Source: Desulfarculaceae bacterium (GTDB lineage: Bacteria; Desulfobacterota; Desulfarculia; Desulfarculales; Desulfarculaceae). From it: a stretch of DNA of 64,000 nucleotides. Location: positions 682,001 to 746,000 of the forward strand of contig JAHLKT010000001.1 in assembly GCA_020444545.1 (NCBI GenBank), read 5' to 3'. Below are positions 1 to 64,000 of the stretch, piece after piece; positions within the stretch are counted from its first letter, which is position 1, and the number at the start of each line of letters is the position of its first letter. A program made the position numbers and the translations under genes. The notes beneath the pieces were generated by a model that was not told the origin of the DNA, ran no database searches, and saw only the letters and a list, made by a program, of their open reading frames with translations.

Positions 1-894
1 GCGGGGCAGCGGGGCCAGGCCCACCTTGCCCGCCACCTGGGAGCGGGCCGGGTCGTTGAGGATGGGCCAGGCGTAGAACCAGTCGCGCATGAACACCGCC
101 CCTCCCTGGGCGAAGACCTCCAGGCTCTCGGGCTCCTGGTAGGCCAGCACCCCGCGCGGGGCCGCCTTGCCGATGAGCGCGTCGCGCACGAAACGCACCG
201 CGCGCATATCCCGCGGCTGGCTGAGCCCTCCGCCCGCGCCGCCGGGCAACAGGGCGCGGCCCCCGGCGGCCCAGATAAACTCCATCATGTTGCAGACCAG
301 GCCCTCGTACTGCTTGAACTGGCCCACGTAGCCGGCCAGCTCCTGGTCGCGTTGGTGGGCCTTGATCAGCTTGGCCTGACTGACCAGCTGGGGCCAGGTC
401 CGGGGCGGCTTGAAGCGCAGGTGGTCCAGGAGGTCCTTGCGATAGTAGAGCGCGCCCGCGCTGACGTAGAGCGGCGCGGCGTAGAGACGGCCCCGCCAGG
501 AAGCGGCCTCCAAAGCGGCGGGTAAAAAACGCTCCCGCTCGGAGCGGGGCAGCATTTGGTCCAGGGGCAGGGCCCAGCCGGCCGAGGCGAACTCCGGCGG
601 CCAGATCACGTCCATGAGGAACACGTCCACCCCGGTGGAGCGGTTCTTCAGCTTCTGGGTGAGCAGGTCATGATAGGCGGTGGAGGAGTGAGGGCCGATC
701 TCCAGGGCCACCTTGAGGGGCGGGTGCAGCTGTTCGAACTTCTCGGCCAGGCGCCTCCACAGGCCGGGGTTGTTGAACTTCCAGGCCACCAGGTGGATGG
801 TGTTGGGGTCTTCGGGCGCGCCGCCGCACCCGGCCGCCAGACCGAGCATGAGCAGGGCAGCGCTCAGGGCCCATATGGTAAGCCATCTCCGCAC
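1..894 (-). CDS. ABC transporter extracellular solute-binding lipoprotein, sugar type (3' end off window)
   Basis: The visible N-terminal 298 residues begin at a GTG preceded by GATGAGGCC. A hydrophobic signal segment ends in the lipobox LAAGC (Cys23), so the product should be a lipoprotein facing the periplasm. The mature part (VAWKFNNPGLWRRLAEKFE, then FLMDVIWPPEFASAGWALPL and RLYAAPLYVSAGALYYRKD) resembles family 1 carbohydrate-binding proteins of the maltose/trehalose ABC uptake type. Such proteins hand a sugar to a permease pair, which would lie to the left of the window. The substrate cannot be told from this part. No partner gene is visible, and the gene is cut by the window edge rather than broken. 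Confidence 0.85.
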   Translation of the reverse strand, partial: MRRWLTIWALSAALLMLGLAAGCGGAPEDPNTIHLVAWKFNNPGLWRRLAEKFEQLHPPLKVALEIGPHSSTAYHDLLTQKLKNRSTGVDVFLMDVIWPPEFASAGWALPLDQMLPRSERERFLPAALEAASWRGRLYAAPLYVSAGALYYRKDLLDHLRFKPPRTWPQLVSQAKLIKAHQRDQELAGYVGQFKQYEGLVCNMMEFIWAAGGRALLPGGAGGGLSQPRDMRAVRFVRDALIGKAAPRGVLAYQEPESLEVFAQGGAVFMRDWFYAWPILNDPARSQVAGKVGLAPLPR

Positions 895-937
895 GGCCTC
901 ATCATAGCAAGGCCTCGTCCCGGGCACAAACTTACTC

Positions 938-981
938 TGGACGGGACCGGGCGGCGCGTTTAAAATGAACCATGATTCATT
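938..981 (+). promoter_or_regulatory. Promoter of the SCP2 gene with overlapping FadR-like dyad
   Basis: A -35-like TGGACG (938-943) is followed after 17 bases by TAAAAT (961-966). The imperfect dyad AATGAACCATGATTCATT (964-981) covers the -10 and the expected start point. Its reverse complement shares AATGAATCAT-N2-TTCA with the dyad in front of the TetR/FadR-like gene at 45075-45092. Overlap with the -10 fits repression. Regulation is inferred. Confidence 0.55.
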
Positions 982-1020
982 AGTCGCCGCCGCGCGACCA
1001 TTTTTGGCAAGGAGCCGAGC

Positions 1021-1350
1021 ATGATGCCCACCACGGTGCAGCAAGTTTTCGACATGATGCCGGGCGCCTTCCGGGCCGACAAGGCCCAGGGCCTGGATTT
1101 GGTGTTCCAGTTCCACATCACCGGCGACGAGTCCGGCGACTGGGTGGTGCGGGTAAAGGACGGGACCTGCGCGGTGGATACGGGCACGGTGGAGGAGTAC
1201 ACCGCCAGCATGACCCTCAAGGACAAGAACTGGCTCAAGCTGGTGACCGGCAAGCTGAACCCGGCCATGGCCCTGATGACCGGCAAGCTGAAGATCGGCG
1301 GGGATATGATGGCGGCGCAGAAGTTCGGGAGTTTGTTCAAGCTGGGATAA
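1021..1350 (+). CDS. SCP2 sterol-binding domain protein
   Basis: This is a 109-residue protein consisting of a single SCP2 domain. The features are a central IT-GDESGDWVVRV strand pair, then YTASMTLKDKNWLKLVTGKLNP and the C-terminal MTGKLKIGGDMMAAQKFGSLF typical of bacterial SCP2 proteins. The family binds lipids or acyl-CoA in a hydrophobic cavity, and stand-alone versions are cytosolic. A GGAGC ribosome site lies just before the ATG. The gene is monocistronic, with a repeat-filled convergent gap downstream. Its promoter carries a dyad like that of the fatty-acid-type TetR regulator at 45.1 kb, so a role in lipid or acyl-CoA handling is plausible. The ligand is unknown. Confidence 0.85.
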   Translation: MMPTTVQQVFDMMPGAFRADKAQGLDLVFQFHITGDESGDWVVRVKDGTCAVDTGTVEEYTASMTLKDKNWLKLVTGKLNPAMALMTGKLKIGGDMMAAQKFGSLFKLG

Positions 1351-1980
1351 GGGGCGGCTTCGTCGGGCCGTTTCTTGCCGCCGCGCGGCAGCGCGGCGGC
1401 CCCGATAGCAGAGCTATCGGGGGCAACAGAACAGGTAAAATCTCTTGGTGTAGGGGCGGGGTTTATCCCCGCCCTTTTGTATAGCCGGCGGCTCTGGGCG
1501 GGGATGAATCCCGCCCCTACATTGGCCGCGTCGAAAACAAAATTTGTCATTGCGGGCGAAGCGAAGCAATCTCTGCTTGCAAGAGGCGACGCCGCCCCCA
1601 CGATGCCGCCAGTCAATGGCGTGGCCGTCCGCCGGACCTCTTGTCGCTTCGCGACCCAGACAGCAAGCTGTCTGGGCCACCCAGGCATTCCCTTTTTCCC
1701 AACCTCTTTTCAGATTCCGAGGCCGCCTGCTAGCGAACAGAGATTGCCGGGGCTGCGGCCAAGAGGCCGCTCCTGGCAATGACACCCTTGTTAAATCAGC
1801 TGATGCCTTGTTGGCCCCGATAGCTTTGCTATCGGGGCCGCCGACCGTAGGGAGGCGGCAAGAAATCCGGGGGAGATTTCTTGTTGCCTCGCCGGAGCGA
1901 GGCAACCCCGACAGCGAGCTGTCGGGGTCAACAGAGGGAGAAGCGAAACCAGCGAAGCAGCCGCCGCCCGGCGAAGCCGC
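1351..1980. repeat. Intergenic mosaic of palindromic repeat modules, region 1
   Basis: No gene is supported in this convergent gap. Module A (GGGCGGGG with its inverted copy plus CTACA) occurs at 1449-1474 and, in the opposite sense, at 1496-1521. Module B (CCCCGATAGC-N3-GCTATCGGGG) occurs at 1400-1422 and 1813-1839, with a variant at 1906-1927. Module C (CCCAGACAGC-AA-GCTGTCTGGG) is at 1655-1676. Module D (CATTGCGGGCGAAGCGAAGC and relatives) is at 1546-1576, with an inverted partner at 1738-1783, so D-C-D' form a nested inverted structure. A further perfect 10-bp hairpin is at 1883-1906. Open frames across this stretch are byproducts of the repeats. Confidence 0.85.
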
Positions 1981-4900
1981 CTAAACAGGTTCGGCCTTGG
2001 CCTCCAGCTTGGCGGCCTTCTTGGCGGAGCGTTTTTCCAGGTGAGCTTCCACCAGGTCCCACATGACGGGCACCACGATGAGGGTGAGCAGGGTGGCGGT
2101 GCACAGGCCGGTGACGAAGGTCGAAGCCATGGTGCCCCACACCAGGCTGTACTCCGGGAAGCCCACGGCCATGGGCAGCAGGCCCAGGGTGGTGGTCAGA
2201 GTGGTGAGCAGGATGGGCCTGAGGCGGATGTTCACCGCCTGCCACAGCGCCTGGCGGCGGTCCAAGCCCGAGCGCAGGCGCTTGTTCAAAAATTCCACCA
2301 GCACCAGGGCGTCGTTGACCACCACCCCGGCCACGCCCACCGTGGCCACGAAGGAGTTGATGGTGAACAGGGTGCGGGTGAGGAACTTGCCGTAGATCAC
2401 CCCGATGAGCGCGAAGCTCACCGCGCTGAGGATGATCAAGGGGTGCACGTAGCTTTTGAACTGGGTGGCCAGGATCACGTAGATGATGAGCAGGGCCACG
2501 CCGAAGGCGTACAGCAGCGACTGGAAGGATTTGCGGGTGGACTCGAACTCCCCGGCAAAGGACAGGGTGGCCCCGGGGTAGTCGGCGGCCATCTCGCGGT
2601 AGTGGCCCATGACCCGCTGCACCACCGTGCCGGTGGACAGGGGCGCGCCGGGCTTGAGGTTGCCGGTGATGGTCACCGCACGCTCGCCCTGGTAGCGGTT
2701 CAGCTGGCCCAGGTCGCTGTAGAGCTTGGGATGGGTCAGGTCGCCCAGGCGCACCGGGCCGGAGGGGTGCTCCAGCAGGGGCAGGTCCAGGGCGCGCTCC
2801 GGGGTGGTGATCGCCTCGGGGTCCAGCTTCACCTTGAGGTCCACGTCCTCGTCCACCAGGCGGTATTTGCCCACGTAGCGGCCGTTCAAGATGGTGCCCG
2901 CCAGGGTGACCACCTGGGCCGGGGTGGCCCCGTACTCGGCGGCGCGCTCGGGGATGACCTGGTAGCGGAAGACCCGGGCGGGCTGGCCCCGGTCGTCGGA
3001 GATGTCGATCACCGAGCCCTGCATGGCCGGCCCGGCCAGATAGGCCCGGATGTCGGCGGCCAGGCGGCTCACCGCCTCGTGGTTGGGGCCCACGGCGCGC
3101 ACGTTAATGTCCTTGCCCGCGGGCGGGCCGTCCTTTTCGGGCCGCACCCACAGCCGGAGCCCCTCGGTGGCCAGGGGCTTGATGTGCGCGCGCACCCATT
3201 CCACGTGGGCCACCGGGTCGTTGGTGGGGTGGTCGGCGAAACGGCGGTCGTCCTTGGCCGGCAGGGTGACGGCGATGTGGGCCAGGTTGGCCCCGAAGAT
3301 GGGCTCGTAGTCCTCGCTGATGTAGAAGCCGGTGATGGCCGCCGCGCTGCGGGCCTGGCCTTTGCCGCCCTCCATCACCTTGGCCGCGATCTCCTTCACC
3401 TTCTGGTTGGTGCGCTCGATGGGCCAGGTAATGGGCGCCTCCACGTTGATGTAGTAGAGGCTGTAGTCGTCCGGGAAGAACTTCACCTTGATCAGCTGGG
3501 CCGCCCCGCTGGCGCTGATCACCGCGATGGCCATGGCGCTTAGGAACAACAGCCCCACCAGGCCCAGGGTGAGCCAGCGGTGCCTCAGGGCGCGCTCCAG
3601 AAGGTAGGTGGTGAAGCGGCGCGAGGCGCGTATGGCCACGCCCTCGCCGGTGAAGTCCATCTTCTCTTCGTCGATGTGGCTCTTGAGCTTCTTGGGGCCC
3701 CAGTCGCGGTAGTGCAGCGGCAGGATGAACAGGCACTCGAAGACGCTGGCCGCCAGGGCGAAGCTGACCGCCTTGGGGATGAGCGCGAAGAACTCCCCCG
3801 TGGAGCCGGTCATGATGAGCATGGGCAGGAAAGCCGCCGCCGTGGTGCTGGTGGCGCTGACCACCGGCCAGGCCACCTCGCTGGCCCCGTTGATCACCGC
3901 GTCGTTGAGCTTTTCGCCGGATTGGTAGTGGCGGTAGATGTTCTCCACCACCACGATGGCGTCGTCCACGATGATGCCGCTGACCAACACGAAGCAGAAC
4001 AGGGTGATCTCGTTGAGGCTGTTGCCCGTGAACTTCATGAAGACCATGGTGAGCAGGAAGGAGAAGGGGATGCCCACCGTGGTGATCAGGGCGTTACGGA
4101 AGCCCATGAAATAGGCGATGACCGCGCAGACCAGGAACACGCCCACCAACAGGTTCCAGCCCATGGTGGTCATGGCGTCGTTGATCTTCACGGTGCTGTC
4201 CTGGGTGAGCACCAGGGAGACCTTCTCGCGCTCCATGGCCGGGCGGAAGCGCTCCAGCACCTGGTGCACCGCCTCCACGATGTCCAGGGCGTTGCCGTCC
4301 CGGTTCTTGATCACGCTCAGGGTCACGCAGTCCTGGCCGTTGACCGAGGTTAGCACCGTGGGGTCGCGGTAGGAGAGCAGCGCCGAGCTGGCCAGGTCGC
4401 TGATGCGCACGAAGCTGCCGTCCGCGTCGGTGCGCACGATGGCGTCCATCACCTGCTGGCGGGTGCGGTAGCGCTCGTCGGCCCGGATGACGAACTCGCC
4501 GCCCGGGGTGGTGAAGTCGCCCGCCGGGATGGACATCCCGCTCTGGCCCAGGGCCTGGGCCGCCTGGTCGAAGGTGATGCCGTGGCGGGTGAGCTTCACC
4601 GGGTCCAGCAGAACATGGAACTCCTTCTCCAGCTCGCCCCGGAGCTTGACCTCCTTGACCCCGGGAATCTGGCGCAAGGCGATCTTGATCTCCTTGGCCA
4701 TCAGGGTGAGGGCGCGGTTGGAACGCTCGCCCAGGAGGTTCACGCTCACCGCGGGCAGCCAATCGTTCACGTCGATGGCGTTGAAGCTGGGCGGGTCGGC
4801 CTCCGGCGGCAGCTCGTCCAGCACCCGGAGCACCTTGAAGCGGATCTGGTCCAGCCCGGCCGCGTAATCGGTGTCGTCGATGAACTTGACCACCACCGTG

Positions 4901-5169
4901 GAGTGCTGGCGGTAGGAGGAGCTCTTGATGAACTCCACGTTCTCCAAGGTGTCCAGGGCGTCCTCGATCTCGCGGGTGACCAGCGCCTCCACCTCGGCGG
5001 GCGAGGCCCCGGGGTAGGCGGTGTCTATGTAGACCTTGCCGATCTGGACGTTGGGGAAGCGTTCCACCGGCATGGTGAGGAAGGCCCAAGCCCCCACCAC
5101 CATGAGGATGACGAATAGCAGGTTGAACAGGACCGATTGGGCCAGGGTGAAGCGAACCAGGTTCTTCAT
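1981..5169 (-). CDS. RND-family efflux pump inner-membrane permease (AcrB/HAE1 type)
   Basis: This 1062-residue protein has the full length of an RND permease. TM1 is at residues about 10-32, followed by a large periplasmic loop (PVERFPNVQIGKVYIDTAYPGASPAEVE). TM2-TM6 follow, then a second loop and a second TM set ending near residue 1040. The proton-relay pair Asp402-Asp403 is present in TM4 (GIIVDDAIVVVENIY). It would export drugs or other hydrophobic compounds using the proton gradient, with the adaptor encoded 19 bp upstream. No TolC-like outer-membrane gene is in the window, so a channel elsewhere must be shared. The substrate cannot be predicted. Confidence 0.95.
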   Translation of the reverse strand: MKNLVRFTLAQSVLFNLLFVILMVVGAWAFLTMPVERFPNVQIGKVYIDTAYPGASPAEVEALVTREIEDALDTLENVEFIKSSSYRQHSTVVVKFIDDTDYAAGLDQIRFKVLRVLDELPPEADPPSFNAIDVNDWLPAVSVNLLGERSNRALTLMAKEIKIALRQIPGVKEVKLRGELEKEFHVLLDPVKLTRHGITFDQAAQALGQSGMSIPAGDFTTPGGEFVIRADERYRTRQQVMDAIVRTDADGSFVRISDLASSALLSYRDPTVLTSVNGQDCVTLSVIKNRDGNALDIVEAVHQVLERFRPAMEREKVSLVLTQDSTVKINDAMTTMGWNLLVGVFLVCAVIAYFMGFRNALITTVGIPFSFLLTMVFMKFTGNSLNEITLFCFVLVSGIIVDDAIVVVENIYRHYQSGEKLNDAVINGASEVAWPVVSATSTTAAAFLPMLIMTGSTGEFFALIPKAVSFALAASVFECLFILPLHYRDWGPKKLKSHIDEEKMDFTGEGVAIRASRRFTTYLLERALRHRWLTLGLVGLLFLSAMAIAVISASGAAQLIKVKFFPDDYSLYYINVEAPITWPIERTNQKVKEIAAKVMEGGKGQARSAAAITGFYISEDYEPIFGANLAHIAVTLPAKDDRRFADHPTNDPVAHVEWVRAHIKPLATEGLRLWVRPEKDGPPAGKDINVRAVGPNHEAVSRLAADIRAYLAGPAMQGSVIDISDDRGQPARVFRYQVIPERAAEYGATPAQVVTLAGTILNGRYVGKYRLVDEDVDLKVKLDPEAITTPERALDLPLLEHPSGPVRLGDLTHPKLYSDLGQLNRYQGERAVTITGNLKPGAPLSTGTVVQRVMGHYREMAADYPGATLSFAGEFESTRKSFQSLLYAFGVALLIIYVILATQFKSYVHPLIILSAVSFALIGVIYGKFLTRTLFTINSFVATVGVAGVVVNDALVLVEFLNKRLRSGLDRRQALWQAVNIRLRPILLTTLTTTLGLLPMAVGFPEYSLVWGTMASTFVTGLCTATLLTLIVVPVMWDLVEAHLEKRSAKKAAKLEAKAEPV

Positions 5170-5188
5170 GAGCGCCTGCCCCCCGTCT

Positions 5189-6205
5189 CTATCGCCTCAC
5201 CTGGAAACTCTGCCCCGGCTTTACCTGGGGCGAGGAGACGCGCACCGTGCCCTTTGGGCCGGGGCCCAGGTAGATGACCCGCACCTGGCGTCCGTCGGCG
5301 CGGGTAAGCCAATGCTCTTGGTAGCGCTCGGTGAGCGCGCCCTTGGGCAAGAGCACCGCGCCCGAGGGGTCGGGCACCTTCAAGGCCAGCTCCACGCGCA
5401 GGCCGCCGCGCCTTTCGGTGAGGCCCGGGCCCAACTCCAGCTCCAGGAGAATCTTGCGGGTGACCGGATCGAAGGCCGGGCTGAGGCGCTCCACCTTGGC
5501 GGTCACCTCCAGGTCCAGGTGGGGCAGGAACACCCTGATGTCGCCATGCAGATGGCGGAGCTGGCCGTATTCATCGGGGCTGAGCGCCAGGGGCACCAGC
5601 AGGGTGCGGAAGTCGCCCACCAGGCCCACCTGGGTGCCCGCGGCCACCCACTGGCCCGGCTCCACCTTGCGCTCGATGACCTGCCAGCCCACCGGCGCCT
5701 TGATCAGGTGCCGCTCCTGGCGCTCCAGGAGAATCTTGGCCTTGGTCTTGAGCGCGGCCAGCTGCAAAGTGGCCTGGGCCAGCTCGTCCTCCTGGCGATC
5801 CAGGCGGCTGGGGGCCTCGCTGCCCCGCTTGACCAAATTGCGGTAGCGCTCGGTGTCTTTTTTTAGATAGGCCACCCGGCTAGACAGGCGCTGCTGGTCC
5901 ACCTGGTTGTTCTCCAGGTCCAGGCGGGTGAAGGTGTCGTCCAGCTTGGCGAAGAGGCCGCGCTTGCCGATGGTGCCGCCCACGTCGTGGTAGACCTTGA
6001 GGCAGCGGCCGCTGACCTCCGAGACCACGGGCAGCTTGGCCCGGGCGCGGGTGTAGCCGCTGAAGGTGAGCAAACGGGTGGCCGGCTGGGCCTGGGCCAC
6101 CTTGACCTCGGCCGCGGGGGCGGGCGCCTGGTCGGCCGCCGGGCAGGCCGCCGCCAACAGGCACACCAAGGCCACGGCCAGCAGCAGGGTGCGGATGGGC
6201 GCCAT
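5189..6205 (-). CDS. RND efflux periplasmic adaptor (membrane fusion protein)
   Basis: The 338-residue product starts at the ATG preceded by CGGAGGTTGCC, not at an upstream in-frame codon. A signal peptide (MAPIRTLLLAVALVCLLAAA) leads into a lipoyl-like half (SGYTRARAKLPVVSEVSGR), an alpha-helical hairpin rich in Lys/Arg/Glu (residues about 85-165), the second lipoyl half (HLIKAPVGWQVIERKVEPGQ), a beta-barrel and a membrane-proximal domain (LLPKGALTERYQEHWL). It bridges the RND permease encoded immediately downstream to an outer-membrane channel. The two genes form an operon. Confidence 0.93.
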   Translation of the reverse strand: MAPIRTLLLAVALVCLLAAACPAADQAPAPAAEVKVAQAQPATRLLTFSGYTRARAKLPVVSEVSGRCLKVYHDVGGTIGKRGLFAKLDDTFTRLDLENNQVDQQRLSSRVAYLKKDTERYRNLVKRGSEAPSRLDRQEDELAQATLQLAALKTKAKILLERQERHLIKAPVGWQVIERKVEPGQWVAAGTQVGLVGDFRTLLVPLALSPDEYGQLRHLHGDIRVFLPHLDLEVTAKVERLSPAFDPVTRKILLELELGPGLTERRGGLRVELALKVPDPSGAVLLPKGALTERYQEHWLTRADGRQVRVIYLGPGPKGTVRVSSPQVKPGQSFQVRR

Positions 6206-6271
6206 GGCAACCTCCGGGGCGGGCGGAAGAACACAAGCGCCGGGGACGATCCCGGCGCGGGTCGAAAAGGG

Positions 6272-6311
6272 ATTATAACCCAAGCCGGCGTCCGGAGAAC
6301 ACCGGCTTGGG
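6272..6311 (-). promoter_or_regulatory. Promoter of the RND efflux operon with adjacent perfect inverted repeat
   Basis: On the - strand a consensus -10 TATAAT (6272-6277) lies about 65 bp before the adaptor start. Directly upstream of it is a perfect 10-bp inverted repeat, CCCAAGCCGG-N13-CCGGCTTGGG (6279-6311), filling the -35/-10 spacer. It could be an operator for a repressor, or a transcription terminator of the upstream gene, which ends at 6320. A convincing -35 is not visible. Confidence 0.45.
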
Positions 6312-6319
6312 AAAGGGAT

Positions 6320-6751
6320 TTACTTCAGGTCCCAGAGGGGCAGGCCGGTGGGCCCGTCCAGGGTGCGCACGAACTGGGTCTCGCTGGCGAACTCGGTGAC
6401 GATGGCCTCGCAGGCGAACACCGGCGCGCCGGGGGCCAGGTGGCCGCCGAAGAGCCGTCCCTGGCTGTCGCCCAGGGTGATGTGGGCGTGCACGAAGGGC
6501 TCGCCGTCCTTGAGCGACACGTTGCCCACCAGGGCCACGATCTCCAGGGCCTCGTCGAGCTGATGGAACTCGTACTCGCGGGTGTCCTGGTTGTAGAAAC
6601 CCAGGGTGGCCCGCTCCACCGCGCCGATGGCCCGCACCTCGCCGGCGCTGACCTTGGCCTTGCGGCAAAAGGCGTTGAGTTCCTCCAAGAGGTCGCCGCC
6701 CTTGGGCAGGCGGCCCATAAGGGTGCGCACGGGCTTGACTTCCTTGATCAC
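6320..6751 (-). CDS. PPC/DUF296 domain protein
   Basis: This 143-residue protein is made of one PPC (DUF296) domain, the fold found in plant AT-hook proteins and in stand-alone bacterial proteins. Visible family features are LPKGGDLLEELNAFCRK near the N-terminus, GAVERATLGFYN, the GNVSLKDGEPFVHAHITLGD segment with paired His residues, and GGHLAPGAPVFACEAIV. The GTG start is chosen because GGGAGGAATAAC stands directly before it. Bacterial members are trimeric and of unknown biochemical function; DNA binding is not established for the single-domain forms. The gene lies upstream of the efflux operon but is separated by an inverted repeat. Confidence 0.85.
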   Translation of the reverse strand: MIKEVKPVRTLMGRLPKGGDLLEELNAFCRKAKVSAGEVRAIGAVERATLGFYNQDTREYEFHQLDEALEIVALVGNVSLKDGEPFVHAHITLGDSQGRLFGGHLAPGAPVFACEAIVTEFASETQFVRTLDGPTGLPLWDLK

Positions 6752-6901
6752 GTTATTCCTCCCGGCCGCGTGGGCCACGATGATATTCGCCTTTCACTTT
6801 AGCAGATCGGCCTGGCCAGGCAAGGCCCGCCTGGACAGGTGGGCGGCGATGGGACACAATGCATCCTGGTTCGCCATCGACCCGGCGGGCATGGAGGCGG
6901 C

Positions 6902-8092
6902 ATGAGACACCAGGCGTTGGAGCCGGGGCCCATGCGGCGGCGCTTGGGGCCGCTGGTGTTCCTGGCGGGCATCTTTTTCCTCAACTTCGTGGGGCGGGTC
7001 TGCTTGGCCCCCCTGCTGCCCAATTTGGAGCAAGACCTGAGCCTGAGCCATGCCCAGGCCGGGAGCCTGTTCCTTTCCATGTCAATGGGCTACTTTATCG
7101 CCGTCTTCTGCTCGGGCCTGGTAAGCCAGCGGCTGACCCACCGGGGCACCATCCTGCTCTCGGCCCTGACGGTGGGCCTGGTGCTCTTGTGCGCCCCCCT
7201 GGCCCACGGCCGCTGGACCCTGAGCCTGATGTGCCTGGTCCTGGGACTTTCGGCCGGGCTCTACCTGCCCTCCGGGGTGGCCGCCCTCACCTCCTTTGTG
7301 CGCCCCGAGGACTGGGGCAAGGCGGTGGCGGTGCACGAGCTGGCCCCCTCCGGGGGCATGGTGGCGGCGCCTTTCATCGCCGAGCTTTTGCTGGGGCCCC
7401 TGTCCTGGCAGGGGATCATGGCCCTGATCGGCGCCGGGTCCCTGGCCCTGGGCCTGGCCTACGCCGTGTGGGGGCGGGGCGGGGAGACGCCCGGCCATCC
7501 GCCCAACCCCGCCGCCCTGACCACCCTGCTCAAGCTGCCGGCCATGTGGCTGATGATCCTGTTTTTCGCCATGGGGGTGGGGGCCAGCCTGGGGGTCTAC
7601 ACCATGATGCCCCTGTACCTGGTGGTGGAGAAGGGCTTTGACCAGGGACACGCCAACCTGCTGGTGGGCTTCTCGCGCCTGCCGGGCCTGGGGCTGGCCT
7701 TTGTGGCCGGCTGGGCCCACGACCGTTTCGGCCCCCGCGCCTCCCTGGTGATGGTCTTCACCGCCACCGGCCTGGCCACCCTGGGGACGGGCCTGGGCTC
7801 CGGCGGCTGGCTGGTGGCCGCGCTGTTCATCATGCCCACCGTGGCCGTGTGCTTCTTCCCGGTGGGCTTCGCCGCCTTGTCTCAGGTGGCCCCGCCCCAT
7901 CTGCGCGGGGTGGCCGTATCCCTGGCCACGCCCCTGGCCTTCATGGTGGGGGCCGGAGTGGTCCCCACCTTCATCGGCTGGATGGGCGAGCACGTCAGCT
8001 TCGGGGCGGGCATCACGATCTGCGGCCTGTGTTTATTGGCCGGAGCGTTTTTGGCCCCCTTGTTGCCGCGGAGATCCAGCCAGGCATTGTGA
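6902..8092 (+). CDS. MFS transporter
   Basis: A protein of about 396 residues with twelve predicted membrane helices. It begins LGPLVFLAGIFFLNFVGR and carries the MFS signature region after TM2 (FCSGLVSQRLTHRGTILL) and again in the second half (VAGWAHDRFGPRASLVMV). The ATG at 6902 is chosen because GGAGGCGGC precedes it; 6932 is an alternative. It imports or exports a small solute by cation coupling. The substrate is not evident. It stands alone upstream of an M20 peptidase gene, which could mean peptide or acyl-amino-acid use, but this is weak. Confidence 0.9.
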   Translation: MRHQALEPGPMRRRLGPLVFLAGIFFLNFVGRVCLAPLLPNLEQDLSLSHAQAGSLFLSMSMGYFIAVFCSGLVSQRLTHRGTILLSALTVGLVLLCAPLAHGRWTLSLMCLVLGLSAGLYLPSGVAALTSFVRPEDWGKAVAVHELAPSGGMVAAPFIAELLLGPLSWQGIMALIGAGSLALGLAYAVWGRGGETPGHPPNPAALTTLLKLPAMWLMILFFAMGVGASLGVYTMMPLYLVVEKGFDQGHANLLVGFSRLPGLGLAFVAGWAHDRFGPRASLVMVFTATGLATLGTGLGSGGWLVAALFIMPTVAVCFFPVGFAALSQVAPPHLRGVAVSLATPLAFMVGAGVVPTFIGWMGEHVSFGAGITICGLCLLAGAFLAPLLPRRSSQAL

Positions 8093-8156
8093 GGCCTTGG
8101 CAAGGGGGGGCGTCTGTGGTGAGATGGAGCCATAACTCCCCGACAGGAGCCCCGGC

Positions 8157-9275
8157 ATGATACCGGACCCCCTAGAGCTGACCCAGCGCCTGATCCGCCT
8201 GAACACCTGCAACCCGCCCGGCGACGAGGGCCCGGCGGTGGAGCTGCTGAGCCCGCTGCTGGCCCAGGCTGGTTTCGAGCTGGCCGTGAGCGAGTTCGCG
8301 CCCGGCCGCCCCAGCTTGGTGGCCACTCTTCGCTTCGGCCCCGAGCCGCCGCTCATGATGACCGGCCATTTGGACACCGTGGCGGTTCAGGGCCAGGCCT
8401 GGGCAAGCGATCCCTTTTCCGGCGAGATCAAAAACGGCCTGATCCACGGCCGGGGGGCCAGCGACATGAAGAGCGGGGTGGCGGCCATGGTCTGGGCCGC
8501 CATTCGCCTGGCGGCCGAGAGGCCCGCCAAGGGAGGGCTGGTCTTGGCCCTGACCGCCGGGGAGGAGACCAGCTGCCTGGGGGCCGAGCATTTGGCCGGA
8601 CGGCCGGAGCTCTTGGGCGGGGCCGGGGCCGTGTTGGTGGCCGAGCCCACCGCCAACCGGCTCATGTTCGGCCACAAGGGGGCCCTGCGCCTGCGGCTGG
8701 ATTTCCAGGGCAAGGCGGCCCACGGCTCCATGCCCGAGCTGGGCGACAACGCCATCCACAAGGCGGCCGCCGCGGTAATGAAGCTGGCCGCCTTCTCCTT
8801 CAGCGCGCCGCCCCACCCCATCCTGGGCCGGGCCACTCTGAACGTGGGCACCATCAGCGGGGGGCGGGCCGCCAACGTGGTGCCCGACCACGCCGAGATG
8901 GGCCTGGACCTGCGCCTGCTGCCGGGCATGGAGCCGGCGGCGGTCAAGGACGAAATCGCCGCGCTCCTGGGGCCCGAGGCCAAGATAAGCGCCGGCGCCG
9001 ACTCCCAGGCGCTGTGGACCGACCCGGAAGACCCCTGGGCGCGTTCGGTGCGGGGCATCATCGCCGGGCGGCGCGGCGCGGAGCCGCCCGTGGCCGGGGC
9101 CACCTACTTCACCGACGGCTGGGCCTTGAGCCGGGCCCTGGGGGGCGCGCCCGCCCTGATCCTGGGGCCCGGGCTCCCGGGGCAGGCCCACGTGATCGAC
9201 GAGACCTGCCCGGTGGCCAACATTGCCGAGGCGGCGGAGGATTATCTGGCCATCGCCCAAAGCTGGTGCAGTTAG
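8157..9275 (+). CDS. M20-family metallopeptidase (ArgE/DapE/CPG2 type)
   Basis: This 372-residue protein is close to the family norm. It has the metal-site motifs GHLDTVAVQG, IHGRGASDMKSGVA and GEETSCLGAEH, followed by the dimerisation (lid) domain starting near residue 175 with GKAAHGSMPELGDNAIH. The C-terminal metal ligand lies in the PGLPGQAHVIDE region. Such enzymes use two zinc ions to hydrolyse N-acyl or peptide bonds: acetylornithine, succinyl-diaminopimelate or dipeptides. The exact substrate cannot be assigned by eye. CAGGAGCCCC precedes the ATG. The gap to the next gene (9276-9545) shows only pyrimidine-rich sequence and a weak promoter-like TTAACA. Confidence 0.88.
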   Translation: MIPDPLELTQRLIRLNTCNPPGDEGPAVELLSPLLAQAGFELAVSEFAPGRPSLVATLRFGPEPPLMMTGHLDTVAVQGQAWASDPFSGEIKNGLIHGRGASDMKSGVAAMVWAAIRLAAERPAKGGLVLALTAGEETSCLGAEHLAGRPELLGGAGAVLVAEPTANRLMFGHKGALRLRLDFQGKAAHGSMPELGDNAIHKAAAAVMKLAAFSFSAPPHPILGRATLNVGTISGGRAANVVPDHAEMGLDLRLLPGMEPAAVKDEIAALLGPEAKISAGADSQALWTDPEDPWARSVRGIIAGRRGAEPPVAGATYFTDGWALSRALGGAPALILGPGLPGQAHVIDETCPVANIAEAAEDYLAIAQSWCS

Positions 9276-9545
9276 CGGACGGCTTCGCCAGGACGCGCCA
9301 TACGGCGCAAAGCGAGCCCATTTTCTTCCCTCTCCCTACTGCTTTCTTTGCCCCCGCTCCCCTCTTCCCGGCTTCTTATTCCCCGTTGCCCCGCGCCCGA
9401 GGGCGAAAATGGGCCCGATTGGGCACATCCCCGCAAAACTCCTGCTTGTTCACGGCCTTTCAGGTGGGTTAACATTTTCAAGATAGCTTGCAATTCGCGC
9501 CTGCGCGCCGCCCGACGGCGGCCCACTTATCACGGGAGAGGGAAT

Positions 9546-11843
9546 ATGGACTGGTACAAGGACTTTCCTGTTCTGATTATTTCCGACAGTCTGGGAGCCG
9601 AGGGATATCTGGGCCGCGCCCTGGACAACCTCATCGACGAGCTGGAGGCCATGGACCTGGAGGTCCTGGAGGCCGAGACCCTGAGCGACGGCGAAATGAC
9701 CCTGACCGGACGGCCCGACGTGGGCTGCGTGCTGCTGGACTGGGAGCTGTGCAACCGCACCGCGGCGGACAAGAAAAAGGCCGAGGCCATGGCCAAGGAG
9801 GCCAAAGCGCGCAACTTCCAGGTTCCGCTCTACCTGATGCTGGACCGCGACAGCGTGGAGAACATCCCCCTGGGCCTGGACAGCCTGGTGCACGGCTACA
9901 TCTGGGCCACCGAGGACACGGCGGAGTTCATCGCCGGGCGGGTCGAGATGGCGGTGGAGCATTACGCCGAAAAGCTGATGCCCGCGTTCTTCAAGATGCT
10001 GGTGGAGTACTCCGAAGAGTACAAGTACGCCTGGCACACCCCGGGCCACACCGGGGGCACCGCGTTCTTGAAATCGCCGGTGGGCCGCGTGTTCTTCAAC
10101 TTCTACGGCGAGAACACCCTGCGCTCGGACCTTTCCATCAGCGTGCCCGAGCTGGGGTCCTTGATGGAGCACTCCGGGGTGGTGGGCGTGGCCGAGCGCA
10201 ACGCGGCCAAGGCCTTCCGGGCCGACCAGACCTATTTCGTGACCAACGGGACCAGCACGGCCAACAAGGTGATCCTCTGCGGCCGGGTGTCGCCGGGCGA
10301 CGTGGTCCTGGTGGACCGCAACTGCCACAAGTCCATGATGCACTCGCTGATCCTCACCGGGGCCACCCCGATTTATCTGAACCCCACCCGCAACTATCAA
10401 GGCATCATCGGGCCCATCCCGGCCAGCCAGTTCTCCAAGGCCAACGTCGCCAAGCTGCTGAAGGACAACCCGCTCACCAAGGGGGTGAAGCCCGAGGAGG
10501 TGGCCCACACCGTGGTGACCAACAGCACCTACGACGGCCTGCTCTACCACACCGGCCAGGTGAAGGACGGGCTCAGGGACTGCACCCAGGGCCTGCACTT
10601 CGACGAGGCCTGGTACGCCTACGCCTGCTTCCATCCCATCTATGACGAGCGCTACGCCACCTACGACCATCCCGGCGAAAAGGGCGGGCCGCCCATGTTC
10701 GCCAGCCAGTCCACCCACAAGCTCCTGGCCGCCTTCAGCCAGGCCTCCATGGTGCACGTGAAGGACCGCCACGTGACCGACCCCAAGGGCAAGGTGAACC
10801 CGGACCGCTTCAACGAAGCCTTCATGATGCACACCTCCACCAGCCCCCAGTACAGCATCATCGGCAGCCTGGACGTGGCCACCCGCATGATGCAGGACGG
10901 CCGGGGCAAGGTGCTCATCGGCGACTGCATCTCCGAGGCGGTGGCCTTCCGCAAGAAGCTCTACGCGGTGGGCAAGGAGCTGGAAAAGGGCAAGGACTGG
11001 TTCTTCTCCTGCTGGCAGCCGCTCAAGGGCAAGGGCAAGAAGGCCTTCGCCGAGATGGCCGACGCCGAGCTGGAGAACCAGGCCAAGCTGTGGGAGCTGG
11101 CCCCCAACGAGAAGTGGCACGGCTTCGAGGGCCTGGGCAAGGGCCAGGCCATGCTCGACCCCATCAAGGTGACCATCGTGGCCCCGGGCATCAACCCCGA
11201 CGGCTCCATGGCCAAGGAGGGCATCCCCGCCGCCTTGGTAAGCAAGTTCCTGGAGGCCGACGGCGTGGTCCCGGAGAAGACCAACATCTATTCCTTCCTG
11301 ATGCTCTTCTCCATGGGCGTGACCAAGGGCAAGTCCGGCACTCTGCTGGCCGCCTTGTTCGAGTTCAAGCGGGCCTATGACCGGAACCTGCCCCTGGAGG
11401 CGCTCTTCCCGGACCTGACCGGCGATTACCCCGAGCGCTACAAGGGCATGGGGCTCAAGGACCTGGCCCAGGACATGCACGAGCACTACAAGGCCAAGGA
11501 CATGGCCCGCATCGTGAAAAAGGTCTACGACGTGGTGCCCGCCCCGGCCCTGACCCCGGCCCAGGCCTACCGCGCCCTGATCAAGGACCAGGTGGACCTG
11601 TTGCCCCTGGACCAACTCTCCGGCCGGGTGGCCGCCGTGATGATCGTGCCTTATCCTCCGGGCATCCCCATCGTCATGCCCGGCGAGCGCTTCGACAAGA
11701 AGAGCCAGGTCATCATCGATTACCTGGCCATGATGCAGGAGTTCGACGGGGCCTTCCCGGGATTTGAGAGCGAGAACCACGGCATCGAGGTGCGCAGCGA
11801 AAACGGCGAGCTGAAGTACTACACCTACGCGGTCAAGGAATGA
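9546..11843 (+). CDS. Orn/Lys/Arg decarboxylase, biodegradative (fold type I PLP) class
   Basis: The 765-residue product has the full length of inducible Lys/Arg/Orn decarboxylases. Residues 1-130 form the response-regulator-like wing domain. The PLP domain follows (YAWHTPGHTGGTAFLKSPVG) with the Schiff-base lysine at about 392 in STHKLLAAFSQASMVH. The C-terminal domain ends in ANMILPYPP-like sequence (VPYPPGIPIVMPGERF). It releases CO2 from a basic amino acid to give a polyamine, with roles in acid resistance or polyamine synthesis; lysine versus arginine is undecided. The ATG follows GGGAGAGGGAAT. No antiporter gene is adjacent, which is unusual for an acid-resistance system. Confidence 0.93.
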   Translation: MDWYKDFPVLIISDSLGAEGYLGRALDNLIDELEAMDLEVLEAETLSDGEMTLTGRPDVGCVLLDWELCNRTAADKKKAEAMAKEAKARNFQVPLYLMLDRDSVENIPLGLDSLVHGYIWATEDTAEFIAGRVEMAVEHYAEKLMPAFFKMLVEYSEEYKYAWHTPGHTGGTAFLKSPVGRVFFNFYGENTLRSDLSISVPELGSLMEHSGVVGVAERNAAKAFRADQTYFVTNGTSTANKVILCGRVSPGDVVLVDRNCHKSMMHSLILTGATPIYLNPTRNYQGIIGPIPASQFSKANVAKLLKDNPLTKGVKPEEVAHTVVTNSTYDGLLYHTGQVKDGLRDCTQGLHFDEAWYAYACFHPIYDERYATYDHPGEKGGPPMFASQSTHKLLAAFSQASMVHVKDRHVTDPKGKVNPDRFNEAFMMHTSTSPQYSIIGSLDVATRMMQDGRGKVLIGDCISEAVAFRKKLYAVGKELEKGKDWFFSCWQPLKGKGKKAFAEMADAELENQAKLWELAPNEKWHGFEGLGKGQAMLDPIKVTIVAPGINPDGSMAKEGIPAALVSKFLEADGVVPEKTNIYSFLMLFSMGVTKGKSGTLLAALFEFKRAYDRNLPLEALFPDLTGDYPERYKGMGLKDLAQDMHEHYKAKDMARIVKKVYDVVPAPALTPAQAYRALIKDQVDLLPLDQLSGRVAAVMIVPYPPGIPIVMPGERFDKKSQVIIDYLAMMQEFDGAFPGFESENHGIEVRSENGELKYYTYAVKE

Positions 11844-11925
11844 GACGCGCCTCCCGTCCTTGCGGAGCCGCCGCGCCTGTTTAGCTTATTGGGCAGAGGG
11901 GGAATGCAAGGACGGGAGGGACATT

Positions 11926-12168
11926 ATGGCCCTGTTTAAATATTGCGGCGCTATGGTCGAGTGGCAGCCCGCCAAGGGCTACCGGAACCTGATCACCAGC
12001 GAGTGGGTGGATAGCCCGGTGGACGCGGTTGCCGCCTATGTGGACCAGAAGCCCGAGGAGCGCCAGGAGTTCATCACCCTGGCCAAGCGCATCCAGGATT
12101 TCTGGAGCGCCCACGCGGGCGATGCGGGCGATTTGCCCGCCTTTGACGAGGTGAACTTCGAGAACTAA
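11926..12168 (+). CDS. Small conserved-looking protein of unknown function (80 aa)
   Basis: I do not recognise a family. The 80-residue product begins MALFKYCGAMVEWQPAKGYR after a good GGACGGGAGGG ribosome site and is acidic toward its end (FDEVNFEN). It looks soluble, with no signal peptide or membrane segment. It lies 82 bp after the decarboxylase and before a strong terminator, so the two are probably co-transcribed. That position and its codon use support it being a real gene. Confidence 0.7.
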   Translation: MALFKYCGAMVEWQPAKGYRNLITSEWVDSPVDAVAAYVDQKPEERQEFITLAKRIQDFWSAHAGDAGDLPAFDEVNFEN

Positions 12169-12190
12169 GGCGCGCCGAGCAGGCGCGACG

Positions 12191-12220
12191 GCCCCGCCCG
12201 AAATGGGCGGGGCTTTTTTT
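12191..12220 (+). terminator. Rho-independent terminator of the decarboxylase transcript
   Basis: The stem GCCCCGCCC-N5-GGGCGGGGC (12191-12213) is followed by seven T residues (12214-12220). Confidence 0.92.
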
Positions 12221-12225
12221 GGGGG

Positions 12226-12744
12226 CTATTTGGTCAGGGTGTAGTCGGCGATGTAGTCCAACACCGCGTCGCCGCCGGTGTCGTCCTTCTTCAGGCCGCT
12301 GACGTAGCCGCCGGAAAAGCTTAAGGCTCCGGAGATGCCCTTGAAGCGCCCGGTGCCGCCCAGGAATTTGCCGCCGCCCTTGACCTTGGGCAGCTTCTGG
12401 CCCTGAACGAAATACTCCTCGCCCGAGGCCTGGAAGATGATGGTAGAGCCATCGGCGAACACCATCTTGCCGTAGCCCTGGTGGGTCCGGGTGCCGTCCT
12501 CGCTCTCGTACACGTCGAACTCGCCCACGTTTTCATAGGCCGCCTTGTCGCCGCCGGGGAACAGGCACACCCCCTCGTGGCGGTAGACCCCCAGGAGGTG
12601 CTTCTCGCCGTCTGGGGCGCTGAGCTTGTGCACCACGGTCAGGTGGCTGACTTCTTGCCAGACGAGCTTTTGGCCCGCCAAGGACGGGGCGGCCAGGCAG
12701 AACAGCAGGCCCAGGGTAAGGGCCAGGGAGACGAGGCGGGACAT
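12226..12744 (-). CDS. Secreted beta-barrel-like protein (allene oxide cyclase/dirigent-like), unknown function
   Basis: The 172-residue protein starts at the ATG after CGGAGGATTGCATC. A clear signal peptide (SLALTLGLLFCLAAPSLA) is followed by a beta-rich domain. The segment GGGKFLGGTGRFKGISGALS matches the GGTGxFxGxxG signature of allene-oxide-cyclase-like and dirigent-like barrels, and YGKMVFADGSTIIFQASG reads as paired strands. It should be periplasmic or secreted. No catalytic function can be assigned; the bacterial relatives are poorly studied. It is a single gene, convergent with the decarboxylase unit. Confidence 0.72.
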   Translation of the reverse strand: MSRLVSLALTLGLLFCLAAPSLAGQKLVWQEVSHLTVVHKLSAPDGEKHLLGVYRHEGVCLFPGGDKAAYENVGEFDVYESEDGTRTHQGYGKMVFADGSTIIFQASGEEYFVQGQKLPKVKGGGKFLGGTGRFKGISGALSFSGGYVSGLKKDDTGGDAVLDYIADYTLTK

Positions 12745-12821
12745 GATGCAATCCTCCGGGATGAGCGGGGCGTGGCTGAGGATCAAGCTACCCCAGGCCG
12801 GGGGCCGGGGCAAGAGCGGGG

Positions 12822-13355
12822 CTAAAGCCGGATGACCCGGGCGCAACGGGCGGCCAGGGCGGCCATGCGCTCCTGCTCCACCCGGCCCAGCTCGCCGCCA
12901 CCCAGGCTGGCCCCCATGTAGCCGTTGATCACCACCGTGGGGGTGGCTTCGAGCACGGCGTAGAGGCGCGCCGGATCGCCGGCTTGCAGATGCAGCGACA
13001 CGTCGTTGATGAACAGGGCGACCGCCGGGGCGGCCAGGTAGGCCGCGAAGGCCTCCTCGATGGCCGCCGCGTTTTGCGCCGCAAAGGCCGCGACCTCCCC
13101 GGGCGTCTTGCCGGTGAGGCGGGGGGCCACGATGGGCGGGGCGTAGAGGGTAAGCTCCACCCCGGGCGGGGGAGATAGCTTGCCGCCAACGCCCTTGGTC
13201 AGCTCCGGGGCCAGGTCCATGAGAGCCAGGGGCTCTACGCCCGCCTCGGCGAAGGCGCTCATGATCCCGGCCAGCAGGCGGGTCTTGCCCGAGTTCACCT
13301 CCCCGGCGATGAGGGTCCAGGAGCCGGTGAGCTCGGCCAAGGAGAGGGCGGGCAT
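12822..13355 (-). CDS. P-loop NTPase-like protein coupled to an NRAMP-like carrier
   Basis: The 177-residue protein has a Walker A motif GEVNSGKT at residues about 18-25 and a Walker B-like strand VALFINDVS near residue 125. The ATG overlaps the stop codon of the upstream carrier gene (TGATG), so translation is coupled. I do not recognise a named family. The size and motif spacing recall small nucleotide triphosphatases or ATP-dependent regulators. The tight coupling suggests that it acts with the carrier, for example by controlling flux or handling the imported ion. This is inference. Confidence 0.7.
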   Translation of the reverse strand: MPALSLAELTGSWTLIAGEVNSGKTRLLAGIMSAFAEAGVEPLALMDLAPELTKGVGGKLSPPPGVELTLYAPPIVAPRLTGKTPGEVAAFAAQNAAAIEEAFAAYLAAPAVALFINDVSLHLQAGDPARLYAVLEATPTVVINGYMGASLGGGELGRVEQERMAALAARCARVIRL

Positions 13356-14566
13356 CACATGACCCCCAGGCGGGCCAGGATGAAGCGCAGGGCCAACAGG
13401 GTGGTGATGGCCAGGGTGATGAAGCCCAGCAGGTTGAGCCAGGCCGAGTTCACGTCCTTGCCGTAGAAGCGCTTCTGGTTGAGAAGGTAGAGGATCACCC
13501 CGATGATGACGGGCGTGCCGCACAGTCCCAGGGCCAGCATCACCGGCAAGAGCAGGAAGAAGCCGCCCTTGATGAAGGGCCCCAGGGCGGAGAGCAGCAC
13601 CCCTCCGGCCAGCACCGCCCGGAAGCGGTTGTCGGTGCGCTCGGGCTTGAGCCCCGCCTTGTCAAAGATGAAGTAGGCCGCGGCCAGGTAGGTGGGCATG
13701 ATGGTGCTGAAGGTGGCCGCCCAGAGCCCGGCCAAAAACACCGCCAACGCGCCGCTGCCCAACAGAGGCCCCAGGGCGCGGGCCACGTCGCCGGCCAGGC
13801 GCACCTTTACCCCCGCCGGGTGCAGCACCGCCGCGCCCACCAGGAAGATGGCCAGGCTGTAGAGCCCGAAGGCCAGGCCCATGGACACGATGGTGTCGAA
13901 GCGGGCCAGGGGCAGATCCGCCTTGGTCCAGCCCCGGGCGTTGGTGTTGTAGGTGTGCATCCCGATGATGGTGATGTGCACCGCGCCGCCCATGATGGCC
14001 GCGGCCATGAGCGCCGAGCCCGCCCCGCCGGGCAGGCTGGGCGCCAGACCCTTTACCAGGGCCACGGGGTCGATGTCCGCCTTGAGGGCGGTGAGAACGA
14101 AGCAGGCCACCACCAGGACCACCAGGCCCTTGCACAGACGCTCCAGCCAGGCATAACCCCCGCGCATGAGCAGGGCCGAGAGCACCACCGCGTAGGCCAG
14201 GCCCCACCAGGGCGAAGGCAGGCCGGTGACCAGGCCGGTGATGCCCACCAGGGCGTTCATCAAGACGATGGCCGCCAGGTAGGTGGCCAGCACCGCGTCG
14301 ATGGTGAGCACCCAGCCCCACAGGGGGCCCAGGCGGTCGCTGGCCGCCGCGATGATGCCCCGGCCCTCCAGGACGCCGATGCGGGCGGCCAAATACTGGG
14401 CCGTGGTGCCGAAAACCGCGCTGAGTATGACCACCCACAGGAGCTGGTAGCCGAAGGAGGCCCCGGCGATGGACACGCTGGCCAGGGTGGCCGGGCCGCA
14501 GGCCACCGCGCTGACGATCCAGGCGGGCCCCATGCGCCGGGCGAAGGATATCCAATTGGAAAGCAA
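13355..14566 (-). CDS. NRAMP-related membrane carrier with atypical metal-site motifs
   Basis: The 403-residue protein has about eleven membrane segments and NRAMP-like sequence (GPAWIVSAVACGPATLASV, then AGASFGYQLLWVVILSAVF). Canonical NRAMP transporters carry DPGN in TM1 and MPH in TM6. By eye these positions read GPAT (near residue 26) and a GGAVHIT stretch in TM6, so the usual Asp/Asn and Met ligands seem absent. It may move a different cation, such as Mg, or a non-metal solute. The downstream P-loop gene is translationally coupled. Family placement is good; the substrate is open. Confidence 0.78.
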   Translation of the reverse strand: MLSNWISFARRMGPAWIVSAVACGPATLASVSIAGASFGYQLLWVVILSAVFGTTAQYLAARIGVLEGRGIIAAASDRLGPLWGWVLTIDAVLATYLAAIVLMNALVGITGLVTGLPSPWWGLAYAVVLSALLMRGGYAWLERLCKGLVVLVVACFVLTALKADIDPVALVKGLAPSLPGGAGSALMAAAIMGGAVHITIIGMHTYNTNARGWTKADLPLARFDTIVSMGLAFGLYSLAIFLVGAAVLHPAGVKVRLAGDVARALGPLLGSGALAVFLAGLWAATFSTIMPTYLAAAYFIFDKAGLKPERTDNRFRAVLAGGVLLSALGPFIKGGFFLLLPVMLALGLCGTPVIIGVILYLLNQKRFYGKDVNSAWLNLLGFITLAITTLLALRFILARLGVM

Positions 14567-14698
14567 AGCCTAGCCTCCCGGTGGGCTGGTTAAGTGCGTG
14601 ACAAATCTACCACGCCCGGCCCTGGCTGCCCGCCGCTTTGGCGCGGCGGCCTTCGGCGTGCTAGGTTTATTAACCGCACCCTTTGAGAGGTTTACGCC

Positions 14699-15541
14699 AT
14701 GCCCCTGGATATGATCCCCAGCCTGACCCCCCCGCCGCCGGACGGCGGCCCGGTGTATTGGCTGGCCTTTTCCGGCGGCAAGCTCTTAACCAGCGAGCAC
14801 AAGCCCCCCCGCCTGGCCCAGGAGCCCGCCGCCAAAGCCCTGGGCCTGACGCCGGAAGAGGCCATGTACGTGGGCGAGTGGCAGGGACGGCCCTGCTTCG
14901 CGGTGGAGCTGGCCGACGATACTCCCCCGCCGCCGGGGCATCTGTGGCACGGGCTCTACGGCCTGGCCATGGGCTGGCCCGAGGAGCAGACCTTCCTGGC
15001 CGGACGGGCCCAGCAGCTCTTGACCTGGGCCAAACGCAACCGCTTCTGCGGCCGCTGCGCCAAGCCCATGCAGGACGACCCCAACGAGCGCGCCCGGCGC
15101 TGCCCCTCCTGCGGCCTGGTGGCCTATCCCCGGGTGTCTCCGGCGGTGATCGTGGCCGTTGCCCGCGAGGGCAAGGTGCTCCTGGGCCGCTCGCCCCGCT
15201 TCCCGGCCGGGCGCATGAGCGTCTTGGCCGGGTTCGTGGAGCCCGGCGAGACCCTGGAGCAGACCGTGGCCCGCGAGGTGAACGAGGAGGTGGGAGTCCG
15301 AGTCAAGGACATCCGCTACTTCGGCTCCCAGCCCTGGCCCTTCCCGGACTCGCTGATGGTGGGCTTCGTGTGCAACTGGGCGGGGGGGGAGATAAGCATC
15401 GACGGCCAGGAGATCGTGGAGGCGGGCTGGTACGGGCCCGATTCCCTGCCGGGCATCCCCCCGCGCAGCACCATCGCCCGCCGTTTGATCGACCACGTGC
15501 TGGGCGAGGGCCACGCCTCGTTCGGCGGCGGCTGGAACTAG
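14699..15541 (+). CDS. nudC: NAD(+) diphosphatase NudC (Nudix)
   Basis: The 280-residue product has the NudC layout. A variable N-terminal domain is followed by a zinc ribbon with Cys117, Cys120, Cys135 and Cys138, then the Nudix box starting GFVEPGETLEQTVAREV. The NudC-specific SQPWPFPDSLMVGF motif lies downstream. NudC cleaves NAD(H) to NMN(H) plus AMP and can remove NAD caps from RNA 5' ends. It is cytosolic. The following thioesterase gene starts 40 bp later in the same direction and may be co-transcribed. Confidence 0.95.
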   Translation: MPLDMIPSLTPPPPDGGPVYWLAFSGGKLLTSEHKPPRLAQEPAAKALGLTPEEAMYVGEWQGRPCFAVELADDTPPPPGHLWHGLYGLAMGWPEEQTFLAGRAQQLLTWAKRNRFCGRCAKPMQDDPNERARRCPSCGLVAYPRVSPAVIVAVAREGKVLLGRSPRFPAGRMSVLAGFVEPGETLEQTVAREVNEEVGVRVKDIRYFGSQPWPFPDSLMVGFVCNWAGGEISIDGQEIVEAGWYGPDSLPGIPPRSTIARRLIDHVLGEGHASFGGGWN

Positions 15542-15580
15542 CCGCGAACCCCCGGCGCCCGCACGCTAGGAGCAAGCACC

Positions 15581-16129
15581 GTGTACCCCTGGATACGCGC
15601 CAGCAAGGTGGGGGCCCTGGCCATGGCCGCCCCCCGCATGAACCTGGGCGGCACCTCGCGCATCAGGATGATGGTCTGGCCCGGCGACCTGGACGCCCTG
15701 ATGCACCTGAACAACGGGCGCTACCTAACCCTCATGGACCTGGGCCGCTTGGACCTGGCCATGCGGGCCGGGCTGGTTCCGGTGCTCCGGCGTAATAGCT
15801 GGACCCCGCTGCTGGGCGCCACCACCACCCGCTTCTGGAAGCCGCTTAAGCTATTCACCCGCTTCGAGCTGACCACGCGCATCGTGTGGTGGGACGAGAA
15901 GTGGATCTATTTGCAGCACGAGATGCACCAAGGCGGACACCAGGCCGCCCAGGCCCTGGCCAAGCTGGTGGTCAAGGGCAAGGGGGGCACCGTGCCCCCG
16001 GCCGAGCTGGCCCGCGAGATGGGCCTGAGCGTGGAGCCGCCCGAGCCGCCCAGCGGGCTGGTGCACTGGGGTAGCTGGGAAGAGGCGCTAAAGCAGGCCA
16101 ACAACTGCAACGGAAATGGAGTGGGCTAG
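15581..16129 (+). CDS. Hotdog-fold thioesterase (4HBT/THEM6-like)
   Basis: The 182-residue protein starts at GTG, preceded by TAGGAGCAAGCACC. The motif VWPGDLDALMHLNNGRYLTL near residue 35 matches the acyl-CoA thioesterase hotdog signature, in which the Asp in the D-x-x-x-H-x-NN region is catalytic. TTTRFWKPLKLFTRFELTTR reads as the beta-sheet core. It probably hydrolyses an acyl-CoA; chain length is unknown. It follows nudC by 40 bp and its stop overlaps the convergent FMN reductase gene by 4 bp. Confidence 0.85.
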   Translation: MYPWIRASKVGALAMAAPRMNLGGTSRIRMMVWPGDLDALMHLNNGRYLTLMDLGRLDLAMRAGLVPVLRRNSWTPLLGATTTRFWKPLKLFTRFELTTRIVWWDEKWIYLQHEMHQGGHQAAQALAKLVVKGKGGTVPPAELAREMGLSVEPPEPPSGLVHWGSWEEALKQANNCNGNGVG

Positions 16130-16722
16130 GCGGGCAGGTCCTTCAGGGACTCCACCAGGCGGGCTCCGGCGGCGCGGGCCTCGGCCAGGAGCTCGGGATG
16201 CGCCTCCACGTCGCCCTTGAGGTCCAGGCCGCGCACCAGCTGGGTGTCGGTCAGCTCCATGTCCAGAACGTCCATGAAGTACTTCACCGTGAGCAGCACG
16301 CCCTCGAAGAGCTTGGCCCCGTGGGTGGCCCCCACCGAGATGAACAGGCCCTTGCGCTGAGGGGTCCACTGGCCGAACTTCACCTTATCTATCCAGTACT
16401 TCTTGACCCACAGGCTCTGGAAGCGGTCCATCATGATCTTGGTGTGGGCGCTAACCGTATAGAAGAAGATGGGCGAGGAGAGGATCATGCCCTCGCAGGA
16501 TAGGCACAGGTCGTAGAGGGCCTGGAAGTCGTCCTGGATGACGCAGCGGCCGTCCTTTTTGCAGCCGTAGATCTCCAAACAGGGGCTCATCTCCAGGTCC
16601 CTGAGGACCACGCTTTCCACCTCGGCCCCGGCCTCGCGGGCCCCGGCCACGGCCTCGTCGGTGAGCCGGGCGGAGTTGCCCCCCCGGCGGGGGCTGCCGT
16701 ATATGGCCACGATGCGGCTCAT
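16126..16722 (-). CDS. Flavodoxin-fold NADPH-dependent FMN reductase family protein
   Basis: The 198-residue protein begins MSRIVAIYGSPRRGGNSARL, the phosphate-binding loop for FMN in the flavodoxin-like reductases, and has the second FMN loop SSPIFFYTVSAHTKIMMDRF near residue 85. A CLEIYGCKKDGRC segment (residues 48-60) resembles the Cys-bearing insert of iron-sulfur flavoproteins but has fewer cysteines. It probably reduces quinones or other acceptors with FMN. The gene is single and convergent with the thioesterase, sharing 4 bp. Confidence 0.88.
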   Translation of the reverse strand: MSRIVAIYGSPRRGGNSARLTDEAVAGAREAGAEVESVVLRDLEMSPCLEIYGCKKDGRCVIQDDFQALYDLCLSCEGMILSSPIFFYTVSAHTKIMMDRFQSLWVKKYWIDKVKFGQWTPQRKGLFISVGATHGAKLFEGVLLTVKYFMDVLDMELTDTQLVRGLDLKGDVEAHPELLAEARAAGARLVESLKDLPA

Positions 16723-16832
16723 GTATCGCTCCTAAGTTGCTGACAGATCAATGAGGCAATCTTAGCACATCGGGGAGGGGAGCTTTTCAAGCACCCGGGG
16801 GGGCGGTATAACTGGAAGCAACCAGGAGGCTT

Positions 16833-18620
16833 ATGACTCACCTCGCCCTGACCACCGACATGATTCTGGTGCTGGCCCTCATCGGACTGGCCGTGCTTTT
16901 GTTCGTCACCGAATGGGTGCGGGTGGACCTGGTGGGCATCATGATGATGGTGCTCACCCCCTTCCTGGGCCTGGTCAAGCCGGCCGAGGCCTTCGCGGGG
17001 CTGAGCTCCAACGCGGTGGTGAGCATCATCGCGGTGATGATCATCGGGGCGGGACTGGACCGCACCGGCCTGGTGGGGATGCTGGTCAAGCCGGTGGTGT
17101 CGCTGAGTCACGGCAAGGCCAAGCGGGTGATGGTGTTGATCTCGGCCACCGTGGCGGGCATCAGCAGCATCATGCAGAACATCGGGGCGGCGGCGCTGTT
17201 TCTGCCCGCGGTGCAGCGCGTCAGCCGCAACCAGATGATCCCCATCTCGCGCCTGTTGATGCCCATCGGCTTCGCGGCCATCCTGGGGGGCACCACCACC
17301 CTGGTGGGCTCCAGCCCCCTGATCCTGCTCAACGATCTTATAAAACCCCTGGGGCTCAAGCCCTTCGGCCTGTTCTCGGTGACCCCGGTGGGGGTGTGCC
17401 TGGTGGCGGCGGGCATCATCTACTTCTTGGTGCTGGGGCGCTGGGTGTTGCCCGAGGGGCAGACCCCGCCGGCCGAGGAGTTGTGCCATCTGCACCCGCA
17501 GGAGGGGCGGCACTTCGAGGCGGTGGTGCCCGAGGAGCTGCCCCAGTCACTCACCGCCGAGGTGATGCTCCGGCGCTACGGGGTGCATTTGGTGGGCCTG
17601 ATCAAATCCGGGGGCCACGAAAAGCTCATGGCCCCGGACGGGCGCAGCGTGCTCTACTCCGGCGACGTGGTGGCCCTGTTGGCCCGGCGGGAGGGGTTGG
17701 AGACCCTGGTGCGCGACTTTGGCCTGGAGGTAAAGCCGGAGCTGGAGATCTTCGCCGACGACCTGAGCCCCCAGCTCTGGGGCGCGGCCGAGGCAGTGGT
17801 GGCCCCCCGCTCCGAGCTGGAGGGCAAGACCCTGGGGCAGGTGCACTTCGTCAGCAAGTTCCATCTGAACCCCCTGACCGTGTTCCGGGGCAAGGAGCCC
17901 CGCGAGGTGCGCCTGGAGGCCATGGAGCTACGGGCCGGGGACAGCCTGCTCATGGAGGGGCCCTGGAGCCGCTTCCGCATCCTGGCCGAAAAGGGCTGGC
18001 TGATCTTCTGCACCCCGGTGCGCGAGGAGCCGCCTGCCTCGGGCCGGGCCGCCGTGGCCGGGGCCTGGCTGGCGGTTTCGCTGGTGCTGATCATGGTCTT
18101 CAAGGTGCAGCTGGGCCTGGGGCTGTTGACCGGCGCGCTGGGCATGTTGGTCTGCCGTGTGATCCCGGTGAGCGAGGCCTATCACTCCATCGATTGGCGC
18201 ACCATCTTTTTGCTGGCCGGGCTGATGCCCCTGGGGCAGGCCACCCTGAACACCGGCACCGCCGCCTGGGTGGCCCAGGAGGCGCTCAGGTTGCTGGGCC
18301 ACCTCTCGCCCCTGGCCGTGCTGGCCGCGGTGGGGATCATGTCCACCGCCTTTACCCTGGTGGTGAGCAACGTGGGGGCGGTAGTGCTGTTGGTGCCCAT
18401 CGCGGTGGAGCTGGCCCTGGACGCCGGGGCCGACCCGCGCCTGGCCGCCCTGGCCGTGGGCCTGGCCACCTCCAACTCCTTCATCCTGCCCACCCACCAG
18501 GTGAACGCCCTGTACATGGGGCCCGGGCGCTATCACTCCACGGACTTCATGAAAGCGGGGCTGCCGCTGTCCATCGTGTTTCTGGTGGTTATGCTGGGGG
18601 TGCTCTACTTGCTGTATTAG
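16833..18620 (+). CDS. SLC13/DASS-type anion transporter with internal TrkA-C (RCK_C) domains
   Basis: The 595-residue protein begins with six membrane segments including the paired signatures MQNIGAAALFLP and, in the second half, VVSNVGAVVLLVPI. A soluble insert at residues about 215-390 carries two TrkA-C-like modules (VLYSGDVVALLARREGLETL and LRAGDSLLMEGPWSRF). This is the layout of the bacterial SLC13 subgroup that moves sulfate, dicarboxylates or similar anions with sodium. The RCK_C insert probably senses a ligand. CAGGAGGCTT precedes the ATG. For an anaerobe a role in sulfate or carboxylate uptake is plausible but unproven. Confidence 0.9.
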   Translation: MTHLALTTDMILVLALIGLAVLLFVTEWVRVDLVGIMMMVLTPFLGLVKPAEAFAGLSSNAVVSIIAVMIIGAGLDRTGLVGMLVKPVVSLSHGKAKRVMVLISATVAGISSIMQNIGAAALFLPAVQRVSRNQMIPISRLLMPIGFAAILGGTTTLVGSSPLILLNDLIKPLGLKPFGLFSVTPVGVCLVAAGIIYFLVLGRWVLPEGQTPPAEELCHLHPQEGRHFEAVVPEELPQSLTAEVMLRRYGVHLVGLIKSGGHEKLMAPDGRSVLYSGDVVALLARREGLETLVRDFGLEVKPELEIFADDLSPQLWGAAEAVVAPRSELEGKTLGQVHFVSKFHLNPLTVFRGKEPREVRLEAMELRAGDSLLMEGPWSRFRILAEKGWLIFCTPVREEPPASGRAAVAGAWLAVSLVLIMVFKVQLGLGLLTGALGMLVCRVIPVSEAYHSIDWRTIFLLAGLMPLGQATLNTGTAAWVAQEALRLLGHLSPLAVLAAVGIMSTAFTLVVSNVGAVVLLVPIAVELALDAGADPRLAALAVGLATSNSFILPTHQVNALYMGPGRYHSTDFMKAGLPLSIVFLVVMLGVLYLLY

Positions 18621-19440
18621 GCGGCTGCGCCAGACGGCGGGATGCTGCGTTGCCGGCATCGCTCCAGCCTCGACGTAGCTATGGCTACGCCTGCGGCTGT
18701 CGCTCGCCGGACGCCTTGCCTGCCGCCGCCTGGCTGTGCCGCTAAGGCCGGTCTGTGTCGGTGAGCAGGCTGAGCCTCCCTTTTTTCCAAAATACCTGCT
18801 AGCGGGCAGGCGGGGATGAACCCCGCCCCTACATTAAAAAAAGCGTTTATCATTGCGAGGAGCCGCTCATCAGCGGCGACGCGGCAATCTCTGCCTGCAA
18901 GGGGCGGCCGCGCCATAATCAGGCCGCCGGGGTGGATCGTTGCCGCCCGCCGGACCTCTTGTGCCCGCGGCACCCAGACAGCGAGCTGTCTGGGCCGCCC
19001 AAGAGTGGTCATCCATTTCCGAACTTCTTGCTGGCGAACCGAGATTGCCGCGTCGCGGCCAAAAGGCCGCTCCTCGCAATGACAAGTTAAATTTTGGGTT
19101 TTTACAGAAGCATACGGTCAGCGGAGCGGCGGCCCGGTGGCGAGCCGGGAGCCGGTGTGCTGCGCGAGGCCGGGCACCAGGGAAGATTGCCACGCAACGG
19201 CGGGAAGGCCGCCTTTTTCATTACCAGCCCTTGGGCCGCCGCTGCTCGCAATGACGGCTATGGCTGTATGGTGCTGGAGTGATGGCCTTGTTCGCCGCCT
19301 ATCCCGTGGCTGTGTGGGAGGGGCGGGGCGCTGGCCTGAACCTCCTGTCGCGCCGCCATGGCGCCGCGACCCAGACAGCAAGCTGTCTGGGCCACCCGGA
19401 GAGTTCCCTTATTCCAGATCTTTTTTCTGAGGGCCCTGGG
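18621..19440. repeat. Intergenic mosaic of palindromic repeat modules, region 2
   Basis: No gene is supported in this 820-bp convergent gap. 18634-18731 is a large imperfect hairpin with the inner palindrome CGTAGC-TATG-GCTACG at 18674-18689. Module A is at 18809-18834. Module D (CATTGCGAGGAGC type) is at 18848-18893, with an inverted partner at 19041-19084 and a degenerate relative at 19184-19256. Module C is at 18973-18994 and 19370-19391. As in region 1, C sits between inverted D copies. Open frames here are repeat-derived. Confidence 0.85.
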
Positions 19441-20832
19441 TCAAGCCAGCATCTCCGGGTCGGGGATGGCCTTGTGGGGGTTCAATATGCCCGCCGGGTC
19501 GAAGAGCTTCTTGATGCCGTGCATCATCCCCAGGGCCACGGGGTCGATCTCCGCGCCCACGTAACCCAGCTTGCTGATGCCCACCCCGTGCTCGCCGCTG
19601 AGGGTGCCGCCCACGGAGAGCACCTTGGCGAAGACGTCGCTCACCGCCTCGTTGGCCGCGGCCAGCTGGTCGGGCTGCTTGGCGTCGAACATCACGTTGA
19701 CATGCAGGTTGCCGTCCCCGGCGTGGCCGAAGGTGGGTATGGGCAGGCCCCGGCGCTGGCCGATCTCCTCGATGGCGCGGAGCACCTCGGCCAAACGGCC
19801 CAGGGGCACGGCCACGTCCTCGTTGTACTTGCTGGGGGCCAGGTGGAACACGGCCGGTCCCATGGCCCGGCGGGCCCGCCACAGCTCGGCGGCCTGGGAG
19901 GGGTCCAGGGCTACCTTGACCTCCTGGCCGCCGCTCTCGGTGAGCACCTGGGCCAGGCGCTGTGCCTGGCGGGGCACCACCTCGGGAGCGCCGTCCACGT
20001 CGATGAGCACCATGGCCTCGGTGCCTTCGGGCAGGCCCAGGCCGATGTAGGCGTCCACGGCCATGAGGCTGGTGCGGTCGATGAACTCCAGGGCGGTGGG
20101 CAGGATGCCCGAGCGCAGCACCGCCTGCACCGCCTCGGCCCCCTGCTCCAGCTCGCCGAACAGGGCGCTCACCGTGGCTTTGGTTTCGGGCTTGGGCAAA
20201 AGGCGCAGGGTCAACTCGGTGATCACCGCCAGGGTGCCTTCGGAACCCACGATGAGCCGGGTGAGGTCGTAGCCCACCACCGATTTCATGGTGGCCTTGC
20301 CGGTGCGGAAGACCTGGCCGGTGGGCAACACCGCGCACAGGGCCAGCACGTAGTCGCGGGTGACGCCGTACTTCACCGCGCGCAGGCCGCCCGCGTTCTC
20401 GGCCGCGTTGCCGCCGATGGTGCAGAAGTCCACGCTGGCCGGGTCCGGGGGATAGAACATGCCCTGGGCCTCGGCGGCGGCTTGCAGCTCGGCGGTGACC
20501 ACCCCGGGCTCTACCACGGCCACCTGGTCGGCCGGGTCTATCTTGATGATGCGGTTCATGTGGGCCAGGTTGAGCACCACCCCGCCCGCCATGGGCAGGG
20601 CCCCGCCGGTGAGCCCGCTGCCCGCGCCCCGGGGAACCACCGGCACCTTGTGGGCCGTGGCCGCGGCCATGACCCGGGCGATCTGCTCGGTGCTCACTCC
20701 GCGCACCACCGCCTCGGGGCGGTGGGCCCGGCGGCTGGCGTCATAGGCATAGAGCACTATGTCCTCGGGGGCGTCGCTGAAATTTTCCGCGCCGGCGGCG
20801 AGGGACAGATCGCGGCGGGCTTCGGGCTGCAT
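19441..20832 (-). CDS. FAD-linked oxidase, glycolate/D-lactate oxidase subunit GlcD-like
   Basis: The start at 20832 is chosen because GGAGGAG precedes that ATG; an upstream TTG is less likely. The 463-residue protein has the PCMH FAD-binding domain (PVVPRGAGSGLTGGALP, and FCTIGGNAAENAGGLRAVKYG for pyrophosphate contacts) and the FAD-oxidase C-terminal domain ending HGIKKLFDPAGILNPHK. It oxidises a 2-hydroxy acid such as glycolate or D-lactate. No GlcE/GlcF or Fe-S partner is adjacent, so the electron acceptor is not evident; an ETF-type acceptor is possible. Confidence 0.92.
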   Translation of the reverse strand: MQPEARRDLSLAAGAENFSDAPEDIVLYAYDASRRAHRPEAVVRGVSTEQIARVMAAATAHKVPVVPRGAGSGLTGGALPMAGGVVLNLAHMNRIIKIDPADQVAVVEPGVVTAELQAAAEAQGMFYPPDPASVDFCTIGGNAAENAGGLRAVKYGVTRDYVLALCAVLPTGQVFRTGKATMKSVVGYDLTRLIVGSEGTLAVITELTLRLLPKPETKATVSALFGELEQGAEAVQAVLRSGILPTALEFIDRTSLMAVDAYIGLGLPEGTEAMVLIDVDGAPEVVPRQAQRLAQVLTESGGQEVKVALDPSQAAELWRARRAMGPAVFHLAPSKYNEDVAVPLGRLAEVLRAIEEIGQRRGLPIPTFGHAGDGNLHVNVMFDAKQPDQLAAANEAVSDVFAKVLSVGGTLSGEHGVGISKLGYVGAEIDPVALGMMHGIKKLFDPAGILNPHKAIPDPEMLA

Positions 20833-20909
20833 GAACTCCTCCGGGGTTGCGCGCAAACCGGGTTTGGTAAGATGCTATTGCATAAATACCACAACCCGAG
20901 GGACTTCTC

Positions 20910-22256
20910 TTGCCTTACCCGCGCCGTTTGACCGCAGCGACCCTGATTTTGGCCCTGGCCCTGGGCCTGGGGGCCTGCTGCGCCACCGCGCCGGGGCCCG
21001 GGGCGCTGATCAGCCTGCCCCAGGACCCGGCGGGCTACGCCACGGCCCTGGGGGCCACGGGCTGTTTGGTGCGGCCCGCCTGGCAAAAGGAGCAGGCGGC
21101 GGCCTATCTGCGGGAGTATTTCGCGGTGTGGGAGCGGGCCGCGCCCAAGCACGATCGCGCCGAACTGCTGGCCATGGGCCATCACCTGTGGGAGAAGCCG
21201 GGCGTCGGGGCCAACCTGCGGCCCCTGCCCGTGGGCTACGGCCAGGCGCTGCTAAAAGCGGCCCACGCCCAGGCCTACCCCAGCGCGAACTGGCAAGGCC
21301 TGACCCTGGAGCGCTGCGATCTGCGGGTGTTGCCCACCGCGCGGCCGGACTTCGGCCCCGGCGCGGGCGGGGGATACCCCTTTGACCGCTTGCAGCAGAC
21401 CGCCCTGCCCGCCGGGACGCCGGTGCGGGTGTGGCACCAAAGTCCCCGGGGCGACTGGCTGGTGGCCGAGACCCCCCTGGCCCTGGGCTGGCTGCCCGCC
21501 AGGGTGGTGGGGCGGCTGAGCCGGGAGCAGGCCACGGTGTGGCAAGGCGGGCCCTTCCTGGCCGTGACCCGCGACCGCGCGGCCCTGCGCGACGGCGAGG
21601 GGCGCTTCGTCATGGACGGGGAGCTGGGCTGGCTTTTGCCCCTGCGCGGGGAGAGCCCCAAGGCCTGGCGGGTGCTCATCCCCCGGGCGCGGCCGGGAGG
21701 GCGGGCCGACCTGGCCCCGGCCTATTTGCCCAAGGCGGACGGGGGGCCCTTCCCCCTACCCCTGACGCCCGCGCGCCTGGCGGGCCTGGCCGCGCCGCTC
21801 ATGGGCCAGCCCTACGCCTGGGGCGGGCTGGGCGGCGGGCGCGACTGCTCGTCCCTGCTGCGCGACCTGCTCATGCCCTTTGGCCTGTGGCTGCCGCGCA
21901 ACTCCTCGGACCAAGGCAAGATGGGCCGGGTGGTTAGGCTGGAAGGCCTGAGCGGCGCGGCCAAGATCGCGGCCATCCGGCGCGAGGGGGTGCCCTGGCT
22001 GAGCATCTTATATTTGCCCGGCCACGTGATGCTCTACCTGGGCAGCCCGGGCGGCCAGCCCCGGGTGCTGCACGACATGTGGGGCCTCAAGACGCGGGGG
22101 CCCAGCGGCGAGGGCCGCCGGGTGGTGGGGCGGGTGGTGATAACCAGCCTGAGCCCCGGCGCGGCCCTGCCCGAGCTGGCCCGGCCCGAGGGGCTCCTGC
22201 TGCCCCGCATCAGCGCCCTGGCGGTTTTGGCCCCGCCCGAGGCCCGCTGTCCCTGA
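20910..22256 (+). CDS. NlpC/P60-type lipoprotein peptidase with SH3-like domains
   Basis: The 448-residue product starts at a TTG. A signal segment with lipobox LGAC (Cys23) marks a lipoprotein. The N-terminal third (LREYFAVWERAAP) is like the N_NLPC_P60 helper domain, the centre contains two SH3-like modules (TPVRVWHQSPRGDWLVAETP), and the C-terminal NlpC/P60 domain has the catalytic Cys in GGGRDCSSLLRDLL, the His in LPGHVMLYLG and a third residue in LHDMWG. Such enzymes cleave peptide stems in peptidoglycan, acting in the periplasm in cell-wall turnover. It is divergent from the GlcD-like gene. Confidence 0.9.
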   Translation: MPYPRRLTAATLILALALGLGACCATAPGPGALISLPQDPAGYATALGATGCLVRPAWQKEQAAAYLREYFAVWERAAPKHDRAELLAMGHHLWEKPGVGANLRPLPVGYGQALLKAAHAQAYPSANWQGLTLERCDLRVLPTARPDFGPGAGGGYPFDRLQQTALPAGTPVRVWHQSPRGDWLVAETPLALGWLPARVVGRLSREQATVWQGGPFLAVTRDRAALRDGEGRFVMDGELGWLLPLRGESPKAWRVLIPRARPGGRADLAPAYLPKADGGPFPLPLTPARLAGLAAPLMGQPYAWGGLGGGRDCSSLLRDLLMPFGLWLPRNSSDQGKMGRVVRLEGLSGAAKIAAIRREGVPWLSILYLPGHVMLYLGSPGGQPRVLHDMWGLKTRGPSGEGRRVVGRVVITSLSPGAALPELARPEGLLLPRISALAVLAPPEARCP

Positions 22257-22295
22257 TCCTTCCTATTTATTATTCCGATAGATATTCCAATTAGT

Positions 22296-22314
22296 AATCG
22301 TTATTTACGATTTT
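22296..22314 (+). terminator. Weak intrinsic terminator after the NlpC/P60 gene
   Basis: A small AT-rich hairpin AATCGT-N5-ACGATT followed by TTTT lies 40 bp after the stop. Confidence 0.4.
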
Positions 22315-22397
22315 ACCCTGCCTTGCCGCGCCCTTAATATTGAGGGGAGGCAATTCACCGAATTTTGTCCGGGGATTATTTCCGCGCGGGAAGCAAC

Positions 22398-22967
22398 ATG
22401 AACCCACCCGAGCCCCTTAGAAAAGAATCCGAGTCCGCCGAGTTGAGCCGCCAGGTGGCGGGCAAGGCCAAGGAGCTGTTCGCCTCGGGGCGCATGCTCT
22501 GCACCCCGGCGGTGGTCACCGCCCTGAACCACGCCCTGGGTGGCGGCCTGGACCAGGCGGTGATCAACAACCTCACCGCCGGGATGGGCAACGGCCTGGG
22601 CGGGTCGGGCTGCCTCTGCGGCGCGGTGAGCGGGGGCTGTTTGTCCCTGGGCCTGTTCCTGGGCAACGGCAAGGCCGGAGGACGCACCGCCAAATCGGTG
22701 GCCTCGGCCAGCAAGCGCCTGCACGACGAGTTCAAGGCCCAGCGGGGCTCCACCTGCTGCCGGGTGCTCTCCAAGAAGGTGAAGCACGACGCCAAGGCCC
22801 ACATGGCCCAGTGCGCCGAGCTGACCGCCCTGGCCGCCGAGATGGCCGCCGGGGCCATTCTGGAGGCCCGGCCCGAGCTGGCCCAGGGGGCGGACCGGGA
22901 ATACCTGGAGAGCGAAGTGAAGAAAAAGGGCGCTTTGTCCCGCCTGGTGACCGCGGTAATGCCATAG
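22398..22967 (+). CDS. C_GCAxxG_C_C family protein
   Basis: The 189-residue product (from the ATG at 22398; an in-frame TTG at 22365 is an alternative) has the redox-like pattern GSGCLCGAVSGGCLSLGLFLG, with a downstream TCCRVL pair. This is the C_GCAxxG_C_C signature, found mainly in anaerobes. The conserved cysteines are thought to bind a metal or cluster, or to act in redox chemistry; no reaction is established. The rest is helical, with no signal peptide. It stands alone between an NlpC/P60 gene and a structured convergent gap. Confidence 0.85.
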   Translation: MNPPEPLRKESESAELSRQVAGKAKELFASGRMLCTPAVVTALNHALGGGLDQAVINNLTAGMGNGLGGSGCLCGAVSGGCLSLGLFLGNGKAGGRTAKSVASASKRLHDEFKAQRGSTCCRVLSKKVKHDAKAHMAQCAELTALAAEMAAGAILEARPELAQGADREYLESEVKKKGALSRLVTAVMP

Positions 22968-23367
22968 TTTGAACCCGCGCTTGCCGCGCGGTACAAAAAA
23001 CTTTACCCGCTCCTCGGAGTGGCCTTTGGAGGCCTCACCGGGGGGCGGGTCGCTTTTTGCGGCTGAATTGAAGGCCTTGCATAAAAAAAGAGAGCGCCGG
23101 GTGGCTAGCCCCGGCGCGCTCTTGGAAAGGAGAAAAGGCTTTGAGAAGCTGGTCGGGCTCTAATACAAGCAATTAGAGTGCCAACCAGTTGCCCAAAGCC
23201 TTTTATTGTCTTTTTGCCTTTTATTCCGCGTTGTTGGCTTGGGGGGCCTTTGGCAGCCCCCTGAGTCCTAAAGCCGCTTCTGGTACAAATTTTTGAACCC
23301 AGGCAACGCCCCGGAAGGATTGACCGGCCAAGGGCGCTTAATCACGATGAAAAGCGCGGTTCAAAAA
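22968..23367 (+). other. Structured intergenic region with a long imperfect hairpin (23133-23204)
   Basis: No gene is supported between two convergent genes. A GC hairpin (AGAGCGC arms) lies around 23091-23123. From 23133 to 23204 the sequence folds back on itself: AAAAGGCTTTG pairs with CAAAGCCTTTT, an interrupted middle stem (about ten pairs) follows, and the tip is CTCTAAT-N7-ATTAGAG. T-rich sequence (TTTTATTGTCTTTTT) comes directly after. It may be a terminator, but the length and near-symmetry are also like a small structured RNA or a MITE-type repeat. Confidence 0.6.
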
Positions 23368-24624
23368 TCAGCACTCCACGCCGGGGGTGATGCCGGGGGC
23401 CGGGAAGCCGGCGCAGAGGTCGGCCACCAGCTCGCGGATGTTGGCCAAGGCGGCCTCGTCCTCCACGTTGAGCGCGGTTTGGTGTACCAGCCCGGCAATC
23501 AAGTCCATTTCCGTCTCGCCCATGCCCCGGGTGGTCAGGGCCGGGGTGCCCATGCGCAGCCCGGAGGGGTCGTTGGCCGAGCGCGGGTCAAAGGGGATCT
23601 TGTTGGCGTTGGCCACGATGCCCGCCTGCTCCATAGCGTTTGCAAGAGCCTTGCCGGTCAGCCCGGCCTTGCCGGCGTCGATCAAGACCAGATGGTTGTC
23701 CGTGCCGCCGGTGACCAGCTCGAAGCCCCGGCTCATCAGGCCCTCGGCCAGGGCCTTGGCGTTGTTCACCACCTGGTGGCAATACTGGGCGTACTCCGGC
23801 CGGGAGGCCTCCTGCAGGGCCACGGCGATGCCCGCGGTGACCTGGTTGTGAGGCCCGCCCTGGATGCCCGGGAAGACCGCCTTGTCCACCGCCGCGGCCA
23901 GCTCGGCCTTGCACAGGATCATGCCGCCCCGGGGGCCGCGCAGGAGCTTGTGGGTGGTGGAGGTCATCACGTCCACGTGGGGGAAGGGCGCGGGGTGGTC
24001 GCCGCTCAGGCACAGGCCCGAGAAGTGGCTCACGTCGGCCACCAGCTTGGCCCCCACCTCGGCCGCGATCTCGGCAAAGGCCGCGAAGTCGATGACCCGG
24101 GGATAGGAGCTGGCCCCGCAGAAGATGATCTGGGGCTTGAACTCCTGGGCCGCCTTGCGGGCGGCGGCGAAGTCGATGCGCCCGGTCTCCTTGCTCAGGC
24201 CGTAGGCGGCGGACTCGTAAAAGATGCCCGAGAAGCTGGCCTTGGCCCCGTGGGTCAGGTGGCCTCCGGCCGCCAGGTCCATGCCCAGCACCCGGCCGCC
24301 CTTGCCCATCAGGGCCAGGTAGACCGCCATGTTGGCCGGGCTGCCCGAGTAGGGCTGCACGTTGGCGTGCTCGGCCTTGAAGAGCTCCTTGGCCCGGCTA
24401 ATGGCCAAGAGCTCCACGCCGTCGATGTTCTCCTGGCCCTGGTAGTAGCGCTTGGCCGGGTAGCCTTCGGAGTACTTGTTGGCCAAGACGCTGCCCGTGG
24501 CGGCCAGGACCGCCTCGGAGGCGTAGTTTTCAGAGGGGATCATGCGCAAGACCGAGGCCTGGCGCTCTTTTTCTTGTTCGATTAGTTGGGCGATTTCCGG
24601 GTCGGTGGCGCGCAGGTGGTCCAT
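23368..24624 (-). CDS. glyA: Serine hydroxymethyltransferase
   Basis: The 418-residue protein is full length for GlyA. It has the family start region (LRMIPSENYASEAVLAATGS), the substrate site NKYSEGYPAKRYYQGQENID, and the PLP lysine in MTSTTHKLLRGPRGG. The C-terminal half has VTGGTDNHLVLID. It interconverts serine plus tetrahydrofolate with glycine plus methylene-tetrahydrofolate, feeding one-carbon metabolism in the cytosol. The gene is monocistronic, with the structured gap at 22968-23367 at its 3' side. No glycine riboswitch is seen upstream. Confidence 0.97.
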   Translation of the reverse strand: MDHLRATDPEIAQLIEQEKERQASVLRMIPSENYASEAVLAATGSVLANKYSEGYPAKRYYQGQENIDGVELLAISRAKELFKAEHANVQPYSGSPANMAVYLALMGKGGRVLGMDLAAGGHLTHGAKASFSGIFYESAAYGLSKETGRIDFAAARKAAQEFKPQIIFCGASSYPRVIDFAAFAEIAAEVGAKLVADVSHFSGLCLSGDHPAPFPHVDVMTSTTHKLLRGPRGGMILCKAELAAAVDKAVFPGIQGGPHNQVTAGIAVALQEASRPEYAQYCHQVVNNAKALAEGLMSRGFELVTGGTDNHLVLIDAGKAGLTGKALANAMEQAGIVANANKIPFDPRSANDPSGLRMGTPALTTRGMGETEMDLIAGLVHQTALNVEDEAALANIRELVADLCAGFPAPGITPGVEC

Positions 24625-24769
24625 GGAACTTCTTTTCCCCGAGTTAATTGCTTAAAGAATCCCTAAACATGGCATAGCACCCTCCGGTTGTCAACGATGG
24701 GGAGCTTGGCTCACGGCGGCCTATGCGGTACAACTTTAGACATAGCGCAACCAGTCCAACTACCCGCAA

Positions 24770-25684
24770 ATGTTCAAGGAGCGCGCTTTGCCCTCAACCG
24801 AATACCAGGAGCTGGACCTCGCCGCCAAGCCGGTCTTCGACCGTCATCTGCACGAGGGGCCGCCCTGCATCAGCGAACTGACCTTTTCCAACCTTTTCAT
24901 GTGGCGCCACCACTACCAGCCCCGCTGGCGGGAGGAGGCCGGCTGCCTGTTGGTGATGGTGTCGCCCGAGGGCGGCCCGGCCTTCGGCCTGCCCCCGGCC
25001 GGAGGCGGCGACTTCCTGGCCGCTTCCGAGGCCCTGTGCCGCGACCTGGCCGGGATGGGCGAAACCCCGCTGCTCCAGAGGGTGGGCGAGCGCCTGGCCC
25101 TGGCCCTGGACGAGGGCGACCGCTTCGCCATCGAGCTGGACCGGGCCAACAGCGACTACATTTACTTGGCTCAAGAGCTGGCCGAGCTGCCCGGGCGGCG
25201 CTTTCACCGCAAAAAGAACCACTTCAACAAGTTCGTCAAGACCTATGAGTTCGAGTACCGCCCCCTGGAGGCCGAGCTGATCACCCAGGTGTTGGACATG
25301 CAGGAGGAGTGGTGCCAACTGCGCGAGTGCACCGCCGACCCCGGCCTGGCCAGCGAGGACCAGGCCATCGTGGAGGCCCTGACCCACTACGCCCATCTGG
25401 ACTACAGCGGCGGGGTCATACTGATAGACGGCAAGGTGGAGGCCTTCAGCCTGGGCGAGCCCCTGAACCCGGACACCGCGGTGGTGCACATCGAAAAAGG
25501 CAATCCCCAGTTCGACGGCATCTACGCGGCCATCAATAAGCTCTTCGTGGCCAACGCCTGGGCGGGCGTGAAGTACATCAACCGGGAGCAGGACCTGGGC
25601 CTGAGCGGGCTGCGTCAGGCCAAGGAGTCCTATCAGCCGGACCACATGGTCAATAAGTACGTGGTTACGCCGAACTTTCTCTAG
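24770..25684 (+). CDS. DUF2156 / phosphatidylglycerol lysyltransferase-like GNAT protein
   Basis: The 304-residue protein matches the LPG_synthase_C/DUF2156 family. It has SELTFSNLFMWRHHYQPRW near residue 40, GRRFHRKKNHFNKFVKTYEF near 145, and a GNAT-like end (NPDTAVVHIEKGNPQFDGIY, then YINREQDLGLSGLRQAKESY). Related domains transfer an aminoacyl group from tRNA to lipids; stand-alone cytosolic members have no proven reaction. There is no membrane domain, unlike MprF. It precedes pyrE by 90 bp on the same strand. Confidence 0.85.
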   Translation: MFKERALPSTEYQELDLAAKPVFDRHLHEGPPCISELTFSNLFMWRHHYQPRWREEAGCLLVMVSPEGGPAFGLPPAGGGDFLAASEALCRDLAGMGETPLLQRVGERLALALDEGDRFAIELDRANSDYIYLAQELAELPGRRFHRKKNHFNKFVKTYEFEYRPLEAELITQVLDMQEEWCQLRECTADPGLASEDQAIVEALTHYAHLDYSGGVILIDGKVEAFSLGEPLNPDTAVVHIEKGNPQFDGIYAAINKLFVANAWAGVKYINREQDLGLSGLRQAKESYQPDHMVNKYVVTPNFL

Positions 25685-25774
25685 ATCGCCCCGCCCGGCA
25701 CCGCTTGCGCCGAGGCCCCGATTGCGCTAGCCTGAGTCAGCGCCGCCAGATGGTGGCGCCAGAAAGGACTCGCC

Positions 25775-26554
25775 TTGGACCCGCAGTTCGACCTGAAACC
25801 CTACCAGCAGCGCCTGGCCCGGCTTTTGGCCGCCAGCGGCGCCCTGTTTTTCGCCCCGGAGCTGCGCCTCAAGGACGGCCGGCCCACCCCTTACTTCGTC
25901 AATTTGGGCAAGATCAACACCGGCCGCCTGATCATGGAGCTGGGCCGCTGCCTGGCGGGCTGGATCGCGGATCACGACCTGGCCGGCGAGGTGGAGGTGA
26001 TCGTGGGGCCCAGCTACAAGGGCAGCGCCCTGGCCCAGGCCGCGGCCATGTGCCTGTGGCAGGACAAGGGCCTGGACCTGGCCTTTGACTACGACCGCAA
26101 GGAGGCCAAGACCCACGGCGAGGCCAGCGGGCAAAAGGCCATGTTCGTCACCGGCGCCCTGAAGGCCGGCAGCAAGATACTGATCATCGACGACGTGGGC
26201 ACCTCCATGGCCACCAAGGTGGAGCTATTGGAAAAGCTCGACGCCGAGGGCAAGCGCCTGGGCGCGCCCTTCCAGACCGCCGGGGTGCTCCTGGCCGTGG
26301 ACCGCGAGCAGACCCAGGCGGTGTACGACAGCGAGGGCAAGCTCACCGAGGGGGTGCGCGGCCCCGACGCCCTGGCCGCCTTCGTGCAGTCCACCGGGGT
26401 GCGCGTGTGGGCCCTGCTGGGCATCCGCGAGATGGTGCATTTCCTGGCCAAGGCCGGAGAGCCGGTGAACGTGGCCGGGACCATGCGCCCCCTGGAGGCG
26501 GCCGACGTAAAGCGGGTCGAGGAGTATTTGTCCGTGTACGGGCGGGAGCAATAA
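25775..26554 (+). CDS. pyrE: Orotate phosphoribosyltransferase
   Basis: The 259-residue product starts at TTG after AGAAAGGACTCGCC. It has the OPRT fold: FAPELRLKDGRPTPYFVNLG near residue 27, then VEVIVGPSYKGSALAQAAA, and the PRPP-binding loop ILIIDDVGTSMATKVELLE near residue 131. It makes OMP from orotate and PRPP. The chain is about 40 residues longer than the common form; the C-terminal segment (EPVNVAGTMRPLEAADVKRV) is the addition. pyrK and pyrD lie 5-7 kb downstream on the same strand. Confidence 0.92.
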   Translation: MDPQFDLKPYQQRLARLLAASGALFFAPELRLKDGRPTPYFVNLGKINTGRLIMELGRCLAGWIADHDLAGEVEVIVGPSYKGSALAQAAAMCLWQDKGLDLAFDYDRKEAKTHGEASGQKAMFVTGALKAGSKILIIDDVGTSMATKVELLEKLDAEGKRLGAPFQTAGVLLAVDREQTQAVYDSEGKLTEGVRGPDALAAFVQSTGVRVWALLGIREMVHFLAKAGEPVNVAGTMRPLEAADVKRVEEYLSVYGREQ

Positions 26555-26557
26555 GTT

Positions 26558-26905
26558 TTGAAGCGGGCGATCGTATCGCCTATCCTCTCGGGCCTGGTGA
26601 TCCCCGGCCTGGGGCAGCTGGTAAACCGCCAGGTGGGCAAGGGCGCCTTTTTGGTGGCCGCGGCCAGCCTCTTGTTCATGGCCACCCTGGGCTTCGCCCT
26701 GCACAAGATCACCCAAGCGGTGATCGCCCTGGATGGCTACAGCGGGCCGGACAAGTTCGGCGCGCTCCGGGCCCAACTAATCAAGGAAGGCACCGCCTGG
26801 TTGTGGGTGCTGGGCGGGCTCATGGCCGCCCTGTGGATCTACGCCATCTGGGACGCCTGGCAAGGCGGCAAGGCCCGTGACGCCCAGCTGGCCGGAGAGA
26901 AGTAA
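26558..26905 (+). CDS. Small membrane protein, TM2/DUF5683-like
   Basis: The 115-residue protein starts at TTG, 3 bp after the pyrE stop. Two hydrophobic segments (GAFLVAAASLLFMATLGFAL and TAWLWVLGGLMAALWIYAIW) follow an IPGLGQLVNRQVGKG motif typical of TM2-like membrane proteins. Function is unknown. The tight spacing implies co-transcription with pyrE and the two small genes after it. Confidence 0.75.
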   Translation: MKRAIVSPILSGLVIPGLGQLVNRQVGKGAFLVAAASLLFMATLGFALHKITQAVIALDGYSGPDKFGALRAQLIKEGTAWLWVLGGLMAALWIYAIWDAWQGGKARDAQLAGEK

Positions 26906-26907
26906 AC

Positions 26908-27240
26908 ATGCGAGCCATCATCCTGGACGAGCTGCGGCCCCCGGACATGGAAAAACTGACCGGGCATCTGCAAAACGAACTGGTTAGCTCGGGGCTGCCC
27001 GACGTTTTCTGGCTGGAGCTGCCCCCGGAGCTCTTGGCCCCGGAGCAGCGGGATCACGAGCAGTGCGGCCCCCACCGGGTGGCCGCCGTGTTGGAGCTGG
27101 ACAGCCTGAAGCTGGAGCTTCTGGTGCGCTCGGCCACCAGCCTGCGCTGCTCCTGCACCGCCTACGCCACCAGCCAGCAGCGCGACTGGCTCCTGGCCTG
27201 GGTGGACCAACTCATCGACGATCTGGAGCTTAGTACATGA
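26908..27240 (+). CDS. Conserved-looking cytosolic protein of unknown function (110 aa)
   Basis: I do not recognise a family. The product starts MRAIILDELRPPDMEKLTGH two bases after the previous stop and overlaps the next start by four bases. It has a Leu-rich first half, a CGPHR segment and a CSCTAYATSQQ segment (Cys pair near residues 82-84), with no membrane segment. Operon position and codon use support expression. Confidence 0.72.
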   Translation: MRAIILDELRPPDMEKLTGHLQNELVSSGLPDVFWLELPPELLAPEQRDHEQCGPHRVAAVLELDSLKLELLVRSATSLRCSCTAYATSQQRDWLLAWVDQLIDDLELST

Positions 27241-27470
27241 TTCCCCGGGGAGGCATGCCCCCCAACCGCCGCCAGGGGGCCTACAAGGACCTGGAGGCCA
27301 CCAGCCTATTCTGCCCCCGCTGCAAACAGGCCCAGCCGGTGCGCCGGCGTTTGCTCCTGGTTTTGCCCAGCGGCGAGAAATACTCCTACCACTGCGCCGT
27401 GTGCGGCGAAGAGGTGGGCAGCAAGCTGGAAAAGCAGGATATGAGCGGGGTGCTTTCCCCGTTTAAATAG
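27237..27470 (+). CDS. Zinc-ribbon protein (77 aa), unknown function
   Basis: The protein has two CxxC knuckles, CPRC near residue 24 and CAVC near residue 55, forming a zinc ribbon with a basic beta strand between (RRRLLLVLPSGEKYSYHC). Small proteins of this kind are often nucleic-acid or protein adaptors. The ATG overlaps the upstream stop (ATGA), so the genes are coupled. Function is unknown. Confidence 0.78.
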   Translation: MIPRGGMPPNRRQGAYKDLEATSLFCPRCKQAQPVRRRLLLVLPSGEKYSYHCAVCGEEVGSKLEKQDMSGVLSPFK

Positions 27471-27479
27471 GAGATTCGC

Positions 27480-28466
27480 TTGAACCAGCTCAAGTCTCAG
27501 CCCGTAAAGGTGCTCATCACCGGCGGGGCCGGTTTCATCGGCTCGCACCTGGCCACCCATCTGCTCTCCCTGGGCCAGCGGGTGGAGGTGATCGACGACC
27601 TCTCCACCGGCAGCATCTCCAACCTGGAGCCCCTGCGCGAGCACCCCGACTTCTCCTACCAGATAGCCGACATGCGCGACCTGCCCCTGCTGGCCGAGAT
27701 GGTGGACCGGGCCCAGGTGATCTATCACCTGGCCGCCGCGGTGGGGGTGCGCCTGATCGTGGAGAGCCCGGTCAAGACCATCGAGACCAACGTGGGCTGC
27801 ACCGAGGCGGTCCTCAAGCTGGCCAACAAGAAGGGCAAGAAGGTCATCGTGGCCTCCACCAGCGAGGTCTACGGCAAGAACGACCAGGTGCCCTTCGCCG
27901 AGGATCACGACCTGGTGATGGGCCCCACCTCCAAGGCCCGCTGGTCCTACGCTTGCAGCAAGGCCATCGACGAATTCCTGGCCCTGGCCTATCACAAGGC
28001 GCGGGGCCTGCCGGTGGTGGTAGTGCGCCTGTTCAATACGGTGGGCGCCGGCCAGACCGGGCGCTACGGCATGGTGCTGCCCAACTTCGTGCGCCAGGCC
28101 CTGGGGGGCAAACCCATCACCGTGTTCGGCGACGGCACCCAGAGCCGCTGCTTCTCCGAGGTGGGCGAGGTGGTCAAGTGCCTGGCCGCCCTGGCCGCCG
28201 AGCCAAAGGCGGTGGGCCAGGTGGTCAACGTGGGCTCCACCCAGGAGATATCCATCATGGGCCTGGCCGAGCTGGTCAAGGAGCTGACCGGCAGCGACTC
28301 GCCCATCCGCCTGGTGCCCTACGAGGAGGCCTACGAGGAGGGCTTCGAGGACATGCCCCGCCGGGTGCCCGACGTGAGCCGGCTGGAGAGCCTGGTGGGC
28401 TTTACTCCCCAGATGGGCATCGCGCCCATCGTGCAAACGGTGATCGACCATTATCGCAAGCTGTAG
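27480..28466 (+). CDS. NAD-dependent epimerase/dehydratase (extended SDR, nucleotide-sugar type)
   Basis: The 328-residue product starts at TTG after AGGAGATTCGC. The extended SDR features are LITGGAGFIGSHLATHLL at the NAD site, DDLSTGSISNLEPL, the catalytic YACSK (Tyr about 158) with an upstream STSEVYG, and a C-terminal sugar-nucleotide region. It acts on UDP- or GDP-sugars as an epimerase, dehydratase or decarboxylase. It lies 15 bp upstream of the GT4/CapD fusion, so the two probably supply and attach a sugar for a surface glycan. Confidence 0.9.
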   Translation: MNQLKSQPVKVLITGGAGFIGSHLATHLLSLGQRVEVIDDLSTGSISNLEPLREHPDFSYQIADMRDLPLLAEMVDRAQVIYHLAAAVGVRLIVESPVKTIETNVGCTEAVLKLANKKGKKVIVASTSEVYGKNDQVPFAEDHDLVMGPTSKARWSYACSKAIDEFLALAYHKARGLPVVVVRLFNTVGAGQTGRYGMVLPNFVRQALGGKPITVFGDGTQSRCFSEVGEVVKCLAALAAEPKAVGQVVNVGSTQEISIMGLAELVKELTGSDSPIRLVPYEEAYEEGFEDMPRRVPDVSRLESLVGFTPQMGIAPIVQTVIDHYRKL

Positions 28467-28481
28467 CCTGGGGGGGCGCGC

Positions 28482-30242
28482 TTGATACCGCTGATCATCT
28501 CCTTCGCCGTGGCCCTGGCCTCGGCCGCCCTGCTCACCCCGGTGGTGATCCTCTTGGCCCGCCGCTGGGGATGGGTGGTGCAGCCCCGCGAGGACCGCTG
28601 GCACCGCAAGCCCACCGCGGTCTACGGCGGGGTGGCCATCTATCTGGCCTTCCTGGTCTCCTTCTTCATCCTGGGGCGGCCCGGCCCCAGCAGCATGACC
28701 CTGGTGGGCTGCGCCAGCGCCATGTTCGTCATCGGGCTGGTGGACGACATCCTGGACCTGAAGCCCCAGGTGAAGTTTCTGGCCCAGCTCATCGTGGCCA
28801 CGGTGGCCGTGGCCCTGGGCCTGAGCTTCAAGCTGCTGCCCTGGCCCTGGCTCAACGTGCCGCTGACCCTGCTGTGGCTGGTTGGGGTCACCAACGCGGT
28901 GAACATCCTGGACAACATGGACGGGCTCAGCTCGGGGGTGGCCCTGGTGGCCGGGTCCATGCTCTCGGTGATCTCGTTCATGCGCGGCTTCCCGGAGATG
29001 GGTTTCATCGCCGCCGGCCTGGCCGGGGCGGCGGGCGGCTTTCTCATCTACAACTTCAACCCGGCCAAGATTTTCATGGGCGACTGCGGCAGCCTGTTTT
29101 TGGGCTTCACCCTGGCCGCCTGCACCATCATGGGCTCAGGCGGGGCCAGCCCCCTGACCCTGTCGCTCTTGATCCCGGTGGGGGTCTTGGTGGTGCCCCT
29201 GTTCGACATCACCCTGGTGAGCTTCCAGCGCTCCACCCACGGCCGCTCCATCGCCCAGGGCGGGCGGGACCACTCCAGCCACCGCCTGGTGTTTTTGGGC
29301 ATGAGCGAGCGCAAGGCGGTGTTGGTGCTGATCCTGATCAGCTTGGCCGGCGGCCTGGGCTCGCTGCTGCTGCAATATGTGAGCACTCTGGTGGCGGTGG
29401 TGATCCTGGCCATGGCCATGGTGGTGTTCATCTTCTTCGGGGTGTTCTTGGGCGGGGTGAAGGTATACGACGCCAACGCCCGGCCCGCCCATCGCTGGCA
29501 AAGCCCGGTGCTGGGGCGGCTGGTGCTCTACAAGAAGCAGCTGTTGCAAATCATGGTGGACCTGCTGCTCATCTCGGCGGCCTATAGCGCCTCCTGGCTG
29601 CTGCGCTTTGAGGGCCACCTGAACCAGGACCAGATGTATTTGCTCACCCACAGCCTGCCCATGGTGCTGGGGGTGAAGCTCCTGGCATTGTGGGTCTTCG
29701 GGGTGTATCGCGGCGAGTGGCGCTACGTGAGCGTGCACGCCATGATCCAGCTGGCCAAGGCGGTGCTGGTGGGCTCGGTGCTGGCGGTGCTGATGGTGCT
29801 GATGCTCTACCGCTTCGAGGGCTTCTCGCGGGCCGCGGTGATCATCGATTTCTTCCTGTGCTTCATGTTCCTGGCCGGATGCCGCTTTCTCTTGCGGGTG
29901 TTCAGCGAGAGCGTGTCCCCCAAGAAGGGCACCCCGGTGCTCATCATGGGCGCGGGCGACGGCGGGGCCATGCTGCTCCGGGAGCTGAAGAACAACCCCG
30001 CCCTGCCCTACGTGCCGGTGGGCTTCGTGGACGACGACCCGGCCAAGCGCGGCCTGGAGATTCACGGCATCTCCGTGTTGGGCAACCGCCACGACCTGCC
30101 CGGGCTCATCAAGCGCCAGCAGGTGCAACGGGTGTTCATCGCCATCCTCTCCTCGCCGGACGACAAATTCGAGGAGGTCTTCGCCATGTGCCGTGCCGCC
30201 GGGGCGAACTGCACCCGCATCCAGCCCATCATCAAGCTGTAA
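28482..30242 (+). CDS. Fusion: GT4 (WecA/MraY-like) sugar-1-phosphate transferase with CapD/FlaA1-type N-terminal Rossmann region
   Basis: This 586-residue protein joins two modules. Residues 1-330 are a polyprenyl-phosphate sugar-1-phosphate transferase: VDDILDL (Asp pair), NAVNILDNMDGLSSG, IFMGDCGSLFLG and the DHSSHRLVFLG motif, with about ten membrane segments. Residues about 345-586 start with four more membrane segments and continue into a Rossmann domain (VLIMGAGDGGAMLLREL, VGFVDDDPAKRGLEIHG) like the N-terminal part of CapD/FlaA1. The catalytic SDR half of CapD is absent; the chain ends IQPIIKL. It probably initiates a membrane-bound glycan in partnership with the SDR gene just upstream. 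Confidence 0.88.
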   Translation: MIPLIISFAVALASAALLTPVVILLARRWGWVVQPREDRWHRKPTAVYGGVAIYLAFLVSFFILGRPGPSSMTLVGCASAMFVIGLVDDILDLKPQVKFLAQLIVATVAVALGLSFKLLPWPWLNVPLTLLWLVGVTNAVNILDNMDGLSSGVALVAGSMLSVISFMRGFPEMGFIAAGLAGAAGGFLIYNFNPAKIFMGDCGSLFLGFTLAACTIMGSGGASPLTLSLLIPVGVLVVPLFDITLVSFQRSTHGRSIAQGGRDHSSHRLVFLGMSERKAVLVLILISLAGGLGSLLLQYVSTLVAVVILAMAMVVFIFFGVFLGGVKVYDANARPAHRWQSPVLGRLVLYKKQLLQIMVDLLLISAAYSASWLLRFEGHLNQDQMYLLTHSLPMVLGVKLLALWVFGVYRGEWRYVSVHAMIQLAKAVLVGSVLAVLMVLMLYRFEGFSRAAVIIDFFLCFMFLAGCRFLLRVFSESVSPKKGTPVLIMGAGDGGAMLLRELKNNPALPYVPVGFVDDDPAKRGLEIHGISVLGNRHDLPGLIKRQQVQRVFIAILSSPDDKFEEVFAMCRAAGANCTRIQPIIKL

Positions 30243-30288
30243 GCCGGGGCGCTTGCCGCCACCGGCTCGCGGAAGCTAAGCTTAAGCC

Positions 30289-31005
30289 ATGAACCAAACC
30301 GCCCACCAAAGCCCCCCGTCCCTGTGGCGGCCGCCCGCCTTGGGCGCGCTGCCCGGCGTGGTGGCCGCGGCCAGCAACCGGGCCTGGGGCGACCTGGCCG
30401 GGACCACCCCCGAGGCCGAGGCCAACCGGGAGCGGCTGTGCGCGGCTTTGGGCCTGGAGGCCCTGGCCTGGGCCCACCAGGTGCATGGCATCGAGGTGCT
30501 GGCCGTGGATGGAGAGGGGCCCCAGGGCGAGGCCGACGGCCTGGCCACCAACCGGCCGGGCGTGGGGCTACTCATCAAGCAGGCCGACTGCCAGGCCCTG
30601 GTGCTGGCCGCCCCGGAGCGCGGGGTGATCGCCAATCTGCACGTGGGCTGGCGGGGCAACGCGGCCGGGATGCCGGGGCGGGGCGTGGCCTTTTTGCAGG
30701 AGCGCTACGGGGTGGAGCCCCACGAGCTCTTCGCGGCGGTGAGCCCCAGCCTGGGGGCCTGCTGCGGCCAGTTCGTCAACTGGCGCAACGAACTGCCCGA
30801 ATCGTTTTTGGCCTTTCGCCGTGGCGAGGACTGCTTTGATTTAGAGGCGGCCACCCGAGCCCAGCTAATCGCCGCCGGGCTGAGGCCCGAGCGCATCGAG
30901 ACCAGCGGAGTGTGCACCGTGTGCGACCGAGACTACTACTCTTATCGCCGCGACCACGGGACCGAGCGCTTCGGCACCGTGGCCGCTTTGGCGGTGCGGC
31001 CATGA
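30289..31005 (+). CDS. pgeF: Peptidoglycan editing factor / polyphenol oxidase (YfiH family)
   Basis: The 238-residue protein has the YfiH (Cu-oxidase_4) zinc-site motifs: HQVHGIEVLAVD, KQADCQALVLAAP and NLHVGWRGNAAG. Reported activities are purine nucleoside phosphorylase and laccase-like chemistry, and removal of misincorporated L-Ser peptidoglycan precursors; which applies here is not shown. It is translationally coupled (ATGA) to pyrK. Confidence 0.9.
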   Translation: MNQTAHQSPPSLWRPPALGALPGVVAAASNRAWGDLAGTTPEAEANRERLCAALGLEALAWAHQVHGIEVLAVDGEGPQGEADGLATNRPGVGLLIKQADCQALVLAAPERGVIANLHVGWRGNAAGMPGRGVAFLQERYGVEPHELFAAVSPSLGACCGQFVNWRNELPESFLAFRRGEDCFDLEAATRAQLIAAGLRPERIETSGVCTVCDRDYYSYRRDHGTERFGTVAALAVRP

Positions 31006-31790
31006 GCGCCAGCCTGCGAGCCAAGGTGCTGGCCAACCGGCCGGTGGGGCCGGGGGTGTACCTGATCACCCTAAAGGCCCCGGCCATCGCGGCCAAAGCG
31101 CGGCCCGGCCAGTTCGTGATGCTCCGGGTGTCGCCCGGCGCGGAGCCGCTGCTGGCGCGGCCTTTCTCCATCCACGGCGTGGAGGGCGAGAGCGTGCTGG
31201 TGCTCTACCAGGTGGTGGGCCGGGGCACCCGCCTGCTGGCCCAGGCCGCCGAAGGCCAGGAGCTGGTGATGTGGGGGCCCCTGGGCCGGGGCTTCGAGCT
31301 GAGCGGGGCATCGCGGCCGGTCTTGGTGGGCGGGGGCATGGGCATCGCGCCCCTAGCCTTTGCCGCCCAGCGGCTGAGCGAAATGGGCCAAGAAACAAGC
31401 CTGCTCTACGGCATGGCCGGGGCCAAGGGCTTCGAGCCGCTGATGGAGACCTTCGACGCTCGCCTCGACCCCGAGAAAGTGACACTCGGCTACGCCAGCG
31501 AAGACGGCAGCATCGGCCTCAAAGGACTGGTGACCGCTCTGCTGAAAGAGACTCTGGCCCAAAAGCCCGGCGCGGTGCTGACCTGCGGCCCCACGCCCAT
31601 GCTCAAGGCGGTGGCCACCCTGGCCCGTGAACACGGGGCGAAATGCCAGGTGTCCCTGGAGGCGCCCATGGCCTGCGGGGTGGGGGCCTGCCTGGGCTGC
31701 GCCATCCCGGCCGCAGCCGGGGGCTATGTGCGGGCCTGTCAGGAAGGCCCGGTGATGGACGCGGAGCTGGTGGACTGGGGGAGGATGTGA
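31002..31790 (+). CDS. pyrK: Dihydroorotate dehydrogenase electron transfer subunit
   Basis: The 262-residue protein begins MSASLRAK at the ATG overlapping the pgeF stop. The flavin-reductase-like FAD domain (KARPGQFVMLRVSPG, ARPFSIHG) is followed by an NAD-binding domain (VLVGGGMGIAPLAFAAQ) and a C-terminal 2Fe-2S cluster site CGVGACLGC plus a later Cys in VRACQEGPV. PyrK passes electrons from the type 1B dihydroorotate dehydrogenase PyrD to NAD. pyrD is two genes downstream with a transglutaminase-like gene in between; all are overlapping. Confidence 0.95.
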   Translation: MSASLRAKVLANRPVGPGVYLITLKAPAIAAKARPGQFVMLRVSPGAEPLLARPFSIHGVEGESVLVLYQVVGRGTRLLAQAAEGQELVMWGPLGRGFELSGASRPVLVGGGMGIAPLAFAAQRLSEMGQETSLLYGMAGAKGFEPLMETFDARLDPEKVTLGYASEDGSIGLKGLVTALLKETLAQKPGAVLTCGPTPMLKAVATLAREHGAKCQVSLEAPMACGVGACLGCAIPAAAGGYVRACQEGPVMDAELVDWGRM

Positions 31791-32455
31791 TGCCCGAGGA
31801 AGTGCCTCTGGAGAGCTTTCTGGAGCCCGCGCCGGGCGTGCAGTGCGAGCCGCGCGAGGTCTTCGACCTGGCCCGCCAGACCGCGCGGGGCGGCCGGAAC
31901 GACGTGGAGGCCGCGCAAAAGCTCTTCGAGTTCGTGCGCGACACGGTGCGCTACAGCGTATCGGTGCCCTTCGAGCCCATCGAGCAGTACCTGGCCCTGA
32001 ACACCCTGGCCCGGGGCAAGGGCTACTGCGTGCAAAAGGCGGCGTTGCTCTGCGCCCTGGCCCGCGCGGTGGGCATCCCCTCGCGGCTGGGCTTCGCGGA
32101 CATCGAAAACGCACAGCTTCCCGAGGAGCTCTACGAGATCACCGGCGACAACGTCTTGCAGTACCACAGCTTCGTGGAGTGGTTCATCGGCGGCCAGTGG
32201 CAAAAGGCCACGCCCAGCTTCGACGCACAGCTGAGCGCCCAGCGGGGCTGGCGCCTGGTGGAGTTCGTACCCGGCGAGGACCTGCTCTTGCCCGCCTTCA
32301 CCCTGGACGGGCGGCCTCACATCCGTTACATCCAGCAGCGCGGCTGGCGCTACGGGGTGCCTTTGGAGGAGATGATGGCTACCTGGGAGGCCAAAGTGGG
32401 GCCGGGGCGCATGGACGCCTGGCGGGCCCGCTACGACTGGGAGGGGCAGGCATGA
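31790..32455 (+). CDS. Transglutaminase-like cysteine peptidase-fold protein
   Basis: The 221-residue product starts at the ATG within TGATG at the pyrK stop and ends overlapping pyrD (ATGA). The triad is visible: Cys in LARGKGYCVQKAALLCALAR, His in LQYHSFVEWFIGGQW and Asp in KATPSFDAQL. VRYSVSVPFEPI is the typical strand before the active-site helix. Cytosolic members are of unknown role (proteases, amidases or inactive). Its place between pyrK and pyrD suggests either operon sharing by chance or a link to the enzyme complex. Confidence 0.85.
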   Translation: MPEEVPLESFLEPAPGVQCEPREVFDLARQTARGGRNDVEAAQKLFEFVRDTVRYSVSVPFEPIEQYLALNTLARGKGYCVQKAALLCALARAVGIPSRLGFADIENAQLPEELYEITGDNVLQYHSFVEWFIGGQWQKATPSFDAQLSAQRGWRLVEFVPGEDLLLPAFTLDGRPHIRYIQQRGWRYGVPLEEMMATWEAKVGPGRMDAWRARYDWEGQA

Positions 32456-33387
32456 GCGCGCCCAACATGGCGGTGATGGTGGGCGGGGTGGAGCTGGCCA
32501 ACCCGGTGCTGGCCGCCAGCGGCACCTTCGGCTACGGCCGCGAGTACAGCCCCTATCTGGAGCCCGGGGCCATCGGCGGGCTGGTGACCAAGGGCGTGAG
32601 CCTAAGGCCCCGCGAGGGCAACCCGCCGCCCAGGATCGTGGAGACCGCCAGCGGGATGCTCAACTCCATCGGCCTGGCCAACGTGGGGCTCGACGAGTTC
32701 ATGCGCGATAAGCTGCCCTGGCTGGCCGGGCAGCCCGGCGCGGTGGTGGTGAATCTCTACGGCGAGAGCATCGAGGAGTTCGCCGAGCTGGCCCGCGTGT
32801 TGGGCGCGGCGGACGGCGTGGACGCCCTGGAGCTGAACGTGTCCTGCCCCAACGTGAAGGAAGGGGGCATGGCCTTTGGCTGCGTTCCCGGCGCGGTGGG
32901 CCAGGTGACCGCCGCCGCGGTGTCCGAGGCGGGCGGCAAGCCGGTGTGGGTGAAGCTGACCCCCAACGTCGCCGATCCGGTGATCATGGCCGAGGCGGCG
33001 GCCCAGGCCGGGGCCCGCGCGGTGAGCCTGATCAACACCCTGCTGGGCATGGCCATCGACGCGCGGCGACGCGCGCCCAAGCTGGCCAATGTGGTGGGCG
33101 GGCTCTCGGGCCCGGCTATCAAGCCGGTGGGCCTGCGCATGGTGTGGCAGGTGGCCCGCGCCCTGGCCGCGCGCCACCCCGAGGTGGACGTGGTGGGCCT
33201 GGGCGGCATCATGAGCGGCGAGGACGCGGCGGAGTACCTGATCGCCGGGGCAGGCGCGGTGCAGGTGGGCACGGCCAGCTTCACCGAGCCGGGCGCGGCC
33301 GGGCGCATCGCCGGAGAGCTGGCCGCCTTCTGCGCCAATGAGGGCGTGGCCGACGTGAACCAGCTGAAGGGGAGCCTGAAGCTATAA
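32452..33387 (+). CDS. pyrD: Dihydroorotate dehydrogenase, type 1B catalytic subunit
   Basis: The 311-residue TIM-barrel flavoprotein has ELANPVLAASGTFGYGREY, GMLNSIGLANVG, the catalytic-Cys motif ELNVSCPNVKEG and the FMN phosphate site VVGLGGIMSGEDAAEYL / GAVQVGTA. It oxidises dihydroorotate to orotate with FMN and pairs with PyrK, so electrons go to NAD. It overlaps the upstream transglutaminase-like gene by 4 bp. This type suits an anaerobic pyrimidine pathway. Confidence 0.96.
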   Translation: MSAPNMAVMVGGVELANPVLAASGTFGYGREYSPYLEPGAIGGLVTKGVSLRPREGNPPPRIVETASGMLNSIGLANVGLDEFMRDKLPWLAGQPGAVVVNLYGESIEEFAELARVLGAADGVDALELNVSCPNVKEGGMAFGCVPGAVGQVTAAAVSEAGGKPVWVKLTPNVADPVIMAEAAAQAGARAVSLINTLLGMAIDARRRAPKLANVVGGLSGPAIKPVGLRMVWQVARALAARHPEVDVVGLGGIMSGEDAAEYLIAGAGAVQVGTASFTEPGAAGRIAGELAAFCANEGVADVNQLKGSLKL

Positions 33388-33397
33388 GGAGAAAGCC

Positions 33398-33835
33398 ATG
33401 AAGCTGACCCCGCAAAACATAGCCGAGGTGCGCATCACCTTGGACAGCTTTTGGGAGGCCTATGGCCGGGGCGACCTGGACGAGGTGATGAGCTACTTCC
33501 TGAAAGACGAGACCATCCTGGGCTTCGGAACCGGGGCCGACGAGCGGCAGGTGGGCTGGGAGGAGATGCGGGCCCAGATCCAGCGCGACCTGTCCCAGAG
33601 CTCCAGCCGCCAGGTGGTCATGGACTGGTTCAAGGGCGGCGGCCAGGACGGCGTGGCCTGGGCGGCCATGGAGTGCGACGTGCGGGCCCAGACCGAGGCC
33701 GGGCCCTTCGAGGGCAAGGTGCGCGAGAGCTTCGTGCTGGTCAAGACCGAGGACGGCTGGAAGATCGTGCTCGGCCACGCCAGCGTGCCCCTGGCCGAGC
33801 AGGAGGACGGGCAGAGCTTTCCGGGCCAGGCATGA
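33398..33835 (+). CDS. SnoaL/NTF2-like domain protein
   Basis: The 145-residue protein has a cone-shaped NTF2-like fold by sequence: VRITLDSFWEAYGRGDLDEVMSYF, then ILGFGTGADERQVGWEEM and the C-terminal VRESFVLVKTEDGWKIVLGH. This is the SnoaL_3/calcium-kinase II association-like layout for small-ligand binding or oligomerisation. The function is unknown. GGAGAAAGCC precedes the ATG. It follows pyrD by 10 bp and overlaps the GNAT gene. Confidence 0.82.
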   Translation: MKLTPQNIAEVRITLDSFWEAYGRGDLDEVMSYFLKDETILGFGTGADERQVGWEEMRAQIQRDLSQSSSRQVVMDWFKGGGQDGVAWAAMECDVRAQTEAGPFEGKVRESFVLVKTEDGWKIVLGHASVPLAEQEDGQSFPGQA

Positions 33836-34422
33836 GCAACAGCCACCGCATCATTGATCTAGCCGAGGAGCACCTACCCGGCGTCCTGCGCATCTGCCGC
33901 CAGGAGCTGGGCGAGGACTATCACGGGGAGGCCGACTTCCGGCGCTGCCTGGAGAGCGGGCGGCGCTTCTGCAAGGTGGCCCTGGACGAGGGCGGCGAGG
34001 CCATGGGCTTCGCCGTGGCCATGGTGCTGGAGCCCGGCCCGGCGGACGATTTCCTCAAGCTGCCTCCCTCGCCGGAGCGCGACCGGCTGCTGGCCGCCAC
34101 CCAGATCGGCATCCTGGACGCGGCGGCGGTGGACCCCGCCGGGCAGGGCGCGGGCCTGGGCCGCCGCCTGGTCGAGGCCATGTACGCCAAGCTGGCCCAG
34201 CGCGGGGCCGAGGTGGTTTGCGCCATGGCCTGGAAGAGCGCGGACGGGCACACCAACGCGGCGCGCATCGTCGAGGAGCTGGGCATGGAAGAGGCCCTGG
34301 CCGTGGAGGGCTACTGGAACCGGGTGGTGGCCAGCCCGGAGGGGCATCATTGCCCGGTGTGCGGGGAGCCGCCCTGCCGCTGCTTCGGGGTGTTGTATGT
34401 GCGGAGGCTGGCCACGGAGTAG
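33832..34422 (+). CDS. GNAT N-acetyltransferase with C-terminal Cys cluster
   Basis: The 196-residue product has a GNAT core: DAAAVDPAGQGAGLGRRLVEA is the acetyl-CoA pyrophosphate-loop region, followed by ARIVEELGMEEALAVEGYW. A short tail, HHCPVCGEPPCRC near residues 172-184, carries four cysteines and two His that may bind zinc. Many GNATs lack such a tail. The substrate is unknown. It starts at the ATG overlapping the previous stop (ATGA) and ends the pyrimidine-region operon. Confidence 0.83.
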   Translation: MSNSHRIIDLAEEHLPGVLRICRQELGEDYHGEADFRRCLESGRRFCKVALDEGGEAMGFAVAMVLEPGPADDFLKLPPSPERDRLLAATQIGILDAAAVDPAGQGAGLGRRLVEAMYAKLAQRGAEVVCAMAWKSADGHTNAARIVEELGMEEALAVEGYWNRVVASPEGHHCPVCGEPPCRCFGVLYVRRLATE

Positions 34423-34877
34423 GCGAGGCGGGGCGAGCATTGGCCAGGCTCTCTCGGGCGGGGATGAACCCCGCCCCTACATTTTTCAACGACAACATTT
34501 AATATGCAGAGGAAAGCCCGCCTCGAAGAAGACGGGTGAGGTGGGGCAGGGATTGCCGCGTCGCGGCCAAGGGCCGCTCCTCGCAATGACAATCGTTTTA
34601 TTGAAACCGAAGGTATTTCATTGCGAGCGGAGTGGAGCAATCTCTGCTCACAGGAGATGGCTACGTCCTTCCTGTGCCACCCACTGAAAACAGGGGACCT
34701 GGCTGCACCTCCTGTCGCGCCGCCGAGGCGCCGCGACCCAGACAGCAAGCTGTCTGGGCCACCCGGAGTTTTTCCTTACCAACTGCCTTTACCCACTTCT
34801 CTGTGCCCCATGAACAAAGGACCAAAAAGGAACGAGGCGGGGATTAACCCCGCCCCGCAGTGCGCTCGGCGATTGGT
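34423..34877. repeat. Intergenic mosaic of palindromic repeat modules, region 3
   Basis: No gene is supported in this convergent gap. Module A is at 34456-34481 and 34836-34857. Module D occurs in opposite senses at 34551-34591 and 34619-34647. Module C is at 34737-34758, preceded by the GTCGCGCCGCCGAGGCG stretch that also precedes C in other regions. The sequence between the copies is unremarkable. Confidence 0.82.
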
Positions 34878-35591
34878 CTATTGCTGGGCGGGCGGCTTGC
34901 ACTTGGCGCGCTTTTGCGCCTTGCACAGGCGGTAGGCCGCATCGTAGGCCCAGAAGGACATGGCCTGCTCCACGTCGCCCCAGGAGCTCATCTGGGCGTG
35001 GTCCAGCTGCTTGCCGCCCACGCGCTTGGCCACCCAGGCGGCCAGGAGCTCGCCGGTCTGGGAGTCGGCCACCTTGCAGGCGATGGCCGCCTCGCCCACG
35101 AAGGCCGGCGAGCCGGTCATGGCGTCCTTGAGGGTGGACAGGGCCACCGCCTGGGGCACCACCGAGGAGACCACGTCCAGCACCACCACCGAGGGCTCGG
35201 CCCGGGTGATGGCCACCTGCACCCGCAGGGTGCCCGGGCCGGGGATGGGCACCATGGTCAGCTCCTGGGACATTGCCTTGTGGATGACGCTGTAGAAGTA
35301 GTTGGCCAGAGCCTGGCGCTCCTTTTGGGTGATCTGCGGGTTGGCCTTGCCCGCTTCGCGCCAGAAGGTCACCGGGTCGAGCATCAGCTTGTCATAGGAG
35401 GCCCACTTGGCCTTGGGGTTGCTGTAGGTCCAGGCGGGCTGGTTGGGCCCCCCCTTCTTCAGCTTGGCCGCCACTTCGGGCCCCAGGAAGCTCACGGGCT
35501 TGGATACGCCCTCGTGCACCGATTTGGGTGCCTGGCAGGCGCTGAGGCTCAAGGCCGCGATGAGCAGAAAAACGCATCCCCAGATTTTCAT
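34878..35591 (-). CDS. DUF3313-like lipoprotein
   Basis: The 237-residue protein starts at the ATG after AAGGAGACTAGGG. Its signal peptide ends in the lipobox LSAC (Cys19). The mature part shows the DUF3313 pattern: KASYDKLMLDPVTFWRE-like sequence (WASYDKLMLDPVTFW), LANYFYSVIHKAMSQEL, a central LRVQVAITRAEPSVVVLDVV, then EAAIACKVADSQTGELLAAW. It should be anchored in the outer or inner membrane periplasmic face. The function is unknown. Confidence 0.85.
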   Translation of the reverse strand: MKIWGCVFLLIAALSLSACQAPKSVHEGVSKPVSFLGPEVAAKLKKGGPNQPAWTYSNPKAKWASYDKLMLDPVTFWREAGKANPQITQKERQALANYFYSVIHKAMSQELTMVPIPGPGTLRVQVAITRAEPSVVVLDVVSSVVPQAVALSTLKDAMTGSPAFVGEAAIACKVADSQTGELLAAWVAKRVGGKQLDHAQMSSWGDVEQAMSFWAYDAAYRLCKAQKRAKCKPPAQQ

Positions 35592-35617
35592 CCCTAGTCT
35601 CCTTGGTTTAATCCCCA

Positions 35618-35649
35618 GGCAGGCGGCTGTCTTGATTATGCCGCCTGCC
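35618..35649 (-). terminator. Inverted repeat downstream of the selB operon
   Basis: A perfect 10-bp stem, GGCAGGCGGC-N12-GCCGCCTGCC, lies just after the last gene of the selB unit. There is no clear T run, so termination is only plausible. Confidence 0.45.
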
Positions 35650-35666
35650 CCGGTGTGAGGCCAGGA

Positions 35667-36221
35667 CTAATCCGGCGGATCGGCCACGGCCAGGCACAGG
35701 GACATGGCCAGGCATTCGGCCCAGGCCCAGGCGGGCGAGTACCAGGCGGCCAGCCCGGCCGGGATGAGCGGCGCGGCGCCATCCTCGCCCAGCTCCAGGG
35801 TGAGCAGCTCGCGGGAGAGCTTGCGCCCCTCGGCGTCGGCCTGCCAGCGCCCCACGTCGTGGAACAGGAGCACCTTGACCCGGCGTTGCCACTGGGCTTC
35901 TTCCAGCCACAGGCGCACCCCGGGCCGCCGGCCGCCGGGCAGGCGGAAGGTGTACTCGGCCAGGGAGAAGCTCTGAAACTGGGCGATGCGCTCCAGCATG
36001 GCGGCCAGGTGCTCGTACTTGTTCAGGTCGTCCACCCCGCCGCCGGGCAACAGGGGCTCCAGCGCGGCCACCACCGCGCGGGCCTGGGCCAGGATGGCGG
36101 CGAGCTGCCCCAGGAGGGGATCGCCGCCGGGCGCGCCGGTTAGCGGCGCGGGCGGATTGGCGGCCAGGCGGGCGGCCACCTCCAGGCACAGGGCCTTGGG
36201 GTCCGGGCCGCCCACGCTCAT
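35667..36221 (-). CDS. Unknown protein coupled to selB (184 aa)
   Basis: I do not recognise a family. The product begins [20 protein letters not shown] at an ATG that overlaps the selB stop (ATGA). It is mostly helical (LLGQLAAILAQARAVVAALE, then YEHLAAMLERIAQFQSFSLA) with a beta segment RVKVLLFHDVGRW, and lacks a signal peptide or membrane helix. Translational coupling to selB is the only clue; a role near selenocysteine insertion is speculative. Confidence 0.72.
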   Translation of the reverse strand: MSVGGPDPKALCLEVAARLAANPPAPLTGAPGGDPLLGQLAAILAQARAVVAALEPLLPGGGVDDLNKYEHLAAMLERIAQFQSFSLAEYTFRLPGGRRPGVRLWLEEAQWQRRVKVLLFHDVGRWQADAEGRKLSRELLTLELGEDGAAPLIPAGLAAWYSPAWAWAECLAMSLCLAVADPPD

Positions 36222-38116
36222 TTGCCCCGCAGGATGCGCTCGTCGCCCACCCGCATGGTCAGGTGGATGGAGTCGAAGTACTCCAGGAGCGGAATGATGT
36301 ACTTGCGGCTGAGCCCGGTTATCTCCTTGAACTGGGCCGCGTTGATGCGCTCGTTGGCCTTGAGGAAATCAGTGAGGCGCTGCTTGAGCTCGGCCAGGGC
36401 CCCGCCGGAGTAGTAAAGCTCCTGCTTGATCTTGACAAGGGCGCCCTCGCCCACCAGCACGGCCAGTATCTCCTTGGCCTGGGCCGGGTCGGGCACCACG
36501 TCCTTGAGGTTGGGCGGGGTGAGGCCGCCCTCGGCATAGGCCCGCTCGATCTTCTCGCGCAGGGCCTTATCCGCGCCGGCCAGCTTCACCTTGTGCGAGG
36601 GCAGGCGCAGGAGGTCCTTCTCGGCCACCACCGCTTCGTCGCCCTCCAGCTTGCGCATGAGGTGGGCGAAGAGCTTGGCGTCGCCGGACTTGAGCAAACG
36701 GCCCTTGAGCTCCTCGCGGGACATGCCCGCCTTGAGGGGCTTGGCCGCGTGATAGGCGCCGAGCAGCTCCTGGACCTGATCGAACAGCTCGTTTTGCACC
36801 GTGGCCGCCACCATGCGGCCGCCTTCTTTGTCAAAGCGTACCAGCTCCTGCTTGGAGAGCATGTCGCCCACCAGGCTGTCCAGCTCCTTGGGGCTCAGGC
36901 TCACCAGGCGGCTGAGCTCGTCCACGGTGATGCCCTTTTCCCCGGCCAGGCGGGCGTGCACCGCCACCTGCTCACGGGGCTCGCCGCTTTTAAGGGCCTT
37001 CAGGTCGGCCATGACCTCGGGGCGGTTGCGCTTGCGGCGGCCGGGGTGGGGGTGCAGCACGATGCCGCCGGCGATGGTGTGCACCGGCGAGTAGGAGCGC
37101 AGCACGTAGCGGTCCCCGGCCATCACCGCCACCGGGGCCTCCAGGCGCACCTGGGCCAAGGCGCTCTCGCCGGGCCGGAGCTCGTCGCGGTCCAGGAGCA
37201 TCACCCGGCCCAGGAGCTCGGCGCTGCCGGTGTGCAGGCGGATGGGCGCGCGGTGCTTGATGGGACGGGCCATGTCGGGCAGGGCGTTGAGTTCCAGGTC
37301 CAGCCACAGCGAGGGGCTCAAGGCTCCCGGCGTGGCCAGCACGTCGCCGCGCTCCACCCCGGCCTTTTCGATGCCTTGCAGGTTTATGGCGGTGCGCTGC
37401 CCCCGCCGGGCGGTGGTCACCTCGTCGTTGTGCACCTGGAGCCCGCGCACCTTGGCGGTCACGTCCTTGGGGTAGATGGTCACTTCCTGGCCCACGCTGA
37501 TCTGGCCGCCGGTGGCCGTGCCGGTGATCACCGTGCCGAAGCCCTTCATGGTGAACACCCGGTCCACGGGCAAACGGAAGGGCCCCACGGCCGGGCGCTC
37601 CTCCAGGCGCTCCACCATCGTGGTCAGCTCGGCCTTGAGCTCATCGATGCCCTGGCCGGTGACCCCGCTGACCGGCACGATGGGCGCGCCCTCCAGGAAG
37701 GTGCCCTCCACGTACTCGGCCACGTCCTCAATGACCAGCTCCAGCCACTCCTCGTCCACCATGTCGGTCTTGGTGAGCACCACCAGGCCTTCGCTGACCC
37801 CCAGGAGCTTGCAGATGTCCAGGTGCTCGCGGGTCTGGGGCATGACCCCCTCGTCGGCCGCGATGACCAGGGCCACCAGGTCGATGCCCGCCGCGCCGGC
37901 CACCATGTTCTTGACGAACTTCTCGTGACCGGGCACGTCCACGATGCCCAGGCGCTGGCCGCCGGGCAGGTCCAGGTAGGCGAAGCCCAGCTCGATGGTG
38001 ATGCCGCGGGCCTTCTCTTCCTTGAGGCGGTCGGTCTCGATGCCGGTGAGCGCCTTGACCAGGGTGGTCTTGCCGTGGTCGATGTGGCCGGCGGTGCCCA
38101 GGACGATCTGTTTCAT
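36218..38116 (-). CDS. selB: Selenocysteine-specific translation elongation factor SelB
   Basis: The 632-residue protein begins [19 protein letters not shown]; the ATG at 38116 is chosen over an upstream in-frame ATG. The GTPase G1 (GHIDHGKT), the switch ([17 protein letters not shown]) and [12 protein letters not shown] are intact, followed by domains II and III and a C-terminal winged-helix set that reads the SECIS hairpin ([21 protein letters not shown]). It delivers Sec-tRNA to UGA codons with SECIS elements. selA, selD and selC are not in the window. Confidence 0.96.
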
Positions 38117-38589
38117 GGCGGGCCTTTCAATGCGGGCGAAATAACGATTCGGTACAGCCAAATATATGGGCCGGGTGCGGGAAGCGTCAAGCGACGGGGG
38201 CGGCGGCTGGAGCGGGGAGCGGGGATGGGCCTGCCGAATTAGCTGGATGGCGGGAGTAACGGTATGGGACGCCGCCGTGAAGGTGGGCGCTCTCGGGCGG
38301 GGATAAACCCCGCCCCTACGTTTTTCTTTTCATTCCCTGCGCCATAAGCTTGCCACCATGGATAATCGCGGCCGCCCGCCGAACCTCTTGTCGCGCCGCC
38401 AAAGCGACGCGACCCAGACAGCAAGCTGTCTGGGCCACCCGGAAGAATCCTTCTTTTTTCCCCACCCTCTTCCTGCCCCTATGGGAAGGTGGAAGATTTC
38501 TTGTGGCATCGGGGAACGCCGCCGCCCCGACAGCAGGGCTATCGGGGCGGCAGGAAAAGGCGTTTGAGGCGGGGCGAGCCCGGAGGCGG
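38117..38589. repeat. Intergenic mosaic of palindromic repeat modules, region 4
   Basis: No gene is supported. The first 100 bp hold the selB promoter region, AT-rich around 38158-38166 without a clear -10. Module A is at 38295-38320, module C at 38413-38434 (again after a TTGTCGCGCCGCC stretch), and a mixed module B at 38525-38547. Module D is absent here. Confidence 0.8.
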
Positions 38590-39945
38590 CTAGGCCGCGG
38601 CGCTGGCCTGGCGCGAGGCGCGGCGGGCGGCGCGGCGGGCGCGCTTGGCCGGAGACTTGCCCGTCTTGGGGGCCTTGCCCGGCGCGGCGGCCTTGCCAGG
38701 CGCGGAGGCCTTGGCCGTCTTGGCGGCCTTGGCGGGCGCGGAGGCCTTGGCGGGCGCGGAGGCCTTGGCGGTCGCGTAGGGCTTGGCCGGCGCGGAGGCC
38801 TTGGCCGGGGCGAAAGGTCCCGGGCCCTGCACCGGCACCCGCTGCTTTATGAGCCGCTCGATGCCGCGCAAATAGTTGCGCTCCTCGGCGCTGCAAAAGG
38901 ATATGGCCACCCCGTCCGCCCCGGCGCGGGCGGTGCGCCCGATGCGGTGCACATAGCACTCGGGCTCGTTGGGCAGGTCGTAGTTGATCACGTGAGTCAC
39001 GCCTTCCACGTCGATGCCCCGCGAGGCGATGTCCGTGGCCACCAGCACCCTGGTGCGTCCGCTGCGGAAGCTGGCCAGGGCCCGCTGGCGGGCGTTCTGC
39101 GACTTGTTGCCGTGGATGGCCTGGGCGTTCACCCGGTTGGCCTCCAGCTGCCTGACCACCTTGTCGGCCCCGTGCTTGGTGCGGGTGAAGACCAGCACCC
39201 GGCGGGTGCCGGAGTCCTGGAGCACCGTGCCCAGCAGGGCGCGCTTGCCGGCCTGGGGCACGAAGAACACCCGCTGGTCGATGCGCTCCACCGGAGTGGC
39301 CACGGGAGACACCTGGACCTTGGCCGGGTTGGTGAGGATCTCACCGGCCAGCCTGGCGATGGTCGGGGGCATGGTGGCCGAGAAGAACAGGCTCTGCCGT
39401 GCCGAGGGGATGATGGCCAGCAGGCGCTTGATGTCGGGCAAGAAGCCCATGTCCAGCATGCGGTCGGCCTCGTCCAGGACGAAGACCTCCAGCTTGTTCA
39501 GGCGCAGGTTGCCCCGCCCGATGAGGTCGAGCAGGCGGCCGGGGGTGGCCACCAGAACATCCACCCCGCGATTGCAGGCCTTGATCTGGGGGCCCATGTT
39601 CACACCGCCCACCACCACGGCCAGGCTCAGGCGCAGATAGCGGCCGTAGCCGCGGAAGCTGTCGGCCACCTGGATGGCCAGCTCACGGGTGGGGGCCAGC
39701 ACCAAGGCGCGGGCGTGGCGCGCGGCGGGCCGCTGCTTGTCGCCCGCGAGCCGGTGCAGGATGGGCAGCGCGAAGGCCGCGGTTTTGCCGGTGCCGGTCT
39801 GGGAACAGCCCAGCAGGTCGCGCCCCTCCAAAAGGGGAGGTATGGCGGCGGCCTGCACGGCGGTGGGGGTCTCATAGGACAGCTCGCGCAGGGCGCGCTG
39901 CAGGGGGGCGCCGAGCGCCAACTGATCAAAAGAACTAGGGGTCAT
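38590..39945 (-). CDS. DEAD-box RNA helicase, RhlE-like
   Basis: The 451-residue protein has all core motifs: Q-motif region ([16 protein letters not shown]), [16 protein letters not shown] (Walker A), [22 protein letters not shown] (DEAD) and FFSATMP. The helicase C domain has [17 protein letters not shown] and [10 protein letters not shown]. The last 75 residues are a low-complexity Ala/Lys/Pro tail with repeated ASAPAK units, a basic RNA-binding extension. Such enzymes remodel RNA or ribosome-assembly intermediates, often in the cold. The long upstream region at 39946-40365 may hold its leader. Confidence 0.93.
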
Positions 39946-40365
39946 CGTAGGATTTTTCCATGCAAAATTGGAGGGGGGGCCGAAGGCGCCGCCTCCTGAT
40001 TATCAAAACATGACGCCGTTCCCCACGGGGAGAACAGGGCCACGCGGAACCAGAGAGCCTAAATTTTTCTGCTAATTAAGATTGGCGGGATGGGCCAGGG
40101 TCGTTAGCACGCACTTGGGCTATATGGTTATCTTCGCGGTAACTCTACCGGCTAATGCGGCCTTGTCAACTCGCCCCCGCCGCGACGGCTTTCCCGCGCC
40201 CGCCCCATCCGAGGCCTGACGCCATGCCCCGTAAAACCGACCAAAGACACACGGCGGGGGATTTATGCCGTAGAATGAAGCAATAGCGCCTACTCCGACA
40301 CAAGCGGACCTCGGCGCGCCGCCACGCCGAGCTCTCTGCAACCCTAACCGGACGACAACCCCATA
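39946..40365. other. Divergent intergenic region between the helicase and sensor-like genes
   Basis: This 420-bp gap holds the divergent promoters of the two flanking genes. I see no gene, tRNA or recurring module. GGCGCCGAAGGCGCC-like symmetry is near 39979. GTAGAAT around 40270 is -10-like for the + gene, without a good -35. The leader of the helicase gene could be long. Confidence 0.4.
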
Positions 40366-40929
40366 ATGCCTATCGACCGCAGATGGACCAAGGCTCACAC
40401 GGTGGTGAGCATAGCCCTGCTGAGCAGCCTGCTGCTGCTGTCGATGATAGGCAAGTGGGGGCCCTGGTTCGCCCAGGAGACCCCGGCCCCCCACCGACCC
40501 GCCACGGCCGGCAACCTGGTGCTGAGCATAGACAGCAACCTGATCCGCGCCCAGGTGATCATGGAAAACCTGGTGTTCGCCGAAGACCTCTCCGAACTGG
40601 CCCCCCAGGTGAAGACCGTGGACCTGCTGACCGAGGAGATCACCCGCGACTTCCAGGCCATGGCCGAGTTCTTCACCGGCGACAACCCCCAATTCAACCG
40701 GGCCCAAGACCTTTTCCGGGAATGGAAGGCCATCCGGGACCAGGTGATCAAGCTCAGCGCCGCCGGCCCTACCATCCGGGCCCAGAAAATGGTCCTGGGC
40801 CAGAGCGCGGCCCACGTCCAGAAGATCCGGGACGCCCTGGTCAAGCTGGAGCGCTTTACCAAAAAGCGGGGCGAGGAGTTCGACTCCAAGGCCTACCATA
40901 CCTATCAAGAGGAGCAAAAGAGCCGGTAG
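40366..40929 (+). CDS. Single-pass membrane protein with a four-helix-bundle-like domain
   Basis: The 187-residue protein has one N-terminal membrane segment (VVSIALLSSLLLLSMIG) and then about 140 residues of amphipathic helices (LVLSIDSNLIRAQVIMENLV, LLTEEITRDFQAMAEFFTG, VQKIRDALVKLERFTKKRGE). This resembles the periplasmic 4HB_MCP sensor module, but no second membrane segment, HAMP or signalling domain follows. It may be a stand-alone sensor or a structural protein. The ribosome site is weak; the start is not certain. Confidence 0.65.
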   Translation: MPIDRRWTKAHTVVSIALLSSLLLLSMIGKWGPWFAQETPAPHRPATAGNLVLSIDSNLIRAQVIMENLVFAEDLSELAPQVKTVDLLTEEITRDFQAMAEFFTGDNPQFNRAQDLFREWKAIRDQVIKLSAAGPTIRAQKMVLGQSAAHVQKIRDALVKLERFTKKRGEEFDSKAYHTYQEEQKSR

Positions 40930-40957
40930 CGCCCCCCCGCGCGTGCCGGCCCCCCGC

Positions 40958-42460
40958 CTACAGGCAGGAGTGGAAGACCTTGCGGAAGTGATAGCCGTAG
41001 ATGGCGAAGGTCACGGCCATGGGGAAGCGGCCGGGGCGCCGGAACAGGGACCAGAGCAGGAGCTTCCAATACTGCCAGCGGGCCGAGTCCTTGACCCCCA
41101 GCACCAGCAGGGTCTTGGGGAAGGCCCAGGCGTAGCCGGAGTGCAGGCGCACATAGCCGGTGTGGAAATGGGCCCGGTTCTTCTCCGGGACGCGGTAATC
41201 CCGCAAGTAGTCGCGCACCCGCTTGAAATAGGGCTTGGGCGAGTAGATGCCGCTGATCACCTCGTTGTAGCCTTGGGACAGGGCCTCCAGGCCCATGCGG
41301 GGCATGATATTGGTGGAGAAGTCGGTGTTGTCGCCGGTGACCTCGGTGAGCAGGCGGCCCTCCTGGGTTATGCGCCGGTATAGCCGGCTGCCCCGGGGCG
41401 CGTTCAACAGCCCCACCATGGCCGTGACGATACGGCTGTTCTGGATCAGCTCGATCTGCTGCTCGAACACCGAGGAAGTGTCGCTGTCAAAGCCCACGAT
41501 GAAGCCGCCGCGCACCTCCAGGCCGAAGCTCTGGATCTTCTTGACGCAGGCCACCAGGTCGCGGTTGCGGTTTTGCAGCTTGCTGCACTCGGCCAGGCTG
41601 TCCGGGTTGGGGGTCTCGATGCCCACGAACACCCCGTCGAAACCGGCCCGCACCATCATCTTCATCAGCGTTTCGTCGTCGCTCAGGTCTATGGAGGCCT
41701 CGGTGGAGAGCACGAAGGGATGGCGGTGCTGCTTCATCCAGCAGATCATGGCCGGCAGGACCTCGTCCTTGAGCTTGGCCCGGTTGCCGATGAAGTTGTC
41801 GTCCACGATGAACAGGGCTCCCCGCCAACCCGCGGTATAGAGGCTGTCCAACTCGGCCAGGACCTGATTGGCTCCCTTGGTGCGCACCTTGCGGCCAAAC
41901 AGGGAGGTGATGTCGCAGAACTCGCACTGGAAGGGGCAACCCCGGGAGTATTGCAGGCTCATGGAGGCGTAGCGCCTGAGCTTGAACAGGCTCCACAGGG
42001 GCGGGGGGGTGTCGACCAGGGAGGGGTATTGGTCCGTGGCGTACAGGGGCTTGGCCCGGCCGGCCTCCAGGTCTTGCAGGAAGGGGGGCAGGGTTATCTC
42101 GGCCTCGCCCAGGACGAAGTGGTCCACGCCCTGGAAATCCTGGTGGCAGGTGGTGAAAAGGGGGCCGCCGGCCACCACCTTGACCCCCATGGCCCGGCAG
42201 CGGTCCAACAGCCGCTGGACGGACTTGCGCTGGATGGCCATGGCGCTGATGAACACGTAGTCGGCCCAGTGCAGGTGCTTGTCCCTGAGGGGCTCCACGT
42301 TCTCGTCGACGAGCTTCTTTTCCCAGGCCTCGGGCAGCATGGCCGCCACGGTGGCCAGGCCCAGGGGCGGGTGCAGGGCTTTCTTGGAGATGAACTTCAG
42401 GGCGTACTTGAAGCTCCAGAAAGTTTCCGGGTTTTGGGGGTAGATCAGGAGAGCTTTCAT
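40958..42460 (-). CDS. B12-binding-domain radical SAM protein (HpnP/DUF4070-like)
   Basis: The 500-residue protein has an N-terminal cobalamin-binding-like domain (MKALLIYPQNPETFWSFKYA, VVAGGPLFTTCHQDF) and a radical SAM core with CxxxCxxC in YSRGCPFQCEFCDITSLFG. GVFVGIETPN and RGGFIVGFDSD follow, and the C-terminus is of DUF4070 type. HpnP of this architecture methylates hopanoids at C2, but many relatives have other unknown methylation targets. No hopanoid gene is adjacent. Confidence 0.9.
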   Translation of the reverse strand: MKALLIYPQNPETFWSFKYALKFISKKALHPPLGLATVAAMLPEAWEKKLVDENVEPLRDKHLHWADYVFISAMAIQRKSVQRLLDRCRAMGVKVVAGGPLFTTCHQDFQGVDHFVLGEAEITLPPFLQDLEAGRAKPLYATDQYPSLVDTPPPLWSLFKLRRYASMSLQYSRGCPFQCEFCDITSLFGRKVRTKGANQVLAELDSLYTAGWRGALFIVDDNFIGNRAKLKDEVLPAMICWMKQHRHPFVLSTEASIDLSDDETLMKMMVRAGFDGVFVGIETPNPDSLAECSKLQNRNRDLVACVKKIQSFGLEVRGGFIVGFDSDTSSVFEQQIELIQNSRIVTAMVGLLNAPRGSRLYRRITQEGRLLTEVTGDNTDFSTNIMPRMGLEALSQGYNEVISGIYSPKPYFKRVRDYLRDYRVPEKNRAHFHTGYVRLHSGYAWAFPKTLLVLGVKDSARWQYWKLLLWSLFRRPGRFPMAVTFAIYGYHFRKVFHSCL

Positions 42461-42995
42461 TTGAACACCGCTTTCAATTCCGCAATCAAGGCAGCCGCCG
42501 CGTTTACCCTGGGTGTGTTTCCGGGAGCCTGGAGGCGACGCCGCCCCTCGCTCTCTCCGGCGGCCAATATTTTAATTTCCTAAAAAAATACTATTTTTCT
42601 AGATTATATCCTTTTTGGGGGCCGCCGCCCGGTTTATTTGGGGAGGAGGCTGCGCCATAATCTTGCCGCCAGAGATAATCGCGGCCGCCCGCCACACCTC
42701 TTGTCGCGCCGCCGAGGCGACGCGACCCAGACAACACGCGGTCTGGGCCACCCGGAAGATTTCTTGTGGCAACGCGGGTGCGCCGCCACCCCGATAGCAG
42801 AGCTATCGGGGGCAGCAGGAAAAGCATGTCAGGCAGTGCGGCGGGTGCCATAGCCAGGGCAGGCGCTCTTGGGCGGGGATAAACCCCGCCCCTACATTTT
42901 TCTTTTTCATTTCCCAACCTCTTCTTTCCCCTCCACCTCAGTCGCCCCCTTCCCTCTTGCCTGGCGGGTTGTTAACCAAGCGTGTCCACGGCATA
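42461..42995. repeat. Promoter zone and repeat mosaic, region 5 (divergent gap)
   Basis: No gene is supported. The - strand carries TATAAT at 42603-42608 for the radical SAM gene, within an AT-rich patch (42573-42610) containing AAAAATA-C-TATTTTT. A degenerate module C (CCCAGAC and GTCTGGG arms, 42726-42747), module B (42789-42811) and module A (42871-42896) follow. This is the only region where the modules lie between divergent genes. Confidence 0.75.
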
Positions 42996-43433
42996 ATGAC
43001 CCCCATGTCTAATCGAGCCCCTGGAGTGGTGCTGGCCCTGGACGTGGGGCTCAAGCGCATCGGCCTGGCGGTTAGCGACCCGGAGCGGCGCACCGCCGCG
43101 CCGCTGTCGGTCTATGAGCGCATCAACCGCGACGCGGACGTGGAGGCCATCGGCGAGATCGCGGCCGAGCAGGGAGCCACGCTTCTCGTGGTGGGCCTGC
43201 CCGCCCGGGCGGGCGGCGGCCTGAGCCCCGAGGGCGAGCGCGTGGTGTCCCTGGCCAAGCGCCTGGAGCGCCGCCTGGGCCTGCCGGTGGAGATGATGGA
43301 CGAGGCGCTGTCCACGGCGGAGGCTCACGAGGTGATGATCGAGGCCGGGGTGAGCCGGGCCAAGCGCAAGCGGGTGGTGGACCGGGCGGCGGCGGCGGTT
43401 ATCCTGCGCCGCTGGCTGGAGGCCCGCGCTTGA
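42996..43433 (+). CDS. ruvX: Putative pre-16S rRNA nuclease / Holliday junction resolvase (YqgF)
   Basis: The 145-residue protein has the RNase H-like core of YqgF: VVLALDVGLKRIGLAVSDPE with the catalytic Asp, LLVVGLPARAGGGLSPEGE and VEMMDEALSTAEAHEVM, and the terminal Asp in VVDRAAAAVIL. YqgF trims 16S rRNA 5' ends; resolvase activity was inferred from the fold. ATGs at 42996 and 43005 are both possible and neither has a clear Shine-Dalgarno. It overlaps mltG by 4 bp. Confidence 0.9.
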   Translation: MTPMSNRAPGVVLALDVGLKRIGLAVSDPERRTAAPLSVYERINRDADVEAIGEIAAEQGATLLVVGLPARAGGGLSPEGERVVSLAKRLERRLGLPVEMMDEALSTAEAHEVMIEAGVSRAKRKRVVDRAAAAVILRRWLEARA

Positions 43434-44488
43434 GGCCCGGGGTCAAGAGCACGGTGGGCCTGGCGGTGGCGGTGCTGCTGCTGGGCCTGGCCGGGTTCGG
43501 GGCCTATCTGGTGGGCACCACCTGGCTCCTGGGCCGGAGGGCCAGCCCCAGCGGGGTGGCGGTGGTGGTGGATATCCCCAAGGGCGCCAACCTGCGCTCG
43601 GCCGCCGAGATCCTGGCCAAGGCCGGGGTGGTGGACAACGCCCGCTGGTTCGCCCTGGCCGGGCGCATCACCGCCGAGGAGGGCCCCATCCGGGCCGGGG
43701 AGTACGAGCTTTCCCCGGCCATGAACGCGGCGCGCATCCTTCAGTTCTTGCGCCAGGGGCGGGTGAAGCTGCACTACGTGCTCATCCCCGAGGGCTACAC
43801 CCTGCGCCAGATCGCGGCCCGTTTGGGCGAGTCGGGCATCGCCGAGCAGGGCGAGGTGTTGCGCCTGGGGCGCGACCCGGACTTCGCCGCCGGGCTGGGC
43901 ATCGACCACCCCACCCTGGAGGGCTATCTCTTCCCGGACACCTACCGCTTCCCGCGCCATCTGGGGGCCCGGGCCGTCCTCTCGGCCATGGTGGGGCGCT
44001 TCGACAAGGTGTGGGCCGGTCTGGCTCCCTTGGCCAAGGCCGCCGGCATGGCCCAGGCCAAGGTGGTGATCCTGGCCAGCATCATTCAGAGGGAGACCGC
44101 GGTGAACCGGGAGATGCCCCTGGTCGGCGCGGTGTACTCCAACCGCCTGAAGCGGGGCATGCGCCTCCAGGCCGACCCCACCGTGATCTACGGCCTGGGC
44201 GCGGCCTTTGACGGCAACCTGACCCGTTCTGACCTGGAAAAGGACACCCCTTACAACACCTACACCCGGCGGGGCCTGCCGCCCGGGCCCATCTGCTCGC
44301 CCGGGCGCGAGGCGCTCTTGGCCGCCATCCAGCCCGCCAAGGCCCCCTATCTTTACTTCGTGGCCAAGGGCGACGGCGAGCACCAGTTCTCGGTGACCTA
44401 TGCCCAACACGTCAAGGCGGTGGACAAATACCAGCGCCACCGGCGCGCGGCGCAGCCCAGCAAGACACGGATTGACAGTAAGAATTAG
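43430..44488 (+). CDS. mltG: Endolytic murein transglycosylase
   Basis: The 352-residue protein starts at TTG (TTGA overlap with ruvX). One N-terminal membrane helix (TVGLAVAVLLLGLAGFGAYL) anchors a LysM-like subdomain and the YceG catalytic domain with the key Glu222 in ILASIIQRETA, followed by MRLQADPTVIYGLG and RRGLPPGPICSPG. It cleaves nascent glycan strands to end their extension. The ruvX-mltG arrangement is common. Confidence 0.95.
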   Translation: MRPGVKSTVGLAVAVLLLGLAGFGAYLVGTTWLLGRRASPSGVAVVVDIPKGANLRSAAEILAKAGVVDNARWFALAGRITAEEGPIRAGEYELSPAMNAARILQFLRQGRVKLHYVLIPEGYTLRQIAARLGESGIAEQGEVLRLGRDPDFAAGLGIDHPTLEGYLFPDTYRFPRHLGARAVLSAMVGRFDKVWAGLAPLAKAAGMAQAKVVILASIIQRETAVNREMPLVGAVYSNRLKRGMRLQADPTVIYGLGAAFDGNLTRSDLEKDTPYNTYTRRGLPPGPICSPGREALLAAIQPAKAPYLYFVAKGDGEHQFSVTYAQHVKAVDKYQRHRRAAQPSKTRIDSKN

Positions 44489-44874
44489 TTGGCGGGCAGG
44501 CCCTGTTCCTGGCGGATCTGGGCCGCGGTCACGGAGATGTTGTAGCGCTCCACGGCGTCGAGGTGCTTGCCGATGCGCTCCTTGATGCCCCTGAGCTTCA
44601 CCTGGCAGCGCACCCCCTGGGGCGAGGAAGGCACCACCCCTTCGCACTGCTGGTTGTGGTCGCGCACCGCCCGCACCAGGCCGTCCCACTGCATCAAAAG
44701 CTCGTTGCGCTTGCCCTCCAGCTCGGCCCGCTCGGCATAGGGCAGCTCCTTGGGCGGCACCAGGGGCTCGGGCACCTTGGCCCCGGCCGGAGGCGCCGCC
44801 AGCAGGCCGCCCAGGGCCAAAAGCAGGGCCAGAACCAGGGCGCGGGAGCGCGATTTGAGTGCGTGGCTGGGCAT
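44485..44874 (-). CDS. Small secreted protein of unknown function
   Basis: The product of about 129 residues (ATG at 44874; upstream in-frame ATGs are alternatives) has a clear signal peptide (ALVLALLLALGGLLAAPPAGA). The mature part is helical and charged, with two Cys residues (HNQQCEGVV and VRCQVKL) that may form a disulfide in the periplasm. I do not recognise a family. Its stop overlaps the convergent mltG stop by 4 bp. Confidence 0.7.
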   Translation of the reverse strand: MPSHALKSRSRALVLALLLALGGLLAAPPAGAKVPEPLVPPKELPYAERAELEGKRNELLMQWDGLVRAVRDHNQQCEGVVPSSPQGVRCQVKLRGIKERIGKHLDAVERYNISVTAAQIRQEQGLPAN

Positions 44875-44938
44875 GAATGGCATCATAAAGCAGGCCGGGA
44901 CGCAATACAACCGGCAGGCAAAAGGGGGCGTTCACTGG

Positions 44939-45032
44939 GCTGAATGAGAGTTCAGTTTTTTGTTGAAGGCGGTTCATTTCCATTGTATGTTTGCCGGGCC
45001 GCGCGGGGTCCAGGGCGATGAACCGCCTTCAA
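44939..45032. repeat. Inverted 15-bp repeat and TGAA/TTCA dyads before the TetR gene
   Basis: TTGAAGGCGGTTCAT (44963-44977) and its perfect inverted copy ATGAACCGCCTTCAA (45018-45032) are 40 bp apart. Each contains TGAA-N5-TTCA. CTGAA-N6-TTCAG is at 44939-44954. The pair could form a hairpin in RNA or bind a dimeric regulator. Confidence 0.6.
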
Positions 45033-45039
45033 AAAATCG

Positions 45040-45092
45040 TTGACAGCCCCCCGCCTGCGTGCTACCAAAATGTTTGAATGAATCATCATTCA
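45040..45092 (+). promoter_or_regulatory. Promoter and FadR-like operator of the TetR-etfBA locus
   Basis: TTGACA (45040-45045), a 17-bp spacer and a weak -10 TACCAA (45063-45068) are followed by the dyad TGAATGAATCATCATTCA (45075-45092), which would cover the start point. It matches the B. subtilis FadR (YsiA) consensus TGAATGAMTANTCATTCA at all but one position. A related dyad lies before the SCP2 gene. Confidence 0.7.
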
Positions 45093-45145
45093 GTGTAGCT
45101 GCCCCTGTTCGCCCCGGCCCGGCCGGAGGCAATGGATGTAAAGCT

Positions 45146-45754
45146 TTGAAAGATAAAAAGAAAAATAGCGACAAACACCGGCGCATCATGGAAGCGGCGC
45201 TCAAGGTTTTCGCTCAGAACGGTTTTTACAACTCCAAGGTCAGCGAGATCGCCCGCGCCGCCAACGTGGCCGACGGCACCATCTATCTCTACTTCCAGAA
45301 CAAGGACGACATCCTGATCTCCTTGTTCGAAGAGGAGATGGGCAATATTCTGGACAAAATGCGCCAGTCGCTGCAAACTGTGGCCGATCCGGCGGTCAAG
45401 CTGGAGCGCTTCGCCCAGCAGCATCTGATCATGCTGGAGGAGAACCAGGAGCTGGCCGAGATCATCCAGGTGGAGCTGAGGCAATCATCCAAGTTCATGA
45501 AGGAGTACAAGAACGACGGCTTCCACCAGTACCTGAACCTTATCAGCAGCATCATCAAACAAGGCCAAGAGCAGGGGGTGTTCCGCAAGGACATCCTGCC
45601 CGGCGTGGCCAAGCGCGCCTTTTTCGGCGCCCTGGACGAGATGAGCCGCTATTGGATCCTGTCTCCGGTTAAGAAGTATTCCACCGCCGTGGCCGCCCAG
45701 CAGATTAGCTCCTTTTTCATCCAAGGCATGCTGGCCCGGCCGGAAACGGCCTAA
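45146..45754 (+). CDS. fadR: TetR-family regulator, FadR (YsiA)-like, of fatty acid metabolism
   Basis: Translation from the TTG at 45146 gives about 202 residues; upstream in-frame sequence runs through the operator and is unlikely to be coding. The DNA-binding domain (KVFAQNGFYNSKVSEIARAA, then NVADGTIYLYFQNKDDILIS) closely resembles B. subtilis FadR by memory, and the ligand domain follows (IIQVELRQSSKFMKEYKNDG). The protein should bind long-chain acyl-CoA and repress fatty-acid oxidation genes. etfB-etfA lie directly downstream, as in the B. subtilis locus. It is probably autoregulated. Confidence 0.88.
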   Translation: MKDKKKNSDKHRRIMEAALKVFAQNGFYNSKVSEIARAANVADGTIYLYFQNKDDILISLFEEEMGNILDKMRQSLQTVADPAVKLERFAQQHLIMLEENQELAEIIQVELRQSSKFMKEYKNDGFHQYLNLISSIIKQGQEQGVFRKDILPGVAKRAFFGALDEMSRYWILSPVKKYSTAVAAQQISSFFIQGMLARPETA

Positions 45755-45815
45755 CGACTTTGACCATGAGTCCATATCTACCCCAATTGTTTTTCAAGAA
45801 AGGAGGGGTGACTAA

Positions 45816-46586
45816 GTGAACATTGTGGTGTGCATCAAGCAGGTGCCGGACACCGAGTCGGTGATCAAGATCGCGGGCGACGGCATGTCCATCGACACCG
45901 GTGACATCAAGTGGGTGATGAATCCCTATGACGAGTTCGGCGTGGAAGAGGCGCTGCGCATCGTCAAAGACCAGGGTGGCGAAGTGACCGTGGTGGGGGC
46001 CGGCCCCGCCCGCGTGGTGGAGGCCCTGCGTACCGCCCTGGCCATGGGCGCGGACAAGGCCGTCCACATTCAGGACGACGATCTCTACGGCGCCGACCCC
46101 ATCGCCGTGGCCAAGATGCTGGCCAAGGCCATCGAGCCCCTGAACCCGGACATCGTTTTCTTCGGCCAGCGCGCCGTGGACGACGACTCGGGCGTGGTCA
46201 GCTCGGCCGTGGCCGAGTTCCTGGGCATGCCTCAGCTTTCGGTCATCACCAAGGTGGAGCTGGCCGACGGCAAGGTTAAGGGCACCCGGCCCATCGAGGG
46301 CCAGACCGTGGTGCTCGAGGCCTCCCTGCCGGCCGTGATCAGCGCGCAGAAGGGCCTCAACGAGCCCCGCTACGCCAGCCTGCCGGGCATCATGAAGGCC
46401 AAGAAAAAGCCTCTGGAGACCAAGACCCCGGCCGACCTGGGCGCCGAGCGCAGCGACTTCATCGAGATCGCCGCCCTGAACCCGCCCCCCGAGCGGGCTC
46501 CCGGCAAGACCGTGGAAGGCGAGACTCCTGGGGAGCTGGCCGCCAACCTGGCCAAGCTGCTCAAGGAAGAGGCCAAGGTCATCTAA
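45816..46586 (+). CDS. etfB: Electron transfer flavoprotein subunit beta
   Basis: The 256-residue protein starts at GTG after AAAGGAGGGG. Its sequence shows MNIVVCIKQVPDTESVIKIA, KWVMNPYDEFGVEEALRI, the AMP/FAD-site region FFGQRAVDDDSGVVSSAVAEF and PAVISAQKGLNEPRYASLPG, all typical of EtfB. With EtfA it carries electrons from acyl-CoA dehydrogenases or other flavoenzymes to the quinone pool. It follows the FadR-like gene by 61 bp; no dyad of its own is seen there, so it may be read through from that promoter. Confidence 0.96.
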   Translation: MNIVVCIKQVPDTESVIKIAGDGMSIDTGDIKWVMNPYDEFGVEEALRIVKDQGGEVTVVGAGPARVVEALRTALAMGADKAVHIQDDDLYGADPIAVAKMLAKAIEPLNPDIVFFGQRAVDDDSGVVSSAVAEFLGMPQLSVITKVELADGKVKGTRPIEGQTVVLEASLPAVISAQKGLNEPRYASLPGIMKAKKKPLETKTPADLGAERSDFIEIAALNPPPERAPGKTVEGETPGELAANLAKLLKEEAKVI

Positions 46587-46634
46587 GGGCCTTTATCAGG
46601 TCATCACCTTTCGCACGAAGGGAGTGCATATATC

Positions 46635-47588
46635 ATGGCTGGTGTTTGGATCATCGCCGAACAGCGTGACGGCGAGTTCAGAAAAATAACTTATGAGGTG
46701 GCCAGCGCGGCCAAGAAGGTGGCCGACGAGCTGGGCACCGAGGTGACCGCGGTGGTGCTTGGTTCCGGGATGCAGGACGCCTGCGCCGAGCTGGGCAAGT
46801 ACGGCGTGGCCAAGGTGCTCTACGTGGACGGCGACGCTTTCGCCACCTACACCACCGACGCCTACACCAACGCCGCCGGCGCCCTGATCAAAGACGGCGC
46901 CCCGGACGTGGTGCTCTTTGGCGCCAGCACCCAGGGCAAGGACCTGGGCGGCCGCCTGGCGGCCCGCCTGGACACGGGCATCGCGGTGGACTGCACCGCC
47001 CTGGCCGTGGCCGACGGCAAGCTCAAGGCCACCCGCCCCATTTACGCCGGCAAGGTCTACGCCGACGTCATCATCAACGGCACCCCGCAGATCGCATCGC
47101 TTCGCCCCAACGTCTTTGACGTGGTCGAGGCGGGCGGCGAGGCGGCGGTGGAAGCCGCCAGCGCGGACGCGGGCGAGATCAAGGCCGCCGTGGCCGAGGT
47201 CCAGGCCGCCGAGGAAGGCAAGATCGACCTCACCGAGGCCACCGTCATCGTCAGCGGCGGCCGCGGCATGAAAGAGGCCGACAACTTCAAGCTGCTGGAA
47301 GAGCTGGCCGGCAAGCTCAACGCCGCCGTGGGCGCCTCGCGCAGCGCGGTGGACGCCGGCTGGCGTCACCACACCGATCAGGTTGGCCAGACCGGCAAGG
47401 TCGTCACCCCCAACCTGTACATCGCCTGCGGCATCTCCGGCGCCATCCAGCACCTGGCGGGCATGGGCTCCTCCAAGGTCATCGTGGCCATCAACAAGGA
47501 CGCCGACGCGCCCATCCACACCAAGGCCGACTATTGCGTGGTAGCCGACCTGTTCGACGTGGTGCCCGAGCTGACCAAAGAGGTCTAG
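46635..47588 (+). CDS. etfA: Electron transfer flavoprotein subunit alpha
   Basis: The 317-residue protein has the EtfA N-terminal domain ([20 protein letters not shown]) and the FAD domain with [40 protein letters not shown] and [20 protein letters not shown]. EtfA binds the redox FAD. The terminator at 47621-47650 closes the unit. No acyl-CoA dehydrogenase is adjacent. Confidence 0.97.
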
Positions 47589-47620
47589 TTCAGAAACCAC
47601 CTGTCTAGGTTAAGCAAGAA

Positions 47621-47650
47621 CCCCCGCCCGGCAACGGGCGGGGGTTTTTT
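47621..47650 (+). terminator. Rho-independent terminator of etfBA
   Basis: The stem CCCCCGCCCG-N4-CGGGCGGGGG (47621-47644) is followed by six T residues (47645-47650). Confidence 0.92.
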
Positions 47651-47674
47651 ATGCGATAGGCGGGGCTGCGCGGC

Positions 47675-48259
47675 TCACTTGGCGAAGACCACCTTGAGCT
47701 TGTGGCTGGCCGCCCGGCCCGTGAGCCGGTCGTTCACCCGGATGGAGAGCAGGTATTCCCCGGCCGGGATCTTGTTCAGGGTCAGCCGGATGTTGATGAA
47801 GAACTCCCGGTTGGCCCGCCGGCTGGTGAACTTCCACTGGGCGAAATCGTCCTTGCCCCACAGGATGGTGCCGTCCGGTTTGAGCAGGGCCACGTCCGCG
47901 CTCAGGGAAAAGACGTACAGATCACCCTTCTTCCTGATGCGCTGTCCCAGGGGCTCCACGTAGGCGTATATGGTTTGCCCCTGGCGATAGGTGTTGCTCT
48001 TCCGGGGGGTGAACAGGCCATAGCCTTGAGTGGGGCCCTCGGTCAAAACCACGGCGTCCAGGGAAAAGGGGATATGGTCCCACAAGGCGGACAGGGCCTT
48101 TTCGGTGGTCCGGAAGGCTTCCATTTTCTTGCCCTGCTCCAGCTCCCCCTGGGCCTGGGTGAGGGCGGAAAGGGCGGGGTTGGTCTCAACGGCCCAGGCG
48201 GGCGCGGCGGCCAACAACAAGGCGATCAGCACAATCAGCGGCAACGAATAGCGAGTCAT
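47675..48259 (-). CDS. Secreted protein of unknown function (194 aa)
   Basis: The ATG at 48259 follows GGGGAGGAACC. A signal peptide (YSLPLIVLIALLLAAAPAWA) is cleaved before VETNPALS. The body (QTIYAYVEPLGQRIRKKGDL, ADVALLKPDGTILWG) and the C-terminal strand set (NKIPAGEYLLSIRVNDRLTG) suggest a beta-sandwich like those of periplasmic ligand-binding or assembly proteins. I do not recognise the family. It should be periplasmic. Confidence 0.75.
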   Translation of the reverse strand: MTRYSLPLIVLIALLLAAAPAWAVETNPALSALTQAQGELEQGKKMEAFRTTEKALSALWDHIPFSLDAVVLTEGPTQGYGLFTPRKSNTYRQGQTIYAYVEPLGQRIRKKGDLYVFSLSADVALLKPDGTILWGKDDFAQWKFTSRRANREFFINIRLTLNKIPAGEYLLSIRVNDRLTGRAASHKLKVVFAK

Positions 48260-48371
48260 GGTTCCTCCCCGGGCTGGGCACATAATTGCCCCACCTGGCG
48301 GGGCAGTCACCATTGCCCTATTGAACTACGCGGGATTGCCTGAGTTCAAGCGCCATCTGGCGCTACCCAAC

Positions 48372-48400
48372 AAAAACCCCCGCCCGGCAAGGGGCGGGGG
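48372..48400 (-). terminator. Rho-independent terminator of the 48.4-49.4 kb gene
   Basis: On the - strand, CCCCCGCCC-N6-GGGCGGGGG (stem arms 48377-48385 and 48392-48400) is followed by five T residues, shown as A at 48372-48376 on the + strand. Confidence 0.88.
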
Positions 48401-48422
48401 GGGTAGTGCGCGGATGTTGGGG

Positions 48423-49376
48423 TCAGGGCGTGATCTTCTTGATCAGCTCGTTGATCTTTTGTTTGTTTTCTCCATCCAAATTATTGGAAATACCCTGCAG
48501 CTTAACTGCTAATTCGCCTTTGGCTTTGGCTACGGCCGCGCCGGCCTCTGCTCTGGCGGCTTCCCCTTTTTTCTCGGCCACAGCCTTGTCGCTGCCCCGC
48601 ACTAAAGTAAGCAGGGTGTCACCCACCCTTTGCAAAATCTGCAAGACTGCCTCAGCCGCAAAACCGCCCACAAGGGCAAGCACCACAGTACTCAATTCGT
48701 CCGCGTTTTTACCTTCTTCACTTGCAAAGTCGATCAACTCCGGACCAAAGCAGCCGAGGATGACACCGGAGACAACACCCATGAAATAACGAATGTAATA
48801 AGCAAGATGATATTGCGGATTGAATGTCCGATTTAGGATGTAGCCACGGGCCACGTTGAGAAAATAGAGTCCAGAGCCCAGCATGGCTGCCAGGAGGATC
48901 ATGAGGTGGGGTCGCCAGTCATTGGCGGCCTTGGCCCACGCAGCGGAAGTTGCCGTTTTAAACAACTCCGTCTTTACCCCGACATATAGGACCAACAGAG
49001 CAACAAGGCTGAAAGTGGTTAGGATAAGGATTAGGTTGACTGAAAAATTGTTAATGAAAAGTCCAAGCCCTTTGCGCTCGGTGGCTTGCAATGAGGCAGG
49101 CGTGGCCGGGGCAACCAGAGGAAGCAGCAAATTGTGCACCTTGATCAGGTTGCTGTATTCAGTCTCGCAAGTCTCTCCATTTACCGAAGCTGTGGTAAGC
49201 ACACCGCGTTCACAGTCCAACTCCGCTAGGGCGCCGATTAGTTCCTGGGACATTTCCTTGCCGGTTTCGCCCACATAATCGACCATGGCGTCCACATCCA
49301 ACAGGAGCTTCCCCACCCTTTCGGACAGATATTTTTTGGTTACCTCCTGGCCGTTTTTGCTTTTATCCACGGACAT
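48423..49376 (-). CDS. Unknown membrane protein with lower GC content
   Basis: The 317-residue product starts at the ATG after GGGGGAGAGTC. It has three or four membrane segments (LILILTTFSLVALLVLYVGV, LMILLAAMLGSGLYFLNVA, YFMGVVSGVILGCFGPEL and STVVLALVGGFAAEAVLQIL), an N-terminal cytosolic helical region and a C-terminal coiled coil (KAVAEKKGEAARAEAGAAVA). I do not recognise a family. The base composition and codon use are visibly less GC-rich than the neighbours, which suggests recent transfer. Confidence 0.72.
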   Translation of the reverse strand: MSVDKSKNGQEVTKKYLSERVGKLLLDVDAMVDYVGETGKEMSQELIGALAELDCERGVLTTASVNGETCETEYSNLIKVHNLLLPLVAPATPASLQATERKGLGLFINNFSVNLILILTTFSLVALLVLYVGVKTELFKTATSAAWAKAANDWRPHLMILLAAMLGSGLYFLNVARGYILNRTFNPQYHLAYYIRYFMGVVSGVILGCFGPELIDFASEEGKNADELSTVVLALVGGFAAEAVLQILQRVGDTLLTLVRGSDKAVAEKKGEAARAEAGAAVAKAKGELAVKLQGISNNLDGENKQKINELIKKITP

Positions 49377-49667
49377 GACTCTCCCCCAAAAGGAATGATC
49401 CTTCGCCCGCGCCCCCCGGCCGGTGGTGTTCGCTGTGATGATTTTGGGACGCCGAGCCGGAACGGCCTCCCCCACGGCGGCCGCTGCCCCCACGTTGCTC
49501 AAATCCCGGTTGATGTGTGGGTGTTATCCTAGGACAAGGGCGGGGGTGGGGTCAATGGGGTTGGGGGAGCGTGTTGGCGGGGATTTCTTGCCGCTCGGCA
49601 AGAGCCTCACGGCCCCGATAGCACAGCTATCGGGGGCAGCAGAGAAGAAGAAAGCTTGACGGCCCGC
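49377..49667. repeat. Promoter zone and palindromic module, region 6
   Basis: This gap of about 290 bp has one module B (CCCCGATAGC-N3-GCTATCGGGG at 49613-49635) and a TTGCCGCTCGGCAA hairpin near 49589. The rest is upstream sequence of the membrane protein gene. No gene is supported. Confidence 0.7.
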
Positions 49668-50615
49668 CTAGTTCGCCCGGAACTTCAGCTTTTCGCCGCG
49701 CTCCAGGCGCAGGATGTTGTCCGCCACCTGGCGGCCGATCTGGGCGAAGCTCTGGGCGGTGACCCCGGCCACATGGGGGGTGGCCACCACCAGGGGGTGG
49801 TGCAACAGGGGGTTGTCCGGCGCGGGGGGCTCGGCCGCGAAAACGTCCAGGCCCACCCCGCCCAAACGGCCCGCGTCCAAGGCCCCGATCAGGGCCCGCT
49901 CGTCGATCACCCCGCCCCGGCCCACGTTGACCAGGATGGCCCCGGGCTTCATGGCCAAAAAGGCCTCCACATTGAACAGGCCCAGGGTGCCGGGGTTGGC
50001 GGTGAGCGCGGCGGTGACGAAGTCGGCTTGGCCCAATAGACGCAGGAAGTCATCCGGCCCGCCCAGCTCGGCCAGGCCCAGCTCCTCGGCCAGGCCGGGC
50101 GACGGCGTGGCCTTGACCGCGCTGACGCTCATGCCCAAGGCGACGAGCCTCTGAGCCAGGGCCTTACCCACCCGGCCTAGGCCCACCACCAGGGCCTTGC
50201 TGCCGTGCAGGGCCATCCCCAAGGGCGCGCCCCAGGGGCCGCTGTCCAAATGGGCCCGGTGCTCGCCCAAACGGCGGGCCGCGGCCATCATCAGAAACAC
50301 CGCGTGCTCAGAGGTGCTCTCCGCGTTGGCCGTTGCCTGGTCGGCGGGCACGTTGCACACCGGGATGCCCCGGGCCGTGGCCGCCGCGATGTCCACCCCT
50401 TCCAGGCCCACCCCCATCTGCTGGATGAGCTTGAGCGAGGAGCCGGTGATCACCTCGGCCGGGATGCGGGCCATGGTGGGTATGAGCACGTCGGCCCCGC
50501 GGCAGGCCTCGGCCAGCTCCTCCTCGCCCACGGGGACGAGGTCGTGGCCGGGCAGAAACTCGCGCAGGAGGGGCACGATGGCGGGGAAGTTGTGACTGGC
50601 CTTGATGATGCGCAT
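49668..50615 (-). CDS. D-isomer-specific 2-hydroxyacid dehydrogenase
   Basis: The 315-residue protein has the expected two-domain layout with the NAD motif VVGLGRVGKALAQRL near residue 143. The catalytic Arg is in AALTANPGTLGLF-adjacent sequence, the Glu region is VNVGRGGVIDERALIGALD and the catalytic His is in VVATPHVAGVTAQS. It reduces a 2-keto acid or oxidises a D-2-hydroxy acid (phosphoglycerate, lactate and glyoxylate relatives); the substrate is undetermined. The ATG follows CCGGAGATAAGCC. It is monocistronic. Confidence 0.92.
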   Translation of the reverse strand: MRIIKASHNFPAIVPLLREFLPGHDLVPVGEEELAEACRGADVLIPTMARIPAEVITGSSLKLIQQMGVGLEGVDIAAATARGIPVCNVPADQATANAESTSEHAVFLMMAAARRLGEHRAHLDSGPWGAPLGMALHGSKALVVGLGRVGKALAQRLVALGMSVSAVKATPSPGLAEELGLAELGGPDDFLRLLGQADFVTAALTANPGTLGLFNVEAFLAMKPGAILVNVGRGGVIDERALIGALDAGRLGGVGLDVFAAEPPAPDNPLLHHPLVVATPHVAGVTAQSFAQIGRQVADNILRLERGEKLKFRAN

Positions 50616-50689
50616 GGCTTATCTCCGGTGGTTGCCGGGAAATATCCTACGTCACCCCGGCCCGGTCGGCAAGGCTGCGAAGCGGCCAC

Positions 50690-50721
50690 AAAAAAGAGCC
50701 TTGCCGAGGGGGGCGGCAAGG
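50690..50721 (-). terminator. Rho-independent terminator of the queH operon
   Basis: On the - strand, CCTTGCCG-N7-CGGCAAGG (arms 50699-50706 and 50714-50721) is followed by six T residues (A at 50690-50695 on +). Confidence 0.9.
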
Positions 50722-50751
50722 CGTCGGGCGATCAACGGGAAAAGCCGTCTT

Positions 50752-52140
50752 TTAGAAGCCGAGACTCTCTAAAAGCTTGTCCACCTTCTTCATGTCCGGC
50801 AGGGAAGAAGCCTCGCCGTCCAGGGGCAGCTCCAGGCCGCTCAGGGCCGCCTCCACCTCGGACTGGGCCTTTTGCTCGGCCCGGAAGGCGTTCATGTCCG
50901 GGTCGGCCTCGCGGGCGGTGAGCTTGGCCTTGAGCCCCACCAGCAGGGCCAGCAGGGACATGAGCGCCTCGCCCATGGGCCGCAGGTTGCCCGGCGCGCT
51001 CTTGTTGGCCGCGCCCGGCACGGCGGCGGCCATCTTGGCCAGGGAGGCCAGGGTCTTGCTCAGCTCCTCCAGGGAGGCGGCGGCCTGCTTCTCCGCGCCG
51101 GGCTCGGACTCGTCGAACAGGTCGGTGAGGTCGGAGAGCTCCTCGGGCAGGCCAGGGCCGGGCCGCCGGGCGGTCTGGGCCACGCGGTCCAGGAAGCCCT
51201 CCAGGCGCTCCAGGAGCAGGGGGTCCGGGGCCTCGCCGCCGGGGCCGAGCACCTCGGCCTCCAGGTAGAGGTTCTCGTCCGGAAAGAGCTGAGCCGCGTT
51301 GGCCTGCATCTTGGCCAAAATCTGCGAGAAGCGCGCGTTGGCCGTGCTCTGTTGCAGGGCGGCCAGCACCATGGGCAGCGGCAGGCGCACCAAACCGCCG
51401 GGGGGCGGCTCGGCCGGGGCGCTCTGGTTGAGCAGCTGCTCCACCGCGCGCTCGTCGAACTCGGTGGGGTCGTCCCACATGGTCTGGATGTGCTTGCGCA
51501 CCGTCTGGTTGATGCAATGGTCGTAGATGCCCTGGAACACGCTCTCCAGGCCGAAGCGGTAGCCCGCCGCCTGGTTGCTTTGCACCCGCGCGCGGGACAC
51601 CTCGCCCATGAGGCTGGCGGCGCCGTCGGCCAGGGCGCCCAGGGGGTTGGCCACCGGCTTGCCGTTGGTGATCACCTTGGCCAGCTTGCGGCGCTCGGCG
51701 GCGGCGGCGGCGCGGGCCTTTTCGGCCAGCTTCAGCTCGGCGGCCACGGCCTGGGCCTGCTCCAGGGCCTGGCCCATGTCCTGGCCCAGCTCGGCGGCGT
51801 CGGGGCCCTTGCCTCCGGGGGCGGCCAGCTTTTTCAGCGAGGCGGCCAGGCCGCGCGCCAGGTGGCCCAACTCGCGGTAGAGGTCGTGGCTCAGCTCGCC
51901 GTAATAATCCGTGGCCGGTGGGCCCAGCGCGGGGCGCTCGCCCGGGGGCAGCTCGCGCTGCTCCTTTTGGGCCGGCTTTTCCATGCCCGGCAGGGCGTGC
52001 TGCTCCCCGGCCGGGGGCAAGCGGCGCGCGCCTTGGTCCAGGGTGCTGACGCTGACCTGATACACCGCTTTTTCGGTGCGGATGGTCATCACCCCGCCGT
52101 CGAATTCCAGGATTATGTCCGGGCCGTTTTTCTCGCTCAC
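50752..52140 (-). CDS. Large helical protein of unknown function, coupled to queH
   Basis: The 462-residue product starts at GTG after GGGGAGAAAACAATC, overlapping the queH stop (GTGA). An N-terminal beta segment (ILEFDGGVMTIRTEKAVYQV) is followed by a Pro-rich linker and long helical, Ala/Glu/Leu-rich stretches (LEQAQAVAAELKLAEKARAA, EAALSGLELPLDGEASSL). There is no signal peptide or membrane helix. I do not recognise a family. It lies before the phage region but its coupling and terminator place it in the queH unit. Confidence 0.75.
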   Translation of the reverse strand: MSEKNGPDIILEFDGGVMTIRTEKAVYQVSVSTLDQGARRLPPAGEQHALPGMEKPAQKEQRELPPGERPALGPPATDYYGELSHDLYRELGHLARGLAASLKKLAAPGGKGPDAAELGQDMGQALEQAQAVAAELKLAEKARAAAAAERRKLAKVITNGKPVANPLGALADGAASLMGEVSRARVQSNQAAGYRFGLESVFQGIYDHCINQTVRKHIQTMWDDPTEFDERAVEQLLNQSAPAEPPPGGLVRLPLPMVLAALQQSTANARFSQILAKMQANAAQLFPDENLYLEAEVLGPGGEAPDPLLLERLEGFLDRVAQTARRPGPGLPEELSDLTDLFDESEPGAEKQAAASLEELSKTLASLAKMAAAVPGAANKSAPGNLRPMGEALMSLLALLVGLKAKLTAREADPDMNAFRAEQKAQSEVEAALSGLELPLDGEASSLPDMKKVDKLLESLGF

Positions 52141-52697
52141 GATTGTTTTCTCCCCGTCGGACCAGCGGGGCTCCCCAAAAAGCGGTCCCGCTCCGAGAAG
52201 ATGCATCCGCAGTACTGCTGGCGGTACATCCCAGCCGCCTTGGAGCGTTCTATACCTTCTTGCCAGAAAGGCCGCCAGTCGCGGTAGAGGAATTCCACCC
52301 CCCGCCGCTTGCCGGCCGCCGTGCCCAACTCCTTGATGAGCCGGTGCTTCTGCCGTTTGGAGTATAACAGAGTGCTGCTAAAGGCATCAAACCCGCCCCG
52401 CTTGGCCACCGCCGCCGCCCGCTCCAGGCGCTGGGCCAGGCAGGGGGCGCAGCGCTCGCTCTCGCGCCAGGCCACATTTCGCAGCCAGGATTCGGGGTCG
52501 TACTCGTCCTGCACGATGAGAGGCAACTCTTCCCCGGCCGCCCAGGACTCCAGGGTCTGAAGGCGACGCTGGTTCTCGGTGTAGGGCTGGATGTTGGGGT
52601 TGTAGAACAGCGCGCGCAGCTCATGCCCCTCGTGGCGCAGGTCGTGAACCGGCATGATGGCGCAAGGCCCGCAGCATATATGCAGAAGTATTCGCAT
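52137..52697 (-). CDS. queH: Epoxyqueuosine reductase QueH
   Basis: The 186-residue protein begins MRILLHICCGPCAIMPVHDL with the CCGPC motif, followed by FYNPNIQPYTENQRRL, a RCAPCLAQRLERAA pair and the terminal YCGCIFSERDRF. These four Cys groups bind the 4Fe-4S cluster and metal in QueH (formerly DUF208), which reduces epoxyqueuosine to queuosine in tRNA without cobalamin. It is cytosolic. It is coupled to a downstream unknown gene. Confidence 0.92.
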   Translation of the reverse strand: MRILLHICCGPCAIMPVHDLRHEGHELRALFYNPNIQPYTENQRRLQTLESWAAGEELPLIVQDEYDPESWLRNVAWRESERCAPCLAQRLERAAAVAKRGGFDAFSSTLLYSKRQKHRLIKELGTAAGKRRGVEFLYRDWRPFWQEGIERSKAAGMYRQQYCGCIFSERDRFLGSPAGPTGRKQS

Positions 52698-52729
52698 ATA
52701 TCAAACTTTGACCGCTGAAGGCGCGCCGG

Positions 52730-53362
52730 TCAAGCGGTGGCGGACATCCCCGCCGCCCGCTCCAGCTCCAAGACCAGGATATGGCCCAGCGCGGCCAGGC
52801 ACTCCAGGTCCAGGAAGTTGGGCGCGGTGATGTCGTAGAGCATCTTGGCCTCGGCCGGGAACTCCTCGTCCGCGTCGTAGAAGCGAAGCTCCAGGGGCAG
52901 CTTGGGCAGGGCCGGGAAGCGCCAGGCCCCGTCCGAGGCGCTGCTGGTGGGCAGGGCCTCGCCGCCCAGCTCGGCGGCGGCGGCGCTCAGCTGCGCCAGC
53001 TTGCCGGCAAAGGCCCCGGCCAGGCGAACATCCACCAGCTGGCTCAGGGTGCGGGCGAAGTCGGCCCCGCCGGGCAGCTCGCGGTAGGGCACGAAGCTCC
53101 CGGCCGGCTCGCCGCTGCCCCCGTGGATCAGAAGCCAGGCCAGCACGATGCGCTGGGACACGGTGGAGTTGCCGCCGTCGGCCGCGCGCACCCCCTGCGG
53201 GCCCACCAGGTACTCCCGGCCCAGGAGCGTAACGGCCCACTCGGACCCGCGCCGCTCCAGGCCCAGGCTGGCCCCGGCCGGGGCCAGGTCCATCTGGGCC
53301 AGGCGCTCGGTCAGGCCGAGGTAGACCTTTTCATAGGCGTCGGGCTTGTCGGAATCGAACAT
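52730..53362 (-). CDS. DUF3786 family protein
   Basis: The 210-residue protein starts MFDSDKPDAYEKVYLGLTER three bases after the upstream stop. It shows the DUF3786 pattern: LLGREYLVGPQGVR, QRIVLAWLLIHGGSGEPAG with FVPYRELPGGADFARTL, and a C-terminal LPLELRFYDADEEFPAEAKM. The family occurs mainly in anaerobes, often beside corrinoid or one-carbon genes, with no defined function. Here it pairs with a degenerate KdsC-like HAD protein. Confidence 0.85.
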   Translation of the reverse strand: MFDSDKPDAYEKVYLGLTERLAQMDLAPAGASLGLERRGSEWAVTLLGREYLVGPQGVRAADGGNSTVSQRIVLAWLLIHGGSGEPAGSFVPYRELPGGADFARTLSQLVDVRLAGAFAGKLAQLSAAAAELGGEALPTSSASDGAWRFPALPKLPLELRFYDADEEFPAEAKMLYDITAPNFLDLECLAALGHILVLELERAAGMSATA

Positions 53363-53364
53363 GC

Positions 53365-53931
53365 TCAGATTTCCTCGGGCACGTAATCGGCCAGCAGGCG
53401 GTCCACCAGCTCGCGCACCGCGCCCCGTCCCGCCGGGGCCTCGGTTACGATGTGGCAGACCCCTTGCACCCAGGCCGAGGCCTCGGGCGGGCACACCGCC
53501 AGCCCGGCCAGGCCCAGGGCGGGCAGGTCGTCCATGTCCCGCCCCATATAGGCCGCCTGACCGGCCTGCATCTCGTTCTCCCAGATCACCTGCTTGAACA
53601 AAACGTCCTTGTCCCCGCCGGTGGTGCGCAAGAGCGCGCCCAAGCGCTCGGCCAACACCTCGGCCACGGCCAGGCCGGGCCGGGCCAGGATGACCAGCTG
53701 GCGCCCGGCGGCCACCCAGGCTTCCAGGCCCAGGATGTCGGCCCGGAACAGCTCCACGCTCTCGGAGCCGTCGGGGTGCAGGGTGGTCAGCCCGTCGCTG
53801 AGCGCGCCCTCCAGCTCCACCAGGAGCATCTTGGCCTCGGCGATGCACTGCTCCAAGGGCCGCTCCTCCTGGGGGACATGGGGCTTGGTCGCCGAGGGCA
53901 AGCTGATTTTGATGCTGTCGCTGTCGTCCAT
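53365..53931 (-). CDS. KdsC-like HAD-fold protein with missing nucleophile
   Basis: The 188-residue product resembles KdsC-type phosphatases: MLLVELEGALSDGLTTLHPD near residue 35, the Lys-containing GGDKDVLFKQVIW, motif IV in AYMGRDMDDLPALGLAG and the end TEAPAGRGAVRELVDRLL. Canonical motif I is DVDGVLTDG, with two catalytic Asp. Here it reads ELEGALSDG, and the motif II Ser/Thr also appears lost (LVILARPG). It is therefore probably not a normal phosphatase. It is in an operon with the DUF3786 gene. Confidence 0.82.
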   Translation of the reverse strand: MDDSDSIKISLPSATKPHVPQEERPLEQCIAEAKMLLVELEGALSDGLTTLHPDGSESVELFRADILGLEAWVAAGRQLVILARPGLAVAEVLAERLGALLRTTGGDKDVLFKQVIWENEMQAGQAAYMGRDMDDLPALGLAGLAVCPPEASAWVQGVCHIVTEAPAGRGAVRELVDRLLADYVPEEI

Positions 53932-53958
53932 GAGGCCATCTTCCGGCTAAGGGGGATG

Positions 53959-53987
53959 AAAAAGGGGCGGGCCGGGCGCGCGGCCCG
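53959..53987 (-). terminator. Terminator at the end of the phage-derived operon
   Basis: On the - strand, CGGGCCG-N6-CGGCCCG (arms 53968-53974 and 53981-53987) is followed by CCCC and five T residues. It sits about 60 bp after the tail tube stop. Confidence 0.75.
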
Positions 53988-54047
53988 ACCCGGCTAAAAT
54001 AACCCGCTTGGCGGCGGGGGCGAAAGACCTTTTTTCCCCTGGCCTAC

Positions 54048-55082
54048 CTAGGACAGCAGGGCCGTGGCCCGGGTGTTGATCAGGTCGATGGCCAGGGGCG
54101 CGGCGATGCCGCTCATGCCCGCCGCCTCGGTGGGCGGGGCCAAGAGGTCCAGGCTCACCGGATGGGCGATCTTGCCTGCCCGGCCCACCGCGCTCTCGGC
54201 GTTGGTGATCACCAGATGGGGCATGATCAGGCTAAGGCCGTAGTTCACCCCGGACTCGATCTCCGGGCCAATGAAGTCGATGCGCATCTTCTTGCGGGTG
54301 TCACTGCCCAGGTCGCTCAGATAGGTGTCGCTGGTGTAGGTGGGGAACTCCAGGCTCAGGCTGAGGCTGGGGAAAGCGGCGCACACCGGCTCGGCGATCC
54401 TGTCGCCGCCCCCGGCCAGGTGGTCGCCGGCCAGATTGCGCCGGAAGCGCAGGGAGAAGCGGGCCGGGTGCACCGCGTCGCCGCTGTCCAGGGCCCCGCC
54501 GTCCGCGTCGTTGATCCAAAAACTCGCCTGCTTGAACAGCACCCGGTTGCCCGGGGCGGGCGCGCTCAGGCCGGTGAGGCTGGCGTTGGTGTTCACCCCG
54601 CTGGAGGTGTTGATGCTCAGGCCGTCGCACATGAGCGGGAAGCTCACGCTGAGAGGCTGGCCCGCCGCGCCCTCGATGGAAAAGCCGTCCACCTTGGCCG
54701 AGGCGAACTCGTGCACCGAGAAGCCCTTGTAGATGGCCAGGGTGCCGAAAAGGCCGTCGCTGTCCCCGGCCAGGCGCAGCTGGTGCAGCTGGCCGGTGGA
54801 GCCCTGCAAGGCGGGGGCCTCCGCGCCGCCCATGGCCATGGCCAAAAGCACCCCCAGCCCGGAGTAGCGCAGATAGGCCGACAGGTCGCCGCCGCAGGTG
54901 ACGAGCCCCTGGTCGCTGGCCGTGTGGAAGCTCTGGCCAGCGCTGTCGTCGGGCAGGTGCTCGATGGACTGGGTCACCGATTCGCTGGTGATAAGAAGGG
55001 CGTCGCCCGAGGCGCAGGCCACCGGGGTGCCCCAGGTCTCGGCCTGGGCAAAGGCCGCCTTGATTTCCTTGCCGCTGCTCAT
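54048..55082 (-). CDS. Phage major tail tube protein
   Basis: The 344-residue protein starts after AGGAGAGAGAAC. MSSGKEIKAAFAQAETWGTP is the typical start of the long form of phage tail tube proteins (tail_tube_2-like), followed by repeated beta-rich stretches (YKGFSVHEFASAKVDGFSIE and LSLEFPTYTSDTYLSDLG). It would polymerise into the tail tube of a long-tailed particle. It is the last gene of the cluster; a terminator follows, and no tape measure or assembly chaperone gene is present. Confidence 0.8.
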   Translation of the reverse strand: MSSGKEIKAAFAQAETWGTPVACASGDALLITSESVTQSIEHLPDDSAGQSFHTASDQGLVTCGGDLSAYLRYSGLGVLLAMAMGGAEAPALQGSTGQLHQLRLAGDSDGLFGTLAIYKGFSVHEFASAKVDGFSIEGAAGQPLSVSFPLMCDGLSINTSSGVNTNASLTGLSAPAPGNRVLFKQASFWINDADGGALDSGDAVHPARFSLRFRRNLAGDHLAGGGDRIAEPVCAAFPSLSLSLEFPTYTSDTYLSDLGSDTRKKMRIDFIGPEIESGVNYGLSLIMPHLVITNAESAVGRAGKIAHPVSLDLLAPPTEAAGMSGIAAPLAIDLINTRATALLS

Positions 55083-55111
55083 GTTCTCTCTCCTATGGCT
55101 TGATTAGAGGA

Positions 55112-55540
55112 TCAAAGGGTGTTCAGGGGCGACTCGTAGGCCACGGTCAGCTCCAGGTCGAAGATGCCCATGGGGTCGGCCGCGCCGCCCTCGTAGACTT
55201 CCAAATTGCCGCAGGTGGTGCGCTCCCAGTGAGGGTTCAGGCCCGGATCGCCCAGGGCCATGAGCACGCTCTCGGCCAGGGCGTCCAGGCCGGAGAAGTC
55301 GCCCCCGGCCGCCTTGGCGTAGCCCCACACGTGCAGCACCAGCTTGCGCTCCGCGGTGCGGTCGGTGCTCTCCAGGGTCTCCACCCGCTCGTTGAACAGG
55401 GTCAAGGCGGGCAGGTCGTTCATTTGCTCGGCCAGGTGAATGCCCCGGAGCACCGTGGCCGCCGCCTGGGGCATGCCGTGGCTGGGCCCCATGGCCGCCA
55501 GGCAGGCCAGCAGATCGCTGATGATGGTCGCGCGGGTCAT
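55112..55540 (-). CDS. Phage tail terminator-like protein
   Basis: The 142-residue product starts at an ATG overlapping the stop of the gp10-like gene. Its size, position and pattern (MTRATIISDLLACLAAMGPS, RKLVLHVWGYAKAAGGDFSG, LEVYEGGAADPMGIFDLELT) fit a tail terminator or neck protein that caps the tail tube. The family is inferred mainly from position. Confidence 0.65.
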   Translation of the reverse strand: MTRATIISDLLACLAAMGPSHGMPQAAATVLRGIHLAEQMNDLPALTLFNERVETLESTDRTAERKLVLHVWGYAKAAGGDFSGLDALAESVLMALGDPGLNPHWERTTCGNLEVYEGGAADPMGIFDLELTVAYESPLNTL

Positions 55541-55980
55541 GGCATCGCCTCCGCCAGATTGCTTTGCAAAAACGCGGGCAGGGCCTCCAGGGCGGCGTCG
55601 CGGCCGGGGCGCAGATAGGGCCGCGCGGGCAGCACCACCCGCTTCACCTGCACCCATTGCCCCTGGATGCGGAACTTGAGGTACTTGGCTTTTTGGGCGG
55701 TGATCACCGCGCCGTACTCCTGGGCCCCGGCATAGGGCGCGTCGGCGTAGAGCTCGCCGATCCAGGTGTCGCCGCTCTGGTAGACCCGCCCGCCCAGGCT
55801 GCGCAGCAAGCGGCCGCTACGCACCTGGGGCCCGCCCCCGCCAGGGCCCATGGCCGTCCGCGCCGCGTCCAGGCCCGCCTCCAGCGCCTGCTCCAGGGAC
55901 TGGCGGATCACCTCGGGCAAACGGCGGGTGAGCTGCTCCAGGGGGTCAATGGCCGGGGGGATCACCGTGAGCGAGATCAC
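55537..55980 (-). CDS. HK97 gp10-like head-tail protein
   Basis: The 147-residue protein has the gp10 pattern: MISLTVIPPAIDPLEQLTRR, RSGRLLRSLGGRVYQSGDTW and DAPYAGAQEYGAVITAQKAK, ending with LPARPYLRPGRDAALEAL. It connects the head stopper to the tail. Starts overlap the neighbours by 4 bp on both sides. Confidence 0.78.
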   Translation of the reverse strand: MISLTVIPPAIDPLEQLTRRLPEVIRQSLEQALEAGLDAARTAMGPGGGGPQVRSGRLLRSLGGRVYQSGDTWIGELYADAPYAGAQEYGAVITAQKAKYLKFRIQGQWVQVKRVVLPARPYLRPGRDAALEALPAFLQSNLAEAMP

Positions 55981-56585
55981 AGCAGGCTCCGGTTGCGGTA
56001 GCGGTCCAAGACCGCCTTGACCTGGGGCATGAGCGCCCCGGCGTGGTAGCTCACCGAGCCGTCGGCCAGGGTGCGGGCGCTCATGCCCAGGCGGCCGTGA
56101 CCCGCCCCGGACTCCTGGAAGCGGGTGGCCGCCTGCTCGATGGCCGCCTGGGCCAGGTCCGGGGGCGTGGTGGCGAAACCGGCGCGGTAAATGAGCCCCA
56201 CGTTGTGCGCCCCCCGGGGGAACACCCGGTCCAACAGGGTGAGCACCCCGGCCCCGGCGTCCAAGACCCAGCCCACGCCCCCGCTTGCCGGGGCGATGGC
56301 CCGCCCCTCCAAAACCAGGCTGCTCAGGCTGATCACCGGGTACTGCGGCAATAGGAGTTCGGCGTAGCCCGCGCCGGACAAGAGCGCGTTGTCCGGGTCA
56401 AAGGCCGCGTCCTCGCTTTGGTAGGAGTAGTCGCGGGCTCTGAGCTTGCGGCCGGTGTAGGCGTTGAACTGGGCGCTCACCGCCTCGATGAGCCGCTCCA
56501 GGAGGCCGTCGTGCTCCGTGGCGGCGATGGCCAAGTACTCCTTGAGCTCGGCCAGGGTGGTCAGGGCGTCGTTGGATAGGGCCAT
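55977..56585 (-). CDS. Phage gp6-like head-tail connector (adaptor)
   Basis: The 202-residue protein has the gp6-like features LAELKEYLAIAATEHDGLLE, LIEAVSAQFNAYTGRKLRAR, and the C-terminal DLAQAAIEQAATRFQESGAG. It forms a ring below the portal. It starts about 60 bp after the capsid gene, with a hairpin terminator-like sequence between. Confidence 0.8.
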   Translation of the reverse strand: MALSNDALTTLAELKEYLAIAATEHDGLLERLIEAVSAQFNAYTGRKLRARDYSYQSEDAAFDPDNALLSGAGYAELLLPQYPVISLSSLVLEGRAIAPASGGVGWVLDAGAGVLTLLDRVFPRGAHNVGLIYRAGFATTPPDLAQAAIEQAATRFQESGAGHGRLGMSARTLADGSVSYHAGALMPQVKAVLDRYRNRSLL

Positions 56586-56602
56586 GGTTGGGCTCTCTTT
56601 TT

Positions 56603-56633
56603 AAAAGGCCCCGGAGGCGCGGGGCCTCCGGGG
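56603..56633 (-). terminator. Hairpin with T run between the capsid and connector genes
   Basis: CCCCGGAGGC-N5-GCCTCCGGGG (arms 56609-56618 and 56624-56633) is followed on the - strand by a TTTT run. It probably attenuates transcription past the capsid gene. Confidence 0.7.
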
Positions 56634-56644
56634 GGTTGGGGTCC

Positions 56645-57871
56645 TTAGGCGGTGGGCACCGCGCTGAGCATGGCGAAACGCTTCTCCTCGCTCAGGTTGA
56701 AGCCCATGCGCACCTCGGCCAGGAAGGCGGTCTGGTTGTAGGAGAAGTAGGGCTCGGCCCAGGGGTTGGTCTTGACCACCAAACCCTGGCGCAGGCCCAC
56801 CAGGGCGCTGCCCGCGAAGTCGCCCGCGAACAGGCGGGTCTCGTCGGTGCCGTCGCCCAGATTGGTGAGCACGTTGGGGTCGCGCACGAAAGGCTCGCCC
56901 CACACCAGGGGACGCTCGGCCCCCTCGGCCCGGGGCTGGCCCGGCTGGCGGTAGATGTAGTCGCCGTTGTCGTCCTTGAGGGTCATCAAGACCTTCTCGG
57001 CCTTGGGATGGCCGATCACCGGCACGCTGGCCGCGTGGGGCGCGTTCTCGTACACCGCGAAGATGAGCCCGGCCAGGTCGTCGAAGCCGAAGGTGCCGCT
57101 CACGCTCAGGGCGTTGGTGCTTATCTTGCCGGCCAGGCCGGTGATGGGGTCGGTGGCCGAGCCCGCGCCCCGCAGGCAGGCCACGTCAAAGGCCTGGCCG
57201 ATGGTCTCGGCGAAGAGGTTCCTGAGCACCGCATCCACCCCGGGGTCCGAGTCGTCCAACAGCTGGTTGCTCACCACCACCTTGACCGCCAAGACATGGG
57301 CGCTCAGGGCCAGCTGGCCGAAGGTGGCGTCACTGCGCGGCTTCTCGCCATGGGCCGCGCCGTCGCCCAGGCCGTAGGTCTCGCTGTCCACGGCCTCGGG
57401 CACCCAGTAGGCGCTCAGGCCGCTGGTGATGGTGGGGAAGGTGATCTGGTGGCTGTTCATGGGCACCGTGCGGCACAGGCCCTTCACCGCGCTGAAATTG
57501 TTTACCAGGTTCAAGACCTCGCCGGACTCCTCGCCGGGCACCAGGTAGCCCCCGGCGGTGGTGGCCCCTTCGCGCAGGTCCTTGGCCCGGGGCGCCTCCA
57601 CCTGCTTGAGGGCCGCGCCCCCGGCGCTCACCAGCTCCCCGGTCTCCAGGTGCTTGGGCGACTGGCCCATGCCCAGGCGTCGCACGTCGCCCAGGTATTT
57701 GCTCAGGCCCACGCCGGGCAGCCCGGAGGGCCCGCCGAGGCTCACCCGGCCCGGCTCCACCGCGGCCAGCACCTTTTCCAGGCGCTCGTCGATCAGCCCC
57801 TTGAGGCTGGCCTCGTCCAGGGACAGGCCGGTGGCCTGCTCCAACAGCTCGATGATCTTGGTCTGCTTCAT
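56645..57871 (-). CDS. Phage major capsid protein, HK97 fold
   Basis: The 408-residue protein has a short N-terminal helical delta-like domain and the HK97 core (LREGATTAGGYLVPGEESGE, FSAVKGLCRTVPMNSHQITF, DVACLRGAGSATDPITGL, AGSALVGLRQGLVVKTNPWA and ending FSYNQTAFLAEVRMGFNLSE). It forms the icosahedral shell. The upstream protease fits HK97-type maturation. A hairpin terminator lies just after it. Confidence 0.92.
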   Translation of the reverse strand: MKQTKIIELLEQATGLSLDEASLKGLIDERLEKVLAAVEPGRVSLGGPSGLPGVGLSKYLGDVRRLGMGQSPKHLETGELVSAGGAALKQVEAPRAKDLREGATTAGGYLVPGEESGEVLNLVNNFSAVKGLCRTVPMNSHQITFPTITSGLSAYWVPEAVDSETYGLGDGAAHGEKPRSDATFGQLALSAHVLAVKVVVSNQLLDDSDPGVDAVLRNLFAETIGQAFDVACLRGAGSATDPITGLAGKISTNALSVSGTFGFDDLAGLIFAVYENAPHAASVPVIGHPKAEKVLMTLKDDNGDYIYRQPGQPRAEGAERPLVWGEPFVRDPNVLTNLGDGTDETRLFAGDFAGSALVGLRQGLVVKTNPWAEPYFSYNQTAFLAEVRMGFNLSEEKRFAMLSAVPTA

Positions 57872-57901
57872 GGTTTCATGGCTCCTTAATAGGTTGGTTG
57901 C

Positions 57902-58525
57902 TTAGTCCACCAGGCCCAGGTGATAGCGGATGCGTTTCACCACCGCCTGGCCCAGGGCGGCCGAGACCAATGCCCGGGCCGCTCCGGGGTTAAGCGCCGT
58001 TGGTTGCGGCGCGCCCGGCGTGGCCGGGGAGGGGGTGGAGCGGCCCTTGATTCCCAGGGCCACCAGGGCCTCGGGGTTGGCCGGCAGGGTCACGCAGGAG
58101 ATCTCGTAGAGCTCCTGCCGAAGGTAGCGGGTTCCGGTCAGGGCGCGGCCGTTCAGGCGGTGGGTGGCCACCTCGCTCTCCAGCGGCGCGAAGCCCACCG
58201 AGAAGGCGCGCAGATAGCCGCCTTTGTAAAGGCGGTAGATGGTGTCGGCAAAGGCGTACTCCTCGGCAGTGGGGAACTGGGCCTTGAACAACAGCCGCCC
58301 GTTCTCCACCTTCACCGCCAGGGCGCGGGCCACGGGAGGCGAGGCGTAGTCATGGGCCCAGGGGATCACCGGATTCTTCAGAAAGTTGGCGAAGTCCCAG
58401 CCCGTGGGCTCCACCAGGTCGCCCTGGCGGTCCACCGTGGGGCTGGAGGCCACCGCCCAGAAGGTGCGCTTGTCCTCGTCGGCCCGGCTCACCTCGAAAT
58501 CCATCACCTTGTGCACCAGCTTCAT
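57902..58525 (-). CDS. HK97-family prohead protease
   Basis: The 207-residue product starts at the ATG overlapping the portal stop (ATGA). It has FWAVASSPTVDRQGDLVEP, PVIPWAHDYASPPVARAL (the His/Ser region) and YLRQELYEISCVTLPANPEA, typical of U35 proteases that cleave capsid delta domains during head maturation. The long C-terminal tail is Ala-rich. Confidence 0.88.
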   Translation of the reverse strand: MKLVHKVMDFEVSRADEDKRTFWAVASSPTVDRQGDLVEPTGWDFANFLKNPVIPWAHDYASPPVARALAVKVENGRLLFKAQFPTAEEYAFADTIYRLYKGGYLRAFSVGFAPLESEVATHRLNGRALTGTRYLRQELYEISCVTLPANPEALVALGIKGRSTPSPATPGAPQPTALNPGAARALVSAALGQAVVKRIRYHLGLVD

Positions 58526-59967
58526 GACTCGTCTCCTTGGCGGGGGGAACTGAGCTCCCGCATGGTTTGCTTGATGTCGAGCCCCCGGGTTAGGCAGCTC
58601 CGTAGTTGCTTTTGCAGGCGGCCCCGTTGCTGGGGGGGCAGAGCCGGGGGCAGCATCCCGTCGATCAGCTCCGGCTTTCGCTCCAACTCCCGTGCCACCC
58701 GCCCGGCGGACCACCCGGCGAAGCGCGCCTCCAAACGAGGCCAGGCCTCATGCAGGCCCACGGCCAGCTCCGGCTCCAGGCCCATGGCTACGGGGCCTTC
58801 CGGAGAGGCGGGCAGCAGAGGCTGGTGCCCCCAGGCCACCGGCTCGCGGCCCTGGGCAGCCCGAAGCTCGTTGATGGTGATCACCCCCCGGTCCAGCTGG
58901 GCCATGGCCTCCTTGTGGGCCTGGGCCCGGTCGCTGGGCACCGGGTTATCGTGGCGGAGCGAAAGCCCCTGGCCGTAGCGGGGCAGCAGGAAGGCGTTCA
59001 TCACGTCCTCCCACAGCTCCAAGCGGGGCCGGATGCACTCGGCGTTGAAGGTCACCTCGATGCCCTGGGCGTTGGCCCGGTTCACGTCCTTGACCAGGCC
59101 CAGCTTGCCCGCCGGCACCCCGTAGGCGGCCAGGATGTTGTCCTGGGTCCAGCCCGCCAGGTCCATGAACTCGAAGTCCTTGGCTGAGTAGGCCAGGGGC
59201 GTGGCCTTGAGCCCGCCGTCCAGCACCGTGGGTTCGAAGACGTGGGACAACCCCTGGTGCTTCTGCCGCCAGCGGGTGAGCACCCGGCGGGCCTCGTCCT
59301 CGGTAAGGCGCTGGTCGGTGCTTAGCACCACCTCGGGCCGGGCCGAGTTGCGGAAAAAGTTGCGCTGATAGATGCGCACCGCCAGGTCGATGTCAAAGGC
59401 GTGGGCCATGGCCTCGATGGGGCTGGCCCCGTAGACCAGGCTGGTGGGGCTGGGGTGGCGGAAATAGAGCACCTGGCTGGGCGCGTACTCCACCCTCTGG
59501 CCCTGGCTGTCGGCGAACACGAAGCGCTCTATGGGCTGCCTCGTGTCGCTGCCCGAGGCGATCTCGATGAGGTCGCCGGGGCTCAGGGGCCACAGCTCCG
59601 CCGGCCGCCCCAGGGCGTTGTTGAGCACCAGCACGAAGGCCATGCCCGTGAGCTCCAGGTGCAGGCAGAGCGTGTAGCGCAGCTGCCTGCCGGTGAGCAG
59701 GGGGTTGGGCCGGGCCAACAGCGAGAGCACCGGATGGGCGCTCACCTCCGGGCCTTGGTCGGCGAAGAGCCTCAGCGGCACCCCGGCCATGCGCCGGGCG
59801 ATGGCGCTCACCGCCGCGAAGACCCAGCCCTGGTAGGCGGCCAGTTGGCGGGAGCGGCCCCGGGTGCTGCTGCCGCCCAAAAAGGGCGGCGGGCCGGGGG
59901 GCGCGGGGGGCAGCTCCAGGCGCTTGCCGAGGGAGGACGGAAATAACTTGCTCAGCCAGGCTTTCAT
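58522..59967 (-). CDS. Phage portal protein, HK97 family
   Basis: The 481-residue protein (ATG at 59967 after GAGGTGAAC) has the portal pattern: AAYQGWVFAAVSAIARRMAG, HPVLSLLARPNPLLTGRQLR and VLYFRHPSPTSLVYGASPIE, then LDGGLKATPLAYSAKDFEFM and PAGKLGLVKDVNRANAQG. It forms the dodecameric DNA entry ring. It follows terL with a 7-bp gap and overlaps the protease gene. Confidence 0.92.
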   Translation of the reverse strand: MKAWLSKLFPSSLGKRLELPPAPPGPPPFLGGSSTRGRSRQLAAYQGWVFAAVSAIARRMAGVPLRLFADQGPEVSAHPVLSLLARPNPLLTGRQLRYTLCLHLELTGMAFVLVLNNALGRPAELWPLSPGDLIEIASGSDTRQPIERFVFADSQGQRVEYAPSQVLYFRHPSPTSLVYGASPIEAMAHAFDIDLAVRIYQRNFFRNSARPEVVLSTDQRLTEDEARRVLTRWRQKHQGLSHVFEPTVLDGGLKATPLAYSAKDFEFMDLAGWTQDNILAAYGVPAGKLGLVKDVNRANAQGIEVTFNAECIRPRLELWEDVMNAFLLPRYGQGLSLRHDNPVPSDRAQAHKEAMAQLDRGVITINELRAAQGREPVAWGHQPLLPASPEGPVAMGLEPELAVGLHEAWPRLEARFAGWSAGRVARELERKPELIDGMLPPALPPQQRGRLQKQLRSCLTRGLDIKQTMRELSSPRQGDES

Positions 59968-59974
59968 GTTCACC

Positions 59975-61450
59975 TCACCAGACGTTGGGCCCCGTGGAGC
60001 GCAGCAGGCTCACCGCGCCCTCCAGGGCGTCGGGTCCGTCGTCGTGCACCTTGGGGGTGGGAAAATTGAGAAGCTGCTCGATCAGCTCGCCCTGGTCGGA
60101 GTGCTCTGGCCGGAAACGCACCAGGCCCCGCTCCACCAGGGGGCTCAGGCCGGCCAGGCGCAGCTCCTTGGACAGGCGCTGGGTCACGCCCTTGAGCGGC
60201 AGCACCACCCCGGCCTCGCAGGCGGCGCGGGAGAACTCGTCCAATAGCAGGCGCTGGAACAGGTTGTCCTCCACCCCGAAGACCAGGTATTGGTGGCGCT
60301 GCTGGCGGCGCAGCACCGCGCGCACCAGCTGATCCAGGGAGCAGCGCCGGATAAAGGCGTCCAGCACGTAGAACACCTGGGCGGCCCGGTCCAGGCCCAC
60401 GGTGATCACCGCCTTGAAGTCGCCCCGTTCGCCGGTGGCCAGGGAGGGGTCCAGGAACCCGGCCACGGCCAGCTCCTTACCCCCCAGCTCGGCGGGATGG
60501 TAGGAGCGCAGCCACTCCTCCTGGAACATGCCGTTGTCGTCCAGGGGGTTGTTCTGCTTCTCGGTATTAAAGGCCCGGGTGCCCATGAGCCGCTTTTGCT
60601 GGAGCAGCTCCTTGGCCGGGTGACGCTCCTCCCATAGGCTGCGCCCCGCGTCGTCCAGGGCGCGGTAGACCCGCCGGGTGTAGCGCTTCCAGGGCTCCTC
60701 GGGCGAGCCCACCAGGGTGGCCAGGGCGCTGCGCCGGGCCAGGATGGTGCCGATGATGAACAGGCTGCCCGTGGGGTCGATGGCCGGGTACACCGCCGCG
60801 CTCACCCACTCCAAACAGGCCCGCACCAGGCGCGGGTTCTTCACGTTCTTGTCGTTTTCCAGATCGTCCAGGATCACCAGATCGGGGCGGAAGCGGCCGT
60901 GCTTCACCCCGCGCAAACGCTGGCCGCTGCCCCGGGCCAGGATGCGGGTGCGCCCGCCCACCACGAAGTCGCCCGCCGGGCCCTCGGGGCGCCGGGCCGG
61001 GCCGAAGTCCTCCTCCAGGCGGGGGTTGAGCTCCAGCTCCAGGCGCAGGTAGTTGGTCAGGTCGTTGGCCAGATCGGCAGTGTCGCTGCCCAGGACCACG
61101 AAGCGCCGCCGCCCGAACAACACCTGGTGCAGCACGTAGCCGAAGCTCACCAGGGTGGTCTTGGCAAAACCGCGCGGCGCGGCCACGGCCACCGGCACCA
61201 CCGCGCTGCCCCGCTGTTCCAACAGGCCGATCAGCTCGCGGTGGAAAGGCGCGAAGGCGCAGTTGAAGTAATGGGGCAGATAGGTGGCACAAAAGTACAG
61301 GGGGTCTTCCGCCGCCCGCGCCCGGCGCTCGGAGCGGGCCGGGTCGCCCGGTCCGAAGGCCCCGGCCTCGGCGGCCAGACGCCCCACCACCTGGGCGGCC
61401 CGCTGCCTAAAGCGGGCGCTGGTCATCTTGCGGGCGGCCAGGGCGCTCAC
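59975..61450 (-). CDS. Phage terminase large subunit
   Basis: The 491-residue protein has the ATPase Walker A-like AAPRGFAKTTLVSFGYVLHQ, Walker B LVILDDLENDKN, and the nuclease half with GFLDPSLATGERGDFKAVIT and VHDDGPDALEGAVSLL carrying the metal-binding Asp residues. It packages DNA through the portal. It starts at GTG, overlapping the upstream gene by 4 bp. Confidence 0.93.
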   Translation of the reverse strand: MSALAARKMTSARFRQRAAQVVGRLAAEAGAFGPGDPARSERRARAAEDPLYFCATYLPHYFNCAFAPFHRELIGLLEQRGSAVVPVAVAAPRGFAKTTLVSFGYVLHQVLFGRRRFVVLGSDTADLANDLTNYLRLELELNPRLEEDFGPARRPEGPAGDFVVGGRTRILARGSGQRLRGVKHGRFRPDLVILDDLENDKNVKNPRLVRACLEWVSAAVYPAIDPTGSLFIIGTILARRSALATLVGSPEEPWKRYTRRVYRALDDAGRSLWEERHPAKELLQQKRLMGTRAFNTEKQNNPLDDNGMFQEEWLRSYHPAELGGKELAVAGFLDPSLATGERGDFKAVITVGLDRAAQVFYVLDAFIRRCSLDQLVRAVLRRQQRHQYLVFGVEDNLFQRLLLDEFSRAACEAGVVLPLKGVTQRLSKELRLAGLSPLVERGLVRFRPEHSDQGELIEQLLNFPTPKVHDDGPDALEGAVSLLRSTGPNVW

Positions 61451-61896
61451 GCCGCGCCCTCCCCTTCCAGGCGCGCGAAGAACTTTTGCAGCAGCCGCCC
61501 CAGCCAGGCCAAACGCTCGGGGTCCTCCGGGCCCTCGGCGGCCAGGGCGGCCAGACGCTCGCCCACCTCCACCGCCGCGGCCTTGAGGTCGTAGCCCTCG
61601 CGCTCCAGGCGGGCGCAGGCGGCCGCGATCTTGGCCAGCTGGTCGGCCTGGGCCGCCTCCAGCTCGCCCGTGGCCACCAGATCCTCCACCTTTTTGGCCA
61701 TCAGCTCGCGCAGGGCCGCCGCCGCCCCCCGGGGGTCGGCCAGCCAGGCCTTGCGCATGGCCGCCCAGTTGCCCTCGGCCGCCCAGCGGATGAGCCGCTC
61801 GGGCTCCAGGCCCAGCTCGGCGGCCACCGCGCCCAGCTCCTGCCCGGCCAGATAGCGGGCCCGGGCGATGGCCTTGCTGTCCTCGCCGCCGGCCAT
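61447..61896 (-). CDS. Phage terminase small subunit-like protein
   Basis: The 149-residue protein has an N-terminal helix-turn-helix-like segment (AIARARYLAGQELGAVAAEL, GLEPERLIRWAAEGNW) as in small terminase subunits of the DUF1804 kind, followed by helices with an AARALEREG-like pattern. It recognises the packaging start and regulates TerL. It starts at TGATG and overlaps terL by 4 bp. Confidence 0.78.
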   Translation of the reverse strand: MAGGEDSKAIARARYLAGQELGAVAAELGLEPERLIRWAAEGNWAAMRKAWLADPRGAAAALRELMAKKVEDLVATGELEAAQADQLAKIAAACARLEREGYDLKAAAVEVGERLAALAAEGPEDPERLAWLGRLLQKFFARLEGEGAA

Positions 61897-62135
61897 CAGC
61901 AGGCCTCCATCTCCCGAAGCTCGCGGCTCAGCGCGCGGTACTCGCGCACCGCGGCCACCAGCTCCTCCATGGCCTGCTCGGCGTGCTCGATGCGCATGGC
62001 CTCCACCCCGTCCAGGTTGTAGAGGTAGTAGCTGATGTCCTTGCCCAGGCGATCGATCTTTATCTCAAGCTGCCTAAGGCGCTCGCGCTTTTCGGCGCGC
62101 AGGCCCCGGGCGATCAGGCGGGAAGTCTTGTCCAT
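61896..62135 (-). CDS. Small helical phage-cluster protein (79 aa)
   Basis: The ATG at 62135 follows GAGGTGAGAGCC. The product (MDKTSRLIARGLRAEKRERL) is almost all charged helix, possibly a coiled coil, and its stop overlaps the TerS start. No family is recognised; small genes of this type are common just before terminase genes. Confidence 0.68.
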   Translation of the reverse strand: MDKTSRLIARGLRAEKRERLRQLEIKIDRLGKDISYYLYNLDGVEAMRIEHAEQAMEELVAAVREYRALSRELREMEAC

Positions 62136-62140
62136 GGCTC

Positions 62141-62383
62141 TCACCTCAACAGGGAATGAACGACCTGGAACAGCAGCCAGAGCACGAACAGGCCCCCGGT
62201 GTAGGCGGCCAGGCGGGTCTCCAGGCGGTCCAGGCGCTGGTCCAGGGCGTCCACCCTGCCGCCGGACCGCTCCAGGGCGGCGGCGGTCTCGCCGTTCACC
62301 CGGCGCTGCTCGGCCAACGACATCTTGATCACCGTGTCCAGCCGCCGCAGCTGGCCCCGCAGGTTCTCCAGGGCCACTTTCAT
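62141..62383 (-). CDS. Coiled-coil plus membrane helix protein (XhlA/DUF2730-like)
   Basis: The product of about 80 residues has a coiled coil (LERSGGRVDALDQRLDRLET) and a C-terminal membrane segment (YTGGLFVLWLLFQVVHSLL). This is like XhlA/DUF2730 proteins in phages. The start is uncertain: ATG 62383 sits directly against a GAGGAG site and GTG 62377 is an alternative. Confidence 0.62.
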   Translation of the reverse strand: MKVALENLRGQLRRLDTVIKMSLAEQRRVNGETAAALERSGGRVDALDQRLDRLETRLAAYTGGLFVLWLLFQVVHSLLR

Positions 62384-62403
62384 CTCCTCCTCGCCCAAGC
62401 GGG

Positions 62404-62574
62404 CTAGTCCGTGTTCACGCGCAGGATGCCGGCGCGCAGGAAGATGGCGGCCAAGCCGGTGAAGGCGGTCTGGGCCGCTTCCATCAGGCCGGCCTCGCCG
62501 CTCAGGTAGGCCCCGGCGGCGGTGGCCAGGGCGGCCACCCCGGTCCAGAAGGTCTTGGTCTGTAAAAGGCTCAT
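62404..62574 (-). CDS. Small membrane protein, holin-like (56 aa)
   Basis: The ATG follows GAGGAGGGCCC. Two short hydrophobic segments (TFWTGVAALATAAGAYLSG and AQTAFTGLAAIFLRAGIL) are like small phage holins. No endolysin gene is near. Confidence 0.68.
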   Translation of the reverse strand: MSLLQTKTFWTGVAALATAAGAYLSGEAGLMEAAQTAFTGLAAIFLRAGILRVNTD

Positions 62575-62767
62575 GGGCCCTCCTCTCATGCGGGCCCGCT
62601 CCACGCGGGCCGTCAGCTTGGGCATGAGCCTAGGCTCCCCGCGCGGGGGGGCCCAGCAAGGGGGCGCACAAAAACGCCTTCCCGAGTTGGCGCGCGGCGG
62701 CGCTTCCTCGGGTGGTCTCCGGGTTGTGGTGTAAGGGGGGAGCGGAACGGGAAAGGCGGAAAGAGAG

Positions 62768-63085
62768 CTAGTTGTCCTCAACCCGATGGGCCGGGCGCAG
62801 GATGTGGCGCACGTGGCGGGAGCTCAGGCCCCAGCGCCGGGCCAGGGCGCGGGTGTTGGCCCCGTCGAACTCGGCCCGGATCATCCGGTTGCGCAGCTCG
62901 ATGAGGGCCCGGTCCAGCTTGGGGAAGTACACGCTGTTGCCCGCGAAGACCTGGGCCAGTTGCAGGGTGGGCTCCAGGCCGATCACCCCCACGATCTCTT
63001 GATAGACCTCGGGCAGCTGCTCTGCCTCCACCTGGCGCATCCAGCCGGGCACCAGCCCCTGGCGGGTGAAAAGATCCTGGGCCAT
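62768..63085 (-). CDS. Mor/Mu middle-operon-type transcription activator-like protein
   Basis: The 105-residue protein has a Mor-like layout: LPEVYQEIVGVIGLEPTLQL, then the NSVYFPKLDRALIELRNRM strand-helix and a terminal helix-turn-helix (NTRALARRWGLSSRHVRHIL). Mor activates the Mu middle promoter. As the first gene of this cluster it could switch on the downstream structural genes. A 190-bp gap with a GGCCCGC hairpin (near 62587-62612) separates it from the next gene. Confidence 0.78.
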   Translation of the reverse strand: MAQDLFTRQGLVPGWMRQVEAEQLPEVYQEIVGVIGLEPTLQLAQVFAGNSVYFPKLDRALIELRNRMIRAEFDGANTRALARRWGLSSRHVRHILRPAHRVEDN

Positions 63086-63175
63086 GTCGTCGCCTCCTTG
63101 TTATTGCGGTTCAAGTCCCGGGCAGGTTTATGGTATTTACGGAGAATCATTGGCGACAACATTGATAAAGCCTTT

Positions 63176-63559
63176 ATGGTTATATGTCAAGCTATTTCTA
63201 TATCCGTTAAAATACCAGCCTGCCTAAGCTGCCTAGCCGCCCTCATAGCGGCGGCTCCGGCCTGCGCGGTGCTCAAGGCCCGTCCCCATGCGGCCTGGCC
63301 GCCGCCTCCGCCCCCGCCGCCCACGGACCACGCCACCCTTGGCCTGTATCTGGCCCTGGCCCTTTTGTTCTTGTTGTTCGTGGGAGTGGGGCTGGCCGCC
63401 CGGCGGGCCTGGCTCCGCGCCGGGGGCTTGGCCCCCCTGGACCGCGAGGACGCGGCCCTGTTGCGCACCGCCCGCGACGCCCTCACCTACCTGGTGCGGC
63501 GGCGGGCCCGGCGGCTGCGCCTAATGCGGCGTCAGCCCGCGCAGGTGGAAAAGCTGTAG
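63176..63559 (+). CDS. Possible small membrane protein (127 aa), divergent from the Mor-like gene
   Basis: The frame from the ATG at 63176 has a hydrophobic N-terminal stretch, a Pro run, a second membrane segment (GLYLALALLFLLFVGVGLA) and a basic end with Arg-rich sequence. Codon use beyond 63290 is gene-like. The start lies in an AT-rich region without a good ribosome site, and its end overlaps the convergent hydrolase gene by 28 bp. The reading is uncertain. Confidence 0.45.
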   Translation: MVICQAISISVKIPACLSCLAALIAAAPACAVLKARPHAAWPPPPPPPPTDHATLGLYLALALLFLLFVGVGLAARRAWLRAGGLAPLDREDAALLRTARDALTYLVRRRARRLRLMRRQPAQVEKL

Positions 63560-64000
63560 TTGTCCGGCAGGCCCGTGCCGCCTTCCTGGCGCTGCAAGAA
63601 GCCCAGCACGGTGCGCAGATAATCCTGGGGCCGGTTGTCATAGGAGTTGTGCCCGCAGGAGGGGATCACCGCCAGCTCGCCCCGGGGTAGGCCCCGGTAC
63701 ATGGCCACCCCCTGCTCCACCGGGAACAGGGCGCTGCGGTCGGGGTAGAGCACCAGGGCGGGCGCGGCCACCCCGGGCAGCATGGGCCTGAGGTCGAACT
63801 CATCGCAGCCGTAGGCCCCGCCTTTGTAGCGAAACAGCTCGAAGCGCTCCTCGGCCTTGTCCGGCCCCTGCCACTTGATCATCTTGTCCTTGATGGCCTG
63901 ATCCAGCTCGGTGAAAGGCTTAGGGAACGCCGCGCGGTTGAACTCCACCATGGGCGTGGGCGCGAAGCACTGGGTGGAGGCCGCGCAGAGGCTTTTCACC
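63532..64000 (-). CDS. Alpha/beta hydrolase (5' part off window)
   Basis: The visible C-terminal 155 residues read as the second half of an alpha/beta hydrolase: APALVLYPDRSALFPVEQGV (the Asp-bearing strand) and LAVIPSCGHNSYDNRPQDYL (catalytic His), then a terminal helix. The nucleophile lies beyond the window. The GTG at 63999 is probably internal. The substrate cannot be told. Confidence 0.75.
   Translation of the reverse strand, partial: VKSLCAASTQCFAPTPMVEFNRAAFPKPFTELDQAIKDKMIKWQGPDKAEERFELFRYKGGAYGCDEFDLRPMLPGVAAPALVLYPDRSALFPVEQGVAMYRGLPRGELAVIPSCGHNSYDNRPQDYLRTVLGFLQRQEGGTGLPDNYSFSTCAG

Follow-up and report, generated by a model that had tools for sequence, protein, structure and literature searches.

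A putative pseudoenzyme of the KdsC fold, encoded beside a DUF3786 gene and confined, as far as searched, to one bacterial family

The window analyzed here, a stretch of 64,000 nucleotides from a Desulfarculaceae genome (contig JAHLKT010000001.1, positions 682,001 to 746,000), carries on its minus strand a gene for a 188-aa protein with an ATG start (53365..53931), which has the HAD/KdsC fold without the catalytic residues and is designated pseudo-KdsC (pKdsC) below. A first-pass annotation had singled out this ORF for its altered KdsC-like motifs, and the ORF and its motif changes were confirmed as a real observation. The gene for a 210-aa DUF3786 protein (52730..53362, minus strand; PF12654, E 1.3e-41) starts 2 nt past the pKdsC stop codon, and is followed by genes for a QueH-type epoxyqueuosine reductase (52137..52697, minus strand; PF02677, E 2.9e-59) and a CheZ-like protein (50752..52206, minus strand; 484 aa as listed). 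Since the CheZ-like ORF overlaps that of QueH, its true start probably lies further in. Upstream of pKdsC, a terminator-like hairpin (53968..53992, minus strand; 10 pairs, 9 of them GC, then CCCCTTTTTC) separates it from the tail-tube gene of a phage gene block with conserved order (54048-63085, minus strand), which comprises terS, terL, portal, protease, capsid, adaptor, neck, tail terminator, and tail tube genes along with small ORFs, with no tail-length or baseplate gene among those recognized.

No Pfam family matched pKdsC at E 1 or better, and its best NCBIfam models were those of KdsC (PRK09484.1, E 9.4e-18; TIGR01670, E 1.3e-12), with scores under the family cut-offs (64.5 vs. 208 bits and 48 vs. 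106.95 bits, respectively; for comparison, TIGR01670 scores the true KdsC proteins of genomes G008 and G012 at 158.7 and 150.8 bits). Annotation by best hit alone might label pKdsC as KdsC, which would be misleading. In the PDB, a sequence search retrieved KdsC-type chains at E 6e-15 and weaker. An AlphaFold2 model built from 16 orthologues (mean pLDDT 89.4) gave a best Foldseek E-value of 1.1e-16 among the matches listed, and all 50 of these were KdsC-type chains and close kin, i.e., YrbI/KdsC, KDN-9-phosphate phosphatases, unnamed HAD hydrolases, and the C-terminal domain of CMP-sialic acid synthetase. Foldseek superposed the Moraxella KdsC (4um5) on the model at 1.3 Å over 156 columns, and the best Z-score obtained with VIA was 25.6 (4nav_A, rmsd 2.7, 166 residues). 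Taken together, these sequence and fold matches identify pKdsC as a KdsC-fold HAD protein.

Residues were compared in a single MAFFT alignment of 16 pKdsC and 26 KdsC sequences, the latter taken from the hits of the 60-genome search described below. As originally read, motif I is E39-L-E41-G rather than DxDG, and Glu-x-Glu is found in 16/16 orthologues, vs. D-x-D in all 26 aligned KdsC and in all 35 non-pKdsC loci from the class and phylum searches. With 18 of the 174 columns that have at most one gap being invariant, the chance of both motif I columns being so is ~0.01. A sequencing error or local mutation behind ELEG was rejected, as 16 orthologues agree, and a check for close orthologues with DxD returned 0/16, which leaves the original reading unrefuted. 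The motif II serine, initially reported as not visible, is indeed absent, with A83 at the corresponding position; across pKdsC this residue is Ala in 14/16 and Ser in 2/16, vs. Ser or Thr in 26/26 KdsC. Motif III is kept, as stated at first, through K108 (Lys in 15 orthologues, Arg in one). The same had been said of motif IV, and here the key residue contradicts it: where KdsC has GDDLxDLP, the window has the degenerate GRDMDDLP (residues 130-137; 53521..53544, minus strand), in which the first Asp of GDD, which we take to be a Mg2+ ligand of KdsC, is replaced by R131. This Asp is lost in 16/16 pKdsC, with R, C, A, W, S, or V in its place, and Arg occupies the position in 7/8 pKdsC of the window's genus. 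Remnants of the motif persist, i.e., the second Asp (D132) in 14/16 and D135 in 16/16. In KdsC, the C-terminal tail has a role in the active site; pKdsC lacks this tail and the conserved Trp in it. The most divergent orthologue (locus L017, genome G011) has lost seven residues downstream of motif I, along with the DG pair, yet keeps E-x-E.

The loss of the nucleophile proposed in the first-pass annotation is thus supported and is wider than claimed, spanning motif I (53809..53817, minus strand), motif II, the first motif IV Asp, and the tail. A HAD fold from which the catalytic residues are gone in all orthologues, in a gene that is nonetheless retained, is the pattern of a HAD pseudophosphatase, and judging from these residues HAD phosphatase chemistry has very probably been lost in pKdsC. 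Asp-to-Glu is a mild change, and residual or new chemistry is possible. An active enzyme of altered chemistry, with Glu39 as nucleophile or with Glu39 and Glu41 as general acid/base or metal ligands for an unknown substrate, would be consistent with the strict Glu at both positions and with the retention of the motif III Lys, D132, and D135 in most or all orthologues. Against it, the motif II Ser/Thr is gone in 14/16, and the first motif IV Asp and the tail are gone throughout, which, given the chemistry of HAD enzymes, makes HAD-type metal binding unlikely; we regard such an enzyme as decidedly improbable.

Of the 60 genomes searched (the window's own and relatives), 20 belong to the family, and pKdsC was detected in 16 of them, including 8/8 of the genus, the carriers outside the genus being G009-G011, G013-G016, and G019. 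Four genomes of the same family gave no pKdsC: G008 (97% complete) and G012 (92%) lack the gene, and it was not found in G017 and G018 (70-71% complete). A profile of the 16 sequences, run against 63 genomes of the class, scored pKdsC at 215-286 bits and the next match at 121.6; against 395 genomes of the phylum (an even draw from a larger group, with at most 8 candidates scored per genome), nine pKdsC scored 237-279 bits and the next match 121.9. A scan of genome contigs with short exact peptide patterns, which miss distant relatives, returned 3 loci. In a tree of 66 rows (the 16 pKdsC, the 26 KdsC, and 24 of the 35 other loci), a single branch, supported at 100/99 and recovered in all of 200 bootstrap trees (100%), sets the pKdsC apart from the rest. 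Its root being arbitrary, the tree bears on the unity of the clade rather than on its sister group or on an origin from the family's own KdsC. Ten of the 11 loci left out repeat genomes already present, L090 (G036) being the one that does not, and the KdsC of G003, G007, G016, and G019 are in neither the 42-sequence alignment nor the tree. The pKdsC clade is hence confined, as far as searched within the phylum, to a single bacterial family.

Besides pKdsC, the window's own genome encodes an ordinary KdsC (DIDGVLTDG) on a different contig, and an ordinary KdsC accompanies pKdsC in 14/16 genomes, with D-x-D in all 14. G019 has a third KdsC-type gene (L132, contig C88; DVDGTLTDG, motif II VTQE) besides its pKdsC and KdsC. 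This co-occurrence, the shared fold, and a hairpin region free of deletions in 15/16 pKdsC could be read as signs of a regulator of Kdo synthesis, which would form mixed oligomers with true KdsC or compete for Kdo-8-phosphate and thereby tune the supply of LPS precursor. Such a role seems unlikely, however, since pKdsC occurs where no true KdsC was found in G005 (94% complete) and G014 (71%), no second KdsC-type match lies in 15 pKdsC loci (L047-L061, 5.6 to 19 kb), the G011 protein is shortened after motif I as described above, and the G45, R64, and tail Trp that are fixed in KdsC (L002 numbering) are not conserved in pKdsC.

The pattern of constraint differs from that of KdsC. The 18 columns invariant among pKdsC include E39, E41, R84, and W154, at positions occupied in KdsC by D, D, G, and E, respectively. 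R84 is present in 16/16 pKdsC vs. Gly in 26/26 KdsC (a comparison that holds only if this stretch is rightly aligned without gaps), W154 in 16/16 vs. Glu in 24/26, and W72 in 15/16 vs. Leu in 25/26. Also invariant are P17 and P20, in a part of the N-terminal tail modeled with low confidence, and the E23 that follows. Within 10 genomes, pKdsC evolved faster than KdsC in 45/45 pairs (mean p-distance 0.537 vs. 0.316). Its NG86 dN/dS, a rough estimate in such GC-rich genes, was 0.23-0.46 among six members of the genus (G000, G001, and G004-G007) and rose to 0.53-0.87 when G002 or G003 was in the pair. The latter values, together with rates above those of KdsC, could also reflect weak constraint, and a slowly decaying duplicate without a function of its own, kept through translational coupling to DUF3786, would account for this fast evolution and for the absence of pKdsC from G008 and G012. 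Yet all 16 frames are intact across five genera, some of the invariant residues differ from those of KdsC, and dN/dS stays below 0.5 in close pairs. We consider such a duplicate quite unlikely and a remnant pseudogene likewise unlikely; as judged from sequence conservation, a new and partly relaxed constraint appears to fit better than a decaying pseudogene.

The phage genes upstream raise the question of whether pKdsC is a moron of the neighboring prophage. In its favor, pKdsC lies directly downstream of the head and tail-tube genes in 7/8 genus genomes. The eighth, G003, has no phage gene in the 4.4 kb examined upstream, pKdsC of other genera has no phage neighbor, and the phage block of G009 and G010 is located away from pKdsC. 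The terminator-like hairpin stands between the two; terminator-like sites numbered 2 vs. 0.4 expected, but the full 136-nt stretch with the hairpin showed no stronger folding than its shuffled versions (z −0.84). Nor did pKdsC match PHROGs at E 0.01, and a scan of viral contigs with short exact peptide patterns, by which distant relatives are missed, found no relative. A phage gene was rejected on the grounds of the phage-free loci elsewhere, the intervening hairpin, and the missing PHROGs match, the moron explanation being exceedingly improbable, and we conclude that the pKdsC operon is separate from the prophage-like head genes. The block was noted in the window and in loci L126, L127, L047, L051, and L052. 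Among 20 genomes searched, a close terL occurs in 8/8 of the genus (78-87% in the other seven) and in G009, G010, and G011 (72-74%), and was not found in G008; there is one close copy per genome, with a second in G005 at 50%. The block resembles a domesticated prophage or gene-transfer-agent core that has been inherited vertically.

Downstream, the tight operon with DUF3786 noted at the outset proved to be a real linkage. DUF3786 is the next gene in 16/16 pKdsC loci, separated by at most 14 nt in 14 (2 nt in the window; start codons assigned by rule) and by 112 nt in G014 and 260 nt in G002. After it come QueH in 14/16 and the CheZ-like gene in 13/16 pKdsC genomes; in G003 and G015, DUF3786 alone stands beside pKdsC, and QueH and the CheZ-like gene were not found (~1.1 kb covered in G003). 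The converse fails in G008, which has a DUF3786 gene of the same subfamily, together with QueH and the CheZ-like gene, but no pKdsC. Upstream at this G008 locus are ORFs that by eye resemble lipoyl synthase and dihydrolipoamide dehydrogenase. In 14 genomes, tree distances of pKdsC correlated at 0.86 with those of QueH and 0.75 with those of DUF3786 (partial correlations 0.70 and 0.38). The QueH correlation being the higher, co-evolution does not single out DUF3786, and DUF3786 as an obligatory partner was set aside, as the distance correlation did not favor it over the others. By gene order only, pKdsC looks like a DUF3786 accessory.

The DUF3786 protein was modeled by AlphaFold with a mean pLDDT of 93.5. 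Foldseek matched nothing to this model within an E-value limit of 0.001 (the best hit reached 0.14), the best VIA Z-score, 7.2 (2pww, rmsd 3.7, 96 residues), is inside the tool's chance range, and we assign no fold to the protein. Aerolysin chains, matched by sequence in the PDB at E 0.14 and weaker, were taken as chance. The nearest DUF3786 genes of two other families (G031, G036, G053) had no KdsC-type neighbor in the stretches examined. In class family f4, DUF3786 lies ~3 kb from kdsC in four loci fetched (L118-L121), with an order in L118 and L121 that, with names given by eye, is presumably DUF3786, CooC-like ATPase, HD-type hydrolase, kdsA, kdsC, uvrC. This link was dropped as a lead because the f4 DUF3786 is only 30-36% identical to that of the window. 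A DUF3786 paralogue in L124 (G000, contig C7; 3725-4528) has a Cys-rich N-terminal NCRDCGAPTC, 4Fe-4S-like by eye, and adjoins another DUF3786 gene. In the literature found, DUF3786 was named once, in a table.

The CheZ-like gene shows a change of its own. In G008 and G009, the related proteins hit PF04344 (8.9e-21 and 1.2e-17, respectively), and all 7 full copies outside the genus contain FQDLSGQ, a motif that bears on CheZ phosphatase activity. The window's copy is without it, as it is gone in 5/5 full genus copies, while the LLESLGF/LLEKLGF end stays; G006 has no CheZ-like copy at the pKdsC locus. On this motif, the genus CheZ-like protein may be a second dead phosphatase. One could tentatively imagine the operon as a regulatory complex of retired phosphatases, in which pKdsC and the CheZ-like protein would be non-catalytic binding subunits around the DUF3786 protein and the Glu-x-Glu pocket of pKdsC would sense a ligand, though we hold this to be a doubtful extension.

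Our best reading is that pKdsC is a putative lineage-specific pseudoenzyme of the KdsC fold, for which a non-catalytic role is the best inference. Two parts of the first-pass interpretation carry over, i.e., the loss of the nucleophile, seen in 16 orthologues, and the DUF3786 linkage (16/16), while the claim that motif IV is kept does not. We lean, by a modest degree, towards a pseudophosphatase put to new use as a subunit for binding or regulation, with DUF3786 as its most likely partner. A KdsC-type gene, extra to the ordinary kdsC, would have lost its phosphatase machinery and stayed as a non-catalytic protein: nucleophile and acid Asp would both have become Glu, the motif II Ser/Thr would have become Ala, and the first motif IV Asp and C-terminal tail would have been lost. 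The protein would be made together with the DUF3786 protein and bind it through the remodeled former active site (E39, E41, R84, K108, W154) and/or the N-terminal P-x-x-P-x-x-E tail. Its former pocket might still sense a metabolite or peptide that carries a phosphate group. We conjecture that the Arg found in the genus at the metal-ligand position could replace the metal beside the Glu pair; the DUF3786 partnership and the ligand are what we infer from gene order. The clade amounts to a natural experiment, with live and dead KdsC relatives in the same genomes, and gives a handle on the uncharacterized DUF3786. In the open literature searched, no dead KdsC was found in print; the papers found on HAD pseudophosphatases and pseudoenzymes include one on Entamoeba phosphatases and, judged by title, none on KdsC.

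Among known systems, pKdsC most resembles KdsC/YrbI, the HAD-type 3-deoxy-D-manno-octulosonate 8-phosphate phosphatase, in fold, length, the G-x-x-[ST]-D-G loop, the motif III Lys, the second motif IV Asp, and the GxGAVRE segment. It departs from it by E-x-E in place of D-x-D, a motif II Ser/Thr absent in 14/16, the missing first motif IV Asp and C-terminal tail, the N-terminal P-x-x-P-x-x-E, and scores far under the family cut-offs. The C-terminal domain of murine CMP-sialic acid synthetase (3ewi) has the same fold (TM-score (target) 0.86, Z 23.0), but it is a fused domain of an animal enzyme and is likened to pKdsC by fold alone. Phenylphosphate carboxylase offers a case in which a KdsC-type protein has become part of another enzyme, its delta subunit (TIGR02726), which pKdsC matches weakly at E 5.9e-9. 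According to one report, this 18 kDa subunit of the hydratase/phosphatase family is needed for carboxylation and on its own hydrolyzes phenylphosphate very slowly (PMC6114531). pKdsC is unlike TIGR02726 in its score (36.3 bits vs. a cut-off of 281.95) and in having no carboxylase gene among its annotated neighbors. Fungal Tim50, as described in another report, has a HAD fold with an imperfect DxD, shows no phosphatase activity, and acts as a binding receptor (PMC8346121). Eukaryotic and related to CTD phosphatases, Tim50 is cited with no direct relationship claimed, purely as a precedent for how pKdsC may work.
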